From: Lentisphaerae bacterium GWF2_38_69 | GTDB taxonomy: Bacteria > Verrucomicrobiota > Lentisphaeria > Victivallales > GWF2-38-69 | Length of the DNA: 64,000 nucleotides | Direction: 5' to 3' | Assembly (NCBI GenBank): GCA_001803205.1 | Contig: MHBE01000040.1 | Location: forward strand, 62,001 to 126,000 | Part shown: in pieces, positions 1-64,000 of the stretch | How positions within the stretch are numbered: position 1 is the stretch's first letter | Layout of the letters: every line of letters starts with the position of its first letter | Translations under genes and position numbers: made by a program | The notes under the pieces: model-generated | Told to the model about the DNA's origin: nothing | The model's database searches: none | The model's input: only the letters and a program-made list of their open reading frames with translations

Positions 1-2
1 TA

Positions 3-479
3 ATTGATAACGCCAAGAGCCGTATCACCATATACATGGAAAGTTTTTCTAATTACAAAACAGGCGATTTGACAACTATACTTGATAAATTAGCTCAGAA
101 GGCAGCTAAAGGCATTAAAGTTAAAGCTTTGGTTCAAGATACTGTCGTAATGGGATCAGATTGGAATAAAACAAGAATTACCCAATTGTATAATGATTAT
201 AAAGATAACCCAACGGTACTTAATAATCTTGATATAAGATTATGCCATCTGGAAGAAACACTCTATGTTCATGCCAAAGTGATTGTTGTAGATTCAAACA
301 CCTTTTATCTGGGCTCTATAAATATTTCTAATAATTCAATGAATGAAGACCGTGAGCTTGGAATCATTATAAGCAATTCAGACATAGCTCAGGCAATAGA
401 GAGACAGTTTAGATCTGACTGGGATTATTTCTCTTCCACTCCCAATTCGTATTATGATTTGAACCCGAGCCATAAGTAA
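3..479 (+). CDS. Phospholipase D-like domain protein, C-terminal part (5' end outside window)
   Basis: Frame open to the left edge (IDNAKSRITIYMES...); HxKxxxxD motif in YVHAKVIVVDSNTFYLGSINIS. Confidence 0.8.
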   Translation: MDNAKSRITIYMESFSNYKTGDLTTILDKLAQKAAKGIKVKALVQDTVVMGSDWNKTRITQLYNDYKDNPTVLNNLDIRLCHLEETLYVHAKVIVVDSNTFYLGSINISNNSMNEDRELGIIISNSDIAQAIERQFRSDWDYFSSTPNSYYDLNPSHK

Positions 480-824
480 CACTGCATTCAATCTTATTGT
501 AAATATAAAAACAGAAATAAAGCGGGCAGTGTATTTCGTACGGCAAGCTCAGTCATATATAATTCGATTTTTCTAGTTTGGCCTGATGGACGCATGGAAA
601 TTCAAGATAAGATTTATATGACCCCTTTTGAAAAAGTTACGCAAAGCCAGAGCTAAAAATGTACAATAAACGGCTAAAGACCAGAATGAACGAAATTTAA
701 CATTGAGGGTTTCTACTGTTGATTGAATTGAGTTCATTTACTCTAAGTACGATTTAGTTTTGTGTTATTAGCTCGCTACACGGTCGGGAGACCCGTGCTA
801 CAAAAGACTACAATCACCCCTTAG

Positions 825-1488
825 GTGAATGTCATAAATCTGACTTTGTCTTCTTATGCTCTGGGCACAGCTGTATTTGTCCTTTTTGCCGATATGCTTA
901 CAGCCAGATATGGGAGGAGGCCTATTATTCTTTTCTCACTCATCATTTTTACGCTTTCCGCCCTTCTTATAAGCGTCTCTCCCTGGATATGGGGTGATAA
1001 TATTTCTCAGAATAATGCAGTCTGTAGGACTAGGACTCTATATTATGGGAAGCAGTATGGTTATCAAAAACATAATGACCGAGAGAGAACAAATAAGGGC
1101 AACAGGTTTGATTTTAAGCGGCCTTGTCCTCTCTCCTGCCATATCACCTGTTATAGGAGCGGCCTTTATACTTCTGGCTCTGCTTTGTTCGTCTTCGCTT
1201 CTTATAGCCGGGATGATAACTTTCGGAGCAATTCTTATGAGAGGGGCCAACGCTCTGGTCAATACTACGACACAGGTAATTACAATTAACCGCTTTAAAA
1301 ACAGGGGCGGAGTGGCTCTCGGGATGGCAATCAGCGCCGGGATTGAAGTTCAGGGAATAAGCGTTATCCTGGTAACTCTTTTTCACAGCAAACCGCTTGA
1401 AGGACTAGTTATAATATCCATAGTTCTTTCAGCTATCGGAATAATTACATTTCATCTGATAAGAGAAAATCTGAATTATAAAGCTTAA
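825..1488 (+). pseudogene. Decayed Bcr/CflA-type MFS drug transporter (frameshift near 990-1000, internal deletion)
   Basis: Two overlapping frames give consecutive MFS segments: ADMLTARYGRRPIILFS then IIFLRIMQSVGLGLYIMGSSMVIKNIM...LSPAISPVIGAA; similar to the intact MFS at 58489-59712 but missing the middle. Confidence 0.75.
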
Positions 1489-1526
1489 CAGTCAAACGGA
1501 ATAATATGTTGAGATGATTATTTTTT

Positions 1527-2023
1527 TCATAGATTGATAATGACTTCGCACTCCTCAAGCTGATATTCATCAGAAGCTTTGCTGTAAAGTTCATTTCTTA
1601 TATACTTTTCTATTTCAGTTAGCTGTATCTTGGTATACTCTTCCTTGTTGCCAATTTTCTTTTGAATTTCATCATCATTCAAATTTACGGGATGCAGCCA
1701 GCTTTCCAGTGTGAAGAGTTTACATATAGAAAAGAAATCTTCAAAGTTTCGGGTCTTGATATGGCTTGTATATGGCATAATTTCTATAGTACAGCCAAGT
1801 TTATGCAGCAACAGATGGCTTATTTTGTCCAAATCACAGTTCATATCAAGAAAAAAACGGGAATAAAATTCAAATCCTTTTCCATATGATGCAGGCGTAA
1901 CAAATGAAGCGCATCCGCCTTTATTTAACAGGTTATACGCTTTAAGGAAAAACTTTTTAAACCTTTAGGAACTCTATCTAATATCTTGTATTCTACTCCA
2001 TTGATCCTTATAATTCTACCCAT
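1527..2023 (-). pseudogene. Decayed class I SAM-methyltransferase-like gene
   Basis: Minus strand MGRIIRINGVEYKILDRVPKG, then frame change to FLKAYNLLNKGGCASFVTPASYGKGFEFYSRFFLDMNCDLDK...; in-frame stops between the pieces. Confidence 0.45.
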
Positions 2024-2088
2024 ACGAATGATAGTTCAAAGCAACTGCTATCTGTGACTCAAACAGGTTCTTTGCGGATTAAACAATT

Positions 2089-2946
2089 ATGAAAAACTGG
2101 AAACCACAGCAGCTTATAGAAATCCTGATTGATTCAGCAAAGATTGCGTTGCGATACTACGGCAAACCAAAGAAAGAGATAAAAAAAGATTTAAGCATAG
2201 TTACAGTTGCGGATAAAACTATAGAGGCAAAGCTTGCATTGCTCTTCGATAAACCTGATGACCATATCTACATGATAGGAGAAGAAACAATCCTGCAGAA
2301 AGACAAATCATATCTGGAAGATGCCCTTAAGCACACCGCATGGATTGTTGACCCAATTGACGGAACTGTTCCTTATGCCAATGGCCTTGCCTACTGGGGA
2401 ATCTCAATTGGTTATGCTAAGAGAGGCGTTATTAAGGAAGGAGCAATCTATTTCCCGATAACTCACGATATGTATATTACGGACAAAGGAAAAGTTTACA
2501 CGGCAAAAATTAATCCTCTTTCTAATTCTATGCCTGAAATTAAAAACTTCTCTGTAATGAAAAAACCAGACATGAGGCTTAATAATTACGACATAGTAGT
2601 ATTAACTCAGAGTTTTGCAAAACACGGAATTATCGACATTCCAAACCCTGTAATTGTGCTTTGCTGCGCTACTGCCTCGTTCGCGTTTACTGCGGCAGGT
2701 AAATTTATGTCATATATAGGTTCCAGCATCAAAGTCTGGGATTATGCTGCAGCTTTTGCCATTCTTAAAAACCTTAACTTCATGATGACATTTATCGACA
2801 GAAGACAGATGTCGCCTGAAATAAAACTAAATCATGAACTTAAAGAAGACGGCTCTCTCAATCTGACAGTTAGAAAGAAAGTTATAGTAGGGGCAGACGA
2901 AGAAATTATCAATTACATTTTAAAAGCAGCAAAACAATTCGTCTAA
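2089..2946 (+). CDS. Inositol monophosphatase family protein
   Basis: Motifs GEETIL, WIVDPIDGT, VWDYAAAFAIL typical of IMPase/CysQ/SuhB family. Confidence 0.88.
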   Translation: MKNWKPQQLIEILIDSAKIALRYYGKPKKEIKKDLSIVTVADKTIEAKLALLFDKPDDHIYMIGEETILQKDKSYLEDALKHTAWIVDPIDGTVPYANGLAYWGISIGYAKRGVIKEGAIYFPITHDMYITDKGKVYTAKINPLSNSMPEIKNFSVMKKPDMRLNNYDIVVLTQSFAKHGIIDIPNPVIVLCCATASFAFTAAGKFMSYIGSSIKVWDYAAAFAILKNLNFMMTFIDRRQMSPEIKLNHELKEDGSLNLTVRKKVIVGADEEIINYILKAAKQFV

Positions 2947-2975
2947 AGCTGTATTGACCAAAGTTCACTTTTTGA

Positions 2976-4922
2976 CTATCCGTTATACTTTAGGATAAAC
3001 AAAGTTATATCATCAGACTGTTCAGCTCCTACTGCGTGCACGCTAATGCTGTCAAGAACTTTCACAGCTATATCCTGAATTTTTATATCCCTATAACTAT
3101 TGACAATATCAAGGAGTTTATCGTCAGAAAATTCAACGGAATCTCTGCTCATTGCTTCAGTTATTCCATCTGTGTATAGCAGGAATATATCGCCTTTTTC
3201 AAGTTTAATACTTTCCTTGACATATTCTGATGTATCGAAAATCCCAAGAGCTGTATAAAATGTATCGGCTTTCAAATAACTGAAGACATTTCCTTTTTTT
3301 ATCAGAGGTGAATTATGACCGGCATTGCAGTATTGAAGTTCGCCTGTTCGAATATCAAATATACAAAGGAAAAAAGTCACGAACATTACCGAGTCATTCT
3401 CTCTGCACAATTCAATATTAATAGCTCTAACAGCATCAGCGACACTTAGCCCCATTCCAATTTTTGCTCTCAATAAAGTTTTCGCGACGGCCATAAACAG
3501 AGCTGCAGGAACTCCTTTCCCTGACACATCACCTATTGCAAAACAAAGTTTGTCTTCAGAGATAAAGAAAAAATCATATAAATCTCCTGCTACCTCTTTT
3601 GCGGGAATGAGTTTAGCATAGATTTCAAACTCTTTACAGTCAGGAAATTGACGCGGAAGCAGGCTCTGCTGAATTTCTTTGCCGATAGCCAAATCCCTTT
3701 CTATCTTTTCTTTAGCTGCTGTAGTTTCCTTAAGATTCTGAATATATTTAATAAGGTTTCCCTGCATCTTTATGAACGAATCGCTTAGTACTCCTATCTC
3801 GTCAGAAGATTTCAGATGAGGAATTTCCGCATTAAAGTCTCCCTGCCCTATCTTATTGGTGGCTTTTGCTAGTTTTTTCAAGGGCATAGTAGCCCTGGCA
3901 GAAAAGATCAAAATCATTACGAGGACAATGACATACCCTATTACTCCTATTACAAAAAGTTCAAGGGTAATGGAGTCAAGCTTTGAATACAGTTCGTTTT
4001 CAGGTATAACTATCCCCAAAGACCAGCCTGTGGTCTCAAGCGGCTGATAGAAGACTATGGCTTTGTCCTTTAGAGTTCTGGAGAAATATCTTATCTGCCC
4101 TGATTTGCCTGCTGTCATGTCCTTGCCGATTCTCATTTCATCGGGATCATTGTATTTTTTAGCTAGTTCGGAGAATGTGACAGACTTTTTGAAGTATTCT
4201 TTATTAGGATGAGCAATAAAAGTTTCTCTTGCAGAAAGAAGAAAAGCATATCCGGATTTGAATATAATTATTTTGCCGACTAAATCTTGAAGCCAGTCGA
4301 GCTCCAGGTCACAGGCAACAACACCAATAAACTCTTTCACACCATTTACATCTCTGTAGAAAGGTTCAGAATAAGTAACCATCCATACATCGCCTCCTCC
4401 CTCATCATAATACGGTTCACTCCATACTCCTTTTCCCAGTTTTTTGGGAAGAGTGTACCAATCCCATTTGAAATAATCGTACTTTTCATCACTCTCTTCA
4501 TCGTTTGAATATGTAACAACTCCACCAGGCTTATATACATAGGGATCAAAGTAATATTTGTTTTTATCAAACTTATAAGGTTCAAAGGCTATTGTGCAGC
4601 CATATATTTCCTGATTATTCCTGACAACATCAAGCTGAAGCTCCTTTAATTCGTTTGCGTCTATCTGACTGAAGTTATTCATAACGAATCCCAAATCCTG
4701 GGATACTTTTTTTATAGGCAGAAGAATGTTATCTATTTCATTAAGTGTAGAACTCTGAAGGTTTTTGATATTTTCGGCATTATTCTGGAGTATGAGCGCC
4801 TTGGAAACGCTGTAGTTATATATAAGTACAGCCAAAAAGATAGCAACCACAATTGTAATAATTGACAAGCTAAGCTTTAACGAAAAACTCCTTCGGATTC
4901 CAAACAACATATTTATTTTCAC
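2976..4922 (-). CDS. Cache-HAMP-SpoIIE (PP2C) phosphatase, RsbU-like
   Basis: N-terminal TM + dCache-like extracytoplasmic region, HAMP, KEVAGDLYDFF...GDVSGKGVPAALFMA...LLYTDGITEA. Confidence 0.9.
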   Translation of the reverse strand: MKINMLFGIRRSFSLKLSLSIITIVVAIFLAVLIYNYSVSKALILQNNAENIKNLQSSTLNEIDNILLPIKKVSQDLGFVMNNFSQIDANELKELQLDVVRNNQEIYGCTIAFEPYKFDKNKYYFDPYVYKPGGVVTYSNDEESDEKYDYFKWDWYTLPKKLGKGVWSEPYYDEGGGDVWMVTYSEPFYRDVNGVKEFIGVVACDLELDWLQDLVGKIIIFKSGYAFLLSARETFIAHPNKEYFKKSVTFSELAKKYNDPDEMRIGKDMTAGKSGQIRYFSRTLKDKAIVFYQPLETTGWSLGIVIPENELYSKLDSITLELFVIGVIGYVIVLVMILIFSARATMPLKKLAKATNKIGQGDFNAEIPHLKSSDEIGVLSDSFIKMQGNLIKYIQNLKETTAAKEKIERDLAIGKEIQQSLLPRQFPDCKEFEIYAKLIPAKEVAGDLYDFFFISEDKLCFAIGDVSGKGVPAALFMAVAKTLLRAKIGMGLSVADAVRAINIELCRENDSVMFVTFFLCIFDIRTGELQYCNAGHNSPLIKKGNVFSYLKADTFYTALGIFDTSEYVKESIKLEKGDIFLLYTDGITEAMSRDSVEFSDDKLLDIVNSYRDIKIQDIAVKVLDSISVHAVGAEQSDDITLFILKYNG

Positions 4923-5064
4923 GACACTTCCCTTATATTCCTAATGCTTTAATTTTCTTTTATCTGTATAAATTTAGTTTTCTGAAGATAATGGAATTGT
5001 AAGTATCTATCGTTATACTTCAATACAAGATGGAATTTAAAAAGTAACATGGAGGGTACCTGAT

Positions 5065-6114
5065 ATGTTGGAGTCTGCAATTAGAAATAAATCACGGACT
5101 ATCATAGTAGTTCTTTCTGCAGTTATTCTGCTGCTTGGATTGTTTACGATATATAAATATCTTCTTATAAAAGATAGTCTCAAAACGACACTCACTACCG
5201 AAATATCCCTTATAAACAATGCCACAATTTCTCTCTCCAGGGAAGAGTCTACCGTACAGGAAATGGCCGACTATTTCTGCGAAAAGTTCAAGCAGGGCAG
5301 TTATGCTTTCACAAAAGAATCTTTAAATAATTTTATTGAAGACATTAATCCTTTCCAGAAAAGCATTCTTCAGGCCAACAAAAATATAAACGGAGCCTGG
5401 ACTACCTTAAATCCTGATCTTTTTATGGAAATAAAAGGCAAGAAGATAACCTTCCAGAATTTCTCTTATACATGCTGGTACCACAGAGACGAGAAGAATA
5501 ACATAGTCAAAGCACCGAGACTTAACGAGAGAATCACACCAGAAACAGACCCGTACTATTTCAAAGCAGCAGAAGAGGGAAAACTTATCATCACAGAAAT
5601 TTATACTGACCAGAAATTAGGAATTGAAATGATATCTCTTGCAACTCCAATGTATATTGACGATAAGCTTCTGGGAGTAACAGGGATAGATATAGCCGCA
5701 CAAGATATTTCTAAATCTGTACAGGAAATGGATGAAGTTTCAAGAGATACCGAAATATTCATTTTCGATCCTCATGGCAAATTCATAATTGGTTCAGCGA
5801 CACCAGACAAAGAGCTTACTGCATACATTCAGAAAGTATGCCTGGCATCCGGAAATAAATCAGAAAAGAGCACTATACTGAATAACAAACTAATACTTAT
5901 TGAAGACAAGAACAATGAGGGGCCTTTTATAGCTGGGGAAATACCCCTTAATTCAGTTCAGGGGAATTTAAAATGTATTCTCTATACCCTTTATTGTTCG
6001 CTTGTATTGCTTTTAGTCCTGATAATAATTATTCTGGCGCTCGTAAAGAAAGATTTTTCTGAACCGGAGATACCAGACACCAATACCCCTTACAAAAAGG
6101 AGACGAAATTATGA
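5065..6114 (+). CDS. Membrane-anchored Cache-domain sensor without recognisable output domain
   Basis: TM near N-terminus, Cache-like core (GVTGIDIAAQDISKSV), second TM then ~25-aa tail. Confidence 0.7.
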   Translation: MLESAIRNKSRTIIVVLSAVILLLGLFTIYKYLLIKDSLKTTLTTEISLINNATISLSREESTVQEMADYFCEKFKQGSYAFTKESLNNFIEDINPFQKSILQANKNINGAWTTLNPDLFMEIKGKKITFQNFSYTCWYHRDEKNNIVKAPRLNERITPETDPYYFKAAEEGKLIITEIYTDQKLGIEMISLATPMYIDDKLLGVTGIDIAAQDISKSVQEMDEVSRDTEIFIFDPHGKFIIGSATPDKELTAYIQKVCLASGNKSEKSTILNNKLILIEDKNNEGPFIAGEIPLNSVQGNLKCILYTLYCSLVLLLVLIIIILALVKKDFSEPEIPDTNTPYKKETKL

Positions 6115-6464
6115 TCGCAACTTCTTCCTGTCAAGTTCAATTCAACAAAGTTGACGCAGCCAAAAACACTTTTATTCAAGTGCTTATTCCGCCAGCTGAT
6201 AACAACAATTTCATCATGAGAAAATTCATTGTCAGAAAAGGCGGGATGATTCCTGCTCATAAAAACCTTGTTGAACATCAGCAATATGTCCTGTCCGGCA
6301 AAGCTGAACTTATGATAGGAAATGAAACTGTCAATGTTCAGAAAGACAGCGTTGTTTTCATCCCTGCCGAAGTTGCTCATTCCTACAGAAATACTGGCGA
6401 TACCGACTTTGAATTCCTCTGCATCATCCCGAAAAAAGAAGACAAGATGACGCTTATAGATTAA
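6111..6464 (+). CDS. Cupin domain protein
   Basis: Small beta-barrel pattern: GMIPAHKNLVEHQQYVLSGKAELMIG...VFIPAEVAHSYRN; ATGA overlap with upstream CDS. Confidence 0.85.
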   Translation: MIATSSCQVQFNKVDAAKNTFIQVLIPPADNNNFIMRKFIVRKGGMIPAHKNLVEHQQYVLSGKAELMIGNETVNVQKDSVVFIPAEVAHSYRNTGDTDFEFLCIIPKKEDKMTLID

Positions 6465-6556
6465 AATCAGCTTCCGCCAGCCCCAAACGCAGGACGGTTT
6501 AGAAGGTACCCTATACACTAAGGTCTATACAGAAACAAAGTTTTTTCGTTGAATTC

Positions 6557-9500
6557 TCAAGATTTCTTCTTCGATTTAACACCATCAATAATTTTCTGAA
6601 TCAGCACATAGAAAATCGGAACGAGTATAGTTCCGAAAATGCATGAAATCAGCATCCCTCCAAAAATAACCGTGCCAAGGGATTTTCTGCTTATAGCTCC
6701 TGCTCCTGATGCCACCACGAGAGGAATAACTCCAAGCACAAATGCTATTGATGTCATCAAAACTGAACGGAAACGCAGTTTTGCTGCAAAGACAGCCGCA
6801 TCGAATACACTCATCCCTTTTTCATGCTGTTCTTTGGCAAATTCAACAATTAGAATAGCTGTTTTGCATGCAAGTCCGAAAAGTATCACAAACCCCACTT
6901 GAGTATAAATATTATTCTCTACATTCCACATCCATAAAAAAGCAAGCGACCCCAGAAAGGCTATTGGCACTGAAAGCATTACAGCCATAGGAATCATCCA
7001 GCTCTCATATTGAGCTACAAGGAACAGATAAATAAAGAGCAGCGCAAACGCGAATATATAGATAGTTTTATTGCCTGCAAGTTTTTCCTGATAAGACATA
7101 TCCGTCCATTCGTATTTATATCCTCTCGGAAGGTTGGTGCTTGCTATTTCCTCCATAGCTTTCATTGCCTGCCCTGAACTGTATCCGGGAGCCGCGTCCC
7201 CATTGATAGTAACCGAAGAATATAAGTTATACCTATTCATAAACTGAGGCGCATATCTCATTTCAGGAATTATCAAAGTATCGAGGGGCACCATATCATT
7301 TGAACTATTTTTAACATATAGGTTGTCCAATCCATCAAGATTTGAACGATAAGCCTCCTGAGCCTGGATTTCTACCTTGTAGGTTTTGCCGAACTTATTG
7401 AAGTCATTTACATAGGTATAACCGGTAAAACCTTTCATAGCAGTATTTATTTCATTTATGGAAACTCCCATTTTCATAGCCTTGTCCCTGTCTATATCAA
7501 GAAAATAATTAGGCACATTTGCCTTGAACGTAGTAAAGGCCATACCGATTTCCGGTCTCTGGTTTGCCGCTACAATAATTTTATTGGCTACTGATGAAAG
7601 TTCCTGAGGGGTACTGGAATTGGTAGTATCCTGCAGCACGAAAGAAAAACCTCCAGTCGAACCTAGGCCAGGTATTGCGGGGATATTAAAAGGCGCTATC
7701 TGAGCGCCTGGCATCTTCTTAAAACTCATATATAGATTGCGGATTATACCGAAAACACTCGTAGCATATTCTTGTCTCTTTGACCAGTCGTCAAGAGTTC
7801 CTATGACAAAAGCATTATTAGAAGAGCTTGTATTATTAATTATGCTAAATCCGTTAGTGGCTATTACATTTGTTATACCAGGAACTTTAATCATCATATT
7901 TGTTATTTCAGATGTTATATTCTGAGTTCTTGGCATTGCAGCAGCATCAGGAAGCTGAACATTTACCATAAAAGCTCCCTGATCTTCAGCCGGGACAAAG
8001 CCTTTGGGTATAATTGTATATAATTTTCCGCTAAGCAGAGCCAGAATGCCGTATAAGATTATCAGGATTACGGCTTTTCTTACTAGGCTGGATAAGAGTG
8101 AAGTATAACCATTAGTCAGCGAACCGAAAAAAGTATTGAACCATCTGAAAAAGAAAAACTTCTTCTTATGTGAAGAAGTATCGACCGGTTTAAGGATCAT
8201 CGCGCTGAGTGCAGGGCTTAAAGTAAGCGCGTTTATCGATGAGATAAGGACAGCTATTGAAATAGTTATCCCAAATTGTCTGTACATTTCGCCGGTAATT
8301 CCAGGCATGAAACATATAGGAATAAACATAGCAAGAAGAACCAGAGTTGTAGCTATAACAGGCGAAGTAACAAGCTCCATTGTCTTTATGGCAGCTTCTT
8401 TCGGCGAGAGCTTTTCTTCCTCCATCATACGGTTAACGCTTTCAATAACCACAATAGCGTCATCTACAACTATGCCGATTGCCAGGATAAGCGCGAAAAG
8501 AGTAATAAGATTTATGGAGTAACCTATTAGATACAAAAATGCAAAAGTTCCGATAAGCGAAACAGGAATAGCGATTGTAGGAACCAGCGTGGCTCTCCAG
8601 TCCTGCAGAAAAATAAAAGTTACCAGAATCACAAGCAAAACTGCTTCAAAAAGAGTCTTTACAGCTTCATCGATAGAGGCCTGAATAAACTTGGTAGTAT
8701 CATACTGAACTCCATAGTCAAGATCAGGAGGAAATCTGGTTTTTAGTTCTTCAAGTTTTTTTCTGCATTGTTCCGCTATCTGTATTCCGTTGGCATCAGA
8801 AAGCTGATACACGGCAAGGAGCGCAGCCGGCTTTCCATTTAGGGCACACGACTGGTTATAATTCTCAGAGCCAAGTTCGACTTTCGCGATATCTTTGATT
8901 TTGACGCTGCTTCCATCGGGTAATGCTTTGATAATTATATTTTCAAACTCAGATACTGTTTCCATTCTTCCCTGAGTCTGCAATATATACCTGAATATTT
9001 GATCTTTTGAGCACGGCATATCACCCAAAGCACCCGCAGAAGATTGAGTATTCTGCTGCTGTATAGCATTTGTAACATCTGCTACACAGATTCCCAGATT
9101 GGCCATAAGGTCAGGGTTTAGCCATATTCTCATAGAATAGTTAGATCCCCCAAGAACCTGAACATCGCCAACACCTATAATTCTGGCAAGCTCATCTTTG
9201 ATGTAGAGATTTATATAATTAATAAGAAAATTCGAATCATATGTTTCTTTAGGAGAGAAAAGAGTTATGCCGAGAAGCATATTTGCAGACTTTTCCTTGA
9301 CTGTAACTCCCAAGTCTATTACTTCTTTGGGAAGAGTCGGTTCTGCTATGCGTTCTTTATTCTGAACATTAACCGTATTTATGTCCCCGTCGCTTCCAGG
9401 AGGGAATGTAACGGTTATCATGGCAGTACCATCGTCAGAACATGTCGATGATATATACATCATGTTCTTTACGCCGTTAACCTGGGTTTCAATCGGTTGA

Positions 9501-9688
9501 ATAACAGTTTTCAAAATTGTTTCCGCGCTCGCTCCTGGGTAGGAAGCAGAAATCTGAATCTGAGAAGGAGTAATATCGGGGTACTGCGTGACAGGCAGAG
9601 AAGATATTGAAACAAGCCCTGCAATTGTTATAATAATCGAAATTACAAAGGCAAACCGCGGCCGTTCTATAAAAAACTTGCTAAGCAT
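6557..9688 (-). CDS. RND multidrug efflux transporter, HAE1 (AcrB/MexB) family
   Basis: 1043 aa; MLSKFFIERPRFAFVISI, GIVVDDAIVVIE, AIPVSLIGTF. Confidence 0.95.
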   Translation of the reverse strand: MLSKFFIERPRFAFVISIIITIAGLVSISSLPVTQYPDITPSQIQISASYPGASAETILKTVIQPIETQVNGVKNMMYISSTCSDDGTAMITVTFPPGSDGDINTVNVQNKERIAEPTLPKEVIDLGVTVKEKSANMLLGITLFSPKETYDSNFLINYINLYIKDELARIIGVGDVQVLGGSNYSMRIWLNPDLMANLGICVADVTNAIQQQNTQSSAGALGDMPCSKDQIFRYILQTQGRMETVSEFENIIIKALPDGSSVKIKDIAKVELGSENYNQSCALNGKPAALLAVYQLSDANGIQIAEQCRKKLEELKTRFPPDLDYGVQYDTTKFIQASIDEAVKTLFEAVLLVILVTFIFLQDWRATLVPTIAIPVSLIGTFAFLYLIGYSINLITLFALILAIGIVVDDAIVVIESVNRMMEEEKLSPKEAAIKTMELVTSPVIATTLVLLAMFIPICFMPGITGEMYRQFGITISIAVLISSINALTLSPALSAMILKPVDTSSHKKKFFFFRWFNTFFGSLTNGYTSLLSSLVRKAVILIILYGILALLSGKLYTIIPKGFVPAEDQGAFMVNVQLPDAAAMPRTQNITSEITNMMIKVPGITNVIATNGFSIINNTSSSNNAFVIGTLDDWSKRQEYATSVFGIIRNLYMSFKKMPGAQIAPFNIPAIPGLGSTGGFSFVLQDTTNSSTPQELSSVANKIIVAANQRPEIGMAFTTFKANVPNYFLDIDRDKAMKMGVSINEINTAMKGFTGYTYVNDFNKFGKTYKVEIQAQEAYRSNLDGLDNLYVKNSSNDMVPLDTLIIPEMRYAPQFMNRYNLYSSVTINGDAAPGYSSGQAMKAMEEIASTNLPRGYKYEWTDMSYQEKLAGNKTIYIFAFALLFIYLFLVAQYESWMIPMAVMLSVPIAFLGSLAFLWMWNVENNIYTQVGFVILFGLACKTAILIVEFAKEQHEKGMSVFDAAVFAAKLRFRSVLMTSIAFVLGVIPLVVASGAGAISRKSLGTVIFGGMLISCIFGTILVPIFYVLIQKIIDGVKSKKKS

Positions 9689-9691
9689 CTT

Positions 9692-10888
9692 TTACCTCTT
9701 GTTTTGCGCTCTTTGTGAATCTGCAGAGGGTTTAAGAGGATCTGCTCTTGTGGAATCTGCCGCATAAGCCAAATCGTATGTATAACTGACTTTTACTCCC
9801 GCAGCAAGATTCTGCAGGCCTTCGGTAACTACAAGATCGCCTTCTTTCAATCCATCATTAATTTGTATGTAGGGCGCTTTTGATACTCCTGTTTTGACCA
9901 TTTTCATTGAAACAGTACTATCGCTGCCCACGACATATACTGAAGAGCCTGCTTGCCCTTCCATAATAGCGCTCTGAGGAATCACTATGCCCGGAGTCGT
10001 AAAATTCGACTCGAGTAAAACTTTTACATAAAATCCTGGAATGAGCTCTTTCGCCTTGTTTGGGAATAAAGCCTCAACCATAATTGTTCCGGTTGAGGGA
10101 TTTATCCTATTGTCTGAGAAATATAGTTTTCCTGGTTGTCCATACTTTGTGCCATTCTGAAAATAGATACTCACATTTACATATTTGGATGTTTCCTCGA
10201 ATGAAGGATTCTCCTTCTGTTCGAATTTCAGAATGTCCAATTCGCCGATATTGAACTGAACTCTCATAGGATCAACTGACAATATTGTCGCAAGTTTTGT
10301 ATCGTTGGTTCCAACCAGATTCCCCACACTAACATATGCAACGCCTATCTGTCCGTCAAAAGGCGCTAGAATTGAAGTATAATTCAGATTTATCTGAGCT
10401 TTTTTTACAGCCGCTTCTGCTGACATTACAGCAGCTTTAGCCTGGAGGTATTGAGCATTGGCAAAGTCATATTCTCTCTTTGAAACAGCGTTTTTCTCTA
10501 CAAGACCTTTATTTCTATTGTATTCTATTTCAGCATTATCTCTAAGTGCCTGAGCTTTAAGGAGCGCTGCCTGAGCTGTCTGCAAATCCGCATCATACTG
10601 GTCTTTCTCTATTTCAAAGAGCAAATCGCCTTTCTTGACCATCTGCCCTTCCTTAAACAATCTGTTAGTCAGAAAACCCTGAACTCTGGCTACCAATTCT
10701 ACATTGTCATAAGCTCTTGTCTGTCCAATAATCTCCTTTGTTATCGTCAGTTCCTTCTGTAATGCCGGAGCCACAACGACAGGCATAATTCCTTTAGATG
10801 CCGTCTGTTCCGATTCACCGCATCCCTGAATAAAAACTACAGAAACAGCCAAAATTAAACTTGAATAACGAGTCAAAAAGTTGATCAC
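9692..10888 (-). CDS. RND efflux periplasmic adaptor (AcrA/MexA family) lipoprotein
   Basis: Membrane-fusion protein pattern (VELVARVQGFLTNRLFKEGQMVKKGDLLFEIE); lipobox-like VFIQGC; adjacent to RND pump. Confidence 0.93.
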   Translation of the reverse strand: MINFLTRYSSLILAVSVVFIQGCGESEQTASKGIMPVVVAPALQKELTITKEIIGQTRAYDNVELVARVQGFLTNRLFKEGQMVKKGDLLFEIEKDQYDADLQTAQAALLKAQALRDNAEIEYNRNKGLVEKNAVSKREYDFANAQYLQAKAAVMSAEAAVKKAQINLNYTSILAPFDGQIGVAYVSVGNLVGTNDTKLATILSVDPMRVQFNIGELDILKFEQKENPSFEETSKYVNVSIYFQNGTKYGQPGKLYFSDNRINPSTGTIMVEALFPNKAKELIPGFYVKVLLESNFTTPGIVIPQSAIMEGQAGSSVYVVGSDSTVSMKMVKTGVSKAPYIQINDGLKEGDLVVTEGLQNLAAGVKVSYTYDLAYAADSTRADPLKPSADSQRAQNKR

Positions 10889-11064
10889 ACAATACCTCCG
10901 TAAGCCTTTTCTTATGTAAATTTATAAAATTTGTCTCATTTATCAGAGAAATACTGATACAGATATCCGTTTAAGATTTGATGATTTTTTGAAATTGAAT
11001 AAATCTTGTGCTAGAGTTCAGAAAACAATCATAATATTTAACCTATATTAAAACCAGTCTTCTT

Positions 11065-12357
11065 ATGAAAAAAATCAAGAGTTACCTGGAATGTATCAGC
11101 TGTTCAAAAAAATATTACATTTTCGACCCCAGATACACATGCACTTGTGGAGACCTTCTGGATGTAAAAAGAGATTTGTCTGAGATTAACGGCAAGAAAC
11201 TCGTAAAAAAGTGGGAAGAAAGATGGGGAATGAAGAGCGGAGTTCTTTCTTCAGGCGTCTGGAGGTACAAAGAACTTATAATAGATGTTGATAAGGAAAA
11301 AATAATAACCAAACAGGAAGGTAATACCAGACTCTACCCTTCAGGCCTTGCTGGCATCTATGCAGGAATTCCAAAACTCCTTCTCAAACACGAAGGTGAA
11401 AATCCCTCAGGAAGTTTTAAAGACAGAGGAATGACTGCGGGAGTAACAGTAGCGAACATCCTTGATTCAAAAATGGTAGCCTGCGCCAGCACAGGCAACA
11501 CTAGCGCCAGCATGGCTGCATACGCATCAAAAGCCGGATTTAAATCCGTTATTTTCATACCTTCTGGAAAAATAGCTTATGGCAAACTTGCCCAGGCTCT
11601 GGCATACGGAGGGAAAACGCTCCAAATTGAAGGAAATTTTGACGATGCAATGGAACTGGTGCAAAAAGTATGTTCCGAGCTGGATATTTACCTTCTAAAC
11701 TCAATTAATCCTTTTAGAATTGAAGGTCAGAAAGCCATATGCTTCGAAGTCTTGCAGCAGCTTGACTGGAAAGTTCCGGACTGGTTTATCATCCCCGGAG
11801 GAAATCTCGGAAATAATTCTGCCCTAAGCAAAGCCCTTATGGAATTATATGAGTTGGGAATAATAACAAAAATACCTCGGATTGCCGTAATTCAGGCTGC
11901 AGGAGCTAATCCGCTTTACAGGATGTGGAAAAACAAAACAGCGTACAAAGCTGTTAAAAACCCTGATACTATTGCCACAGCTATAAAAATCGGAAACCCT
12001 GTTTCATGGAAAAAGTCTCTGCGCGGAATAGAGTGGAGCAATGGCGTTGTAGAAGAAGTCACCGAACAGGAAATAATGGATGCCAAGGCAATGGTTGACA
12101 AGGCCGGAATAGGAGCCGAACCGGCATCATGCTGCGTAGTTGCAGGAGCAAAGAAACTAGTTGAAGCAGGAGTTATTGACAAAAAAGCTTCAGCTGTTGG
12201 CATCCTGACAGGAAATATCCTGAAGGATCCTGACGCAGTAATTAATTACCATATGGATAGGCTTAAAGAAGTAGGGATAAACGGTTCCTATAAGAATATT
12301 CCAATCCAAATTCCGGCAGATATTCAGGCCGTAAAAACAGCTCTTTCCAATTACTAA
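11065..12357 (+). CDS. thrC: Threonine synthase
   Basis: N-terminal Cys motif (CISCSKKY...CTCGDLL), PLP motif ENPSGSFKDRGM, ACASTGNTSASMAAYASKAG. Confidence 0.92.
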   Translation: MKKIKSYLECISCSKKYYIFDPRYTCTCGDLLDVKRDLSEINGKKLVKKWEERWGMKSGVLSSGVWRYKELIIDVDKEKIITKQEGNTRLYPSGLAGIYAGIPKLLLKHEGENPSGSFKDRGMTAGVTVANILDSKMVACASTGNTSASMAAYASKAGFKSVIFIPSGKIAYGKLAQALAYGGKTLQIEGNFDDAMELVQKVCSELDIYLLNSINPFRIEGQKAICFEVLQQLDWKVPDWFIIPGGNLGNNSALSKALMELYELGIITKIPRIAVIQAAGANPLYRMWKNKTAYKAVKNPDTIATAIKIGNPVSWKKSLRGIEWSNGVVEEVTEQEIMDAKAMVDKAGIGAEPASCCVVAGAKKLVEAGVIDKKASAVGILTGNILKDPDAVINYHMDRLKEVGINGSYKNIPIQIPADIQAVKTALSNY

Positions 12358-12506
12358 ATTAAACTCGGCTAATAAATTTTATATAACTTTTGTTTATGCG
12401 CATATAGCATAAAATATCTTGATCTTGTAAAATTATGTTTTATAAAAAATATACTGCTTAATACTACAAAAATGTAAAAAACGAATTTATTAAGGAGATT
12501 TATAAA

Positions 12507-13214
12507 ATGAAAAAAATTTATTCAGGACTAGTAACTGCATCATTAATCTTATTAGTTGGCGCCTGCGCGAAAGACACATCCGTGATTGTTGAGCCACAAC
12601 CGGCTATTGCTGCTGCTGCATCTGGAAACGAACAAACTCAGACTGTAGCTCAGACACAGGATTACAATCAATTCCAGCAGGCCTTGACAGATAAGGAATA
12701 CAAACAGGCTCCTGTTACGGATCAGGCTAAACCTTTGATGAGCGGCGCAGACATAATAGTAGAACCAACACCGGCGCTAGAAACAACTCCCCCTACAGTA
12801 ACAGGTCAGAATCCGGCAGTAGCAGCTAAGGCAGGTTATCCTGTAACCAGCCCGCAGGATAAGATTTCAAAGAATACCAACATAGAAGGCATAGATAATT
12901 TTGTTACTGCTCTTACTGACACTACATACGCCAAGGATAAAGCAGTTCCAACTCCTGGGCCTAAAGTGCTTTATAGCAATGAAGGCAGCGACATAACACC
13001 TACTCCTGAAACAGAATATACACCTCCTACAGTAACAGGCGAGAATCCTGAAGTAGCAGCCAAGGCAGGATACCCTACCTCAAATATACAAAAAATTAAC
13101 ACAAAACAGGGACCTCCTGAAATAGACAATCTGGTTTCAGCCGTTGCAGATACAACTTACACAAAAGACCAGCTAACATTGGAAAATACCCCGCTTTCAA
13201 GCAAGGACGAATAA
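12507..13214 (+). CDS. Low-complexity lipoprotein with internal repeats
   Basis: Lipobox LLVGAC; two long copies of TPPTVTGxNPxVAAKAGYP...[ID]N(F/L)V(T/S)A(L/V)xDTTYxKD. Confidence 0.75.
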   Translation: MKKIYSGLVTASLILLVGACAKDTSVIVEPQPAIAAAASGNEQTQTVAQTQDYNQFQQALTDKEYKQAPVTDQAKPLMSGADIIVEPTPALETTPPTVTGQNPAVAAKAGYPVTSPQDKISKNTNIEGIDNFVTALTDTTYAKDKAVPTPGPKVLYSNEGSDITPTPETEYTPPTVTGENPEVAAKAGYPTSNIQKINTKQGPPEIDNLVSAVADTTYTKDQLTLENTPLSSKDE

Positions 13215-13247
13215 TACAACTTAATTCATGTGATACTATTAATTATT

Positions 13248-13271
13248 AGGAGCCTCCAAGGCTCCTTTTTT
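13248..13271 (+). terminator. Rho-independent terminator
   Basis: AGGAGCC-TCCAA-GGCTCCT perfect stem followed by T-run. Confidence 0.88.
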
Positions 13272-13328
13272 ATCTGGTGATGAAGTTTTAAAAATCAGAT
13301 ACGGCTAATAATCCTCTTTTTTTCTTTT

Positions 13329-14435
13329 ATGCAAAAATTAAAAAAACTTGTCATCTTATGTGGCGGAACTGGAGGTCATTTCTTTCCTGGTCTTTCTATC
13401 GGAAGAATCTTCAAGGCCGAAAGTGGAGAAGTTATACTTATTACTGGAAGACATAAGGTAAGTTATGCTAAGGAATTTTCCCCAAAATACAACATTCCAA
13501 TTTATGAAGTTGAAAGCTCTTCGATTTCCGCGTCTCCATTAAAACTCATAAATTTTATAATAAAAACTTCATTTGGATTTTTCCAATCTTGGAAAATATT
13601 GGTTAAACACAAACCTGATGCAGTGCTGGCTATGGGAAGTTATACTTCTATCCCTTCAAGTCTGGCAGCAATTGTTTTAAGAATACCATTATTTCTGCAT
13701 GACGGAAATTCTGTTATAGGAAAAGCCAACTGCTTTCTTTCAAAATGGGCTAAAATTCTTATGAGCGCATTTCCTGTGGTTAACCAAAACCTTGATATTT
13801 CAAAGATATTAGTTACAGGCATGCCTTTAAGGCCTGAACTTGCTGATACAAAAATTAAAGATAAGCAAGAAGCAATAGCATTGTTCAATAAGATTTTCAT
13901 TAGGAATTTTGACATTAAAAAAATAACTCTGCTTATTTTCGGAGGAAGTCTAGGTGCAAAGAAAATTAATACCTCTGTGCCTGAAGCTCTGGCATCCTTG
14001 AATTTAACTGCAAATTCGCTGCAGGTTGTCCACCTTACAGGCAGAGATTACGCTGAAAGCACATCGGAACGCTACAAACAACTTCAGTTTGACCATTTGA
14101 TACTTGAGAAATACGACGATATGTCACTGCTCTATAAAATGGCAGATATAGTTATCTGCAGAAGTGGCGGAAGCACAGTAGCAGAACTTCATTATTTTGA
14201 TAAAAACTCAATTCTCGTCCCCTACCCTCTCGCTGCAGAAAATCATCAGTATTTCAACGCGCTTTTCCTGCAAATGAAAAATCCAGATACACTCATTATT
14301 GAAGACAAGGATTGCTCCGTAGAAACTTTGGCCAAAGCTATCTCTAACCTTCTTACTAAAACTCCTAGGCTCCAAACACCAAAGACAAACCCAGCTGTTT
14401 CCGTCCTAAGTGTCATCGAAGAAAAACTCATTTAA
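13329..14435 (+). CDS. murG: UDP-N-acetylglucosamine--N-acetylmuramyl-(pentapeptide) pyrophosphoryl-undecaprenol N-acetylglucosamine transferase
   Basis: LCGGTGGHFFPGLSIGRIF, FGGSLGAKKIN, CRSGGSTVAEL...PYPLAAENHQYFNA. Confidence 0.92.
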   Translation: MQKLKKLVILCGGTGGHFFPGLSIGRIFKAESGEVILITGRHKVSYAKEFSPKYNIPIYEVESSSISASPLKLINFIIKTSFGFFQSWKILVKHKPDAVLAMGSYTSIPSSLAAIVLRIPLFLHDGNSVIGKANCFLSKWAKILMSAFPVVNQNLDISKILVTGMPLRPELADTKIKDKQEAIALFNKIFIRNFDIKKITLLIFGGSLGAKKINTSVPEALASLNLTANSLQVVHLTGRDYAESTSERYKQLQFDHLILEKYDDMSLLYKMADIVICRSGGSTVAELHYFDKNSILVPYPLAAENHQYFNALFLQMKNPDTLIIEDKDCSVETLAKAISNLLTKTPRLQTPKTNPAVSVLSVIEEKLI

Positions 14436-14657
14436 ACACCAAACCCCAAAGGACACCAAAGATTATTAGAAATAGAGGTCTAGGTTGTTAAATGCCACGA
14501 GTTTAAAAAATGAAGATTGCATAAGGAAATCAGAAGTCCATTATGCAAAGTTGCCTTCTGGAACCGATAATTACTTTAAGTGTCATTTATAAGCGCTATC
14601 ATGATCAACATGGATACTCATGAAAATCATAAAGCTTTTTACTTCTAGTAGCCGGCA

Positions 14658-17600
14658 CTATGATTTCTTTTCGGAGTGATAGTCGTTTTTGCCTTTGGAA
14701 TGGCCATTTCCGTTTTTCTGCCAGGCAGGCTTTTTGTATTCTGGAGGTTTCTTGTTTGCCCTGATTTTCACAGACTCTTCACCTACTATACATTTCAGCT
14801 GGTTTATCAGGTCGTTGTTTACCCTTACCATGAAATTTTTTCCGGCTTCTATAAAAGCCTTTTCCCCAGAGCTTAAAGTTGAACACAAAATAATATCTGT
14901 TTTCCCCTTAAAAAGCTCACTTGTTAATGAGTTTCTGATTTCATGCAGTGTTTCTGTTTTCGTAGTTCCTTCATTAATATGTATATGGAGTTCTTCTGTA
15001 AAATCCTTCTGAACATCTTCCATAGTCATAATTTTATTAACAGTAATTTTCTTGTTCCCGCCTTCATCCTTGCTTGAAGCGATTCCTTCGATAAAAACAG
15101 GTTTGTTCAGTTCAATCAAGGGTGTATATTCCTTGTAAGTTCTTCCGAATACGACACACTCTATAGTGCCTCCAAGATCCTCGAAGTTTATTACTGCAAA
15201 CTTAGAGCCGTCTTTTTTAGACGACTTGATATCGAGCGATGCTATTATTCCACCGATTCTTAAGGATACTTCGTGCTCATGCAGATTAAAGTCCTCATCT
15301 CCATTAGATTTTAGTTCCATGATTGAAGTTGTGGAATAAAGTTCAATGATGCCGGCATATTCTCCAAGGGGATGGCCGCTTACATAAAAACCGAGCAGTT
15401 CCTTTTCATCCTCAAGCATCTTTTTCTCATCAACTTCAGGGATATCAGGCATAATCACATTGTTCGGATTGTCATTACTTTCTTCTTTAGAATCTCCCAT
15501 AAAATCAAATAAGTTCCCCTGTCCGTTTATCTTATCCTGAAGAGTCTGATTAGCTTTTCTTACTACATCTGCCATGACATGTAAGAGCTGGGATCGTTTA
15601 TATCCGAAACAGTCCAGAGCTCCAGCTCGTATCAGAGACTCCATGACTCTGGTATTGAGCTTGGTTCCTGCTCTTTCGGCAAAATCAGTCAGATCCTTAA
15701 ATTTGTCATTACTTCTGGCTTTGATTATCTCGTCGGAAGCAGAGCCTCCTACGCCTTTTATCGCGGATATGCCAAATCTTATAGAGGCTCCATCCACGGT
15801 AAAGTTCATATTGCTCACATTGACATCAGGAGCAAGAACTTTTATTCCCATCTCCTTGCATTCTTTAATAAAGAAAACGATTTTTTCAGGATTGCTTACT
15901 TCGCTTGTAAGCACTGAACACATAAATTCAACAGGATAGTTAGCCTTGAGAAAAGCGGTCTGATATGCCACAAACGCATAAGCCACGCTATGTGATTTAT
16001 TAAATCCGTATTCGGCAAATTTTGAAATTTTCTCCCATATTGCAGAGGCTTTCTCTTCGCTTATCTGGTTAAATTCATAACAGCCTTTAACAAACTTTTC
16101 TTTCTGTTTTGCCATCTCATCGATTTTTTTCTTGCCGATGGCTCGTCTTAAGATATCTGCCTGACCAAGAGTAAAACCCGCAACTACCTGTACTACCTGC
16201 ATGATTTGTTCCTGATAGAGCATGATACCGTATGTTTCCTTCAGCACCTGCTCCATACTGGAATGATCGTAATCAATCATCTCCTTGCCGAATTTTCTGT
16301 TGATGAAATCACCGATGAACTGCATAGGTCCAGGACGATAAAGGGCAAGCAGAGCTGAGATGTCTTCAATCCTGTTTACACCAAAGCGTTTGCAAAGATC
16401 TCTCATTCCGCCTGATTCAAGTTGGAAGACTGCAATCGTATCACCGCGATTCAAAAGCGAATACGCATTTTTATCTTCAAGGGAAATTCTGTTTATATCT
16501 AAATCTATGTCTCTGGTTTTCTTAATTGCGTCGATTGTATCCTGAATTATCGTCAGAGTCTTCAGACCGAGAAAGTCCATTTTTAACAGTCCCAGGCTTT
16601 CGCATGGGCCTGCCGGATATTGAGTAATTATTCCGCCTTCAGAATCTTTAGTAAGAGGTACCAGATTATCAAGAGGCTGGTCTCCAATGATTACACCTGC
16701 TGCGTGTGTGCTCATATTTCTATTCAGATTCTCGAGTGGCTCGGCATACATGAAAATTTCTTTGACCCATTCATTTTCATCCATGAACTTTATCAGGTCT
16801 GAGTTATTTTCCCTGGTTCCTTCAAGCGTTAGATTAGGATCAGCAGGCATAAGCTTTGTAATCATATTTCTCTGATCAAAAGAGTGTCCCAGAGCACGGC
16901 CTATATCTTTGATGACTGCTTTTGCTTTAAGTGTTCCGTAGGTGCCAATCTGCGCTACACTGTCCTGCCCGTATTTGGCTCTGACATATTCTATTACTTC
17001 CCCTCTTCTTCTTTCGCAGAAATCTATATCAAAGTCAGGGGGGCTCACGCGATCAGGATTCAGAAATCTCTCAAAAAGAAGATTGTACCTGAGGGGGTCG
17101 ACATTTGTAATATTGGTAAGGTAGGCCACTATACTTCCTGCTCCGGAACCTCTTCCCGGGCCTACGGGAACACCGGTTTCCCTTGCATACTTAAGGAAAT
17201 CCCATACAACGAGGAAATAACTGCAATATCTGGATTTGTCTATTACTGTAAGTTCGTGGTCAAGCCGGTTAATAACTCTCTGCTGCTCCTTTGTAAGCTT
17301 ATCATCGCTTTCGTATTTAAAACCATATCTTTCAGGCAATTCTTCCAAGCATATGGCTTTGAGATATTCCTTGTGGCTCTGGCCTTCGCCTATTTTATAC
17401 ACTGGATAATGATTTGCTTTGAAATCTAGAACAAGATTACATTTATCAGCTACAGCCAAAGTATTGGTAATGGCTTCCGGAACTTCCTTGAATATTTCCA
17501 ACATCTCGTCGCCATTCTTGAAGTAAAACTGATCATTGTGAAACTTAAATCTTTTCTCATCGGTAATAACATTATTGGTCTGAATACAAAGCAGTAATTC

Positions 17601-18284
17601 ATGAGATTTATGATGCTCCTTCTTGAGATAATGAGCGTCATTTGTAGCAACCAGCCCTACTCCAAATTCTTTAGCCATTGAAATCAGTGCTTTGTTGACT
17701 ATCTTCTGTTCTTCCATCCCGTGATCCATGAGTTCCAGATAAAAGTTATCCTTTCCGTACATTTCCAGGTAATCGCTAAGGGCATTCTTGGCCTCTTTGG
17801 TCTTTCCTGCAAGAATATTAACGGCAAGTTCGCCCTGAAGACATGCGCTTAATGCTATCAAGCCTTTTGAGTATTTACGCAGCAGTTCTTTATCAACTCT
17901 GGGTTTATAATATATCCCTTCGAGATTGGCCAGAGAATCCAATTTGCACAAATTCCTATATCCATCAATATCTTTAGCAAGAAGAACAAGGTGATAACCT
18001 TTTATATTGGGCACATTCTGGTCTCTGTCTTTATAATGAGTCGGCGAGACATACATTTCACAGCCTATAATGGGTTTAATACCATTACTATCCATCTGTT
18101 TATAGAAATCCAAAGCTCCGCCCATCACTCCGTGATCAGTAATAGCCACAGCGGGCATATTGTATTCTTTGGCAAGTTTGACTATATCTGTCTTGCCTTT
18201 CTCCTTATGATATATGTGGCAGGCTCCGTCAAGCAGACTATAGTCAGTGTGCACATGCAGATGCACGAAGGGAGTTGAACTCAT
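14658..18284 (-). CDS. dnaE: DNA polymerase III subunit alpha
   Basis: 1208 aa; PHP domain FVHLHVHTDYSLLDGA, PGRGSGAGSIVAYLT, PPDFDIDFCERRR. Confidence 0.97.
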   Translation of the reverse strand: MSSTPFVHLHVHTDYSLLDGACHIYHKEKGKTDIVKLAKEYNMPAVAITDHGVMGGALDFYKQMDSNGIKPIIGCEMYVSPTHYKDRDQNVPNIKGYHLVLLAKDIDGYRNLCKLDSLANLEGIYYKPRVDKELLRKYSKGLIALSACLQGELAVNILAGKTKEAKNALSDYLEMYGKDNFYLELMDHGMEEQKIVNKALISMAKEFGVGLVATNDAHYLKKEHHKSHELLLCIQTNNVITDEKRFKFHNDQFYFKNGDEMLEIFKEVPEAITNTLAVADKCNLVLDFKANHYPVYKIGEGQSHKEYLKAICLEELPERYGFKYESDDKLTKEQQRVINRLDHELTVIDKSRYCSYFLVVWDFLKYARETGVPVGPGRGSGAGSIVAYLTNITNVDPLRYNLLFERFLNPDRVSPPDFDIDFCERRRGEVIEYVRAKYGQDSVAQIGTYGTLKAKAVIKDIGRALGHSFDQRNMITKLMPADPNLTLEGTRENNSDLIKFMDENEWVKEIFMYAEPLENLNRNMSTHAAGVIIGDQPLDNLVPLTKDSEGGIITQYPAGPCESLGLLKMDFLGLKTLTIIQDTIDAIKKTRDIDLDINRISLEDKNAYSLLNRGDTIAVFQLESGGMRDLCKRFGVNRIEDISALLALYRPGPMQFIGDFINRKFGKEMIDYDHSSMEQVLKETYGIMLYQEQIMQVVQVVAGFTLGQADILRRAIGKKKIDEMAKQKEKFVKGCYEFNQISEEKASAIWEKISKFAEYGFNKSHSVAYAFVAYQTAFLKANYPVEFMCSVLTSEVSNPEKIVFFIKECKEMGIKVLAPDVNVSNMNFTVDGASIRFGISAIKGVGGSASDEIIKARSNDKFKDLTDFAERAGTKLNTRVMESLIRAGALDCFGYKRSQLLHVMADVVRKANQTLQDKINGQGNLFDFMGDSKEESNDNPNNVIMPDIPEVDEKKMLEDEKELLGFYVSGHPLGEYAGIIELYSTTSIMELKSNGDEDFNLHEHEVSLRIGGIIASLDIKSSKKDGSKFAVINFEDLGGTIECVVFGRTYKEYTPLIELNKPVFIEGIASSKDEGGNKKITVNKIMTMEDVQKDFTEELHIHINEGTTKTETLHEIRNSLTSELFKGKTDIILCSTLSSGEKAFIEAGKNFMVRVNNDLINQLKCIVGEESVKIRANKKPPEYKKPAWQKNGNGHSKGKNDYHSEKKS

Positions 18285-18401
18285 TTTATTTCCAAGATAT
18301 TCGAATCGTTATAGGTTGATAAATTTATGAAAACTATAGGAAGAATTTACACTTTACTAGAAAAAATCACACTTTCTTGAAAGATAAAAAAGAAAGATAT
18401 T

Positions 18402-18422
18402 TGAAGGGAAGATATCCCTTCA
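18402..18422 (-). terminator. Rho-independent terminator of the decarboxylase gene
   Basis: TGAAGGG/CCCTTCA stem; on minus strand followed by T-rich tract (AATATCTTTCTTTTTT). Confidence 0.65.
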
Positions 18423-18432
18423 GGCTATCCTA

Positions 18433-19596
18433 CTAGACATGATATGTTTTTAAAGGCGGAAAACCGTTAAATTCCACAGAGCAGTAAGAAGATGTATAAG
18501 CTCCGGTAGTTAACCAGTATATGCGATCACCGACCGCCAGACTTAAGGGAAGAGAATACTGAGCGTATTCATACATTACATCCTGACTGTCACAAGTAGG
18601 TCCTGCTATAACAGACTCTTCACATACTCCTTTTTTCTCGCAATAAAGAGGGTATTTGATACACTCTTCGAGTGTTTCTATAAGCCCGTTAAACTTTCCT
18701 ACATCAAGATAAACCCAACGGTCAAGGGCTGTTCTGGATTTACGCGAAATAAGAACAATCTCGCTTACAAGAATTCCGCAATTACCCACCATAGAACGAC
18801 CCGGCTCAAGAATTACTTCCGGAAGCTCGTCTCCAAAGTCGTCATGAAGATAACGCGTAATTTCGTCAGCATAAATCTGCAGATCATTTGTTTTTGACAG
18901 GTATGGCGCTGGCAGGCCGCCTCCCATATTAATCATCTTCAATCGGACATCCTCGTTTGAGGACATCCAGTCATAAATGTACTTGACTTTGGCTATAGCT
19001 GAATCCCATGTGCCGATATCTCTCTGCTGTGAGCCTACATGAAAAGAAACCCCGTAAGGAACAAGTCCCAGCTTCTTGGCTAAAATGAGAAGGTCAATAG
19101 ACATATCGGGCTGGCATCCGAATTTTCTGGAAAGAGGCCAGTCTGCTGTTTCTGCCCCTTCAGTCAATATTCTACAGAATATTTTTGAACCTGGAGCTGT
19201 CTTTGCAATATTGCGTAAATCCATTTCGCTGTCTGTAGCAAAAAGACGGACGCCTTTGTTGTATGCGTATTCAATATGATTTGGCTTCTTAATTGTGTTG
19301 CCGTAGCTCAGTCTCTCAGGTTTTACACCAATGGCAAGAACTTTATCTAATTCATATATGGAAGCAATATCAAAATTTGAGCCAAGATTATTTAGTTTGT
19401 TCAAAACTTCCTTGTCCGGATTGGCTTTCACTGCATAATATGTTTTGGCATATGGAAAAAAGGTCTGCAGATCTTTGTAATTCCTTTCGACTATATCCGT
19501 ATTTACAAGCAGGAACGGGGTTTCGTATTTATCTGCTGCACTTTTGAACTTTTCCCATTCCTCCGTAGTGTAGTACTCTGATATGTCAATATTCAT
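18433..19596 (-). CDS. Type III PLP decarboxylase (ornithine/diaminopimelate decarboxylase family; ornithine decarboxylase-like)
   Basis: YYAVKANPDKEVL, SFHVGSQQ, MGGGLPAPY, EPGRSMV, GPTCDSQDVM. Confidence 0.88.
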   Translation of the reverse strand: MNIDISEYYTTEEWEKFKSAADKYETPFLLVNTDIVERNYKDLQTFFPYAKTYYAVKANPDKEVLNKLNNLGSNFDIASIYELDKVLAIGVKPERLSYGNTIKKPNHIEYAYNKGVRLFATDSEMDLRNIAKTAPGSKIFCRILTEGAETADWPLSRKFGCQPDMSIDLLILAKKLGLVPYGVSFHVGSQQRDIGTWDSAIAKVKYIYDWMSSNEDVRLKMINMGGGLPAPYLSKTNDLQIYADEITRYLHDDFGDELPEVILEPGRSMVGNCGILVSEIVLISRKSRTALDRWVYLDVGKFNGLIETLEECIKYPLYCEKKGVCEESVIAGPTCDSQDVMYEYAQYSLPLSLAVGDRIYWLTTGAYTSSYCSVEFNGFPPLKTYHV

Positions 19597-19840
19597 GACT
19601 GAGTTATCTCCTCAAGATATTATTTTTACAAAAAAAACTCTAAAATTGACTATATTTGTCTGTAATTACAAATCAGATATAAAAGATTGCATTAATATAC
19701 TTTTTTGCTTTCTGTCGACACTATTTTTTTCCGGGCTTTTTATTAACATTTTAGCAGCTATTTTTATAGTTTCATTTACATAAACATTAACTCCTATACC
19801 AAATGGGGAAAATTCTGCAGTTTAGCAACTTTTTCTTGTT

Positions 19841-21364
19841 ATGAAAAAAGACAAGTATCTGATATATACGCTTTGGGTTATAGTTGCTACACTGATTTTT
19901 CATCTGATTATCGCTTCGTCGATAGGACTTGGGGTGGATGAATCTTATACAGCATCAGTTTCCAGAATATTCAGCCTGGGTTATGTTGATCACCCGCCGC
20001 TGCATTACTGGATGATTAAGCTTTCATCGTTGTTATTCGACAGCGAAAGACCTATTGTTCTGCGTTTGCCGTTTATATTATTTTCTGCCGGAACAACCTG
20101 GATGATGTTTTTAATTACCGCTAAATTGTTCAATGCAAAATCCGGTTTTTTTGCTGCATTAGTTTTGAATCTAACCGCGCTCTTCTCCTATATGAGTTTC
20201 GGGATACTTCCTGACGGACCTCTGATGTTTTTCATGCTTTCTTCGCTCTACATTCTAACTAAGTTATTATTTGAACCGGACTTTAAGAACTCGGCTTTTT
20301 ACTGGACTTTATTTGGTGTTTTTTCAGGTCTTGCAATGTTGAGCAAGTATCATGGCGTTTTCATATTTTTCGGGCTATTCTTTTTTGCCATTACTTCCAG
20401 AAAATGGAGATATCTCTTCAAATCAGTTTACCCCTATCTATCAATAATCATCGCTTCGATCCTTTTTTCAGTAGTGGCAATCTGGAACATACAGCACAAT
20501 TTTGCTTCATTCATCTTTCAAGGATCAAGGGGAATACCAAACTCTTTTACCCTTACACCGTTAAACTTCATCATTAACATAGCAGGTCAAATAGGATATA
20601 TATTGCCATGGATATGGCTACCTCTTGCTTATTTATTAATAAAAGGTTTAAAAAAAGGGCCTGATAACAAATCGTTAAAAATAGTTTCACATCAGGATAT
20701 AACATGGTTTTTGTGCTGCTTTGCAGTTTGGCCTATTTTGTTATTCACTCTCCCTTCCCTGTGGGGCTGCAAAGGATTGCCTCACTGGCAGTTTCCGGGT
20801 TACTTAATGCTCTTTCCTTTGCTCGGAAACTGGATAGAAACGAAAACTAAAATCAGAAGAAAACTTATTAATTGGGTTCTGGCTTTTTCTATAGCCGTAA
20901 TTGTATTTGCATGGACTTTTATAGTTACTCAGGTAAAATTTGACTGGATAAGCAGAATAAATCCGGTTTTATTCGCCAGGAAAGACCCTTCGCATGAACT
21001 GCTTGACTGGGATGATTTAAAAGTCGGGATTGACCGTAATAACCTTATCAAAAAGTACAATATCTCATTTATAGTAACCGCAAACTGGATATTGGCAGGA
21101 AGAATCGACTATATAATGGGTGGTGAAATACCTGTTTTAACGCTTCCGAACAATCAGCACAATTTTGCTTTGATGCATGATCAAACTCAATTCAAAGGCA
21201 AAAACGCATTAATTATATTGCCAGAAGATAAACTCAATGATATTTCCAGATACAATTTTTATTTTAAAACAACTACAGCATTGAAGCCCATAGCCATATT
21301 TCAAAATCATGCAAACACACTAAAACTTAATCTCTTTCTTGCAGAAAATTATAAGGGATATTAA
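19841..21364 (+). CDS. Glycosyltransferase family 39 / ArnT-like membrane protein
   Basis: Multi-TM; GVDESYTASVSRIFSLGYVDHPPLHYWMIK (DE...HPPL motif). Confidence 0.85.
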   Translation: MKKDKYLIYTLWVIVATLIFHLIIASSIGLGVDESYTASVSRIFSLGYVDHPPLHYWMIKLSSLLFDSERPIVLRLPFILFSAGTTWMMFLITAKLFNAKSGFFAALVLNLTALFSYMSFGILPDGPLMFFMLSSLYILTKLLFEPDFKNSAFYWTLFGVFSGLAMLSKYHGVFIFFGLFFFAITSRKWRYLFKSVYPYLSIIIASILFSVVAIWNIQHNFASFIFQGSRGIPNSFTLTPLNFIINIAGQIGYILPWIWLPLAYLLIKGLKKGPDNKSLKIVSHQDITWFLCCFAVWPILLFTLPSLWGCKGLPHWQFPGYLMLFPLLGNWIETKTKIRRKLINWVLAFSIAVIVFAWTFIVTQVKFDWISRINPVLFARKDPSHELLDWDDLKVGIDRNNLIKKYNISFIVTANWILAGRIDYIMGGEIPVLTLPNNQHNFALMHDQTQFKGKNALIILPEDKLNDISRYNFYFKTTTALKPIAIFQNHANTLKLNLFLAENYKGY

Positions 21365-21394
21365 ATCGGCACACCGTAATGCTGTCCCCCCCCC

Positions 21395-21946
21395 CTATCT
21401 TTCAAAAGTTCCAGCATAGGTTGCTTTAGCTATTACATATGGTTTTAAAAATACCTCAATCTTATTATAATCCATGAAACTGCTTAGAGGCTGGATATTT
21501 TCCACACTTAAGGCATACACAGTAAATACATAAGTATGAACACCGCTTCCTGCCGGCGGCTGAGGTCCGCTATATCCTTTGACTCCAAAGCTGTTGAGCA
21601 ATTGGATAGAATTCTCAGGCATACCTTCGTCATCTGAGTCTCCCTGATCCAACATCGTCACAGAAGCAGGAATATTGCAGGCAAACCAATGTACCCAGTT
21701 ATTGGCTTTTGGCGCTGTATCAATGCAGACTAAAGCATATGACTTAACGCCACTGGGAGCATTATTCCAGAAGAACTGAGGTGAAATATTATTTCCGTCA
21801 ATTACTCCATAATTAGCATTCTTAGGCAAAATTCTTCCTCCATTATCAAAAGACAAAGAAGTCAAAGTGAAGTCTGCTGAAAAAGCATTAAATACTGCAA
21901 AGAAAAGAAAAATTCCAAAAACAAGAAACTTATAATTTTTTAACAT
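21395..21946 (-). CDS. YbhB/YbcL (PEBP) family protein, exported
   Basis: Signal peptide MLKNYKFLVFGIFLFFAVFNAFSA with RBS GGAGGG upstream; SPQFFWNNAPSGVKSYALVCIDTAP...WVHWFACNIP...YSGPQPPAGSGVHTYVFTVYAL. Confidence 0.9.
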   Translation of the reverse strand: MLKNYKFLVFGIFLFFAVFNAFSADFTLTSLSFDNGGRILPKNANYGVIDGNNISPQFFWNNAPSGVKSYALVCIDTAPKANNWVHWFACNIPASVTMLDQGDSDDEGMPENSIQLLNSFGVKGYSGPQPPAGSGVHTYVFTVYALSVENIQPLSSFMDYNKIEVFLKPYVIAKATYAGTFER

Positions 21947-23198
21947 TGTTAACCCTCCATGGTTTGAGTACTCTTTCCAAACATTTCTGTCCATGAATAT
22001 ATGATAGAAAAATACCATAATTTGTGTAAGGAATTCCTAAGTTTGATAAATCTCTCAGCCTTGCCGATATCTTCTGGGGACTTATCATACATCCTCCGCA
22101 ATGAATTATCAGTTTATAGCTGCTTAAGGCTTTATTTTCCTGAAATTCCCTACCGAAGTTATGCTCAATAATTACTCCCGGAACAAGCTTATTAAGAATT
22201 CCCGGTATCTGCGCTGTTCCTATGTCTTCTGCAATTCTGGAGTGGTTGCATGCTTCGACAATCAATATCTTGTCGCCTGTCTTAAGCTTTTTAACTACTT
22301 TTATTCCTTTAGCAAAATCGTTCAGTTTCCCACAAGACATGTAATTAATCATCATGATAGAAAATGTAGTAAGCTCAATATCTTCAGGAAGCAAATCCTT
22401 CACAATGTCCATTGCCTGTGAATCAGTTATCATCACCCTGGGGCGTTTGCTGAAACTTCCAAGGAAAGTTTCAAATCTCTTCTTCTCCTCTGTCTTGCCA
22501 GCCCTTATATTGCCTAAGTCCATTCTGTAGGAAACAGGGTATGCCCAGTGCCTTGTAATAAACTCTTCGCACATCTCCTGCGGTCTCAGGTAGCGCCCCT
22601 GTGGTGTTTCTTCATCCATAGGAATGTTCAAGATATAAAACTCATCTCTCCTGATAAACGGCAGGAGTTCTGTTTTTATATTTTTTGAAGAATACTTTTC
22701 AAGGATAAAACTTATCAGGCTCTGCCGGCATTTCGGATCATCTGCCGATATTGATAAACGCGGATAAAATTTTGTTAAAGGCAGTGTTTCTTCCAGATCA
22801 AGAATTTTCAGCGTATAATCTTTGCCGTGAAACGCGTTAAATATAATGAGGATCTGTTTATCCAGTTCTCTTGATTCCTCCAGAATCTCCTTTTCAGAGT
22901 TAAAATCTTTAGCCCTGGGGTCAATGATCAGGAGCACCAGATCACACTCTTTCAAACAAGAGAAAACCTTTACTTTTTTTTTGACTCCCAGTTCCCTGAT
23001 TTCGTCCGTCCCTGCTGTATCAAAAATTTTAACAGGCCCAAGTCCGTGAAGTTCCATGAGTGCAATTTTAGTATCGGCTGTAGTCCCAGGGGTAGAATCT
23101 ACTATGGATGTCTCGCTCTGGGTCAGCAAATTCATTACAGAACTCTTCCCTGCATTCATTCGCCCGAAGATTCCAATATTGTCACGATGAATAATCAT
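21930..23198 (-). CDS. hydF: [FeFe] hydrogenase H-cluster maturation GTPase HydF
   Basis: GTPase motifs GRMNAGKSS, DTAGTDE; C-terminal CNH-x46-HCGGC fits the CxHx(46-53)HCxxC HydF ligand motif. Confidence 0.88.
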   Translation of the reverse strand: MIIHRDNIGIFGRMNAGKSSVMNLLTQSETSIVDSTPGTTADTKIALMELHGLGPVKIFDTAGTDEIRELGVKKKVKVFSCLKECDLVLLIIDPRAKDFNSEKEILEESRELDKQILIIFNAFHGKDYTLKILDLEETLPLTKFYPRLSISADDPKCRQSLISFILEKYSSKNIKTELLPFIRRDEFYILNIPMDEETPQGRYLRPQEMCEEFITRHWAYPVSYRMDLGNIRAGKTEEKKRFETFLGSFSKRPRVMITDSQAMDIVKDLLPEDIELTTFSIMMINYMSCGKLNDFAKGIKVVKKLKTGDKILIVEACNHSRIAEDIGTAQIPGILNKLVPGVIIEHNFGREFQENKALSSYKLIIHCGGCMISPQKISARLRDLSNLGIPYTNYGIFLSYIHGQKCLERVLKPWRVNNVKKL

Positions 23199-23206
23199 AA
23201 AGAAAA

Positions 23207-25825
23207 CTATTTGCGCCTCAGTTCCATTATTTTCATTATCTGTTCAACTGGTTCTTCCACGCCTTCATCTACCTGAATAACAATCAAATCGTCCTTCTGG
23301 ACTATTTCAAGCGCGTTATCTATCGCTTTATGATAATCATTTATTATCTTTATATTTTCCGGATTGAATCCTGCCTGAATCATTCCTTTTTGTACAACTA
23401 GAGGTGTAGCTCCGCTCTCTCTGCCTCTTGGATCGGGATCGCCGATAATCACATAATCATAAGTTCTGGAAAGAACTGCTCCCAGCTCCATAAGAACTTC
23501 ATCTTTTCTGCTGCCTGTTCCGTGAGAAACACCTATTTTTCGCCCATCTGGTGAAATCTTTTTTAGCATTGCGCCAAGAGCTTCAATAGCAGGCTTGTTA
23601 TGCCCGTAATCAAGGATGACTTTGAATGTGCCGAAATCAAGCATATTCATTCTTCCCGGATTCTGCTGTACTGATGGGAAAAATGTGGTTATTCCTGACC
23701 TGATTAGATGATTAGGCAGCTTAAGTCCATGCAGAGCCGCCACAGCGGCAAGAGTATTGGCTACATTAAAATCAGCCGCACCTCCAAAGGTAATAGGCAC
23801 TTCGTAAACTGAAGCTATAATCGAATCGATATTATTAGCGCCGTTTCTTATCACGATATTTTTATTCGAGACTGTTACCGCTGTATTTCCTTCCTCAAGA
23901 TGAGTCTTTATATACGGATTATTCTCATCAAGTGAAAAAAGTACTACATTCCCTTTAGCTCTTCTATAAAAGTCCATGACAAGGTCATCCTGGGCATTGA
24001 GTACTGCCGTGCCGTCGGGTTTAACCACTTCAACTACCGCAGCTTTGACAAATGCCAAATCCTCAACCGTGTCCACAAAATCATTGCCTATATGATCATC
24101 AGCGACATTGAGAAATATGCCTACATCGCACTTATCATACGCAAGACCTCTTCTTACTATGGCTCCTCGCGCGGTTTCCAGCACTGCATGATCAATAGTT
24201 GGCTCACGAAGCACCATCTCATGCCCCGACGGACCGGAATAATCCCCCATGGCTATCGGAAGCCCATCTATCTCCACTCCTGTAGTTGTTGCCAATCCTA
24301 CCTTATGTCCTGCGTATTTGAGGGAGTGCGTTATAAGCTTGCAAGTCGTGGTTTTTCCATTAGTTCCGGTAACTGCTATTAATGGCATAGCCGACTTTGT
24401 TCCTTCTGGAAATAACATGTCTATTATTGGTTTTGCAGCATTACGGGGTTTCCCGAAACTCGGTTTTAAGTGCATTCTCAAACCAGGAGTGGCGTTTACT
24501 TCCACTATTCCGCATCTCTGGGAAGATATCGGCTTGCTTATGTCACTGCAGAGAAAGTCAATACCAATCACATCGAGCCCTATTATTTTAGCAGTTCTTT
24601 CTGCCATAAAACGGATTTCCGGGTAAACCTCGTCAGTTACATCTGACGCAGTCCCTCCCAGGCTTAAATTAGCCGTAGTTTTCAAGTAAACTTTTCTGCC
24701 TTTTTCTAAAACAGTCGATGTATTGAGGTTTAACTTTTCAAGCAGCTGTTCTGTCATTTCGTCAATTGTTATTTTCGTAAGCACATTTTCGTGACCATAA
24801 CCTCTTAGCGGATCTGAATTTACTGTATTTATCAGTTCCTTTATGGTTGATTTGCCATCGCCGGTTACAAAAGGCAGCTGCCTGTGCGAGGCAGCAGTGA
24901 AAATTCCGTTAACTACAAGCAATCGGTAATCATTTCCTTCAATATAACTTTCTACCAGTATTTCCGAACAAACTTTCCTGGCCAGGTAATAGGCAGATTC
25001 AAGTGTTTCTTCATTTTTTATATTAACTGTTACTCCCCTGCCGTGATTTCCTCTTTCAGGTTTGATAACAACCGGATAGCCAATGGCTGAGGCTGCATCA
25101 AGCGCATCTTCCAGAGTAGAGACTTTTTCTCCGTCTGGCACAGGAATACAGGCATTTTTCAGAAGCTCTTTCGTCCTGGATTTTTCTCCGGCTATTTCAG
25201 CGGCAAGAGCAGATGTTTCTGAGGTCATGCTTGCCTGTATCTTTTTCTGGTATTTCCCATAGCCTAACTGAACAAAACTCTGGTCGTTCAAACGCACATA
25301 TGGAATTCCACGAACTGCGGCTTCATCAATTAAAGCCTGTGTAGTTGGGCCAAGCTTACCTTCTTCCCGCAGCTTTTTAAGTTTCTGAATTATTTTATAA
25401 AGATTTATTTCAACGCCGTCAATACAGTCTTCTACAATATCCAGAGCCGCTTTTGCAGCTTCCAGCCCTACTTTTTCTACAATATAATTGACGATTATTA
25501 TGGATTGTCCCGGAAGTCTGGTCTCAATCGTCCTGCTAAATTTTACATCAAGCCCGGCAAGCGTCTGAAGTTCCCAAACTACATTCTCTACGATATGGGC
25601 AATAGTGGTTCCTTTTCGGAGAAGTTCAGTAAAAAATATGCCCTTTGCTGTCTGGTGATTTAATAACCCTGGCATTAACTCAAGCAGCCTTTCAGATAAA
25701 CCAGGGAAGGATGCTGAAGATTTTTTCTCTTCATTCAAACCAATCAACATTAATATGGATTTGCGCAGGCTATACCTGTTAGCCCCCCTCAAAGCTCTTA
25801 CTTCAAGAAGTTTTATGAAACTCAT
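23207..25825 (-). CDS. cphA: Cyanophycin synthetase
   Basis: 872 aa; ATP-grasp GYPVVIKPERGNHGRGVTVNI plus Mur-ligase-like GTNGKTTTCKLITHSL; NPGRMNMLDFGTFKVILDYGHNKPA. Confidence 0.93.
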   Translation of the reverse strand: MSFIKLLEVRALRGANRYSLRKSILMLIGLNEEKKSSASFPGLSERLLELMPGLLNHQTAKGIFFTELLRKGTTIAHIVENVVWELQTLAGLDVKFSRTIETRLPGQSIIIVNYIVEKVGLEAAKAALDIVEDCIDGVEINLYKIIQKLKKLREEGKLGPTTQALIDEAAVRGIPYVRLNDQSFVQLGYGKYQKKIQASMTSETSALAAEIAGEKSRTKELLKNACIPVPDGEKVSTLEDALDAASAIGYPVVIKPERGNHGRGVTVNIKNEETLESAYYLARKVCSEILVESYIEGNDYRLLVVNGIFTAASHRQLPFVTGDGKSTIKELINTVNSDPLRGYGHENVLTKITIDEMTEQLLEKLNLNTSTVLEKGRKVYLKTTANLSLGGTASDVTDEVYPEIRFMAERTAKIIGLDVIGIDFLCSDISKPISSQRCGIVEVNATPGLRMHLKPSFGKPRNAAKPIIDMLFPEGTKSAMPLIAVTGTNGKTTTCKLITHSLKYAGHKVGLATTTGVEIDGLPIAMGDYSGPSGHEMVLREPTIDHAVLETARGAIVRRGLAYDKCDVGIFLNVADDHIGNDFVDTVEDLAFVKAAVVEVVKPDGTAVLNAQDDLVMDFYRRAKGNVVLFSLDENNPYIKTHLEEGNTAVTVSNKNIVIRNGANNIDSIIASVYEVPITFGGAADFNVANTLAAVAALHGLKLPNHLIRSGITTFFPSVQQNPGRMNMLDFGTFKVILDYGHNKPAIEALGAMLKKISPDGRKIGVSHGTGSRKDEVLMELGAVLSRTYDYVIIGDPDPRGRESGATPLVVQKGMIQAGFNPENIKIINDYHKAIDNALEIVQKDDLIVIQVDEGVEEPVEQIMKIMELRRK

Positions 25826-26031
25826 TTTATCACTCGCTTTTATTTTTTTATGTAAAGCTTTTCTTCATTATAATAAAGCAGAAACAAAAGGAGCCTGAAG
25901 AAAACTATGCTCTTATTATAAGGCATATAACAGAAGTTGCCAGAAGAAGGAATTTTAGCCATTATAAAAAACAAAGACAGGAAAATCCGTCAATGAATTT
26001 TCCTGTCAAAAAATTGAATTTATTATTTGGC

Positions 26032-27360
26032 CTAAGCTTTCATATTGATTTTATTAAATTTGGGAGCAAGCAGATGATTCAGGATAAAAGCAATCACATA
26101 CGCGCAACTGCACCATCCGAAAACAATAGAATAGCCAAGTTTGGCATTCCCAAGAGATTCAAAGTGATCCAGAATAAGTCCTACAATAATCGGAAATATA
26201 GCTCCGCCAATACCAGCGGCAAAACCGCCAAGACCTACAACTGAAGCTACAGCTTTTTTGGGATAAACATCCGAAGCTATTGTATAAAGGTTGGCAGACC
26301 ATGACTGGTGAGCGCCGCCTGCCAGGCCAATAATTACAATAATCATCAAATTCGGCACATGTGTCGTAAAAAAGAGAGGAGTTGTGCATAAAGCTGAAAC
26401 TAGCATTATGGTTTTTCTTGAAGCAGTTACGCTCCAGCCTTTATTCATTAAATATTTAACCATCCATCCGCCAAAAATGCTCAACACCGTAATCAGAACA
26501 TAAATTCCGGTGAGAAGAGGCCAGCTCTTGCTTATGGCCAACCCTCTTTCCTTGTAAAAAAAGTCCGGAAGCCAAATCAGGAAAAACCACCATACAGGGT
26601 CTCCAAGAAATCTTGCTACAACTATAGCCCATGTTTCCTTATGCATCAGAAGATTCAGCCATGGGACTTTTTCTTCCTTGCTTTCTTCAATTTCATCTTT
26701 ATCGCTCTTGATATAGTCGAATTCTTCTTTGGTCAAACGGGGAGCATGCTCAGGGAGGAAGAACATATGGAGCCAAAAAATAATCCAGATAAAAGCCAGG
26801 ACTCCCAAAACAATAAAGGCAGCCTTCCAGCCAAAATAATAGATAAAGAAGGGGATAACAATCGGGGTAATAATTGGGCCGACATTTGTGCCTGCATTAA
26901 AAATGCTCGTAGCGTAAGCGCGTTCTTTTTTGGGAAACCATTCTGCTACAGCCTTGATTCCTGCCGGAAAATTTCCTCCTTCTCCAAGCCCGAGGCCAGC
27001 TCTGAAAACGATAAAACTCATTATGCCTGCAGCAAATATATGCAAAATTGAAAATACTCCCCAGACAACTACCGAGCATGCGTAACCTATCTTAGTTCCA
27101 ACTTTATCTATAAACCAGCCGAATGCCAGATAACCGAACGCATAGACAAACTGAAAAGCGGAGTTTATATAACCAAACTCAGCATTTGTAAATCCGAATT
27201 CCTTATCCAGAACACTGTTTTTAATCAGTGCAAGCACCTGTCTGTCCATGTAGTTTACAGTCGATATAAAAAACAGTAAGGCGCAAATCACCCATCGATA
27301 ATTCTTCCATAGTTTCAAAGTCTTTTCACCACCCACTTTATCCGATCTCCTTGTTTTCAA
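26032..27360 (-). CDS. MFS transporter, anion:cation symporter (ExuT/tartrate-like) family
   Basis: NYMDRQVLALIKNSVLDKEFGFTNAEFGYINSAFQ; GLGLGEGGNFPAGIKAVAEWFPKKERAYATSIFNAGTNVG. Confidence 0.88.
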   Translation of the reverse strand: MKTRRSDKVGGEKTLKLWKNYRWVICALLFFISTVNYMDRQVLALIKNSVLDKEFGFTNAEFGYINSAFQFVYAFGYLAFGWFIDKVGTKIGYACSVVVWGVFSILHIFAAGIMSFIVFRAGLGLGEGGNFPAGIKAVAEWFPKKERAYATSIFNAGTNVGPIITPIVIPFFIYYFGWKAAFIVLGVLAFIWIIFWLHMFFLPEHAPRLTKEEFDYIKSDKDEIEESKEEKVPWLNLLMHKETWAIVVARFLGDPVWWFFLIWLPDFFYKERGLAISKSWPLLTGIYVLITVLSIFGGWMVKYLMNKGWSVTASRKTIMLVSALCTTPLFFTTHVPNLMIIVIIGLAGGAHQSWSANLYTIASDVYPKKAVASVVGLGGFAAGIGGAIFPIIVGLILDHFESLGNAKLGYSIVFGWCSCAYVIAFILNHLLAPKFNKINMKA

Positions 27361-28403
27361 ATATTTTCTATCAGAGCTTTTGCTACATCTCTTGTAGACA
27401 TTCTTTCAAGGTTCATCGGGCTGACCTTCATAAGCGATTTGTCTATATCTTTAGCTGCAGAATTTTCCCCGAGAAATTCAAGCATCATTTTTATGGTCAT
27501 CACGGCAGCAAGCGGATTAGCTTTGTTTTGTCCTGCTATATCCGGAGCTGAACCATGAACAGGCTCAAACATAGAAGGTGTATTTTTCTCAGGATTAATA
27601 TTGCCGCTTGAAGCCATCCCCATTCCACCCTGAATTACAGCTCCGATGTCCGTAAGTATGTCGCCAAACATATTAGTCGTTACCATAACATCGAACTTTT
27701 CAGGATTTTTTATCATATGCATGGCTGCCGCATCAACATGATAATATTCTCTCCTGACATCAGGAAACTCTTTTTCGCCTAACTCATTGAAAACTCTTTC
27801 CCAAAGATCAAAAACATAAGTAAGAACATTTGTTTTGCCGACAAGCGCGAGAAGTTTTCTTGGCCTGTTTCTAGCTACCTCAAAAGCATACCTGACACAT
27901 CTTTCTACCTGTTTGTAGTTGTATACTTTAGAGTTTATAGCTATCTCATCTTTAGTTCCCTTCATCATTATGCCGCCAACACCGGAATACAGTCCACCGG
28001 AATTTTCCCTTACAACAACGAAATCTATCTCAGCAGAGCCTTTCCCTTTAATTGGCGTTTCCACTCCTGGATAAAGCTTTACAGGTCGAAGATTTATATA
28101 CTGATCCAAAGTAAATCTTATATTAAGAAGTATTCCCTTTTCAAGAATTCCTGGTTTAACTTTCGGAGAACCTATAGCTCCCAAGTAGATTACATCATAT
28201 TTTCTGAGCTCATCAATAGATTCATTTGAAAGCACTTCACCTGTCCTTAGATAGTGTTCACCTCCAAAAGGGAAAACTCTTTCAATGTAGGTAACATTGT
28301 GCTTTCTGGCGACTTTAGATAGAATCTCGAAAGCCACATTTGTCACTTCCGGACCTATCCCGTCACCTGGAATCACAGCAATTTTATAACTCTTATGAGG
28401 CAT
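27357..28403 (-). CDS. leuB: Isocitrate/isopropylmalate dehydrogenase family (3-isopropylmalate dehydrogenase-like)
   Basis: KIAVIPGDGIGPEV, VVRENSGGLYSGVGG, NMFGDILTDIGAVIQGGMGMASSGNI, FEPVHGSAPDIAGQ. Confidence 0.8.
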   Translation of the reverse strand: MPHKSYKIAVIPGDGIGPEVTNVAFEILSKVARKHNVTYIERVFPFGGEHYLRTGEVLSNESIDELRKYDVIYLGAIGSPKVKPGILEKGILLNIRFTLDQYINLRPVKLYPGVETPIKGKGSAEIDFVVVRENSGGLYSGVGGIMMKGTKDEIAINSKVYNYKQVERCVRYAFEVARNRPRKLLALVGKTNVLTYVFDLWERVFNELGEKEFPDVRREYYHVDAAAMHMIKNPEKFDVMVTTNMFGDILTDIGAVIQGGMGMASSGNINPEKNTPSMFEPVHGSAPDIAGQNKANPLAAVMTIKMMLEFLGENSAAKDIDKSLMKVSPMNLERMSTRDVAKALIENI

Positions 28404-28605
28404 GGTAATCTCCTTGTTTTATTATTTTTTGTAATTAAAAGAATATTTTTAGTATAAAATGCTTTATGAAAATATCATCCTGTTTTTCTTAAAGAATGGC
28501 TTTTTGCTGTTATAGAGTTTGACAAAGACACAGGTTTATGCGAATTGTAAAAATTTCTTTGATTATTTTTTTTGAACCGAACACCATGAGAGCTTAATAA
28601 AATTT

Positions 28606-31122
28606 ATGTCAAATAAAAATCTCGTAATTGTAGAGTCGCCCACAAAGGCAAGAACTATCGCCCCAATGCTGGGCAAAGATTATACCCTTATGGCCTCGAT
28701 GGGGCATATCAGAGACCTCCCCGAAGGCAGCAGACTTGGAATAGACATAAAAAATAACTTCTTACCGGAATATGAAGTTTCAAGAGAAAAAAAAGATGTA
28801 GTTAAGAAGCTTGTTTCTGCCGCAAAAAATGCATCTGCTATTTTTCTGGCAACTGACCCTGACCGTGAGGGAGAAGCTATTTCATGGCATATCAAAGAGC
28901 TGCTCTCGGAAAACACCAAAGCTCCGTTTCATAGAGTCGAATTCCATGAAATCACAAAAGGAGCCATCAAGCAGGCTTTTGACCATTCGCGCGATATAAA
29001 CAAAGATCTGGTTGACTCACAACAGGCAAGAAGAGTTCTTGATAGACTTGTAGGCTACCAGCTCAGCCCCCTGCTCTGGTCGAGGATTGAAAAGAATACA
29101 AGCGCCGGAAGAGTTCAATCCGTCGCCCTCAGAATAGTTTGCGAAAGAGAAAGAGAAATTCAAAATTTCATTCCTAAAGAATACTGGGACTTCGGCGCAA
29201 AGTTCATGCACGAGAACAAAGAGGACAGACTTTACCTGGCAAAACTCTTTCAGATAAACGGTAAAAAAGCAGATATTTCAAATACCCAGAAGGCTCAGGA
29301 AGTCTATGACGCAGTGACAAACGCAGGAAAATACTATATCTCATCAGCTAAAACCGAACCTGCAAAAAAATATGCGCCTCCTCCATTTATCACAAGCACT
29401 CTTCAACAGTCAGCCGGAAATTCACTCAGGTTTTCATCCAGCAAAACAATGCAGATAGCTCAGCAGTTATATGAAGGAATTCAAACCGAATCAGGTGAAC
29501 AGACAGGTCTTATTACCTACATGAGAACCGACTCGTTCACTGTTTCAAGAGATGCCCAGAATGCATGCAGGGAATTTATTGTTTCAAAATATGGCGACAA
29601 GTTTGCCCCGGAAAGATTTAATTTCTTCAAAAATAAATCAACAGCGCAGGAAGCTCATGAGGCTATAAGGCCAACAGATGTATTTAAAACTCCCGAAAGT
29701 TTAGCAAAGGTTCTAAGCAGAGATCAGCTTGTTCTTTATAAACTTGTCTGGAAAAGATTTATAGCAAGCCAGATGTCTCCAACAGAACTTTCAAGAACCA
29801 CAATCGACACACAATGCAGTAATACGAACGATATTTATACATTCAGAACTGTTTCTACTATAACTCTATTCAGCGGATTTGGTATCATCTATTCAGACAA
29901 GGAAACAGATGACTTGAATGAAGAAGATAAAAAATACAATTTCTTGCAGTACATTAAGGAAAACGATTCCAGCTCCTTAAAGGAACTGACTAAAGAACAG
30001 AAATTTACAGAACCTCCGCCCAGATACACTGAGCCTTCCCTTATCAAGGAACTCGAAGCTAACGGCATAGGAAGGCCGTCAACTTATGCCACAATTGTAA
30101 ACACCATCCAAAACAGAAAATATGTAGAAAAGAAAGAAGGAAAACTTATCCCTCAAAACCTTGGATTCAGAGTAAACGACTTCCTTGTACCGACATTTCC
30201 AGACCTTCTTAATATCAGTTTTACCGCCGGTATGGAAGAAAAACTCGACAACATCGAATCAGGCGGCGTAAACTGGACAACAATGATAAAAGAATTCTAC
30301 GGCAGCCTCCAGACTTGGCTTAACAGCGCCAAATACGAGGATGCTCCGACAGAAGATAAAGCCGAAGGAGCTATCAACCTTCTGGAAAATTTTACTGGAT
30401 GGAAAACCCCTGACAAGAAAACCGGAAGAGTCTTTGATGACAAAAAATTCTTCGAGTCAGTCCAGAGGCAGTACAAAAAGAATAAGGCCATTACTGCAAA
30501 ACAGTTCTCAGCTCTGCTCAGGCTATTGAATAAATATTCTTCACAAATCACTGATTTCGATAATTTTGTGGCTAAATTCAATCTCAAAAAAGATCTTAAT
30601 GATCTATCCGCTCAGATTGAAGAAGAAAATGAAAAACGCGAACAGTTAAGTGAAGAAAGAGCCGAATCCGTTATAATCATGAAATCAGTTTTAAGCATTA
30701 TACGCAGTTCAGACTTAATACCTAATCATTCTTTTGATGAAAAAGCTTTTGTCGAATCTCTGAACGAACAGATTCAAAACAATAGACCCCTTTCTTCCAA
30801 ACAAATTTATGTTCTCAAGCGAATTGCTATCAGAAGCAGAAACAAGATAGACTCTTTCAACGAAATTTCAGCAACTCTCGGCATCACCCCGAAAGACATT
30901 GAAGCTATCGAAGCTAAAAAAGAAACGCCCAAAGAGAGCAACCCGAAAATTGAAGAGTTTATCGAAAAGTTAGATAAAATTACTGACTGGAAAGAAGAAG
31001 GAAAAAGAAAAATCAAAGACAGCGCATTCTTTGCTTCCCTTAAAAAACAATATGAGGCTAAAAAAACTCTAAGCCCGAAACAGCTTTCCGCCCTCGAAAA
31101 AATCGTCGCCAAATACAACTAA
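28606..31122 (+). CDS. topA: DNA topoisomerase I (type IA) with three C-terminal helical repeats and no zinc-finger motifs
   Basis: LVIVESPTKARTI, LATDPDREGEAISWHI, GLITYMRTDS; C-terminus has three copies of [F][DF]xxxFxxSxxxQxxxxxxLSxKQxxxLxxI. Confidence 0.95.
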   Translation: MSNKNLVIVESPTKARTIAPMLGKDYTLMASMGHIRDLPEGSRLGIDIKNNFLPEYEVSREKKDVVKKLVSAAKNASAIFLATDPDREGEAISWHIKELLSENTKAPFHRVEFHEITKGAIKQAFDHSRDINKDLVDSQQARRVLDRLVGYQLSPLLWSRIEKNTSAGRVQSVALRIVCEREREIQNFIPKEYWDFGAKFMHENKEDRLYLAKLFQINGKKADISNTQKAQEVYDAVTNAGKYYISSAKTEPAKKYAPPPFITSTLQQSAGNSLRFSSSKTMQIAQQLYEGIQTESGEQTGLITYMRTDSFTVSRDAQNACREFIVSKYGDKFAPERFNFFKNKSTAQEAHEAIRPTDVFKTPESLAKVLSRDQLVLYKLVWKRFIASQMSPTELSRTTIDTQCSNTNDIYTFRTVSTITLFSGFGIIYSDKETDDLNEEDKKYNFLQYIKENDSSSLKELTKEQKFTEPPPRYTEPSLIKELEANGIGRPSTYATIVNTIQNRKYVEKKEGKLIPQNLGFRVNDFLVPTFPDLLNISFTAGMEEKLDNIESGGVNWTTMIKEFYGSLQTWLNSAKYEDAPTEDKAEGAINLLENFTGWKTPDKKTGRVFDDKKFFESVQRQYKKNKAITAKQFSALLRLLNKYSSQITDFDNFVAKFNLKKDLNDLSAQIEEENEKREQLSEERAESVIIMKSVLSIIRSSDLIPNHSFDEKAFVESLNEQIQNNRPLSSKQIYVLKRIAIRSRNKIDSFNEISATLGITPKDIEAIEAKKETPKESNPKIEEFIEKLDKITDWKEEGKRKIKDSAFFASLKKQYEAKKTLSPKQLSALEKIVAKYN
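30407..30612 (+). repeat. Direct repeat copy A (inside topA, codons ~601-669)
   Basis: Ungapped 199/206 match by eye to 43191-43396, same strand. Confidence 0.95.
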
Positions 31123-31408
31123 ATACGTTTTGCCTGTTCCTGTCGGTCGATAAGCACAGCGTTTATTCTCTTATGAACTGCTCCTAAAAATCTTCGGAGT
31201 CTGCAAAACTCTTCCTGCAAAAAAAGTTCCGCTTGATGTGGCATAATAATAGTCAATAGGCAAAAAGAAATTCCTACAATGTATTTTTGAGGCTAATTGC
31301 CTGAATTTTATTTGAACGAATAAGCCGAATAATTTCTATCCTCGATGTCAATTAAAAACAAAAGGCCTATAACTATTCACAAACCAAAGAATATATTAAA
31401 GGAGATAT

Positions 31409-33694
31409 ATGTCTGCAGTTTCTTATTATAAAAACCTGTCACTCAGCAAAAAAATATATATATCTACATGCATCGGTCTTTTTCTTGGAATGTTCTTTGG
31501 AGACAGATGCGACATACTTCAACCATTTAACACTCTATTTATAAAGATATTTCAGATCGCGATCATACCTTATATGATCTTCACAATAATACAGTCCATA
31601 GGCTCCATGACTACAGCGAATGCTAAGCTTATAGGAAAAAGAGGAGGAGTTATACTTGTTGCTTTGTGGGCTATCAGTATATTTTTTGCTTTTGGACTTC
31701 AATATTCTTTCCCCGATATATCAAGAGCAAAGTTTTTCCGCTCCCTGGATATACCCAAAAGTACAGACGGCACTTTATTTGATTTGTTTATTCCGTCTAA
31801 TCCATTTTATGCCGTATCGCATGGTTTAGTCCCAGCTATAGTGATATTCTGCATTTTAGTAGGGATGGCGCTTATTCATGAAAAGCGTAAAGACATTGTA
31901 GTGCAGTTTGCAGAAGTTTTCGCTTCAATCATGAAAAGGGTTAACGATTATATTATGCTGTTATTGCCTTTAGGTGTGCTGATTATGTCTACTTATACAT
32001 TTGGCACTTTGAGCTTTGTAAAATTAAAAGGCGTTCTTCTCTATATTATTGCTTCAATCTTTTATATTATATTTATTTCAATGTTTGTTTATCCAGGGAT
32101 TCTTTCAAGTTTAAGCAAGATTAGTTACAGGAAATTTCTTCATTATACAATACCGGCAGCGTTAATAGCGTTTACGACAGGAAGCGTATTCCTTGCATTA
32201 CCGGTCATATACAATCTGATGCATAAGTTCAACGAAGAAGAGAGAAGCCTTCATGACCACGGAATCATAAATACTGAAAATGGGCGTCATTTGATAAGCA
32301 TCCTTGTCCCATTAGCCTGGATTGTACCAGCAAGTTACAAGTTCCTGATTATTTTTTTTATTGTCTTTGAGCAATGGTACTACAATTGTTCCGTTAATTT
32401 CTTTGAGAAAGTTATGTATTACATATGCGGGATTCCCTGCCTATTCGGAAACAACTCAGTTACTGTGCCTTTTCTTCTGGAAATAACTAACCTTCCTGCA
32501 GAAGCTTACAATATCTTTATGATGGTTTCTAATTTTATGGTTTATTTCAATAATGCCAATGGAGCTATTTTTATCGTTGTATCTACTATTCTGTGCTATT
32601 TGTCAATAACTGGCAGCCTGAAATTAAACCTGTCAAAACTTATCTTTATATTTGCTTCCTCCATAATTTTCTTTAGTGTTGTCGTGACAGAAGTAAGTTT
32701 TGTGATGGATAAATTCTTATCCGGAGATGAGGAAGCAAAAAAAGAACTTTCTAATATGGTTACACGGGCACGCATGGATAACTGGTTCTTCAAAATTAAT
32801 GCAGAATATCTAAAATTGAGCGAATATCATCACATACCTTCTCTTAATTCTAGTGAGTCCTTGCTGGATAAAATCGATAGAACAGACATTCTTCAGGTGG
32901 GGTACAATCCAGATTCGGCTCCTCTGTGTTTTTTCAATGCTAAAAATGAACTGGTTGGCTACGATATAGATTTTATATATCTGATAGCTCAAGAACTTGG
33001 TTGCACCAAGATTGAATTCTACCCTATTGACAGTGCCACAGTGTATCAAAATTGTCTTGACAAGGGAATACAAATAGCTATCTGTGTAGGTGGTTACACC
33101 TACCGTTCTGCATCAGGCAGTAGTGTAGTTGCCTCAGATCCTTATCTAAGAACTACCCCTGCTGTAATAATTCCTAATAAATACAAGAACAGTTACCCTG
33201 ACTATGAATCTGTTGACAACGATGCTTCAGGATTAACAATCGGCATTCTGTACAAAACTATATTATCTTTAAAATCAAAAGAGCTATCTGAAGATATAAA
33301 AGCAAATAATGTAGTTTTATTAGAAAGCATTGATGACTACTATATAAATAAAAAATGTGATGCATTATTCATATGGGGAGAATTAGGTGCAGCTATCAAC
33401 ATTGTCCATCCTGGATATCAGATTTATTATCCAACTAAAAACCTGGAAGATCTTGAGTATTTCGATTTATTTCTTTCTTATCTTCTGCCTTACGACGATA
33501 ATTCAACAACTTTCCGGGATTGTGTTAATTCCTGGATCACGGCATGGTACAGATATGGAATACAAAAAGAAAGATATAAATACTGGATACTGGGAAAAAC
33601 AGGCATAAAGACATCTGAACCCTGGTCAATACTTGACTGGCTTATGGAGCATAATTATTTTCTCATTAATTTACAGCCTGACCTATTACTTTAG
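31409..33694 (+). CDS. DAACS/SDF-family symporter fused to a C-terminal SBP_bac_3-type solute-binding domain
   Basis: Residues ~1-430 polytopic (LSLSKKIYISTCIGLFLGMFFGD...); extra TM LIFIFASSIIFFSVVVTEVSFVM; then DILQVGYNPDSAPLCFFNAKNELVGYDIDFIYLIAQELG typical of amino-acid-type binding proteins. Confidence 0.8.
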   Translation: MSAVSYYKNLSLSKKIYISTCIGLFLGMFFGDRCDILQPFNTLFIKIFQIAIIPYMIFTIIQSIGSMTTANAKLIGKRGGVILVALWAISIFFAFGLQYSFPDISRAKFFRSLDIPKSTDGTLFDLFIPSNPFYAVSHGLVPAIVIFCILVGMALIHEKRKDIVVQFAEVFASIMKRVNDYIMLLLPLGVLIMSTYTFGTLSFVKLKGVLLYIIASIFYIIFISMFVYPGILSSLSKISYRKFLHYTIPAALIAFTTGSVFLALPVIYNLMHKFNEEERSLHDHGIINTENGRHLISILVPLAWIVPASYKFLIIFFIVFEQWYYNCSVNFFEKVMYYICGIPCLFGNNSVTVPFLLEITNLPAEAYNIFMMVSNFMVYFNNANGAIFIVVSTILCYLSITGSLKLNLSKLIFIFASSIIFFSVVVTEVSFVMDKFLSGDEEAKKELSNMVTRARMDNWFFKINAEYLKLSEYHHIPSLNSSESLLDKIDRTDILQVGYNPDSAPLCFFNAKNELVGYDIDFIYLIAQELGCTKIEFYPIDSATVYQNCLDKGIQIAICVGGYTYRSASGSSVVASDPYLRTTPAVIIPNKYKNSYPDYESVDNDASGLTIGILYKTILSLKSKELSEDIKANNVVLLESIDDYYINKKCDALFIWGELGAAINIVHPGYQIYYPTKNLEDLEYFDLFLSYLLPYDDNSTTFRDCVNSWITAWYRYGIQKERYKYWILGKTGIKTSEPWSILDWLMEHNYFLINLQPDLLL

Positions 33695-33821
33695 TCGTCA
33701 TTAATAAATATCTATTTATTTGCCATGCAGATAGATATATGATATTTCAAGGAAACAAAATATAAAATATGAAAACTTACAAATGATGTGTTGCATTTAT
33801 TCCTGAATCCTAGTTTGTTTG

Positions 33822-34037
33822 CTACTCAAAAATATCTCCATTGCCCTCATATTCTTCTAGTCTCCTGACATCTGATGAAACTTCTTCATTTGAACCGGCA
33901 AGCAAAGGCTTTTCATCATGTAGAAATACTTCCGTATGACATATGCCATCCACATAGCCAACTTCATCTAAAACTTTTAAGCAATATTCCGCTGCAATGA
34001 CTGCTTCACTGCTTTTAATCTCTACCGTTGAACAACT
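33822..34037 (-). pseudogene. Remnant of an ATP-grasp-type gene (C-terminal piece)
   Basis: Open minus-strand frame without start: CSTVEIKSSEAVIAAEYCLKVLDEVGYVDGICHTEVFLHDEKPLLAGSNEEV... Confidence 0.4.
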
Positions 34038-34083
34038 TCATTTTAGTCTGCTAAATCATACATAAAGTCAGTTCAGTATTAAT

Positions 34084-35148
34084 TCAGTCAAAAAGAGTAT
34101 CAATAATAGTATCATCGACTTTTAATTTACGAAGTTTGTTGATTACATTATTTTTTATTCTTTCTTCAGCATCCTTTACTTCATCTCTTTCTACTATGCC
34201 AAAACATAAATCCAGGGTAGAATCATAAAAAACGGAATCTTTTATACAGACAATTTCACCGGCATCAGGGACTTTTATCTTAAACTTAACGGCAGAATAT
34301 CCTTTTTCCTTCAGAGCCTTCAGGTCATGGCTTGGTTTTTCAATTCTCAATGAATAAAAATAAGCGATCTGTTCGTCTAACGGCAAACCGGAGCCCTGCA
34401 GGAAAAACTTTTTGCAAAAGTCATTTTTTGAAGCATAAAGAAAGTTCTTCCGTGTGATTTGGTTGTCATTTATAATTTGCCCGGTGCATAACCAAACTTC
34501 TTTATTGAGCTTATTAATAAAATGTTTTAAACAATCTGACTTATATTCATCTTCTTTGTTCTTAATGGCATTTCCGGTAAGTAGAACTTGCTCGTCTTCA
34601 TCGGAATTGGCTTTTGCTTCTTTCTGAGGAAATAAATCCTTGTCTGTTTTTCCGATTATGCTCTGTTCACTATCACAAGAAACCAGGCTGATAAATGCTT
34701 TGCTGGCTGAAAGATAGTTTTGGGATGTATCTTTTACATAGAGCATGACATCGCTGAAATTTATCAATGAGCAAATAATTGTTTCTAACTGGTATACTCT
34801 ATTAAATTGTGCTTCCAGAAATTTCAGTGTGGACACATGATGTTCTTTCTTGTCCAGCAGAGTTTTATCTGAAAAGGATATCCATGAAGAAATTGTGTTT
34901 CTTTGCTCAATGTCTGATTCATTCGCCTTAAGTATTTCAGGCTGCAAATCAGAAATTTTGTCAACAGATATATCAAGAGCTTTTGCAAGCAGCCTTATTT
35001 TCTTTTCTGCAGGCTGTATCCTGCCAGCTTCCCATAACCATAAGGTATTACGGTTTATTTCCATTTTTAAAGCCAAATCAGCAATCTTTATTTTCTTTTC
35101 AGCTATAATTAGAGTCAAGCTGATCAAAGAATCGTGAAAATACGACAA
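34084..35148 (-). CDS. HTH (XRE-like) transcriptional regulator with PAS domain
   Basis: N-terminal IKIADLALKMEINRNTLWLWEAGRIQPAEKKIRLLAKALDI; PAS-like DVMLYVKDTSQNYLSASKAFISLV...GKTDKDLFP. Confidence 0.8.
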   Translation of the reverse strand: MSYFHDSLISLTLIIAEKKIKIADLALKMEINRNTLWLWEAGRIQPAEKKIRLLAKALDISVDKISDLQPEILKANESDIEQRNTISSWISFSDKTLLDKKEHHVSTLKFLEAQFNRVYQLETIICSLINFSDVMLYVKDTSQNYLSASKAFISLVSCDSEQSIIGKTDKDLFPQKEAKANSDEDEQVLLTGNAIKNKEDEYKSDCLKHFINKLNKEVWLCTGQIINDNQITRKNFLYASKNDFCKKFFLQGSGLPLDEQIAYFYSLRIEKPSHDLKALKEKGYSAVKFKIKVPDAGEIVCIKDSVFYDSTLDLCFGIVERDEVKDAEERIKNNVINKLRKLKVDDTIIDTLFD

Positions 35149-35182
35149 AGAAATAAGAAATTTAAAGTAGGAGAAGAGGATT

Positions 35183-35908
35183 ATGAAAAATAATATCTTT
35201 GCGACATTTGTTCTAACGCTGAGTTTTAGTGCAATGGCTATTTATGCTGACAACAGCGCAACTGACTATCTGAATAGCGGCATGGATAAGCAAATGAATG
35301 GCGACTGTACAGGAGCTGTACAAGACTATAATAAAGCAATAAAACTGGATCCTCAAAGCGACAATGCTTACTCTAATCGGGGATATGCAAAGAGCGCTCT
35401 AGGTGATTTTTCAGGAGCTATAGAAGATTATAATAAGGCAATAGAGTTAAATCCTAAAAGTGAAATGCCTTACTATAATAGAGGATTTACCAAATGTAAC
35501 ATGAATGATTATAAAGGAGCCATAGAAGACTTCACTAAAGCCATAGAAATTAACCCAAAGTTTGCACAAGCCTACTACTACCTGGGATATGCTAAGAGCA
35601 ATTTAGACGATAATAAAGGCGCTATACAAGATTTTACTAAAGTCATAGAATTAGACACTAAGTGTGCAATGGCTTATTATTATAGAGGAATGAGCAAAGG
35701 GGATTTGGGGGATTTTAAGGGAGCAGAACAAGATTTTACCAAACTAATAGAAATAGATCCTAAGTTTGACAACGCTTACTTTTATAGAGGAATGGCCAGA
35801 AAACAGTTAAATGATAAGGCAGGAGCTTTAGAAGATTTGAAGAAAGCTAAAGAATTAGGCAATGCCTACGCGGACCATGAAATAAAAATAATCCAAGACG
35901 GTAAGTAA
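35183..35908 (+). CDS. Exported TPR-repeat protein
   Basis: Signal peptide; tandem 34-aa repeats (A..NRG.AK..L.D..GAI.DY.KAIEL.PK). Confidence 0.93.
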   Translation: MKNNIFATFVLTLSFSAMAIYADNSATDYLNSGMDKQMNGDCTGAVQDYNKAIKLDPQSDNAYSNRGYAKSALGDFSGAIEDYNKAIELNPKSEMPYYNRGFTKCNMNDYKGAIEDFTKAIEINPKFAQAYYYLGYAKSNLDDNKGAIQDFTKVIELDTKCAMAYYYRGMSKGDLGDFKGAEQDFTKLIEIDPKFDNAYFYRGMARKQLNDKAGALEDLKKAKELGNAYADHEIKIIQDGK

Positions 35909-35948
35909 AAATATACAAAGTTGCTAATATTCTAATTACGGAGAGCTC

Positions 35949-38048
35949 ATGAGTAGTAAAATTAGAGTCATTGTTTCACTTGCGTTAGTCATTATATGCG
36001 GCTTTACATTCAATTCCTCTCTCTCTGCAGCTAATAAGGAAGCTGAATATACTTTAATCGTCTATTTGAATGGCTGTGATTTGGAAAACGGAATTGATTC
36101 TGACAGAATTAATAAAAAAACTAATCCAAAGGGACTTAAGGCTGGAGCTACAAACGATGTTTTGAATGAATTGCGAGAATCATCTTTTGATGACAGAAAA
36201 CTTAATGTTATTGTCATTACAGGCGGCACTAATGAATGGCTGCAGAAAGAACCGGCTATTAGCACTACACAATGTCAAGCCTGGAGGATATACGGCCCTG
36301 ATAAAAATAAGTTTATGGAAAAGGTCAAAGAAACTCCTCCTTCCATGTACATGATGGACAAAAAGACTCTCTCTGATTATATCTCATGGGCAATCGATAA
36401 ATATCCAGCTAAAAAATATGCATTGTTTCTGTGGGGCCACGGAGGTGGACCAATAGGAGGGTTCGGAGTAGACCAACTAAATAAGGACAAGAGTATCAGT
36501 ATTTCAGATATGCAGGAAGCCCTTAAAAAAGCTTTAAAAGGAAAGCAATTCGATCTTATAGCATTTATAGCCTGCCTCATGGGAAACTTTGAGACGGCTT
36601 ACAAGCTTAAAGATTGCGGCAAGTACATGGTTGCCTCAGAGGAACTCGAATTTGACGATTGCTTTGAAGGAATCATTAAGGGTCTTAGTGAAAGACCTAA
36701 CATTTCTGGCAAGGATTTGGGTAAGTTATTTATTGACGCACATTTTAATAAGGTTCAAAAATGGCTCAATAAAAAAGAACGGGAAAACCTATATACATTC
36801 TCTGTGATAGATTTAGCTAAGATATCAGATGTTAAGAATAAATGGGATAATTTGATTCAGAAGCTGGAAGAAAGAATGAAGAGCAAGAACAAATCTACCG
36901 TTCGCGATACTTACCGTTTCCTGGCTATAGCAAGAGGATATTCCGAATCATATAATGAATATACAAGATCTGGCTCCGGACTTACCGACTTGTATGAATT
37001 TTCGAATTTTATTTCTCTTTTATGTAATATTAACACTGATGAATTGCAAAGAGCCATAAAGGACTGCGTCATATATAATAAAGTATGCGAATACAGGTCT
37101 GCCTCTCATGGCCTTTCCGTATTTTTTGTAGATAGAAAACTAGAGTATAACTTGGGGACAGACAGTGACTTAATAAAATATGAACCTCAAGCTCCATCAA
37201 AGCTGTATTCTAATTTTATTTCTCGTTACTACAATACACTCTTTGTTCAAAACCCATCAAAACTCATAGGAGAAATAAGCTTTATTAAAGTACCTATAAA
37301 AAACCAAAACCCTAAATCCTATCCTCCTGTTTATTTTGTTGATATCGATCCTGGCAGCTCGGGAGATTTTTTGCTGGTTAATCAAATATTTTTTGTGATA
37401 GGCAAACTTGAAGTATCCGGATCTAATAAAGTGTTCAAAACACTATGCATTGATAAGGATGTCAATAATGATCTTAGTAAATTAAGTATAAAATTTACAG
37501 GGAACCAATACTGTATCGGAGGGAAACCTATTGCCATATATTGGGACGGAAATGTAGAAAGGTGGAAAAACCCGAAATACATTCCTATAGGTTCGTTTGC
37601 TGTAAAACATAAAGGAAAAATGAAATTCCTGGTTGTCACTGAAACAAAACCAAATGTCGTCAAGATAATTGACACATTTGACGGCGACTACTCACCGAGT
37701 GGCAAAGTAATTATGCCTAATGGTTTTGATGTAGGAAATCCTGATAACCTTGCTGAAATTAAAAAAGATCCAACAATAACCATACTGTATAAAGTTGATG
37801 GTAATTATGTCGATGGCCCTGAAGTGAAACTTAAAATTTCTAAATTAGAAGATGGTGTTGAATACTTGGAAATTTCTAAATCCAGCTTAGAAGATGGTGA
37901 ATACTGCGGAGCTTTTTATATCGAGGATGTAATTGGCCGCGGGACATGGTCTTTCCAAAAAACTTTCAACATTAAGAGTTCCAAGGAAATAAAAACTTCG
38001 GAAGCTCAAGGCAGTAATGTTCCAATGACCGTAAATCAGTCATTATAA
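35949..38048 (+). CDS. Exported clostripain-family (C11) cysteine peptidase
   Basis: YTLIVYLNGCDLE; catalytic His/Cys motifs YALFLWGHGGG and LIAFIACLMGNFETAY. Confidence 0.9.
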   Translation: MSSKIRVIVSLALVIICGFTFNSSLSAANKEAEYTLIVYLNGCDLENGIDSDRINKKTNPKGLKAGATNDVLNELRESSFDDRKLNVIVITGGTNEWLQKEPAISTTQCQAWRIYGPDKNKFMEKVKETPPSMYMMDKKTLSDYISWAIDKYPAKKYALFLWGHGGGPIGGFGVDQLNKDKSISISDMQEALKKALKGKQFDLIAFIACLMGNFETAYKLKDCGKYMVASEELEFDDCFEGIIKGLSERPNISGKDLGKLFIDAHFNKVQKWLNKKERENLYTFSVIDLAKISDVKNKWDNLIQKLEERMKSKNKSTVRDTYRFLAIARGYSESYNEYTRSGSGLTDLYEFSNFISLLCNINTDELQRAIKDCVIYNKVCEYRSASHGLSVFFVDRKLEYNLGTDSDLIKYEPQAPSKLYSNFISRYYNTLFVQNPSKLIGEISFIKVPIKNQNPKSYPPVYFVDIDPGSSGDFLLVNQIFFVIGKLEVSGSNKVFKTLCIDKDVNNDLSKLSIKFTGNQYCIGGKPIAIYWDGNVERWKNPKYIPIGSFAVKHKGKMKFLVVTETKPNVVKIIDTFDGDYSPSGKVIMPNGFDVGNPDNLAEIKKDPTITILYKVDGNYVDGPEVKLKISKLEDGVEYLEISKSSLEDGEYCGAFYIEDVIGRGTWSFQKTFNIKSSKEIKTSEAQGSNVPMTVNQSL

Positions 38049-38051
38049 GAT

Positions 38052-38087
38052 AAAGGGCAGTTGACGCATGTCGGCCAACTGCCCTTT
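38052..38087 (+). terminator. Strong stem-loop terminator after the clostripain gene
   Basis: AAAGGGCAGTTG / CAACTGCCCTTT perfect 12-bp inverted repeat, 12-nt loop. Confidence 0.75.
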
Positions 38088-38157
38088 GTTTGGTTCAGCA
38101 TATAACCTGGAAAATAAAAAACTCAAATGAAAAACAAATAAGTCGAAAGTAATAAAT

Positions 38158-39543
38158 ATGAAGGTAAAGATAAGTTTATTAATTGTTTCGTTTTTTGTGT
38201 TATTTAGTGCTTCATATGTTCATGCTATCGCAAAAGAAGATTTTAACTATGCAATAGTTGTAAAAGAAAAAACATATAATGATTCTGACTGGAAAGAAGT
38301 TGTCAAAGTATTATCAGAGAAGTATCCGAGCACGCATATTTTTACCTATAAAAAATCTTTAGATGAACTTGTTAAAAATGTAACTTCATTTTCTCCTGAC
38401 TATCTAGCAGTTGTTTCAAAGCCTGAAGATGCAGATCCTAAATTCATAAAAGCTGTTAATCAGTTCAACAGAAAACTAGGCACAGCACCGTACGGAAAGG
38501 CTGTTCTGGGGATTGTTACAGGTCTGACTGCTGAAGATGCATTAAGGATAGCCGAAAACAAACAAAAACTTGAAATAAATTTTGGCCTTGGCGGTATGTT
38601 GAAATTTATTGATTCCTTACCAACAGGAATTGCTTATTGTGAATTTTATGAAGAAAAGGAAAACTGGCAGGCAAAAGCCCCTGATACGGATATAGAAAAT
38701 TTTACAGACGCGCCTGATGATCATCTACCTGATATGGTTGAGTTAATAAATAATGATAATATTGACGGAATATGGACCAGCGGCCACGCTACCCCAAGCG
38801 GATGGCTTGCTTATTATCCCGATGGACCATCAGGCATTAATGCTGATGACGGCAATTTAATTGGATATGCCGGAGAAGAAACATACCCCATAAAATCAGT
38901 TAATCCCAAAATATATCTCGGTATTGGTAATTGCTTGACTGCTTGTATTGAAGATAAAGACAATGCTTATTCCCTTGCATGGATTCATTCCGGAGGAGTA
39001 GATCAGTTTTTCGGATATACTGTGGAAAGTTATTATGGCATGATGGGTTGGGGAATGGCTGATTACTTTTTTTACAGGGGTGGAGACTTCACGCTAGCCG
39101 AAAGTGTTTTTATCATTAACCAGGCATTGATTATGTCCATGGAAAACGACTTGGCAGGAGATGAAATAGATGATATGGCCTACGATAAGGATGTTTGCAT
39201 AGTTTATGGAGACCCTGCATGGGATGCGAGAGTTCCTGCATCTTCTGCAAAAGAAACCGCAGATTATGAATATTCCTTAACAAATAAAAAAACAGATGAA
39301 GGCAAAACTCTTTGGACATTAAAAGTAACATTTAATAAAGATATGAATTTCATTCCTGAGAGTCCAAAAGATATCCGCCCTATCTTTGCATTTCTTTCTG
39401 AAAAGGTTAACTCTCCGGAAGCAGCAGGAGATTTATCGGCTGTCGGTGTCTGGCATGTCAGCGATAACTTTGTCATAGTTAATTTTAAAGGTGAAGTTAA
39501 GGCAGGAGATACAAGAGTTTTCAAATTTACTACCACTAATTGA
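38158..39543 (+). CDS. Exported protein, possible clan-CD (caspase/gingipain-like fold) peptidase
   Basis: Signal peptide; candidate His motif GIWTSGHATPSGW and Cys motif YLGIGNCLTACI about 55 residues apart. Confidence 0.5.
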   Translation: MKVKISLLIVSFFVLFSASYVHAIAKEDFNYAIVVKEKTYNDSDWKEVVKVLSEKYPSTHIFTYKKSLDELVKNVTSFSPDYLAVVSKPEDADPKFIKAVNQFNRKLGTAPYGKAVLGIVTGLTAEDALRIAENKQKLEINFGLGGMLKFIDSLPTGIAYCEFYEEKENWQAKAPDTDIENFTDAPDDHLPDMVELINNDNIDGIWTSGHATPSGWLAYYPDGPSGINADDGNLIGYAGEETYPIKSVNPKIYLGIGNCLTACIEDKDNAYSLAWIHSGGVDQFFGYTVESYYGMMGWGMADYFFYRGGDFTLAESVFIINQALIMSMENDLAGDEIDDMAYDKDVCIVYGDPAWDARVPASSAKETADYEYSLTNKKTDEGKTLWTLKVTFNKDMNFIPESPKDIRPIFAFLSEKVNSPEAAGDLSAVGVWHVSDNFVIVNFKGEVKAGDTRVFKFTTTN

Positions 39544-39614
39544 TTTCAACTCCATTTAGGTTATCATCATTCATAAACAGAGAAAACTTAAATGTTGACA
39601 AACAGCAGCAATAA

Positions 39615-40541
39615 ATGAAAAATTTTCTATATATTTTCTGTGCTTTAATATTTATAATTTCCTTAACAGGATGTGGAAAAGAAGATGCTGCACAGAAGAC
39701 TGCTGATACAAAAATTAACAAAGGAAAACTTACGACAAGAGCCAGAGCAGGAGAAAATAAAGTTTATGAGCAGTTCTCAAATGTGGAGCTCTTTCCCGAT
39801 ATTCAGAAAATTATAACTAGAGGAACTCTTAATATCGGAATATATCAGGATTGCAGTGTTCCCTTCCTCACAAAGGATTCAGACGGTAAAATAACAGGAG
39901 GGCTTGACATGGAGATAACTGGTTTTTTAGCTAACCATTTGGGAGTAAAACCTGTATATGATTATAACATAAAGAGCCGAAATGAGCTCTTCAGAAAGCT
40001 TCACACTGGAGAAATAGATATAGCAGCAGGAGAACTCAGCCATACATTTGACAGAGGTAAGTATGTTTATTTCTCCAATACTTATGTGCAATTACAGCAA
40101 TCTTTAATTATGAACAAAAAAGATGTTGTTGAACTAGGCATAAGATATAATCCTTATAAATACTTAAGCGAAAATACCTGTAAAATCGGAGTTCAGGCAG
40201 AATCAGCATATATTGAATATGCTCAGAATCTTTTTCCGAAAGCGGATGTTTATGAATATCCTTCATTGCAGGATGCAATGGACGCTCTAACCAGAAATGA
40301 AATAATTGCCATACTACATGATGACAATGAAACAGTGTTGCTTGCAAGAAAACATTCCGAAATAGCTCTGAATTATACTGTGTATGTATTAACAAATAAG
40401 AAAGACAATATTTCTATTGCGATCTCGCCCAAAAGTCCGAATCTTTGTGATACTGTTAATCTTTATTTGGAATCTGATGATTTGTTGTTTGATGTCAATG
40501 ATCTAATAGAGAGATATCCTGATGCCTATAAATGCGAATAA
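39615..40541 (+). CDS. Solute-binding lipoprotein, SBP_bac_3 (amino-acid-type) family
   Basis: Lipobox SLTGCGK; RGTLNIGIYQDCSVPFLTKDSDGKITGGLDMEITGFLANHLGV. Confidence 0.85.
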   Translation: MKNFLYIFCALIFIISLTGCGKEDAAQKTADTKINKGKLTTRARAGENKVYEQFSNVELFPDIQKIITRGTLNIGIYQDCSVPFLTKDSDGKITGGLDMEITGFLANHLGVKPVYDYNIKSRNELFRKLHTGEIDIAAGELSHTFDRGKYVYFSNTYVQLQQSLIMNKKDVVELGIRYNPYKYLSENTCKIGVQAESAYIEYAQNLFPKADVYEYPSLQDAMDALTRNEIIAILHDDNETVLLARKHSEIALNYTVYVLTNKKDNISIAISPKSPNLCDTVNLYLESDDLLFDVNDLIERYPDAYKCE

Positions 40542-40552
40542 AGAGGATCTGA

Positions 40553-41902
40553 ATGGAAAGGATTAAACATATTCTAGGCAGTTTTTGGACAATTATCTTC
40601 TCTCTCTTTTTGGGAGTTGTAATAGGCATTTACGCACCAGGGATCGCTACAGTCTGCGAACCGTTTGGAGATATATATTTCAAACTAATCGAAATGGCCT
40701 GTACCATTATGCTTCCCATCATCATAATCTCAAGTATAGGAAAAATCGTAATATCTGAAGGCAGTTCAGGATTTGTGTACAAAATATTAATTGCGCTTTT
40801 CATTACTTTTGCCACTATTTCCGGAATTAGTATTTTATCTTCTATTATTGTATCTCCCATTACTGCTCCAACTTCTGAGACGACAAAAAACTTAGGAAAA
40901 CTTATAATAAACAGTCAGGAAAAAAACCAAGATGAACCAGTCGATGTATTAAAAAGTTATTATTTCATAAGAGAACTAGATACAGAAAAGGAAGTGCAGA
41001 AAAAGGACACTGGAATATTAAAAATTATAGCTGACTTTTTCCCTAACAACATATTTGAATCTTTAGCTAATAAAAAAACTGTTGAAGTCTTAATCTTTTC
41101 AATTATTTTCGGGTTGCTCTTTAAATATATCCCCCAGCTTACATGTAATTCAATAATCAATTTATGTGACAGCCTTTTTGAAGCTTTCAATACTTTTCTT
41201 ACAATCCTTTTGTACCTCCTGCCGTTTGGAATTATTTCTCTAATATCTCATCAAACAACCGGGCTGGATTTCAGCGTATTATTTTCTCTCATTAAGCTTG
41301 GGGAAAGAATAGCTTTGGTCTTTATTGTCATATTCATAATTTGTTTATTAGTAATAAAATATAACTCAAGAAAATCTTTTGTTGAAATCTTTAAGGCTCT
41401 CAAGGAGCCAATGGTTCTTTCCTTCGTCGCAGAAAACCTTGTAGCTATGCCTTCTCTGATAACAGCTATGACGGAAAAACTTAATTTTAACAGAAACAAA
41501 GTAGGCTCTACTGCACCTCTATGGATGGGCATGGAAATTCATGCGGATATCGCATTGTTTGCCGCAGCATCAATTTTCACCTTGCAGTTATATGGTATTC
41601 CTTTAGGTTTTAATGAGATAATGATAATTTTTGTAGGGTCTATTGCTGCAGGTTTGTCTTCACTTGGAGCTGCCGCAGTGCTGTGGGTAGCCTTGATAAG
41701 AATAATATTAGACCCCCTGGATATCCCCTCTTCTCCTATAATTCTTGCATTAATGCTTTTTGAACCCTTTTTTAACGGTCTTCTTTACCTCTTGAATGCA
41801 GTGATAAGCTGCGCTGCAGTCTCAATATTGGCAAGAGAACAGAAACCAAAAGAAAAGGCATCTTTGGATAAAGAAGAAATTGCTGTGCCGTTGAAATATT
41901 AG
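40553..41902 (+). CDS. DAACS/SDF-family symporter-like protein
   Basis: Polytopic; ILGSFWTIIFSLFLGVVIGIYAPGIATVCEPFGDIYFKLIEMACTIMLPIIIISSIGKIV typical SDF N-terminus; 11-bp gap to the binding protein. Confidence 0.8.
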   Translation: MERIKHILGSFWTIIFSLFLGVVIGIYAPGIATVCEPFGDIYFKLIEMACTIMLPIIIISSIGKIVISEGSSGFVYKILIALFITFATISGISILSSIIVSPITAPTSETTKNLGKLIINSQEKNQDEPVDVLKSYYFIRELDTEKEVQKKDTGILKIIADFFPNNIFESLANKKTVEVLIFSIIFGLLFKYIPQLTCNSIINLCDSLFEAFNTFLTILLYLLPFGIISLISHQTTGLDFSVLFSLIKLGERIALVFIVIFIICLLVIKYNSRKSFVEIFKALKEPMVLSFVAENLVAMPSLITAMTEKLNFNRNKVGSTAPLWMGMEIHADIALFAAASIFTLQLYGIPLGFNEIMIIFVGSIAAGLSSLGAAAVLWVALIRIILDPLDIPSSPIILALMLFEPFFNGLLYLLNAVISCAAVSILAREQKPKEKASLDKEEIAVPLKY

Positions 41903-41963
41903 ACATACTTATAACCCTTAATTAATAACACAATACATAATACTTATAAAATGTTAAGTGCTT

Positions 41964-43142
41964 ATGAATAACTTTAAGTACATTCTCAGTTACTTTGTTT
42001 TACCTTTATTAATGACCTTTAATACTTATGCTATTTTCGCTTATGCCTCTGAAAATGAAAAAAACAATCAGGAAGAAACTCAATCTAGAATTCCAGATTT
42101 AAAGGCGGGCAAGTGGGAACCGATTTACAGCATGGGTAAAAACCTCTTTCCATCTGTCGTTATAAGCACAATAACATTAAAAAATGGAGGAGATTGGGAT
42201 ACGGAATCGAATCATTTGGGCGAAAATTGGGGGACTATCGGCATAGCAGTCTGTTCACCTAAAGATAATTGTTCTATTAATGTGGAAATATCGAGTGATA
42301 CATTTATAAAGCCAACGACCTTTATTGGAACCTTGCCTAAAAAAGGGATTACTTACTTTATTTTTCCGGATTTAAAGTATGAATATGAAAAACTTCTCAT
42401 GGTAAGTCAGAAAATACCTGAAGACCTTACATTCAAAGTTTCTATAGACAGGAAAGCAGACATGGATAAAACTGACCATATACAAGTTCGATCAATTAAT
42501 GAATGCGTATATTATTTCGTTGACTACGATGGAAATTCTGTTGATACTCCATGGTTTTTTGCTGCGTATGTCAATGAAAACCACCCTTATATACATAGGA
42601 TTTTGGCTGATGCCTTAAAGGCACAAAGAGTAAGCAGTTTTTCAGGAACTTTGGGTAATATTGAGTCACAGCTTGAGGAAATAAATGCAATATGGGAAAC
42701 GCTCAAGAAAAAGGGCATCCGTTATAGCAATATTACTACTACCGATGATGATGAAAATCCTGAATTGGCAACACAGTATGTCAGGCTTATTGGACAAAGC
42801 ATTAACTATTCTCAGGCTAACTGTGTTGACGGTTCAGTCCTTCTTGCTTCAATTTTGCGTAAAATTGGTTTCAATGTCAGCCTTATCACAGTTCCAGGAC
42901 ATATGTATATAGGTTTAATTTTCGGCACAAATGAGGACAGTTTTATATGCATAGAGACAACCATGATTGGAAATTATACATTGGAAGAAGCGATTGAAGA
43001 AGGAACAAATGATTTTACTGAAAATGAAAGTAAATTCCTTTCCGACAGTGACGAATACTACGAATACAACATAATCAATATCATGGATGCTCGAGCTATG
43101 GGCATTATATCCATTAAAGATTCTTTATCTCATCAACTGTAG
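41964..43142 (+). CDS. Exported transglutaminase-like protein
   Basis: SQANCVDGSVLLASILRKIGFNVSLITVPGHMYIGLIF...ICIETTMIG: Cys, His and acidic residue spaced as in transglutaminase-like folds; N-terminal hydrophobic signal. Confidence 0.65.
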   Translation: MNNFKYILSYFVLPLLMTFNTYAIFAYASENEKNNQEETQSRIPDLKAGKWEPIYSMGKNLFPSVVISTITLKNGGDWDTESNHLGENWGTIGIAVCSPKDNCSINVEISSDTFIKPTTFIGTLPKKGITYFIFPDLKYEYEKLLMVSQKIPEDLTFKVSIDRKADMDKTDHIQVRSINECVYYFVDYDGNSVDTPWFFAAYVNENHPYIHRILADALKAQRVSSFSGTLGNIESQLEEINAIWETLKKKGIRYSNITTTDDDENPELATQYVRLIGQSINYSQANCVDGSVLLASILRKIGFNVSLITVPGHMYIGLIFGTNEDSFICIETTMIGNYTLEEAIEEGTNDFTENESKFLSDSDEYYEYNIINIMDARAMGIISIKDSLSHQL

Positions 43143-43144
43143 TA

Positions 43145-43525
43145 GTCCAAACTAATCATCGTTTCCCTAAAGAAAGTGAGTTCTTCGCCTCCCCTGACAA
43201 GAAAACAGGAAGAGTCTTTGATGACAAAAAATTCTTCGCGTCTGTCCAGAGGCAGTACAAAAAGAATAAGGCCATTACGGCAAAACAGTTCTCAGCTCTG
43301 CTCAGGCTATTGAATAAATATTCTTCACAAATCACTGATTTCGATAATTTTGTTGCTAAATTTAATCTCAAAAAAGATCTTAATGTTCTATCCGCTATCG
43401 CAGAAAATGTCATAGTTGGCAATTTTAGCTTCATCGCAGACGATATATCAACTTATATCACAAAGAAGACAAACTCTTCAAAGTCCTCTGCTTCTTCCTA
43501 TATCAAAGGTTTAAAAAAACTGTAA
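43145..43525 (+). pseudogene. Duplicated topA C-terminal repeat module with a distinct 3' tail; no ATG start
   Basis: Frame 2 open through ...ESEFFASPDKKTGRVFDDKKFFASVQRQYKKNKAITAKQFSALLRLLNKYSSQ... to SSYIKGLKKL*. Confidence 0.8.
43191..43396 (+). repeat. Direct repeat copy B (of topA 30407-30612)
   Basis: Ungapped 199/206 match by eye. Confidence 0.95.
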
Positions 43526-43655
43526 CTTCCCTTATTGGCTGGAAATTTCCAGCTCAGAGAGGATATTTAGACTATTTGCGCAGTGTGTATGATTAAGATA
43601 CAGCGTTTGTAAAGCACAAAATGTTAACTGCAAATAGGCATTTAGAATAATTTTT

Positions 43656-44378
43656 ATGTTTTTTTTAAAACTGAATTGGAAATGTATCTGCTCTATAGCT
43701 ATTTTCTACATCTCGTTTGTCACAGTTTTATCTCTGCCGGCCATAGGCGACACAGTCTCGTCATCTTCAGATTTGCTTAACCGAATTCCTAAGAACAATA
43801 ACAACAGTTCTTCCGTCGTTGGGTTGGCAAATGCTCTTTTAAATGCTGAAAAAGAGAGGAGTAAGTTCCTATATTACAATATGTTTCTTTCTGATATCTT
43901 TTCAGGTCAAACTGATACGGATCTGAGCGAGAGATATTTAAATTGTATAGAAGATCTCGAAGAAAACTCCCGCAATGGTTTATACCTCGTTGACAAAGTA
44001 TTTGACATGTGCAGATATTTTGAAGGCAGAATAGATGAGATGCCTTTAAGCTACGAGGAAAAACTAAAAATGAAGTTGCGGCTCGAAGAATTGAGAAACG
44101 ATGCCGAAAATTACGGTATGACTCTAAAGAGAAATAGTGATGCTCAAAATCCGACAGAATGCCTGGTGCTTGAGACCAACAGAGAGCTTCAGGTAGTTAT
44201 ACTTGGAATAGGTTTTCTCGACAATTCAAGAACCGGAACAGTTTGGGTGATACCCGAAGCAGAAAATGCCGAAGCTAAAGTCGTAGCAGTCAGACCTTAC
44301 GCGTCTGCGGCGCTGATAACCAAAGGAAAACTGGAAAAGGTATCAACAGGTATGAAAGCTAAAACACTTAACAAATAG
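43656..44378 (+). CDS. Exported/membrane-anchored hypothetical protein upstream of ribosomal cluster
   Basis: N-terminal hydrophobic segment, 240-aa ORF, 24 bp upstream of rplV. Confidence 0.65.
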   Translation: MFFLKLNWKCICSIAIFYISFVTVLSLPAIGDTVSSSSDLLNRIPKNNNNSSSVVGLANALLNAEKERSKFLYYNMFLSDIFSGQTDTDLSERYLNCIEDLEENSRNGLYLVDKVFDMCRYFEGRIDEMPLSYEEKLKMKLRLEELRNDAENYGMTLKRNSDAQNPTECLVLETNRELQVVILGIGFLDNSRTGTVWVIPEAENAEAKVVAVRPYASAALITKGKLEKVSTGMKAKTLNK

Positions 44379-44402
44379 TAACAAAGTAACGGAAAAGAAA
44401 TT

Positions 44403-44738
44403 ATGGAAGTAAGAGCAGTTACAAAGTATGCGAAAATTGCTCCTGACAAAGCCAGGCAGGTTGCTAGGCTTCTTCAGGGCAAAAGCGCTATCAAGGCTCA
44501 AAGCGAAGTTGACCTCATGCCGAGGAAGGCTGCCCGTCTTTTTGCCAAGACATTGCGTTCAGCAGTAGCAAATGCTGAAAACAACCATGACCTGGACAAG
44601 AACAGTCTGGTCGTAAAAGAGGCAGTTGTCGGAATAGCTCCCATCATGAGGCGCTTTAGACCGAAAGCTAGAGGAATGGCTGGAAGAATCCGCAAGAGAA
44701 CCAGTCACCTGACAGTTGTAGTTTCAAATGAAAAATAA
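44403..44738 (+). CDS. rplV: 50S ribosomal protein L22
   Basis: AVTKYAKIAPDKARQVARLLQGKS; operon position. Confidence 0.95.
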   Translation: MEVRAVTKYAKIAPDKARQVARLLQGKSAIKAQSEVDLMPRKAARLFAKTLRSAVANAENNHDLDKNSLVVKEAVVGIAPIMRRFRPKARGMAGRIRKRTSHLTVVVSNEK

Positions 44739-44753
44739 CGAAAGGAAGTTATC

Positions 44754-45392
44754 GTGGGACAAAAAGTAAATCCAATCGGCTTTAGAGTCACGACCACAAA
44801 AGACTGGGATTCGAAATGGTTCGCCAGAAAGTCCACTTTCGGCTTATGGCTTAACGAAGATCTTAAGATTCGTGATTATATAAAGAAAGAATTCGTTCAT
44901 GCTGCAATAGCAAGAGTTGTCATTCACAGAGCTTCAAACAGAATAGCTGTTGATATCTATACCGCCCGCCCGGGCATTCTGGCAAGCAGAAAAGGAGATT
45001 TCGAAAAACTCCAGACAGGTTTGCAAAAAATGGCTCATGGGCACGAGATAAAAATAGACATTCATGAAGTTAAAAATCCTGAAAGAAACGCTCAGCTTGT
45101 TTCAGAAAGCGTAGCTCTCCAGCTTCAGAGAAGAATTGCCTTTAGGCGCGCAATGAAAAAATCTATCCAGCTGGCTATGGACAGCGGCGCACTGGGAATC
45201 AAGATAATGGCTTCCGGCCGTCTGGGCGGAGCTGAACTTGCAAGAACAGAGCATTATAAAGAAGGCACAGTGCCTCTTCACACTATCAAAGCCAATATCG
45301 AATACGGTTTTTCAGAAGCTATGACTCCTACCGGAAAGATCGGCGTGAAAGTCTGGATCTGCAACCCTGAAGTAGTAAGCAAGGAGGCCTAA
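44754..45392 (+). CDS. rpsC: 30S ribosomal protein S3
   Basis: [26 protein letters not shown] start. Confidence 0.97.
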
Positions 45393-45394
45393 TC

Positions 45395-45805
45395 ATGTCT
45401 TTGATGCCAAGTAGGACCAAATACAGAAAAATGCAGCGCGGCAATATGGGCGGACTTGCCCAGTCCGGCAATAAAATAGATTTCGGAGATTATGCTCTCA
45501 TGGCTCTCGACAGAGGATGGGTAAGAAATAATGAAATCGAAGCAGCTCGTGTTGCTATTAACAGATATTTAAACAGACGCGGAAGAGTCTGGATCAGATT
45601 CTTTCCTGACAGACCCTTTACCTGCAAACCTCTTGAAGTAAGAATGGGTAAAGGAAAAGGTAATGTCGAAGGCTATGTAGCAGTAGTCCTTCCAGGCAGA
45701 GTCCTTTTTGAAATAAGCGGTTGCACAGAAGTTACTGCCAGAGAAGCTCTTTGTAGAGCTGCTGCCAAACTTTCTATCAAGACCAAATTTCTAAAGCGTC
45801 AATAA
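45395..45805 (+). CDS. rplP: 50S ribosomal protein L16
   Basis: [40 protein letters not shown]. Confidence 0.97.
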
Positions 45806-45818
45806 GAGGGATAGAAAT

Positions 45819-46022
45819 ATGAAAAAAATGGCTCAGATTAGAGAAATGAGTGATGCCGAACTCAAGAGCGCAATAAGCGACCTTGAGAAAGAAAAATATA
45901 ATCTCAAGATGCAGGCTAAAACCGGTCAGCTTGAGAAAAGCGCAAGGATTGGTCAGGCAAAAAAAGAGATCGCTATGATCAAAACTGAACAGTCCAGCCG
46001 CGCAAAGAACCCCGGCAAGTAA
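45819..46022 (+). CDS. rpmC: 50S ribosomal protein L29
   Basis: IREMSDAELKSAISDLEKEKYNLKMQ; operon position. Confidence 0.93.
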   Translation: MKKMAQIREMSDAELKSAISDLEKEKYNLKMQAKTGQLEKSARIGQAKKEIAMIKTEQSSRAKNPGK

Positions 46023-46038
46023 GGGAGATTAATCAATT

Positions 46039-46320
46039 ATGGAAAATGAAATAAAAGATACAAGGAAAAACTTTCGCAAAGAACGCGAAGGAGTAGTACT
46101 AAGCGATTGCCAGAACAAGACTATTGTTGTCGAAGTCACCAGGCGTACATCTCACCCGCTTTACAAGAAAGTTGTAAAGTCAAGTAAGAAATATTACGCT
46201 CATGACGAAGAGAACAAGGCTAAAAAAGGCGATAAAGTAACAATTACAGAAACCAGACCTTTGAGCAAGCTTAAACGCTGGAGACTCGTAAAGGTCCATG
46301 GAAAAGAGCAACAATCTTAA
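46039..46320 (+). CDS. rpsQ: 30S ribosomal protein S17
   Basis: [42 protein letters not shown]. Confidence 0.95.
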
Positions 46321-46350
46321 ACTATTATTAAACTTTAGAGGTAATAACTT

Positions 46351-46716
46351 ATGATTCAGATGCAAACAAGCCTTGAAGTGGCAGATAATAGCGGCGCAAA
46401 GCGGATTGTTGCTATAACTGTTCTAGGACAGAAAAGAAAATATGCAAGAATCGGCGACATTGTAACAGCCTCGGTAAAAGAAGCTATTCCAAACGCCCCC
46501 GTTAAAAAAGGCGATGTAGTAAAAGCCGTTATCGTCAGGACAGGCACAAAGGTAAGAAGAGCAGATGGCTCTTATCTTAGGTTTGACAAGAGCGCAGCGG
46601 TAATTATTGATGATCAGAACAATCCGAAGGGCACGCGTATTTTTGGTCCTGTAGCCCGTGAGCTTCGCGATAAGAACTTCATGAAAATTATTTCTTTGGC
46701 TCCGGAGGTCTTATAA
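46351..46716 (+). CDS. rplN: 50S ribosomal protein L14
   Basis: [26 protein letters not shown]...[28 protein letters not shown]. Confidence 0.97.
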
Positions 46717-46982
46717 TGCAAAAAAAAACACATGTAAAGACAGGTGATGAAGTCACCGTAATAAGTGGAAAATGGAAAGGGGAAGATGCCAAGATTAAGG
46801 CTAATCTCAAAGAAAAAGACCGCGTAGTACTGGAAATATCCGGTCTTTCCCCTGAAAAGAAAAAGCAAATTGGCGTTAAAACTGTAAAAAAAACTCAGCA
46901 GAATCCCAAAGGCGGAATGGTTGAGAGATCAGTTTCAGTTCATATCTCCAATGTTAAGCTCAAAAAGGCCAAAACCGAATAA
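46716..46982 (+). CDS. rplX: 50S ribosomal protein L24
   Basis: [40 protein letters not shown]. Confidence 0.93.
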
Positions 46983-47002
46983 GAAATGGAGAAGAATTAA
47001 TT

Positions 47003-47551
47003 ATGCCTGACATGTTTAAATTTTTTAAAGAGAGCGTAATTCCCAAGCTCAAGGAGAAAAGGAATTATGAGAATCCAATGCAGATTCCTAAACTCTCAAA
47101 GATAATAATTTCAACCGGTATCGGTACAGCATTTGATAAAGATGCTTTCGCCGAAGCCAAAAAGAATATAACAGCTATCACCGGACAAGCTGCTTTAATT
47201 ACTAAATCCAAAAAAGATATATCCAACTTCAAACTCCGTAAGGGGCAGCCGGTAGGAATAATGGTAACTCTGAGAAACGAAAGGATGTATGAGTTTCTAG
47301 ATAGACTTGTACATAATGTCCTCCCTCAGGTTCGTGACTTCAGGGGTATTAGCCCGAAAGGTTTTGACGGAAAGGGAAACTACAGTTTCGGAATGAACGA
47401 CATCAGCGTATTCACGGAAATCGATCTTGATAAACTGAAACGCCCGATGGGTATTAATATCTGTATGGTAACTACAGCCAAATCAAATGAAGAAGCCAAA
47501 GAGCTTCTTACGCTATTGGAAATGCCTTTCGCAAAAGAAGGGAGTAAGTAA
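47003..47551 (+). CDS. rplE: 50S ribosomal protein L5
   Basis: [18 protein letters not shown]...[25 protein letters not shown]. Confidence 0.97.
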
Positions 47552-47553
47552 TT

Positions 47554-47739
47554 ATGGCAAAGAAAAGTCTAGTCGTAAAAAGCGAACGCGAACCTAAGTT
47601 CAAAGTGCGCAAATACAACCGTTGCAAGAAATGCGGCCGTTCACGCGCTTATATCAGAAAATATCAACTCTGCAGAATTTGCTTCAGGGAGCTTGCTTCC
47701 TCAGGGCAGATTCCCGGCGTAATAAAAGCCAGCTGGTAA
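47554..47739 (+). CDS. rpsN: 30S ribosomal protein S14, zinc-binding type
   Basis: 61 aa; [38 protein letters not shown]. Confidence 0.96.
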
Positions 47740-47756
47740 AATAAGGAGCCAATAAA

Positions 47757-48152
47757 ATGAGTATGCAAGATCCATTGAGCGATATGCTCACAAGAATCCG
47801 CAATGCAGGTATGGCTTCTTTGAAAGAAGTTTCACTGCCTGCTTCAAAACTTAAGAAAGCCGTAGCTTCTGTTCTCAAGGAAGAAGGTTTTATCGGAGAT
47901 ATGACTGAAGTCGGAGAAGGCGTTAAAAAAACACTTGTTCTAAAATTGAAGTACCACAAAAAGTCACCTGTTATCGAAGGAATCAGAAGAATAAGCAAAC
48001 CTTCATGCAGAATTTACTGCGGAAACACTCAGATTCCGAAAGTAAGAAACGGACTTGGACTCGTGGTTCTTTCAACTCCGCATGGTGTTATCAGCGGTAA
48101 GAAAGCCGCTGAAATGAATATCGGCGGTGAAATAATTTGTTATGTATGGTAA
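47757..48152 (+). CDS. rpsH: 30S ribosomal protein S8
   Basis: DPLSDMLTRIRNAG...GLGLVVLSTPHGVISGKKA. Confidence 0.97.
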   Translation: MSMQDPLSDMLTRIRNAGMASLKEVSLPASKLKKAVASVLKEEGFIGDMTEVGEGVKKTLVLKLKYHKKSPVIEGIRRISKPSCRIYCGNTQIPKVRNGLGLVVLSTPHGVISGKKAAEMNIGGEIICYVW

Positions 48153-48160
48153 GGTGAACT

Positions 48161-48697
48161 ATGTCAAGAATAGGTAAAAAACCAATCGCCGTACCAGCTG
48201 GCGTAAAAATAACTGTGGCAAACGGTCAGATGACAGTGGAAAACGGAAAGAATGTGCTCACACAGGCTGTTCCGCCCGAAGTTAAAATAGCTGTCGAAGA
48301 TAATGAAATAATTGTATCCACACCTGTTGAAACCAAGAGATCAAGCGCAATGCAGGGTCTTACAAGAAGTCTGCTTGCAGGCATGGTCGAAGGCGTAACT
48401 AAAGGTTTCAAGAAAAACCTTGAAATAGTTGGCGTAGGATACAAGGCTAAAATAAATGGAAACACTATGGAGCTGGCTCTTGGCTTCTCTCATCCTGTTG
48501 TCTACAATGTTCCTCAGGGAATCAAAGTAACAGTAGCCGACAACACTAAGATAAGCGTAGAGGGCATCAATAAACAGCTTGTAGGGCAGGTAGCAGCCAA
48601 TATCAGAAGATTCAAGAAACCTGAACCTTATAAAGGTAAAGGTATCAGATATGCCGGCGAACACATAGTAATCAAGGAAGGAAAAGCCGTAGGATAA
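48161..48697 (+). CDS. rplF: 50S ribosomal protein L6
   Basis: SRIGKKPIAVPAGV...RRFKKPEPYKGKGIRYAGE. Confidence 0.97.
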   Translation: MSRIGKKPIAVPAGVKITVANGQMTVENGKNVLTQAVPPEVKIAVEDNEIIVSTPVETKRSSAMQGLTRSLLAGMVEGVTKGFKKNLEIVGVGYKAKINGNTMELALGFSHPVVYNVPQGIKVTVADNTKISVEGINKQLVGQVAANIRRFKKPEPYKGKGIRYAGEHIVIKEGKAVG

Positions 48698-48740
48698 TAC
48701 AACAGCTGTTTCATAGCTTAATTCATGGAGATTATATAAC

Positions 48741-49103
48741 ATGGGAAAATTAAATAAAGTAGAGGCACGCCAGCGCAGACATATGCGTTTGCGTCAGAAA
48801 ATTGCAGGAACAGCTGATCGTCCAAGAATGGCCGTATTTGCTTCCTGTAAACACATATATGTTCAGTTTATTGATGACAATGCTGGAAAAACCATTGCAA
48901 GTGCATCAACCAATACTGAAGAATTCAAAAAAACCGGTGAGAAAGTCAATGCGAAAGGAGCGGAAGTTCTTGGAACAATAGCCGCAGCCGCAGCCAAAGC
49001 TGCAGGAATAAGCGAAGTTGTCTTTGACCGCGGAGGTTTCTCATTTCACGGAAAACTCAAAGCTTTAGCCGATTCTGCGCGCAAGAGCGGACTAAAAATA
49101 TAG
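48741..49103 (+). CDS. rplR: 50S ribosomal protein L18
   Basis: [35 protein letters not shown]. Confidence 0.95.
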
Positions 49104-49116
49104 AGAGGTCTATTAT

Positions 49117-49608
49117 ATGGCACATCCAAGAAAAAATGCCCCAGCTAAAGAAGTCAGTGACTTTGAAGAAAGAGTGGTCAGCGTCAATAGATGCTCGAAA
49201 GTAGTTAAGGGAGGTCGTAACTTCAGTTTCAGCGCTCTTGTAGTGGTTGGAAACAAAAAAGGCCTTGTAGGAGTCGGACTGGGAAAAGCCAATGAAGTAG
49301 CAGATGCTATCAGAAAGGGCGGAGAAATCGCAAAAAAGAATCTTATGCAGGTTCCGATGAATAACCAGACAATACCACATGAAATAAAATCCAAGTTCGG
49401 CGCGGCTAAAGTATTCATGAAGCCCGCAGGACCAGGTACAGGTATGATAGCTGGCGGTGGAGTAAGAGCGGTTCTTGAACTTGCAGGAATCAGAGATGTA
49501 CTTACTAAATCACTAGGTTCTACAAACCCTGTAAATATCGTCAGAGCCACTTTTGAAGCTTTCAAGAACATGATCACAAAAGACGAATACATAGCAAAAC
49601 GCAGCTAA
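49117..49608 (+). CDS. rpsE: 30S ribosomal protein S5
   Basis: [42 protein letters not shown]. Confidence 0.97.
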
Positions 49609-49623
49609 TTAAGGATTATTAAA

Positions 49624-50070
49624 ATGAAATTACATTCACTTAAAAATACAGAAGGCGCCAAACACAGACGCAAACGCGTCGGCAGAGGCGACGCTTCCGG
49701 TTGGGGGAAAACCGCCGGAAGAGGAGACAAGGGACAACACTCAAGAAGCGGTTCCGGTTTCAGGCCATATTTTGAAGGCGGACAGATTACGCTTTTCAGA
49801 AGATTGCCGAAGAGAGGCTTCAAGAGTCTGAATCCGGTTGTTTATACTGTGGTCAATGTCTCAAATTTAGACAAGGCTTTCAATGCCAATGACACAATTG
49901 ATAAAGCCCTTCTCCTGTCAAAGAATTTGATTCATAAAACAAAACTTGAATTAAAGATTCTCGGAACTGGCGAAATTACCAAGCCATTGACAATCAAAGC
50001 TAATGTATTCTCAGCCACGGCAAAGGCCAAAATAGAAGCCGCAGGCGGAAAATGCGAGGTTGTTAAATAA
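49624..50070 (+). CDS. rplO: 50S ribosomal protein L15
   Basis: HRRKRVGRGDASGWGKTAGRGDKGQHSRSG. Confidence 0.96.
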   Translation: MKLHSLKNTEGAKHRRKRVGRGDASGWGKTAGRGDKGQHSRSGSGFRPYFEGGQITLFRRLPKRGFKSLNPVVYTVVNVSNLDKAFNANDTIDKALLLSKNLIHKTKLELKILGTGEITKPLTIKANVFSATAKAKIEAAGGKCEVVK

Positions 50071-50081
50071 AAATAAACAAC

Positions 50082-50120
50082 AGATAAAAAACCAGAGCGT
50101 ATATATCTGGTTTTTTATCT
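50082..50120 (+). terminator. Perfect 15-bp inverted repeat with T-run between rplO and secY
   Basis: AGATAAAAAACCAGA-GCGTATATA-TCTGGTTTTTTATCT. Confidence 0.75.
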
Positions 50121-50140
50121 TATTATAAATAAGGTCTGAT

Positions 50141-51502
50141 ATGTTTTCTGCTTTTTTAAATGCTTTTAAAATCAAGGAAGTAAGAGATAAGATTCTCTTT
50201 ACGCTAGGCATAATTGCCCTTTGCAGAGTAATGTCCAATATACCCTGCCCTGGAGTTGACACTCATGCTTTGAATATTTACTTCAACCAGTTCAGCCAGA
50301 ACGGCAGCACAGCGGCTTTTTTTGGTCTCTTTGATATGTTTACAGGAGGCGCCATACATAAGTTTGCCATAGCCACTCTTGGGATTATGCCCTACATATC
50401 AGCATCTATTATTATGCAGATGCTTCAACCGGTTGTGCCGCAGTTTGAAAAAATGGTTCGTGAAGGCGGCGATGCCGGAAGGCAAAAATTCAACCAGTAC
50501 ACTAGGTTTCTGACATTGATAATATGTGTAATCCAGGGAGCAATGGCTGCTTATGCCATGCAGAGGCCTCAAACTATCGGTCTCCCAGTCCCGACTTCTC
50601 CGCTTGTAATGACCACAGGACCCTCATTTGTGATCATGACTGTGATTATCCTTACTTGCGGTTCTATGATTCTTATGTGGCTCGGCGAAAAAATAACAGA
50701 TAACGGAATCGGCAACGGCGCTTCAATAATTATCACAATCGGTATTGTATCCAGGATGCCAAGCGCAATTTTCAGCTTATATGAACTAGTTATTGGAGGA
50801 TCAAGCGGAACATCAATCAGACCTGTCCACCTTTTCCTTCTTGCATTGCTGTTCATACTCGTTACTGCTGCGACTGTCATTCTTACACAAGGTCAGAGAA
50901 AGATACCGATTCAATATGCTAAAAAAACAGTTGGAAAAAGAATGCTGGGCGGAAACTCTTTTATTCCCTTGAGAGTAAACTTTTCCGGAGTAATGCCGAT
51001 AATTCTCGCCGGTTCTATCCTGATTGTTCCAGAAATGATTTTCAGGTGGATTCCGGCCACAAGATGGCTTGCTGCGTACTTCAACTACGGAAGTTCCTCG
51101 TATATGCTCATTTATGGCCTTATGATATTATTCTTTTCCTTCTTCTGGGTTGCCAACCAATTCAACCCTGTACAGATTTCAGAAAATCTAAAGAGAGACA
51201 GCGCGTTTATCCCTGGCATCCGTCCAGGAAAGCCGACGGCCGATTACCTTGATTCTACCATGACAAAAGTAACTCTGGCAGGCTCAATCTTCCTTATGGC
51301 TCTGGCTGTTTTTCCAATGCTTCTGAACCAGCATCTGAATCTGCCATATATAATTGACAGTTTCTTTGGCGGTACAAGTTTGCTTATCATGGTTGGTGTG
51401 ACTCTTGACTCTCTGAGCCAGCTTGAATCTCACCTGATTACGAGAAATTATGACGGCTTCCTCAAAAATGGGAAGATTTTAAACAGAAGAAATTACAGAT
51501 AG
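50141..51502 (+). CDS. secY: Preprotein translocase subunit SecY
   Basis: Polytopic; LGIMPYISASIIMQML, GIGNGASIIITIGI, RNYDGFLKNGKI. Confidence 0.97.
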   Translation: MFSAFLNAFKIKEVRDKILFTLGIIALCRVMSNIPCPGVDTHALNIYFNQFSQNGSTAAFFGLFDMFTGGAIHKFAIATLGIMPYISASIIMQMLQPVVPQFEKMVREGGDAGRQKFNQYTRFLTLIICVIQGAMAAYAMQRPQTIGLPVPTSPLVMTTGPSFVIMTVIILTCGSMILMWLGEKITDNGIGNGASIIITIGIVSRMPSAIFSLYELVIGGSSGTSIRPVHLFLLALLFILVTAATVILTQGQRKIPIQYAKKTVGKRMLGGNSFIPLRVNFSGVMPIILAGSILIVPEMIFRWIPATRWLAAYFNYGSSSYMLIYGLMILFFSFFWVANQFNPVQISENLKRDSAFIPGIRPGKPTADYLDSTMTKVTLAGSIFLMALAVFPMLLNQHLNLPYIIDSFFGGTSLLIMVGVTLDSLSQLESHLITRNYDGFLKNGKILNRRNYR

Positions 51503-51504
51503 GC

Positions 51505-52218
51505 TTGAAGATTTCTTCATTCTCTCTCAGATGTATATTTGAGTATTTCTTTCCTGCTATATGTCCAAACTGCAGGAAAGAAATTATCGACAGCGGTGAT
51601 TGCCTTTGTAAGAAATGCTCTGCCGAAGTTGTCATGATGACTTCGAGTGCTCTGTGCTCCTGCTGCGGCGCCCGTTTAGACACGGTGCTTGATTTATGTT
51701 CAAAGTGCATATCCGAAGAGAAACATTCGTGGGATTCAGCAATATGCATACTTGAAATGAATAACATCATTCATGATATGATCCTGAATTTTAAGTATAA
51801 AAATAAAATTGAACTCTACCCTTTTTTTGCAAAAACTGTTTCAGAAAGAATAATTCATGATAATCTGAAATTCGATTTTATCACATCTATCCCCCTTCAT
51901 CCATTAAAATTTTTTATGAGGGGATACAACCAATCGTCTCTTGTCGCAAAAAGAGTTGCAAAATTGCTGCAGATACCTTATAAAAGGCTTCTCTTAAGGA
52001 GGAGATATACAAAAACACAAACCAGTCTTTCGGCTGAAAAACGAAGAAAAAATCTAAAAAATGTTTTTTTACCGAAAAACAGAGCAATAATTGAAGGAAA
52101 AGATATACTTTTAATCGATGATATTTTTACCACAGGTTCCACTCTGCGATCGGCCGCGAAGGAGCTGGCCGACTCTGGAGCCAATAAGGTAACTATTTTA
52201 GTTTTAGCAAGGAGATAA
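51505..52218 (+). CDS. ComF family phosphoribosyltransferase
   Basis: CPNC..C..C Zn ribbon, FMRGYNQSSLVAKRVA, DILLIDDIFTTGSTLRSAAKEL. Confidence 0.92.
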   Translation: MKISSFSLRCIFEYFFPAICPNCRKEIIDSGDCLCKKCSAEVVMMTSSALCSCCGARLDTVLDLCSKCISEEKHSWDSAICILEMNNIIHDMILNFKYKNKIELYPFFAKTVSERIIHDNLKFDFITSIPLHPLKFFMRGYNQSSLVAKRVAKLLQIPYKRLLLRRRYTKTQTSLSAEKRRKNLKNVFLPKNRAIIEGKDILLIDDIFTTGSTLRSAAKELADSGANKVTILVLARR

Positions 52219-52222
52219 ATTT

Positions 52223-53110
52223 ATGTCGCTTTTTGGTAAACCCAAATATACGGCAACAATTAAAACCGAAGAAGAAAACAAGAATGTTAAAATTCCTGTC
52301 GGTATCTTTGAAAAATGTAAAGGTTGCGAAGAGAGTTTTCACAAGGATGAATGGAAAAAAAATCTCGAAGTTTGCCCCGAGTGTGGATATCATAAAACTT
52401 TACCATCTGCAAGGAGAGTTGAATTACTGACAGATACCGACACTTTCGATGAAGTCGATGCAGGTCTTTTATCAGTGGACATTCTTAAATTTGAGGGAGT
52501 CGCGTCATACACGGATAAGCTCGAGCAATATAGAAAAAAAACCGGCATGAATGATGCCGTAGTGTGTGGTACAGGCAAGTTGAACGGTATTGAATATGCC
52601 CTTGCTGTTATGGATTTTAGTTTTCTGGGAGCCAGCATGGGTTCAGTGGTGGGAGAAAAGATTACCAGAATTACTGAACTTGCCACAGAAAAAGGAATCC
52701 CCCTAGTTATTGTTACTGCCAGTGGAGGCGCCAGGATGTATGAAGGAATGTTCAGTCTCATGCAAATGGCCAAAACAAGCGGAGCTCTAGAAAGGCACAA
52801 GGTAAAAAACCTTCCCTATATAGTTGTAATGACTAATCCGACAACAGCTGGAGTAACTGCAAGTTATGCATCTCTTGGAAGCCTTATTGTGGCAGAACCT
52901 CAGGCTCTTATAGGTTTCGCCGGTCCCAGAGTAATCAAAGATACTACGCAGGCAACTCTTCCGGAAGGTTTTCAGACCTCAGAATTTCTTCTCAAAAAAG
53001 GACTCATTGACAGAGTTATACCAAGATCTGAGCTCAGAAGGGAAGTCGGACTGATGTTAGAATACTTTACTGCCGGAAAATATCCGATTCAGAGAAAGAA
53101 AAAATCATAA
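52223..53110 (+). CDS. accD: Acetyl-CoA carboxylase carboxyltransferase subunit beta
   Basis: Zn ribbon CKGCEESFHKDEWKKNLEVCPECGYH; VTASGGARMYEGMFSLMQMAK; GFAGPRVIKDTTQATLPEGFQTSEFLLKKGLID. Confidence 0.96.
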   Translation: MSLFGKPKYTATIKTEEENKNVKIPVGIFEKCKGCEESFHKDEWKKNLEVCPECGYHKTLPSARRVELLTDTDTFDEVDAGLLSVDILKFEGVASYTDKLEQYRKKTGMNDAVVCGTGKLNGIEYALAVMDFSFLGASMGSVVGEKITRITELATEKGIPLVIVTASGGARMYEGMFSLMQMAKTSGALERHKVKNLPYIVVMTNPTTAGVTASYASLGSLIVAEPQALIGFAGPRVIKDTTQATLPEGFQTSEFLLKKGLIDRVIPRSELRREVGLMLEYFTAGKYPIQRKKKS

Positions 53111-53151
53111 TCTCTCTTTGCTTTTGATAACTTTAATGTAACTTAATTGAA

Positions 53152-53266
53152 GTCGCCGATTATTCGGACCCTATGCATTGGATTTTCGTTAATCGGGTCA
53201 GATGAGGAATCAAGCAGCCCTACATGTTAAAGACAAGTGCCGTAGGTGCATCTGATAATCGGCGAT
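53152..53266 (+). ncRNA. ffs: Bacterial signal recognition particle RNA (4.5S-like)
   Basis: GGTCAG...AAGCAGCC core of domain IV; closing helix CGCCGATTAT/ATAATCGGCG perfect; T-rich downstream; lies before dnaX. Confidence 0.87.
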
Positions 53267-53374
53267 GTTCTTTTCTAAATATAAATTGTATATATCAATT
53301 GTTTATATCGCTGCTGATTATAAATTTCCCTGTTTAAAACATTATCAACAGTAACATCAAATTTATAATTTCTT

Positions 53375-55126
53375 ATGGAATATCAAGTTCTTGCTAGAAA
53401 ATGGCGTCCGGGCAAATTCTGCGACATGATTGGACAGGAACATATTGCAAAGACAATCCAGAATGCGCTTCTGAAAAATAAACTGGCTCATGCTTATCTT
53501 TTTGTCGGCCCCAGAGGAATTGGGAAAACCACTATTGCGAGAATTCTGGCAAAGGCTTTCAACTGTAAAAAAGCACCGGCAAAAGAACCTTGCGACGAAT
53601 GCTCTTCCTGCAAGAGCATTAACGAAGGAAGCAATATAGATATAATTGAAATAGACGGAGCAAGCAATAACGGGGTTGATAATGTCAGAAATCTAAGAGA
53701 AGAAGCGCTCTATGCCCCCGCAAATTCAAAATATAAGGTTTATATAATTGACGAAGTGCACATGCTTACAAATCAGGCATGGAACGCATTATTAAAATTA
53801 CTCGAAGAACCTCCGGCTCATGTCAAGTTTATTTTTGCTACTACCGAAGCTCATAAGATTCTTCCAACTGTAATTTCAAGATGTCAGAGATATGACCTTA
53901 GAAAAATTCCTTTAAATCTTATTATCCAGCAGCTTGAAAAGATAACTACTTCCGAGAAAGTAAAAATCAGCAAAGAAGCTATCAGATCCATAGCACAGGC
54001 AGCTGACGGAGGAATGAGAGACGCCCTCTCCCTTACTGACCAGATGATAGCTTTTCATTCTTCAGAAGAATCAGAAGAAATCAAAGAAAGTGAAATCTTA
54101 TCTATATTTGGGATTGTTTCCACACTCCAGAAAGAAAAAATTGTCAAAGCCATACTCTCCAATGATTATTCAACGCTATTTTTTGAAATAAACACTCTTG
54201 CTCAGCAGGGGAAAAATCTTGAACATCTTTTCTACGATATAGTTGAATACCTTCGCGGTGTTGAAATTACGGTTCTTCTCAAAGATCCGGATGAGATACT
54301 TGAAGTCGGCTCTGATATTATTCAAATCTATAAAAATCTTTCGCACTTTACAACTTTGGAAAAAGTTCAATTAATCCTGGAATCACTTTCTACAACCGGA
54401 AAACTTCTCCATGATGCAATAAATAAGCATGTGATAATAGAAACTGCCCTGATGAAAGCTATGAGATTCTCTTCATCAACAAAACTTAATGATATTATAA
54501 ACAGACTAAACCAGATAAAAAATAATCTACCTGACAGCAGCAGTGTTAGCGGCAATACCTCATATATTCAAAATCAGCCCCCTGAACCTTTGGAATCAAC
54601 CCCATCAGAGCCTGTTTATATTCCGCCAAAAGAAACTGTCGTGAAAGAAAATCCCACTGAAGATGCTCCTCCCTCTGTACCTGAACCACAAGAGCCAGAT
54701 CCTATTGTTCAAAACATACCTAAACCGCCGACTAGAGCTATATCTCCTGAAAAGCTGTGGCACAAACTCATTGAAGCCATGGATTCTCCTCAGATAAATA
54801 ATCCTCAGCTAAAGTTCTGGATGCAGGAGGGAAAACCCGTTTCCTTTAAGGACAACACCCTTACGGTGAATTATGATGAAGAATATAATATTATTCATGC
54901 CCAGAGAGTTAGAGAAGAAAAGCAAATTATTATAAAGAATATCGAATACATGACGGGCTTAGACCAAGTCAAACTTGAAATCCAAATGATAAAAGGCCTT
55001 GTCTCTCCGCTCAATTCTCCAAAATCAAAAGATATAGATGAAGTCAGAGAAAAAATCCAAAATAATCAATTTGTAAAAAGCACAATTGAAATCTTTGACG
55101 GGAATATCGTTGACTTTAGAGGTTAA
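53375..55126 (+). CDS. dnaX: DNA polymerase III subunit gamma/tau
   Basis: MEYQVLARKWRPGKFCDMIGQEHI, GPRGIGKTTIARILAKAFNC, EVHMLTNQAWNALLKLLEEPP. Confidence 0.96.
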   Translation: MEYQVLARKWRPGKFCDMIGQEHIAKTIQNALLKNKLAHAYLFVGPRGIGKTTIARILAKAFNCKKAPAKEPCDECSSCKSINEGSNIDIIEIDGASNNGVDNVRNLREEALYAPANSKYKVYIIDEVHMLTNQAWNALLKLLEEPPAHVKFIFATTEAHKILPTVISRCQRYDLRKIPLNLIIQQLEKITTSEKVKISKEAIRSIAQAADGGMRDALSLTDQMIAFHSSEESEEIKESEILSIFGIVSTLQKEKIVKAILSNDYSTLFFEINTLAQQGKNLEHLFYDIVEYLRGVEITVLLKDPDEILEVGSDIIQIYKNLSHFTTLEKVQLILESLSTTGKLLHDAINKHVIIETALMKAMRFSSSTKLNDIINRLNQIKNNLPDSSSVSGNTSYIQNQPPEPLESTPSEPVYIPPKETVVKENPTEDAPPSVPEPQEPDPIVQNIPKPPTRAISPEKLWHKLIEAMDSPQINNPQLKFWMQEGKPVSFKDNTLTVNYDEEYNIIHAQRVREEKQIIIKNIEYMTGLDQVKLEIQMIKGLVSPLNSPKSKDIDEVREKIQNNQFVKSTIEIFDGNIVDFRG

Positions 55127-55294
55127 TTATGGCTGAAATTGTTATTGAAAGAAGCCGAAAAGTACTGCAGGCAAAACCATATAGCCTCAATAGTCCTAAA
55201 AGCTAGTGACTCCGGCAGGCCGATATATAAAACTTACGGATTCAAACCATCCCCTTCTTTCATGACACTTGATATTATACTTAAAGCGAAATGA
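55127..55294 (+). pseudogene. GNAT acetyltransferase C-terminal remnant
   Basis: Frame: LWLKLLLKEAEKYCRQNHIASIVLKASDSGRPIYKTYGFKPSPSFMTLDIILKAK*; no start or acetyl-CoA motif. Confidence 0.7.
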
Positions 55295-55399
55295 TTTTCG
55301 AAAAATATTTACACAAAATGAGTTCATATGTGCGAAATAAAACCAATATTCAAATACCCTTTGGGTATACTTAATTTTTAAATACAAAAGGAAAGAAAA

Positions 55400-55720
55400 A
55401 TGTTTGGAAAAATGGGTGAAATGGGCGGAATGCTCAAAAAAGTCTATGAAATGAAGAAAGATATGGAAAAGATAAAGGAAGAACTGCTCAACTCAGAAGT
55501 AAAGGGTTCTTTCGGCGCTTCTGTAGAAGTAATAGCTACTGGAGGAATGAAACTTAAATCAATAAAGATAGCTCCTGAAATAATAAAACAAGGCAATACT
55601 CAGGAAGTCGAGGACATGGTTCTTTCCGCAGTAAATAATGCGCTTGAAGAAGCAAAAAAAATGGCACAAAGCAAAATGTCTGTCCTTACCGGCGGGATTA
55701 ATATTCCCGGCCTCTTCTGA
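55400..55720 (+). CDS. ebfC: YbaB/EbfC family nucleoid-associated protein
   Basis: FGKMGEMGGMLKKVYEMKKDMEKIKEEL; between dnaX and recR. Confidence 0.93.
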   Translation: MFGKMGEMGGMLKKVYEMKKDMEKIKEELLNSEVKGSFGASVEVIATGGMKLKSIKIAPEIIKQGNTQEVEDMVLSAVNNALEEAKKMAQSKMSVLTGGINIPGLF

Positions 55721-55767
55721 AAACTGGCTGAACGGCAAAGCAGCTTAAAATATTTAAGACCATACTA

Positions 55768-56376
55768 ATGAAAATAAGTGCACTCCCAAAAGAAATCGAG
55801 AACATAATATCTTTTTTCAAAGAGATACCAGGAATCGGACGAAAAGGCGCGGAAAGAATGATTTTCGCAATGCTGAAATGGCCTCCTGAAAAACTCACTT
55901 CATTTGGCAATCAAATAGCACTGCTTCCTGAAAAAGTAAAAAAATGCTCAGTCTGTTCAAATATTTCTGAATCAGATATCTGCCCTATCTGCGCTTCCCA
56001 TGAAAGAGATCGTTCATTATTATGCATCGTAGAGGATTTTACACAGATTCCACTACTTGAAACAGCTAACTATAAAGGGCTTTACTTTGTCCTTGAAGGG
56101 AAACTCTCTCCTCTCGATGGAATTACTCCTGATTCATTGAAAATAAACAGACTTACAAAACTTATTTCCGATAGCCAAAACCTGAAAGAAGTAATAATAG
56201 CCGTCAGCCAGGATATAGAAGGCCAGGCAACTTCAATATACCTTTCAGGAATAATCAGAAAACTGGGAAAAAGCGTCACCACTCTAGCCAGAGGAATACC
56301 TGCAGGCGCTGATATATCTTTTGCAAATTCAGCTACACTGGCTGCTGCCATAGAAGGAAGGATAACTATCAATTAA
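55768..56376 (+). CDS. recR: Recombination protein RecR
   Basis: FFKEIPGIGRKGAERMIFAML, C4 zinc finger CSVCSNISESDICPIC, Toprim LCIVEDFTQIPLLE. Confidence 0.96.
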   Translation: MKISALPKEIENIISFFKEIPGIGRKGAERMIFAMLKWPPEKLTSFGNQIALLPEKVKKCSVCSNISESDICPICASHERDRSLLCIVEDFTQIPLLETANYKGLYFVLEGKLSPLDGITPDSLKINRLTKLISDSQNLKEVIIAVSQDIEGQATSIYLSGIIRKLGKSVTTLARGIPAGADISFANSATLAAAIEGRITIN

Positions 56377-56464
56377 TAACAATCTGCCTTATTCAGGATA
56401 TGACGCAGAACAGCATACAATTCCAGCAAGTTAGAATAATTAAATCCATTCTTTCCTATGGACT

Positions 56465-57559
56465 TTATATTTTAGTATTTTTAATGCTGCTGTTTAGTGG
56501 AACTTCAATAACATTTTTAAATAGGAAGGCAAAATAAAACTCATTATCATTCTTAATTCTTATATGCCTGCTTCTTATAATCTTAATGTTATTATGACTA
56601 TCAAAGACACTGAATTCAAACATTTGATCATTTTTTGGCTTGGACATAATGTTTGTAATAATGCCAATATCATCTGGGTGAATTATTTTTAAAAATTCTG
56701 TGAGTTTGTTTAATGGTTCCAATTGAAATCCATCAAAAACCCTTTTAAAACATTCGTTTACATAAAGTATTTTATTCATTGAGGTCGAATCATAAATTAA
56801 TAAAGCCAGATTTGATATATTAAGGGCCTCTTCCATCAATCTTCTGCCGATTTCCTCCTGTCTTCTTAAAGTAATATCAGTTATTATGCTTATGGTGCCT
56901 TCTATTTTAGATTCAATATTTTGTATTCCTCTTTTATACAATATTCCCCACTTAGCTCTTCTTGTTCCTGGGATATAATTTTCAGTTGTGACTTCGTTTT
57001 CATTTCCCAACAATATGGATTCTTCGAGCTTTTTATGGAACAACGCCTCAGACTTCGAAAAGAAATCAAAGTCGGTTTTTCCTTTGATGGGATATTTTTC
57101 ATCCAGTTTTAAATTATGGAAAAAAGCTTTATTTGCAGCAATATATTTACCTTCGTTGTCTTTGATATAACAGATTTGATGCATAGAATCCATAATGACT
57201 TTCAAGGTAAAAGTAGAGTTTAAGAGGGAATGAGTTAAGAATTTCGCAGAATTAACTATGTTGCTAAAAGCTTTTTCTGCAAGCGGCGAAGACGATTCAA
57301 GGTTTTTCAGAGAAGCGTCAATTTGTATTTCCAGAGATTTATCTGCTGTTATTCTGTTCGATGGCAAATCCGAAATAACTGTTGCGTCAACATTTAGGAT
57401 AGAAGCCAGTTTTCTAGTTATCGTTTCTGAAGGAACTCTTTTCCCTTTTTCCCATGCCCATACTGTAGCCCTTGTGACGCCTAACTCCTTAGCCAAAGCT
57501 ACAGTAGTAAATCTGTTCCTCTTTCTAATAGTTACGAATGCATCGGTTATAAATTTCAT
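56465..57559 (-). CDS. HTH (XRE-like) regulator with PAS domains
   Basis: TTVALAKELGVTRATVWAWEKGKRVPSETITRKLASIL; PAS MDSMHQICYIKDNEGKYIAANKAFFHNL...GKTDFDFF; RBS-like AGAGGGA before MKFITD start. Confidence 0.85.
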   Translation of the reverse strand: MKFITDAFVTIRKRNRFTTVALAKELGVTRATVWAWEKGKRVPSETITRKLASILNVDATVISDLPSNRITADKSLEIQIDASLKNLESSSPLAEKAFSNIVNSAKFLTHSLLNSTFTLKVIMDSMHQICYIKDNEGKYIAANKAFFHNLKLDEKYPIKGKTDFDFFSKSEALFHKKLEESILLGNENEVTTENYIPGTRRAKWGILYKRGIQNIESKIEGTISIITDITLRRQEEIGRRLMEEALNISNLALLIYDSTSMNKILYVNECFKRVFDGFQLEPLNKLTEFLKIIHPDDIGIITNIMSKPKNDQMFEFSVFDSHNNIKIIRSRHIRIKNDNEFYFAFLFKNVIEVPLNSSIKNTKI

Positions 57560-57602
57560 TGACTGTCCCTCTTTTTTATCACAATAATATACTTTTATGT
57601 AA

Positions 57603-57615
57603 TGTATATTATACA
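57603..57615. promoter_or_regulatory. Palindromic candidate operator in divergent promoter
   Basis: TGTATA-T-TATACA between HTH-PAS gene and isochorismatase-like gene. Confidence 0.35.
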
Positions 57616-57724
57616 TATTAGTATTTTATTATCAATATATGTTTTCTTTTTATACCTTTGAAGGAAACACGATATTTATTAAGTCTCAGTGTTTTATAAA
57701 GTTAATAAAATAAGGAGATACAAT

Positions 57725-58480
57725 ATGAAAAAGATGCTTACAACAATAATTCTCAGTGCTATTTGCTGTTTCAATGCTTTTGCTGGCACTGTGGCAAACT
57801 CTAAACCAGTTTGGGCTCTTTCTAAGGCAGAAACGCCTCAAAAGGCAGGACAAGTTTCTAAGAAAGGAACTGCCTTGCTTATTATTGATGTTCAGAATTT
57901 CTGCTGCAACAAAAAAGGGATTTTGGGAGGAAATACTCTTCAATGGAAATATATAGAGGACAATAAAGTTATTGCCAATATCCAAAGGGCAATAAAAAAG
58001 GCAAGAGAATCAAATGTTCCGGTTATCTATATCGCAAGCTCTCTTGATACCAGAATAATGCCTGATACAGACCTTTTTAAAGCCATAAAAGCAAAGATGG
58101 AAAAACTGAATTTATCACAAAAGGAATTGGCATGGAATTGGGAAGTGGTTGACGGAATACAACCAAATAAAAACGATATAATAGTGCACAAGGGTAACTG
58201 GTGTAATGCTTTTATAGATACAGATTTAAGAACAATTACTGAATCCATGGGAATAAAAAGGCTCATCATAACTGGAGCAGTAGAACCTGCTTGTGTATAT
58301 GCCACTTTCATGGGCGCATTTGATGATGGAATTGAACCGATTGTCCTTTCGGATTGTACTATTCCAGCAGGCTCAGATAAAGAAACCCAGGACAAAATTC
58401 ATAATTTCTCTATAGATACATTTTATCCATTAATGGGTGGGGAAGTAACTACTTCTGAATTTTTAAGATTTATGGAGTAA
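57725..58480 (+). CDS. Isochorismatase-family cysteine hydrolase with signal peptide
   Basis: MKKMLTTIILSAICCFNAFAGT signal; ALLIIDVQNFC, LIITGAVEPACVYATFMGAFDDG. Confidence 0.87.
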   Translation: MKKMLTTIILSAICCFNAFAGTVANSKPVWALSKAETPQKAGQVSKKGTALLIIDVQNFCCNKKGILGGNTLQWKYIEDNKVIANIQRAIKKARESNVPVIYIASSLDTRIMPDTDLFKAIKAKMEKLNLSQKELAWNWEVVDGIQPNKNDIIVHKGNWCNAFIDTDLRTITESMGIKRLIITGAVEPACVYATFMGAFDDGIEPIVLSDCTIPAGSDKETQDKIHNFSIDTFYPLMGGEVTTSEFLRFME

Positions 58481-58488
58481 GACTTAAT

Positions 58489-59712
58489 ATGAAAACTGAA
58501 AAAATTAAATTAATTACATATGTGTTTCTTCTTATCCAGGCTGTCGGCTGCGCTTCCACGGATATATTTCTTCCTTCTTTGCCTAAGCTTGGAAAGGAAT
58601 TTTGTGCTTCTGTGCCAGTAGTTAACCTTACAATCAGTCTTTTTGCTGCAGGAATGGCTATCGGATGTTTGTTTACAGGTTATATAAGCGATCGAATAGG
58701 CAGGAGATCTACTTTTCTCTGGAGCAATGTTTTATATTTTATAGTCTCATTATTAATATCTACAACTTTCTATATATGGCCTATGATCATACTGCGTTTT
58801 ATTCAGGGGTTGACAGTAGCAGGCCCTATGATAGTTTGTCGACAGATAGTAAAAGAATCATTTCCTAAGGACACACATTTAAACGCTTTTGCTACTCTTT
58901 CCATAGGAGCTTTTCTTTCTCCCGCTGTAGCACCGATAATAGGAGCTTATATAGTCCACTACATATCATGGAGATTCTGCTTTATTCTTCCTGCCTTATT
59001 TATTGCAACCCTAGTTTTCTTCTCAAGAAAAATCATTCCCGAAACAGTAACAGATTATAAAAAAATTCCAGACATTTCAAAAATAGCAGGAGATTTTAAA
59101 TGCTTTGCCTCATCAGACATTTATATCTTATATGTACTTATCATTATCAGTATTTTCGGCGCGTATTTTTCATTTATTTCACTGTCAAGCGAAATATATG
59201 TGGTAAAACTTCATCTCTCGATCTTGCTTTATTCCAAGATATTCCTGCTTCTGGCGCTATCGTATCTTGCTGGAAACACACTGATGGGTTTTTTAGATAA
59301 AAAAAAGTGGGGTGTAAATAAAATAATTAAAACCGGAATTGCGTGTGCCGTTGCTGGAGCTCTCATATTTTTGATGAGTTTATTTTTTAAGGAGACTCTT
59401 CAGAAAATATTCCTTATTACTTTAGCAGCATCTTTCATCAGAATGGCTTATGCTTGTGCCGTAAATCCGATTGCATCACACTTGATGAGTATTTTTCCTG
59501 AAAAAAGCGGATTTGCTTTGGGCTTTTTCCTCTTCTCAATATTAATGTCTGGTTCAATATGCAGCGCTATTGCATCTCTGATGCATTCAAATCTACTTTT
59601 TGGAATGACCTTGATTACAGTTATACTCATCTTAATATCATTAGCAGCCTACATGATTATATCGGTAAAAACTAAGAACCAAAAAATTGTCAAAGCTGAT
59701 TTAAATTCTTAA
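58489..59712 (+). CDS. MFS transporter, Bcr/CflA drug resistance family
   Basis: STDIFLPSLPKLGKEF, GYISDRIGRRSTFLW, FLSPAVAPIIGAYI. Confidence 0.9.
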   Translation: MKTEKIKLITYVFLLIQAVGCASTDIFLPSLPKLGKEFCASVPVVNLTISLFAAGMAIGCLFTGYISDRIGRRSTFLWSNVLYFIVSLLISTTFYIWPMIILRFIQGLTVAGPMIVCRQIVKESFPKDTHLNAFATLSIGAFLSPAVAPIIGAYIVHYISWRFCFILPALFIATLVFFSRKIIPETVTDYKKIPDISKIAGDFKCFASSDIYILYVLIIISIFGAYFSFISLSSEIYVVKLHLSILLYSKIFLLLALSYLAGNTLMGFLDKKKWGVNKIIKTGIACAVAGALIFLMSLFFKETLQKIFLITLAASFIRMAYACAVNPIASHLMSIFPEKSGFALGFFLFSILMSGSICSAIASLMHSNLLFGMTLITVILILISLAAYMIISVKTKNQKIVKADLNS

Positions 59713-59838
59713 AATCTTATCACCGTTTATAACAGAAAAGTGCAAAGTAGCTACCGCAGGAAAATCGGAATTGGTCTGAATTTCGAGAAAGGGAACCGAT
59801 AGGCTACTTGTTCTAAGCGAAGCTGGGTTCCGCATAGG

Positions 59839-61341
59839 CTATAAGACAGGAGTAAAAAGAGAGCATAAGTTTTCCAGAAATCTCTGATACAAACTAATGT
59901 TTAACCTGTCTGAGTATGTAACTTCCTGAGACTCTGCAAGTTCCTTCTGGAATTGCCTATGTAGCTGATAAGCAAAATTCCCACTTTCCACAGTAAAGTC
60001 AAGCTCATAATTGAGCCTGAAACTTCTCATGTCGCAATTACTTGACCCCATTATTGCCCATTTCCCGTCAATAAGAGCCGCCTTCGCGTGAGAAAACATT
60101 CCTTTCTTTTCAAACACCCTTATATTCGCACGGATAATGGTATCGTAAATACCTCTTGAAGCATATCTTACATACCAGTGATTATTGTTCAGCGGAATTA
60201 TAATTTTAACATCCACTCCTCTGGCAGCAGTTAAACATATCGCTTCAATAAAAGATTTATCAGGCACAAAATATGGAGTAATAATCCATAGAGATTTTTT
60301 CGACATGGAAGCCGCGGTCATGAAGAGTTTTTTTGAAGCCTCGTACGATTGACCTGGTCCTGAGGGAATGACTCTCAGCACGGACTCACCCATGTTTTCA
60401 GGAGGAAGAAAATAATCTCCGTGCTCCAAAAGGATTTCAGGATCGATTCTGGCCACATATGACCAGTCCTTTAGGAAAGCAAACTGCAGCTCTCCGACTG
60501 AAGGGCCTCTTACTTCACAATGCAGATCATGAATGTATTTAGCTTTTAAGGTAGCATCATTTTCAGAACTGATGTTAATTCCTCCGATAAAAGCGACTTT
60601 CCCATCACAGATAAGAAGTTTTCTGTGGTTTCTCAATTGAATGCGGTATGGAGCAAAAAGATTAAATTTTGAAAAAGCTTTTACTTCAAAATTTTTATTA
60701 TTTCTGCTCCATTTTTTAAAAAAATGACGAGAATAAGCATTTGAGCTTCCAAGTCTGTCAAATATAACTTTTACTCTAACCCCTTCTTCTCTGGATTTTC
60801 TTTCAAGAGCATCAAAAATTTTGTTGCCTATTTCGTCATCATTAATGATAAAAGACTGCAGGTGTATATGCTTCTTTGTTTTTTCAATCGCATCAAGCAT
60901 TTTAGGATAGGCGCTAGTCCCGTCTTCCAACAAATTTATGCTGTTGCCAGTCGTAGGAAATGTATTTGGAAGAAGCCTGTCTAGAAGAGACATATAACTA
61001 TCTTCCGGTGATTTATAGTTAAATTCCATTATACCTGCAATGTATGAAAGAAAAGCCCCGCCTTCGATTTCTTGTTTGGCATCGGTCATCTTTTTGTTGA
61101 CCTTATCAATTTTTATCGCAGTGGTTTTTAACCGATTTATGCCTAGGAACAGGTAGAAAAATATTCCAAGAAGAGGTAAGTCAATTACAATAAATATCCA
61201 GAGAATAGCACTTGCAGGTTCATCATACTTATTAGCCAGAATGTGCAGTATAGTAATACCATCTAGCATGATAAGCACTATCAGGCAAACCAGCCACATC
61301 TCAAATGAAAGTTCCTTAGCAAAGAAGAAATCGATTATCAT
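59839..61341 (-). CDS. cls: Cardiolipin synthase
   Basis: N-terminal TMs; two PLD HKD motifs (NHRKLLICDGKVAFIGGINIS, SHAKAALIDGKWAIMGSSNCDMRSF). Confidence 0.94.
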   Translation of the reverse strand: MIIDFFFAKELSFEMWLVCLIVLIMLDGITILHILANKYDEPASAILWIFIVIDLPLLGIFFYLFLGINRLKTTAIKIDKVNKKMTDAKQEIEGGAFLSYIAGIMEFNYKSPEDSYMSLLDRLLPNTFPTTGNSINLLEDGTSAYPKMLDAIEKTKKHIHLQSFIINDDEIGNKIFDALERKSREEGVRVKVIFDRLGSSNAYSRHFFKKWSRNNKNFEVKAFSKFNLFAPYRIQLRNHRKLLICDGKVAFIGGINISSENDATLKAKYIHDLHCEVRGPSVGELQFAFLKDWSYVARIDPEILLEHGDYFLPPENMGESVLRVIPSGPGQSYEASKKLFMTAASMSKKSLWIITPYFVPDKSFIEAICLTAARGVDVKIIIPLNNNHWYVRYASRGIYDTIIRANIRVFEKKGMFSHAKAALIDGKWAIMGSSNCDMRSFRLNYELDFTVESGNFAYQLHRQFQKELAESQEVTYSDRLNISLYQRFLENLCSLFTPVL

Positions 61342-61409
61342 ATTGCAAAATCAGCTGAAATTTGTTAATCTTTATTTATATTAGAGAAGTTTTCAATTAA
61401 AAGTTACAT

Positions 61410-62165
61410 GTGGAGAGCATTATAGTGCACCGTGTATTGATATACAATATGGCTTATGCCACGGGAGCGCCTAAAAGCCTTCCTGACAGTATCCTTAATA
61501 TTTCCAGATATTTCATGCCCACACGGAGGAACCTCAATAATATAAGCCGGTTTATAAACTCGCAAAAAGCTGATGTCATCGGCCTTATCGAAGTTGATAC
61601 CGGTTCATACAGATCGGAAAATGTTAATCAGGCTGCCAGAATCAGCAAACATCTAAGCAATTTTCATCATTCAACTACAAAATACGGAGACTCTCTGACA
61701 GGCAGAGTTTTGCCAATATTAAGCTCGCAGGGCAACGCTGTGCTAACAAGAGATAGAGAATCAAACAGCATATACCATTATTTCCCCAGCGGATTCAAGA
61801 GACTTGTAATCGAACTAGATATGGGCTTATACAGATTCTTCCTGCTGCATCTTGCCTTATCCAAAAGAGTCAGACAGATACAGTTAAATCACATCGCCAA
61901 TCTGCTTCACACAAATAGAAACAGGCCGTTCATCATCGGAGGTGATTTCAATACTTTCGGAGGAACAAGAGAAATCGAATCTATCTGCCAGGAACTGAAC
62001 CTGATCAACCCCAACTCAAACAATATGCCGACCTTTCCTGCCTGGGAACCAAAACATCAAATAGACTTTATACTTTGCTCCAAAGAGGTCAAAATAGTTA
62101 ATTTTACTATTCCTGAAGTAAAGCTTTCCGATCATCTTCCGGTAGTTCTTGACTTCGATATTTAG
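61410..62165 (+). CDS. Endonuclease/exonuclease/phosphatase family protein
   Basis: ADVIGLIEVDTGSYR, FIIGGDFNTFGG, IDFILCSKEV, LSDHLPVVLDFDI. Confidence 0.9.
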   Translation: MESIIVHRVLIYNMAYATGAPKSLPDSILNISRYFMPTRRNLNNISRFINSQKADVIGLIEVDTGSYRSENVNQAARISKHLSNFHHSTTKYGDSLTGRVLPILSSQGNAVLTRDRESNSIYHYFPSGFKRLVIELDMGLYRFFLLHLALSKRVRQIQLNHIANLLHTNRNRPFIIGGDFNTFGGTREIESICQELNLINPNSNNMPTFPAWEPKHQIDFILCSKEVKIVNFTIPEVKLSDHLPVVLDFDI

Positions 62166-62224
62166 TTTTCATCTCATTCCTCCATTTTTTCAGCAATATC
62201 AACTCTGGTAATGTTGCGAAAATA

Positions 62225-62243
62225 AATGTTATAATGTAACATT
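62225..62243 (+). promoter_or_regulatory. Zur-like operator overlapping a TATAAT -10 element
   Basis: AATGTTA-TAATG-TAACATT inverted repeat ~29 bp upstream of the znuA start; resembles the enterobacterial Zur box GAAATGTTATANTATAACATTTC. Confidence 0.7.
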
Positions 62244-62271
62244 GAGTAAAATTAGAAAATAAGGATAAGCA

Positions 62272-63171
62272 ATGATTTCTTTCCTTTTCAGAAAACTATG
62301 CATTTTAATTTTATTCTGTATTACTTTTGTAAATGTTAACGGAGCCCAAATTGCAGTTTGTTCAGCTGAAAATTTTTACGGCAGCATAGCTAAATCCATC
62401 GGCGGAAAATATGTAAGCGTAACAAGTATTATTTCCAATCCTGACGCCGATCCTCACCTTTTTTCCACATCCCCAAAAACAGCTATGGCTTTAGCCAAAG
62501 CCAATGTAGTTATATACAACGGTGTTGATTATGACCCGTGGATAAACAGCATGTTATCGGTTCTGGATACTAAAACCCGTAAAGATATGATAGTAATAGA
62601 AGTATCAGACCTGGTAAAAATAAATGAAGATGAAAATCCCCATATATGGTATAATCCTGAAACCTTTCCGGTTCTGGCTTTAAAGCTCTCCGAAGTATTT
62701 TCGAAAATCATACCCGATAAAAAAGATTATTTTGAAGACAACCTTGAATCATTTCAAAACAACTACAAACAGGTCTACAAACTCATTGATGCGATAAAAA
62801 GAAATTTTGCCGGAACAGAAGTAACAGCTACTGAACCGGTTTTCGATTACATGGCAGGGATGCTTGGATTCAATATTAAAGGAAAAGATTATCAGTGGAT
62901 CATCATGAACGGGTCAGATCCATCACCGAAAATAACGGCTTCTTTTATCAACTTGCTTAAAAGTAAATCTGTGAAAATATTGTTCTATAATAACCAGGTA
63001 ATAAGCTCTTCTACAAGGAACATGCTTGATATAGCAAAAAGCAGAGGGATTGAGGTTGTAGGTGTTTCTGAAACCATGCCTCTTGATACGGATGCCACGC
63101 AATGGCTGATAAAAACACTCGAATCAGTAAAAACAGCTTTAACTGCAACTAATAAGAAACAAAATCAATGA
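62272..63171 (+). CDS. znuA: Zinc/manganese ABC transporter substrate-binding protein (ZnuA-like)
   Basis: VCSAENFYGSIAKSIGGKYVSVTSIISNPDADPHLFSTSPK, ENPHIWYNPET. Confidence 0.9.
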   Translation: MISFLFRKLCILILFCITFVNVNGAQIAVCSAENFYGSIAKSIGGKYVSVTSIISNPDADPHLFSTSPKTAMALAKANVVIYNGVDYDPWINSMLSVLDTKTRKDMIVIEVSDLVKINEDENPHIWYNPETFPVLALKLSEVFSKIIPDKKDYFEDNLESFQNNYKQVYKLIDAIKRNFAGTEVTATEPVFDYMAGMLGFNIKGKDYQWIIMNGSDPSPKITASFINLLKSKSVKILFYNNQVISSSTRNMLDIAKSRGIEVVGVSETMPLDTDATQWLIKTLESVKTALTATNKKQNQ

Positions 63172-63875
63172 ATCAGAAAAACATAGTAGAAAGTCACCAG
63201 CTATGCATTGGCTATAATAATAAAAGCCTTACAGAGCCTTTTGACTTGAAGCTCAAAGAAAATTGCTGGTATGGTGTTATCGGCGCAAACGGCTCAGGAA
63301 AAACCACCTTCTTTAAAACCCTTCTTGCTGAAATAAAACCGATATCAGGACATCTGCTTATTATGGATTCAGAAATCGGAAAACACAACTGTCATATAGG
63401 TTATATACCACAGGAAAGAGAGCTCAATGCAAATATTCTTACCAGCGCATACTCTATTATATTAAGTTCATACAATGCTCACAGATGGGGAATACCGATA
63501 TATTCAAAAACACTGAAAAAAATAGCTTCAGATATCATAGATACAGTCGGCGCGTCTGATTTCGCTCATAAGCCGTTCAATACTTTGTCAGGCGGCCAGA
63601 AAAAAAGAATTTACCTGGCTCAAGCACTGATAAGTGAAGCTAAACTCCTCCTTATGGACGAACCACTTGCAGACCTTGATCCGCAATCCAAAAAAGGATT
63701 TCTTGATGCTCTGAGAAAAATACACAAGCAAACAACTTTGAGCATGATGATGATTTCACATGATATGCATGAGATAGCCCAGTATCTTGATGCTTTTATT
63801 CATTTTAGAGACAACAAAGTGCATTTCTGCAAAGAAATGCCCTGCATAAAGGAGTCTGCTTATGTGGGAATATGA
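63168..63875 (+). CDS. znuC: Metal ABC transporter ATP-binding protein (ZnuC-like)
   Basis: GANGSGKTTFFKTLL, LSGGQKKRIYLAQAL, LLLMDEPLADLD. Confidence 0.92.
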   Translation: MNQKNIVESHQLCIGYNNKSLTEPFDLKLKENCWYGVIGANGSGKTTFFKTLLAEIKPISGHLLIMDSEIGKHNCHIGYIPQERELNANILTSAYSIILSSYNAHRWGIPIYSKTLKKIASDIIDTVGASDFAHKPFNTLSGGQKKRIYLAQALISEAKLLLMDEPLADLDPQSKKGFLDALRKIHKQTTLSMMMISHDMHEIAQYLDAFIHFRDNKVHFCKEMPCIKESAYVGI

Positions 63876-64000
63876 TTTTATGCAAAATGCCTTTATTGCC
63901 GGAACAATTATCGCATTTATCTGCGGAATAATAAGTTATTTTGTTATTGTCAGGCGTATTGCCTTCGCTGCCCATGCTCTGGGACATATAAGCTTAACAG
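63862..64000 (+). CDS. znuB: Metal ABC transporter permease (ZnuB-like), 3' truncated by window end
   Basis: MWEYDFMQNAFIAGTIIAFICGIISYFVIVRRIAFAAHALGHISLT. Confidence 0.85.
   Translation, partial: MWEYDFMQNAFIAGTIIAFICGIISYFVIVRRIAFAAHALGHISLT

Follow-up and report, generated by a model that had tools for sequence, protein, structure and literature searches.

An SDF-fold membrane domain fused to a predicted external binding domain in Lentisphaerae bacterium GWF2_38_69, with relatives across bacterial phyla

A two-domain membrane protein and its surroundings

We analyzed a 64,000-nucleotide stretch of the Lentisphaerae bacterium GWF2_38_69 genome (contig MHBE01000040.1, positions 62,001 to 126,000; hereafter the window, to which coordinates refer unless another contig is named). 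An intact open reading frame on its forward strand encodes a protein in which an SDF domain is followed by an additional transmembrane helix and an SBP_bac_3-type domain, laid out as follows.

31409..33694, +, fused SDF-TM9-SBP_bac_3 gene, intact ORF, 761 aa
31442..32539, +, SDF domain, Pfam stretch aa 12-377 (Pfam; Foldseek to GltTk/GltPh)
31667..31669, +, W87 in TM3, at the Na3-site Ser/Thr column of GltPh/GltTk (alignment)
32126..32251, +, HP1-like hairpin, aa 240-281, tip T257-G258-S259 (alignment, AlphaFold2)
32324..32341, +, TM7 unwound segment V306-P-A-S-Y-K311, replacing NMDGT (alignment, AlphaFold2)
32399..32485, +, HP2-like hairpin, aa 331-359, about 6 residues shorter than in GltTk/DctA (alignment, AlphaFold2)
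32501..32611, +, TM8, aa 365-401, without equivalents of GltPh D390, D394, R397, N401, and D405 (alignment, AlphaFold2)
32630..32716, +, extra ninth TM helix, aa 408-436, predicted in-to-out (AlphaFold2, charge/hydrophobicity)
32861..33589, +, SBP_bac_3-type domain, aa 485-727, predicted outside (Pfam, AlphaFold2, Foldseek)
33380..33382, +, E658, near-invariant Glu in the second SBP lobe (79 of 84 proteins; family-specific)
33590..33691, +, C-terminal extension, aa 728-761, with a conserved W739-S; low model confidence (alignment, AlphaFold2)

A Pfam scan of the protein returned SDF (PF00375; aa 12-377, E 4.3e-37, 128.5 bits against a cut-off of 27.9) and SBP_bac_3 (PF00497; aa 495-727, E 4.4e-13, 49.6 bits against a cut-off of 26.4), and no domain besides these two. 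An AlphaFold2 monomer prediction built on an alignment of 49 relatives (pLDDT 84.6, pTM 0.80) reproduced in the first half the order of SDF helices, including a broken TM7 and a pair of hairpins, and placed a separate helix between the last SDF helix and an alpha/beta domain beginning near residue 485. Foldseek matched the SDF half to GltTk and GltPh (best target-normalised TM 0.64, to 6xwn), and together with the model this identified an elevator fold comprising HP1, the broken TM7, HP2, and TM8. The C-terminal half matched type-II amino-acid SBPs (TM 0.82 to AncCDT-1, 5t0w) and has their two-lobed periplasmic binding fold. An earlier note, made from the sequence alone, had proposed an SDF-like part, an extra hydrophobic helix, and an SBP_bac_3-like domain, in that order; the HMM scan, model, and structural search bear out both domain identities, and the model contains the helix. 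That note had further called the binding domain amino-acid-type, which is correct for the fold and fails for the ligand residues, as the columns that hold the ligand Arg and Asp in amino-acid SBPs are occupied by S569 and W656. With the Arg and Asp absent, the window copy is unlikely to hold its ligand as a standard amino acid is held, and ligand binding by the domain is itself putative. The ligand Arg column is Arg in 54 of 75 wider relatives.

Canonical SDF carriers have both their N- and C-terminus in the cytoplasm, such that one added helix would carry whatever follows it to the outside. The TM9 region (aa 404-440) is a hydrophobic stretch in 85/85 relatives, among which the TM8-TM9 loop averages 2.9 Lys/Arg to 0.15 Asp/Glu; beyond TM9 the chain turns net acidic (means of 2.1 Lys/Arg and 2.8 Asp/Glu). 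From charge and helix count we infer that the SBP domain sits outside the membrane, tethered by TM9, in agreement with the placement first proposed; a cytoplasmic SBP domain is rejected on the same two grounds.

By reading, the fused gene has a divergent helix-turn-helix gene on one side and a topoisomerase I-like gene on the other. Across the clades of its relatives we found no conserved operon partner or output gene, and recurrent neighbors are clade-local. In two genomes only (L023 and L031), RND efflux-type genes adjoin the fused gene on one or both sides, and in four Desulfobacterales (L042, L043, L047, and L051) a gene that reads as PqiB/MlaD-type follows it at a distance of about 1.3 kb. 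Elsewhere in the window, 35949-39543 encodes a clostripain-family peptidase (PF03415) and, after it, a secreted protein that has no Pfam match and reads as another caspase-fold peptidase, with a TPR protein upstream of both. At 23207-25825 and 21930-23198 (-), a cyanophycin-synthetase-like protein adjoins the gene for the HydF hydrogenase maturase. At 44403-45392, two genes that by reading encode ribosomal proteins L22 and S3 begin directly after unrelated secreted-protein genes, and the S10 operon thus appears from its gene order to be interrupted upstream of rplV.

Loss of ion and substrate residues in the SDF half

We aligned 85 fused proteins with GltTk and with the canonical SDF protein of the same genome, and read the seven columns corresponding to GltPh N310, D312, D390, D394, R397, N401, and D405. 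None of the seven residues is retained in 72 of the fused proteins, including that of the window, and the other 13 retain one or two; the canonical SDF of the same genome and one from Flammeovirga each have six. Sequence signatures of Na+ and H+ coupling in SDF carriers have been described, the latter consisting of a hydrophobic residue at 92, L311, and N405 (PMC12668577). The Na+ signature was present in 0/85 fused proteins, and likewise 0/85 combine L311 with N405, the two positions at which the H+ signature was read. Where canonical proteins have NMDGT, the fused family carries P-x-x-G-K (P in 82/85, G in 68/85, and K in 62/85), the TM3 Na3-site column is Trp in 71/85, and HP2 is shorter by about 6 residues. 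The TM7 break (306-308) and the tips of HP1 (258-259) and HP2 (346-348) in the model coincide with the aligned NMDGT and hairpin tips, which argues against a misaligned motif.

With the coupling residues gone, a canonical DAACS symporter bearing an accessory domain is ruled out. The original description of the carrier as DAACS-type therefore does not extend to a working DAACS carrier, since the Na+/H+ and substrate residues are missing throughout the fused family. As judged from the alignment, the window protein is a member of the SDF fold that fails the family's functional residues, for which reason the name DAACS symporter does not suit it.

The SDF half is nonetheless the better conserved of the two. 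Pairwise identity was higher in the SDF half than in the SBP half for every one of the 36 pairs in a close set (means of 57% vs 41%) and for 2293 of the 2485 pairs in a wider set, and two tandem copies from the same genome are 73% identical in the SDF half and 49% in the SBP half, which indicates stronger constraint on the membrane half. Divergent SBP domains on a constrained SDF half would fit a common carrier with changing ligands.

Distribution of fused proteins and unfused gene pairs

One degenerate-pattern scan, which covered a single genome per species and was followed by tblastn confirmation, recovered relatives at 75 loci in at least nine phyla, most of them full-length. Their hosts belong to Lentisphaerota, Kiritimatiellota, Verrucomicrobiota, Chlamydiota, Planctomycetota, Desulfobacterales, Pseudomonadota (Halieaceae, Legionella, and others), Acidobacteriota, Gemmatimonadota, and Bacteroidota (Flammeovirga), with further relatives on contigs binned as cyanobacterial. 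A shared layout of two domains that recurs at 75 loci in many phyla lies far beyond chance; the fusion is no one-off. Within the phylum of the window's genome, about 19 of 388 sampled genomes gave a strong match. The fused protein of Legionella sp. PC1000 (L110), on a long branch, clusters with those of two Chlamydiota (L090 and L099) and not with other Pseudomonadota, which suggests horizontal transfer.

The window's genome (G000) encodes nine intact fused copies, two remnants, and one canonical SDF gene. Eight of the intact copies form one clade with the single copy of a sister genome (G001), which is the window gene's partner in the tree. The tandem pair (contig C62:5780-10351; L021) directly follows an ABC permease/ATPase-like pair, and a third, broken copy lies on the same contig (C62:17343-18095). 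A second contig carries both a remnant with an internal TGA (C17:27532-28476; L028) and an intact, very divergent copy, about 21% identical, that falls outside the main paralogue clade (C17:3183-5366; L027).

Six kilobases downstream of the fused gene, the window contains an SBP and an SDF protein encoded by adjacent, separate genes.

39615..40541, +, unfused SBP_bac_3 protein, 308 aa, with a lipobox-like N-terminus (LTGC)
40553..41902, +, stand-alone SDF protein, 449 aa, with MEIHA replacing NMDGT, 11 bp after the SBP gene

Adjacent pairs of this kind occur at five loci in four genomes (the window's genome, G001, G341 twice, and G440), with the gene order of the G440 pair opposite to that in the window. 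An SBP predicted outside the membrane and joined to, or encoded with, an SDF carrier is found both in the fusions, where topology was read from charge and hydrophobicity, and in these split pairs. We judged the motif status of stand-alone SDFs from aligned columns. NMDGT is lacking in all five paired proteins, which have MEIHA, MEIHA, MNRHA, IGRFC, and LGKFA in its place, while an N-x-x-G core is present in 34 of 36 other stand-alone SDFs and the remaining two have GQNG with most TM8 residues still in place. That SDF site loss and SBP linkage go together, whether fused or unfused, is suggestive, the unfused side consisting of five phylogenetically non-independent loci of one class that were picked by similarity. 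The unfused pairs lend independent support to the idea, raised at the outset, of a binding-protein-dependent transporter, transport itself being predicted. In five Flammeovirga species (L058, L060, L061, L063, and L070), a canonical SDF gene with the motif lies immediately upstream of a fused gene without it.

Candidate functions and relation to known systems

Taken together, these features make it somewhat probable that the protein is a self-contained, SBP-dependent transporter that uses the SDF elevator fold of GltPh and DctA, with non-canonical coupling. The SBP domain, held outside by TM9, would capture a small ligand of polar or anionic character and present it to the membrane domain, which would carry it across; high-affinity recognition would thereby have shifted from carrier to SBP, and the carrier's Na+/aspartate residues would have given way to the family motif of TM7 P-x-x-G-K, TM3 Trp, and a shortened HP2. 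Speculatively, the TM7 Lys, at the GltPh T314 column, might take over the role of a cation or interact with an anionic ligand. Two-gene versions, with an SBP lipoprotein and a separate SDF protein, would work alike. The lack of any other conserved neighbor is what is expected of a one-gene system. A membrane site stripped of charge has a parallel in the TRAP transporter SiaQM, where it is without the conserved charged residue, an Arg, that the SBP carries (PMC9352664). Transport, passage of the ligand from SBP to SDF domain, and any ion coupling are steps that we infer, and loss of all known coupling residues could equally mean loss of transport.

That loss is also what favors a sensor or transceptor, an option the earlier note had raised, in which the SDF half does not transport and ligand binding by the SBP reshapes the trimer and signals to a cytoplasmic partner. 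A precedent exists in E. coli DctA, which is reported to serve as a co-sensor of DcuS. We nevertheless regard this explanation as unlikely. No positive evidence for it emerged: the fused protein has no cytoplasmic output domain and, across clades, no conserved partner gene nearby. Moreover, the sensor helix of DctA, H8b, follows TM8, where the fused family has TM9, and deeply conserved hairpins with a new membrane-core motif exceed the needs of an anchor.

Less probable still is a ligand-gated channel or leak in which the SBP gates an ion path, as the SBP-type domains of ionotropic glutamate receptors do. It would account for an SBP joined to a pore-capable fold and for the conserved Lys in the core, and some of the SBP domains weakly resemble Lig_chan-Glu_bd, below the cut-off. 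SDF/SLC1 proteins carry an anion conductance, but to our knowledge this is documented in SLC1 for canonical members only, and no channel-specific feature was seen.

Profile comparison of the SBP half with the PDB gave cyclohexadienyl dehydratases, extant or ancestral, as the best matches, and the column of their general acid, Glu173, is one residue away from the near-invariant E658; this could point to a periplasmic enzyme whose product the SDF half imports. However, the Glu173 column is L659 in the window protein, leaving a dehydratase unsupported, and AncCDT-1, an equally good match, is an arginine binder; we consider such an enzyme highly improbable. Last, a relic, in the sense of a canonical symporter in decay to which an SBP was fused by accident, might explain the two broken copies in the genome, but it is already disfavored, and barely credible, in view of the nine intact copies there, the shared layout and new motif in at least nine phyla, and the strong constraint on the SDF half.

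The fused protein shares its fold, helix order, HP1/HP2, and TM7 break with SDF/DAACS carriers (PF00375, TC 2.A.23: GltPh, GltTk, DctA, GltP, and SLC1), from which it differs in having lost the Na+/H+/substrate residues, shortened HP2, and gained TM9 and an external SBP. The best structural and sequence match of its SDF half is Anc-Int, an ancestral aspartate transporter uncoupled from Na+ (9bgy/9bgz; PMC12668577), which, unlike the fused family, retains NMDGT and the TM8 D/R/N/D residues and has no SBP. In its presumed manner of working it compares with TRAP/TTT systems, which likewise pair an SBP with an elevator-type carrier without ATP; their membrane proteins are nevertheless unrelated to SDF, those of TRAP being VcINDY-like with a Q domain, and TRAP/TTT SBPs are of the DctP/TAXI type, as opposed to a covalently attached SBP_bac_3. 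No DctP/TAXI or DctQ/DctM domain was returned by the Pfam scan. In ABC importers of the GlnPQ/OpuA type, an SBP_bac_3-type domain is tethered to a membrane partner, as it is here. A solved glutamine permease/SBP chain (6h30) is among the SBP-half profile matches. The fused family, however, has no ATPase and its membrane half is SDF rather than an ABC permease. The C-terminal domain resembles amino-acid SBPs and cyclohexadienyl dehydratases (AncCDT, ArgBP) in fold and profile, with the difference that the window copy has neither the ligand Arg and Asp nor a residue aligned to the dehydratase general acid.

Each domain belongs to a textbook family. No study of an SDF-SBP fusion appeared in the open-access literature searched, a limited collection in which absence is weak evidence. 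As a wider and more tentative proposal, which we hold with less confidence than the transporter itself, the family could form a further class of SBP-dependent secondary transporters beside TRAP/TTT, one that would have given up its own Na+ and substrate sites on gaining an SBP, as fusions and as pairs, and acquired new coupling around the TM7 lysine.

Should these proteins prove to transport, the fold shared by GltPh and the human glutamate transporters, which is understood better than any other among secondary transporters, would have become SBP-dependent independently, and would have done so while all of its known ion sites were lost. They would then offer a natural experiment, in a fold with many solved structures, that separates what ion coupling contributes from what high-affinity binding contributes. 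Annotation of the family is generic: a related plasmid-borne RefSeq gene is named "cation:dicarboxylase symporter family transporter", and the proteins so labeled in many genomes would then probably be misnamed as to function. The fused relatives found in many bacterial phyla may represent an unstudied class of binding-protein-dependent transporter.
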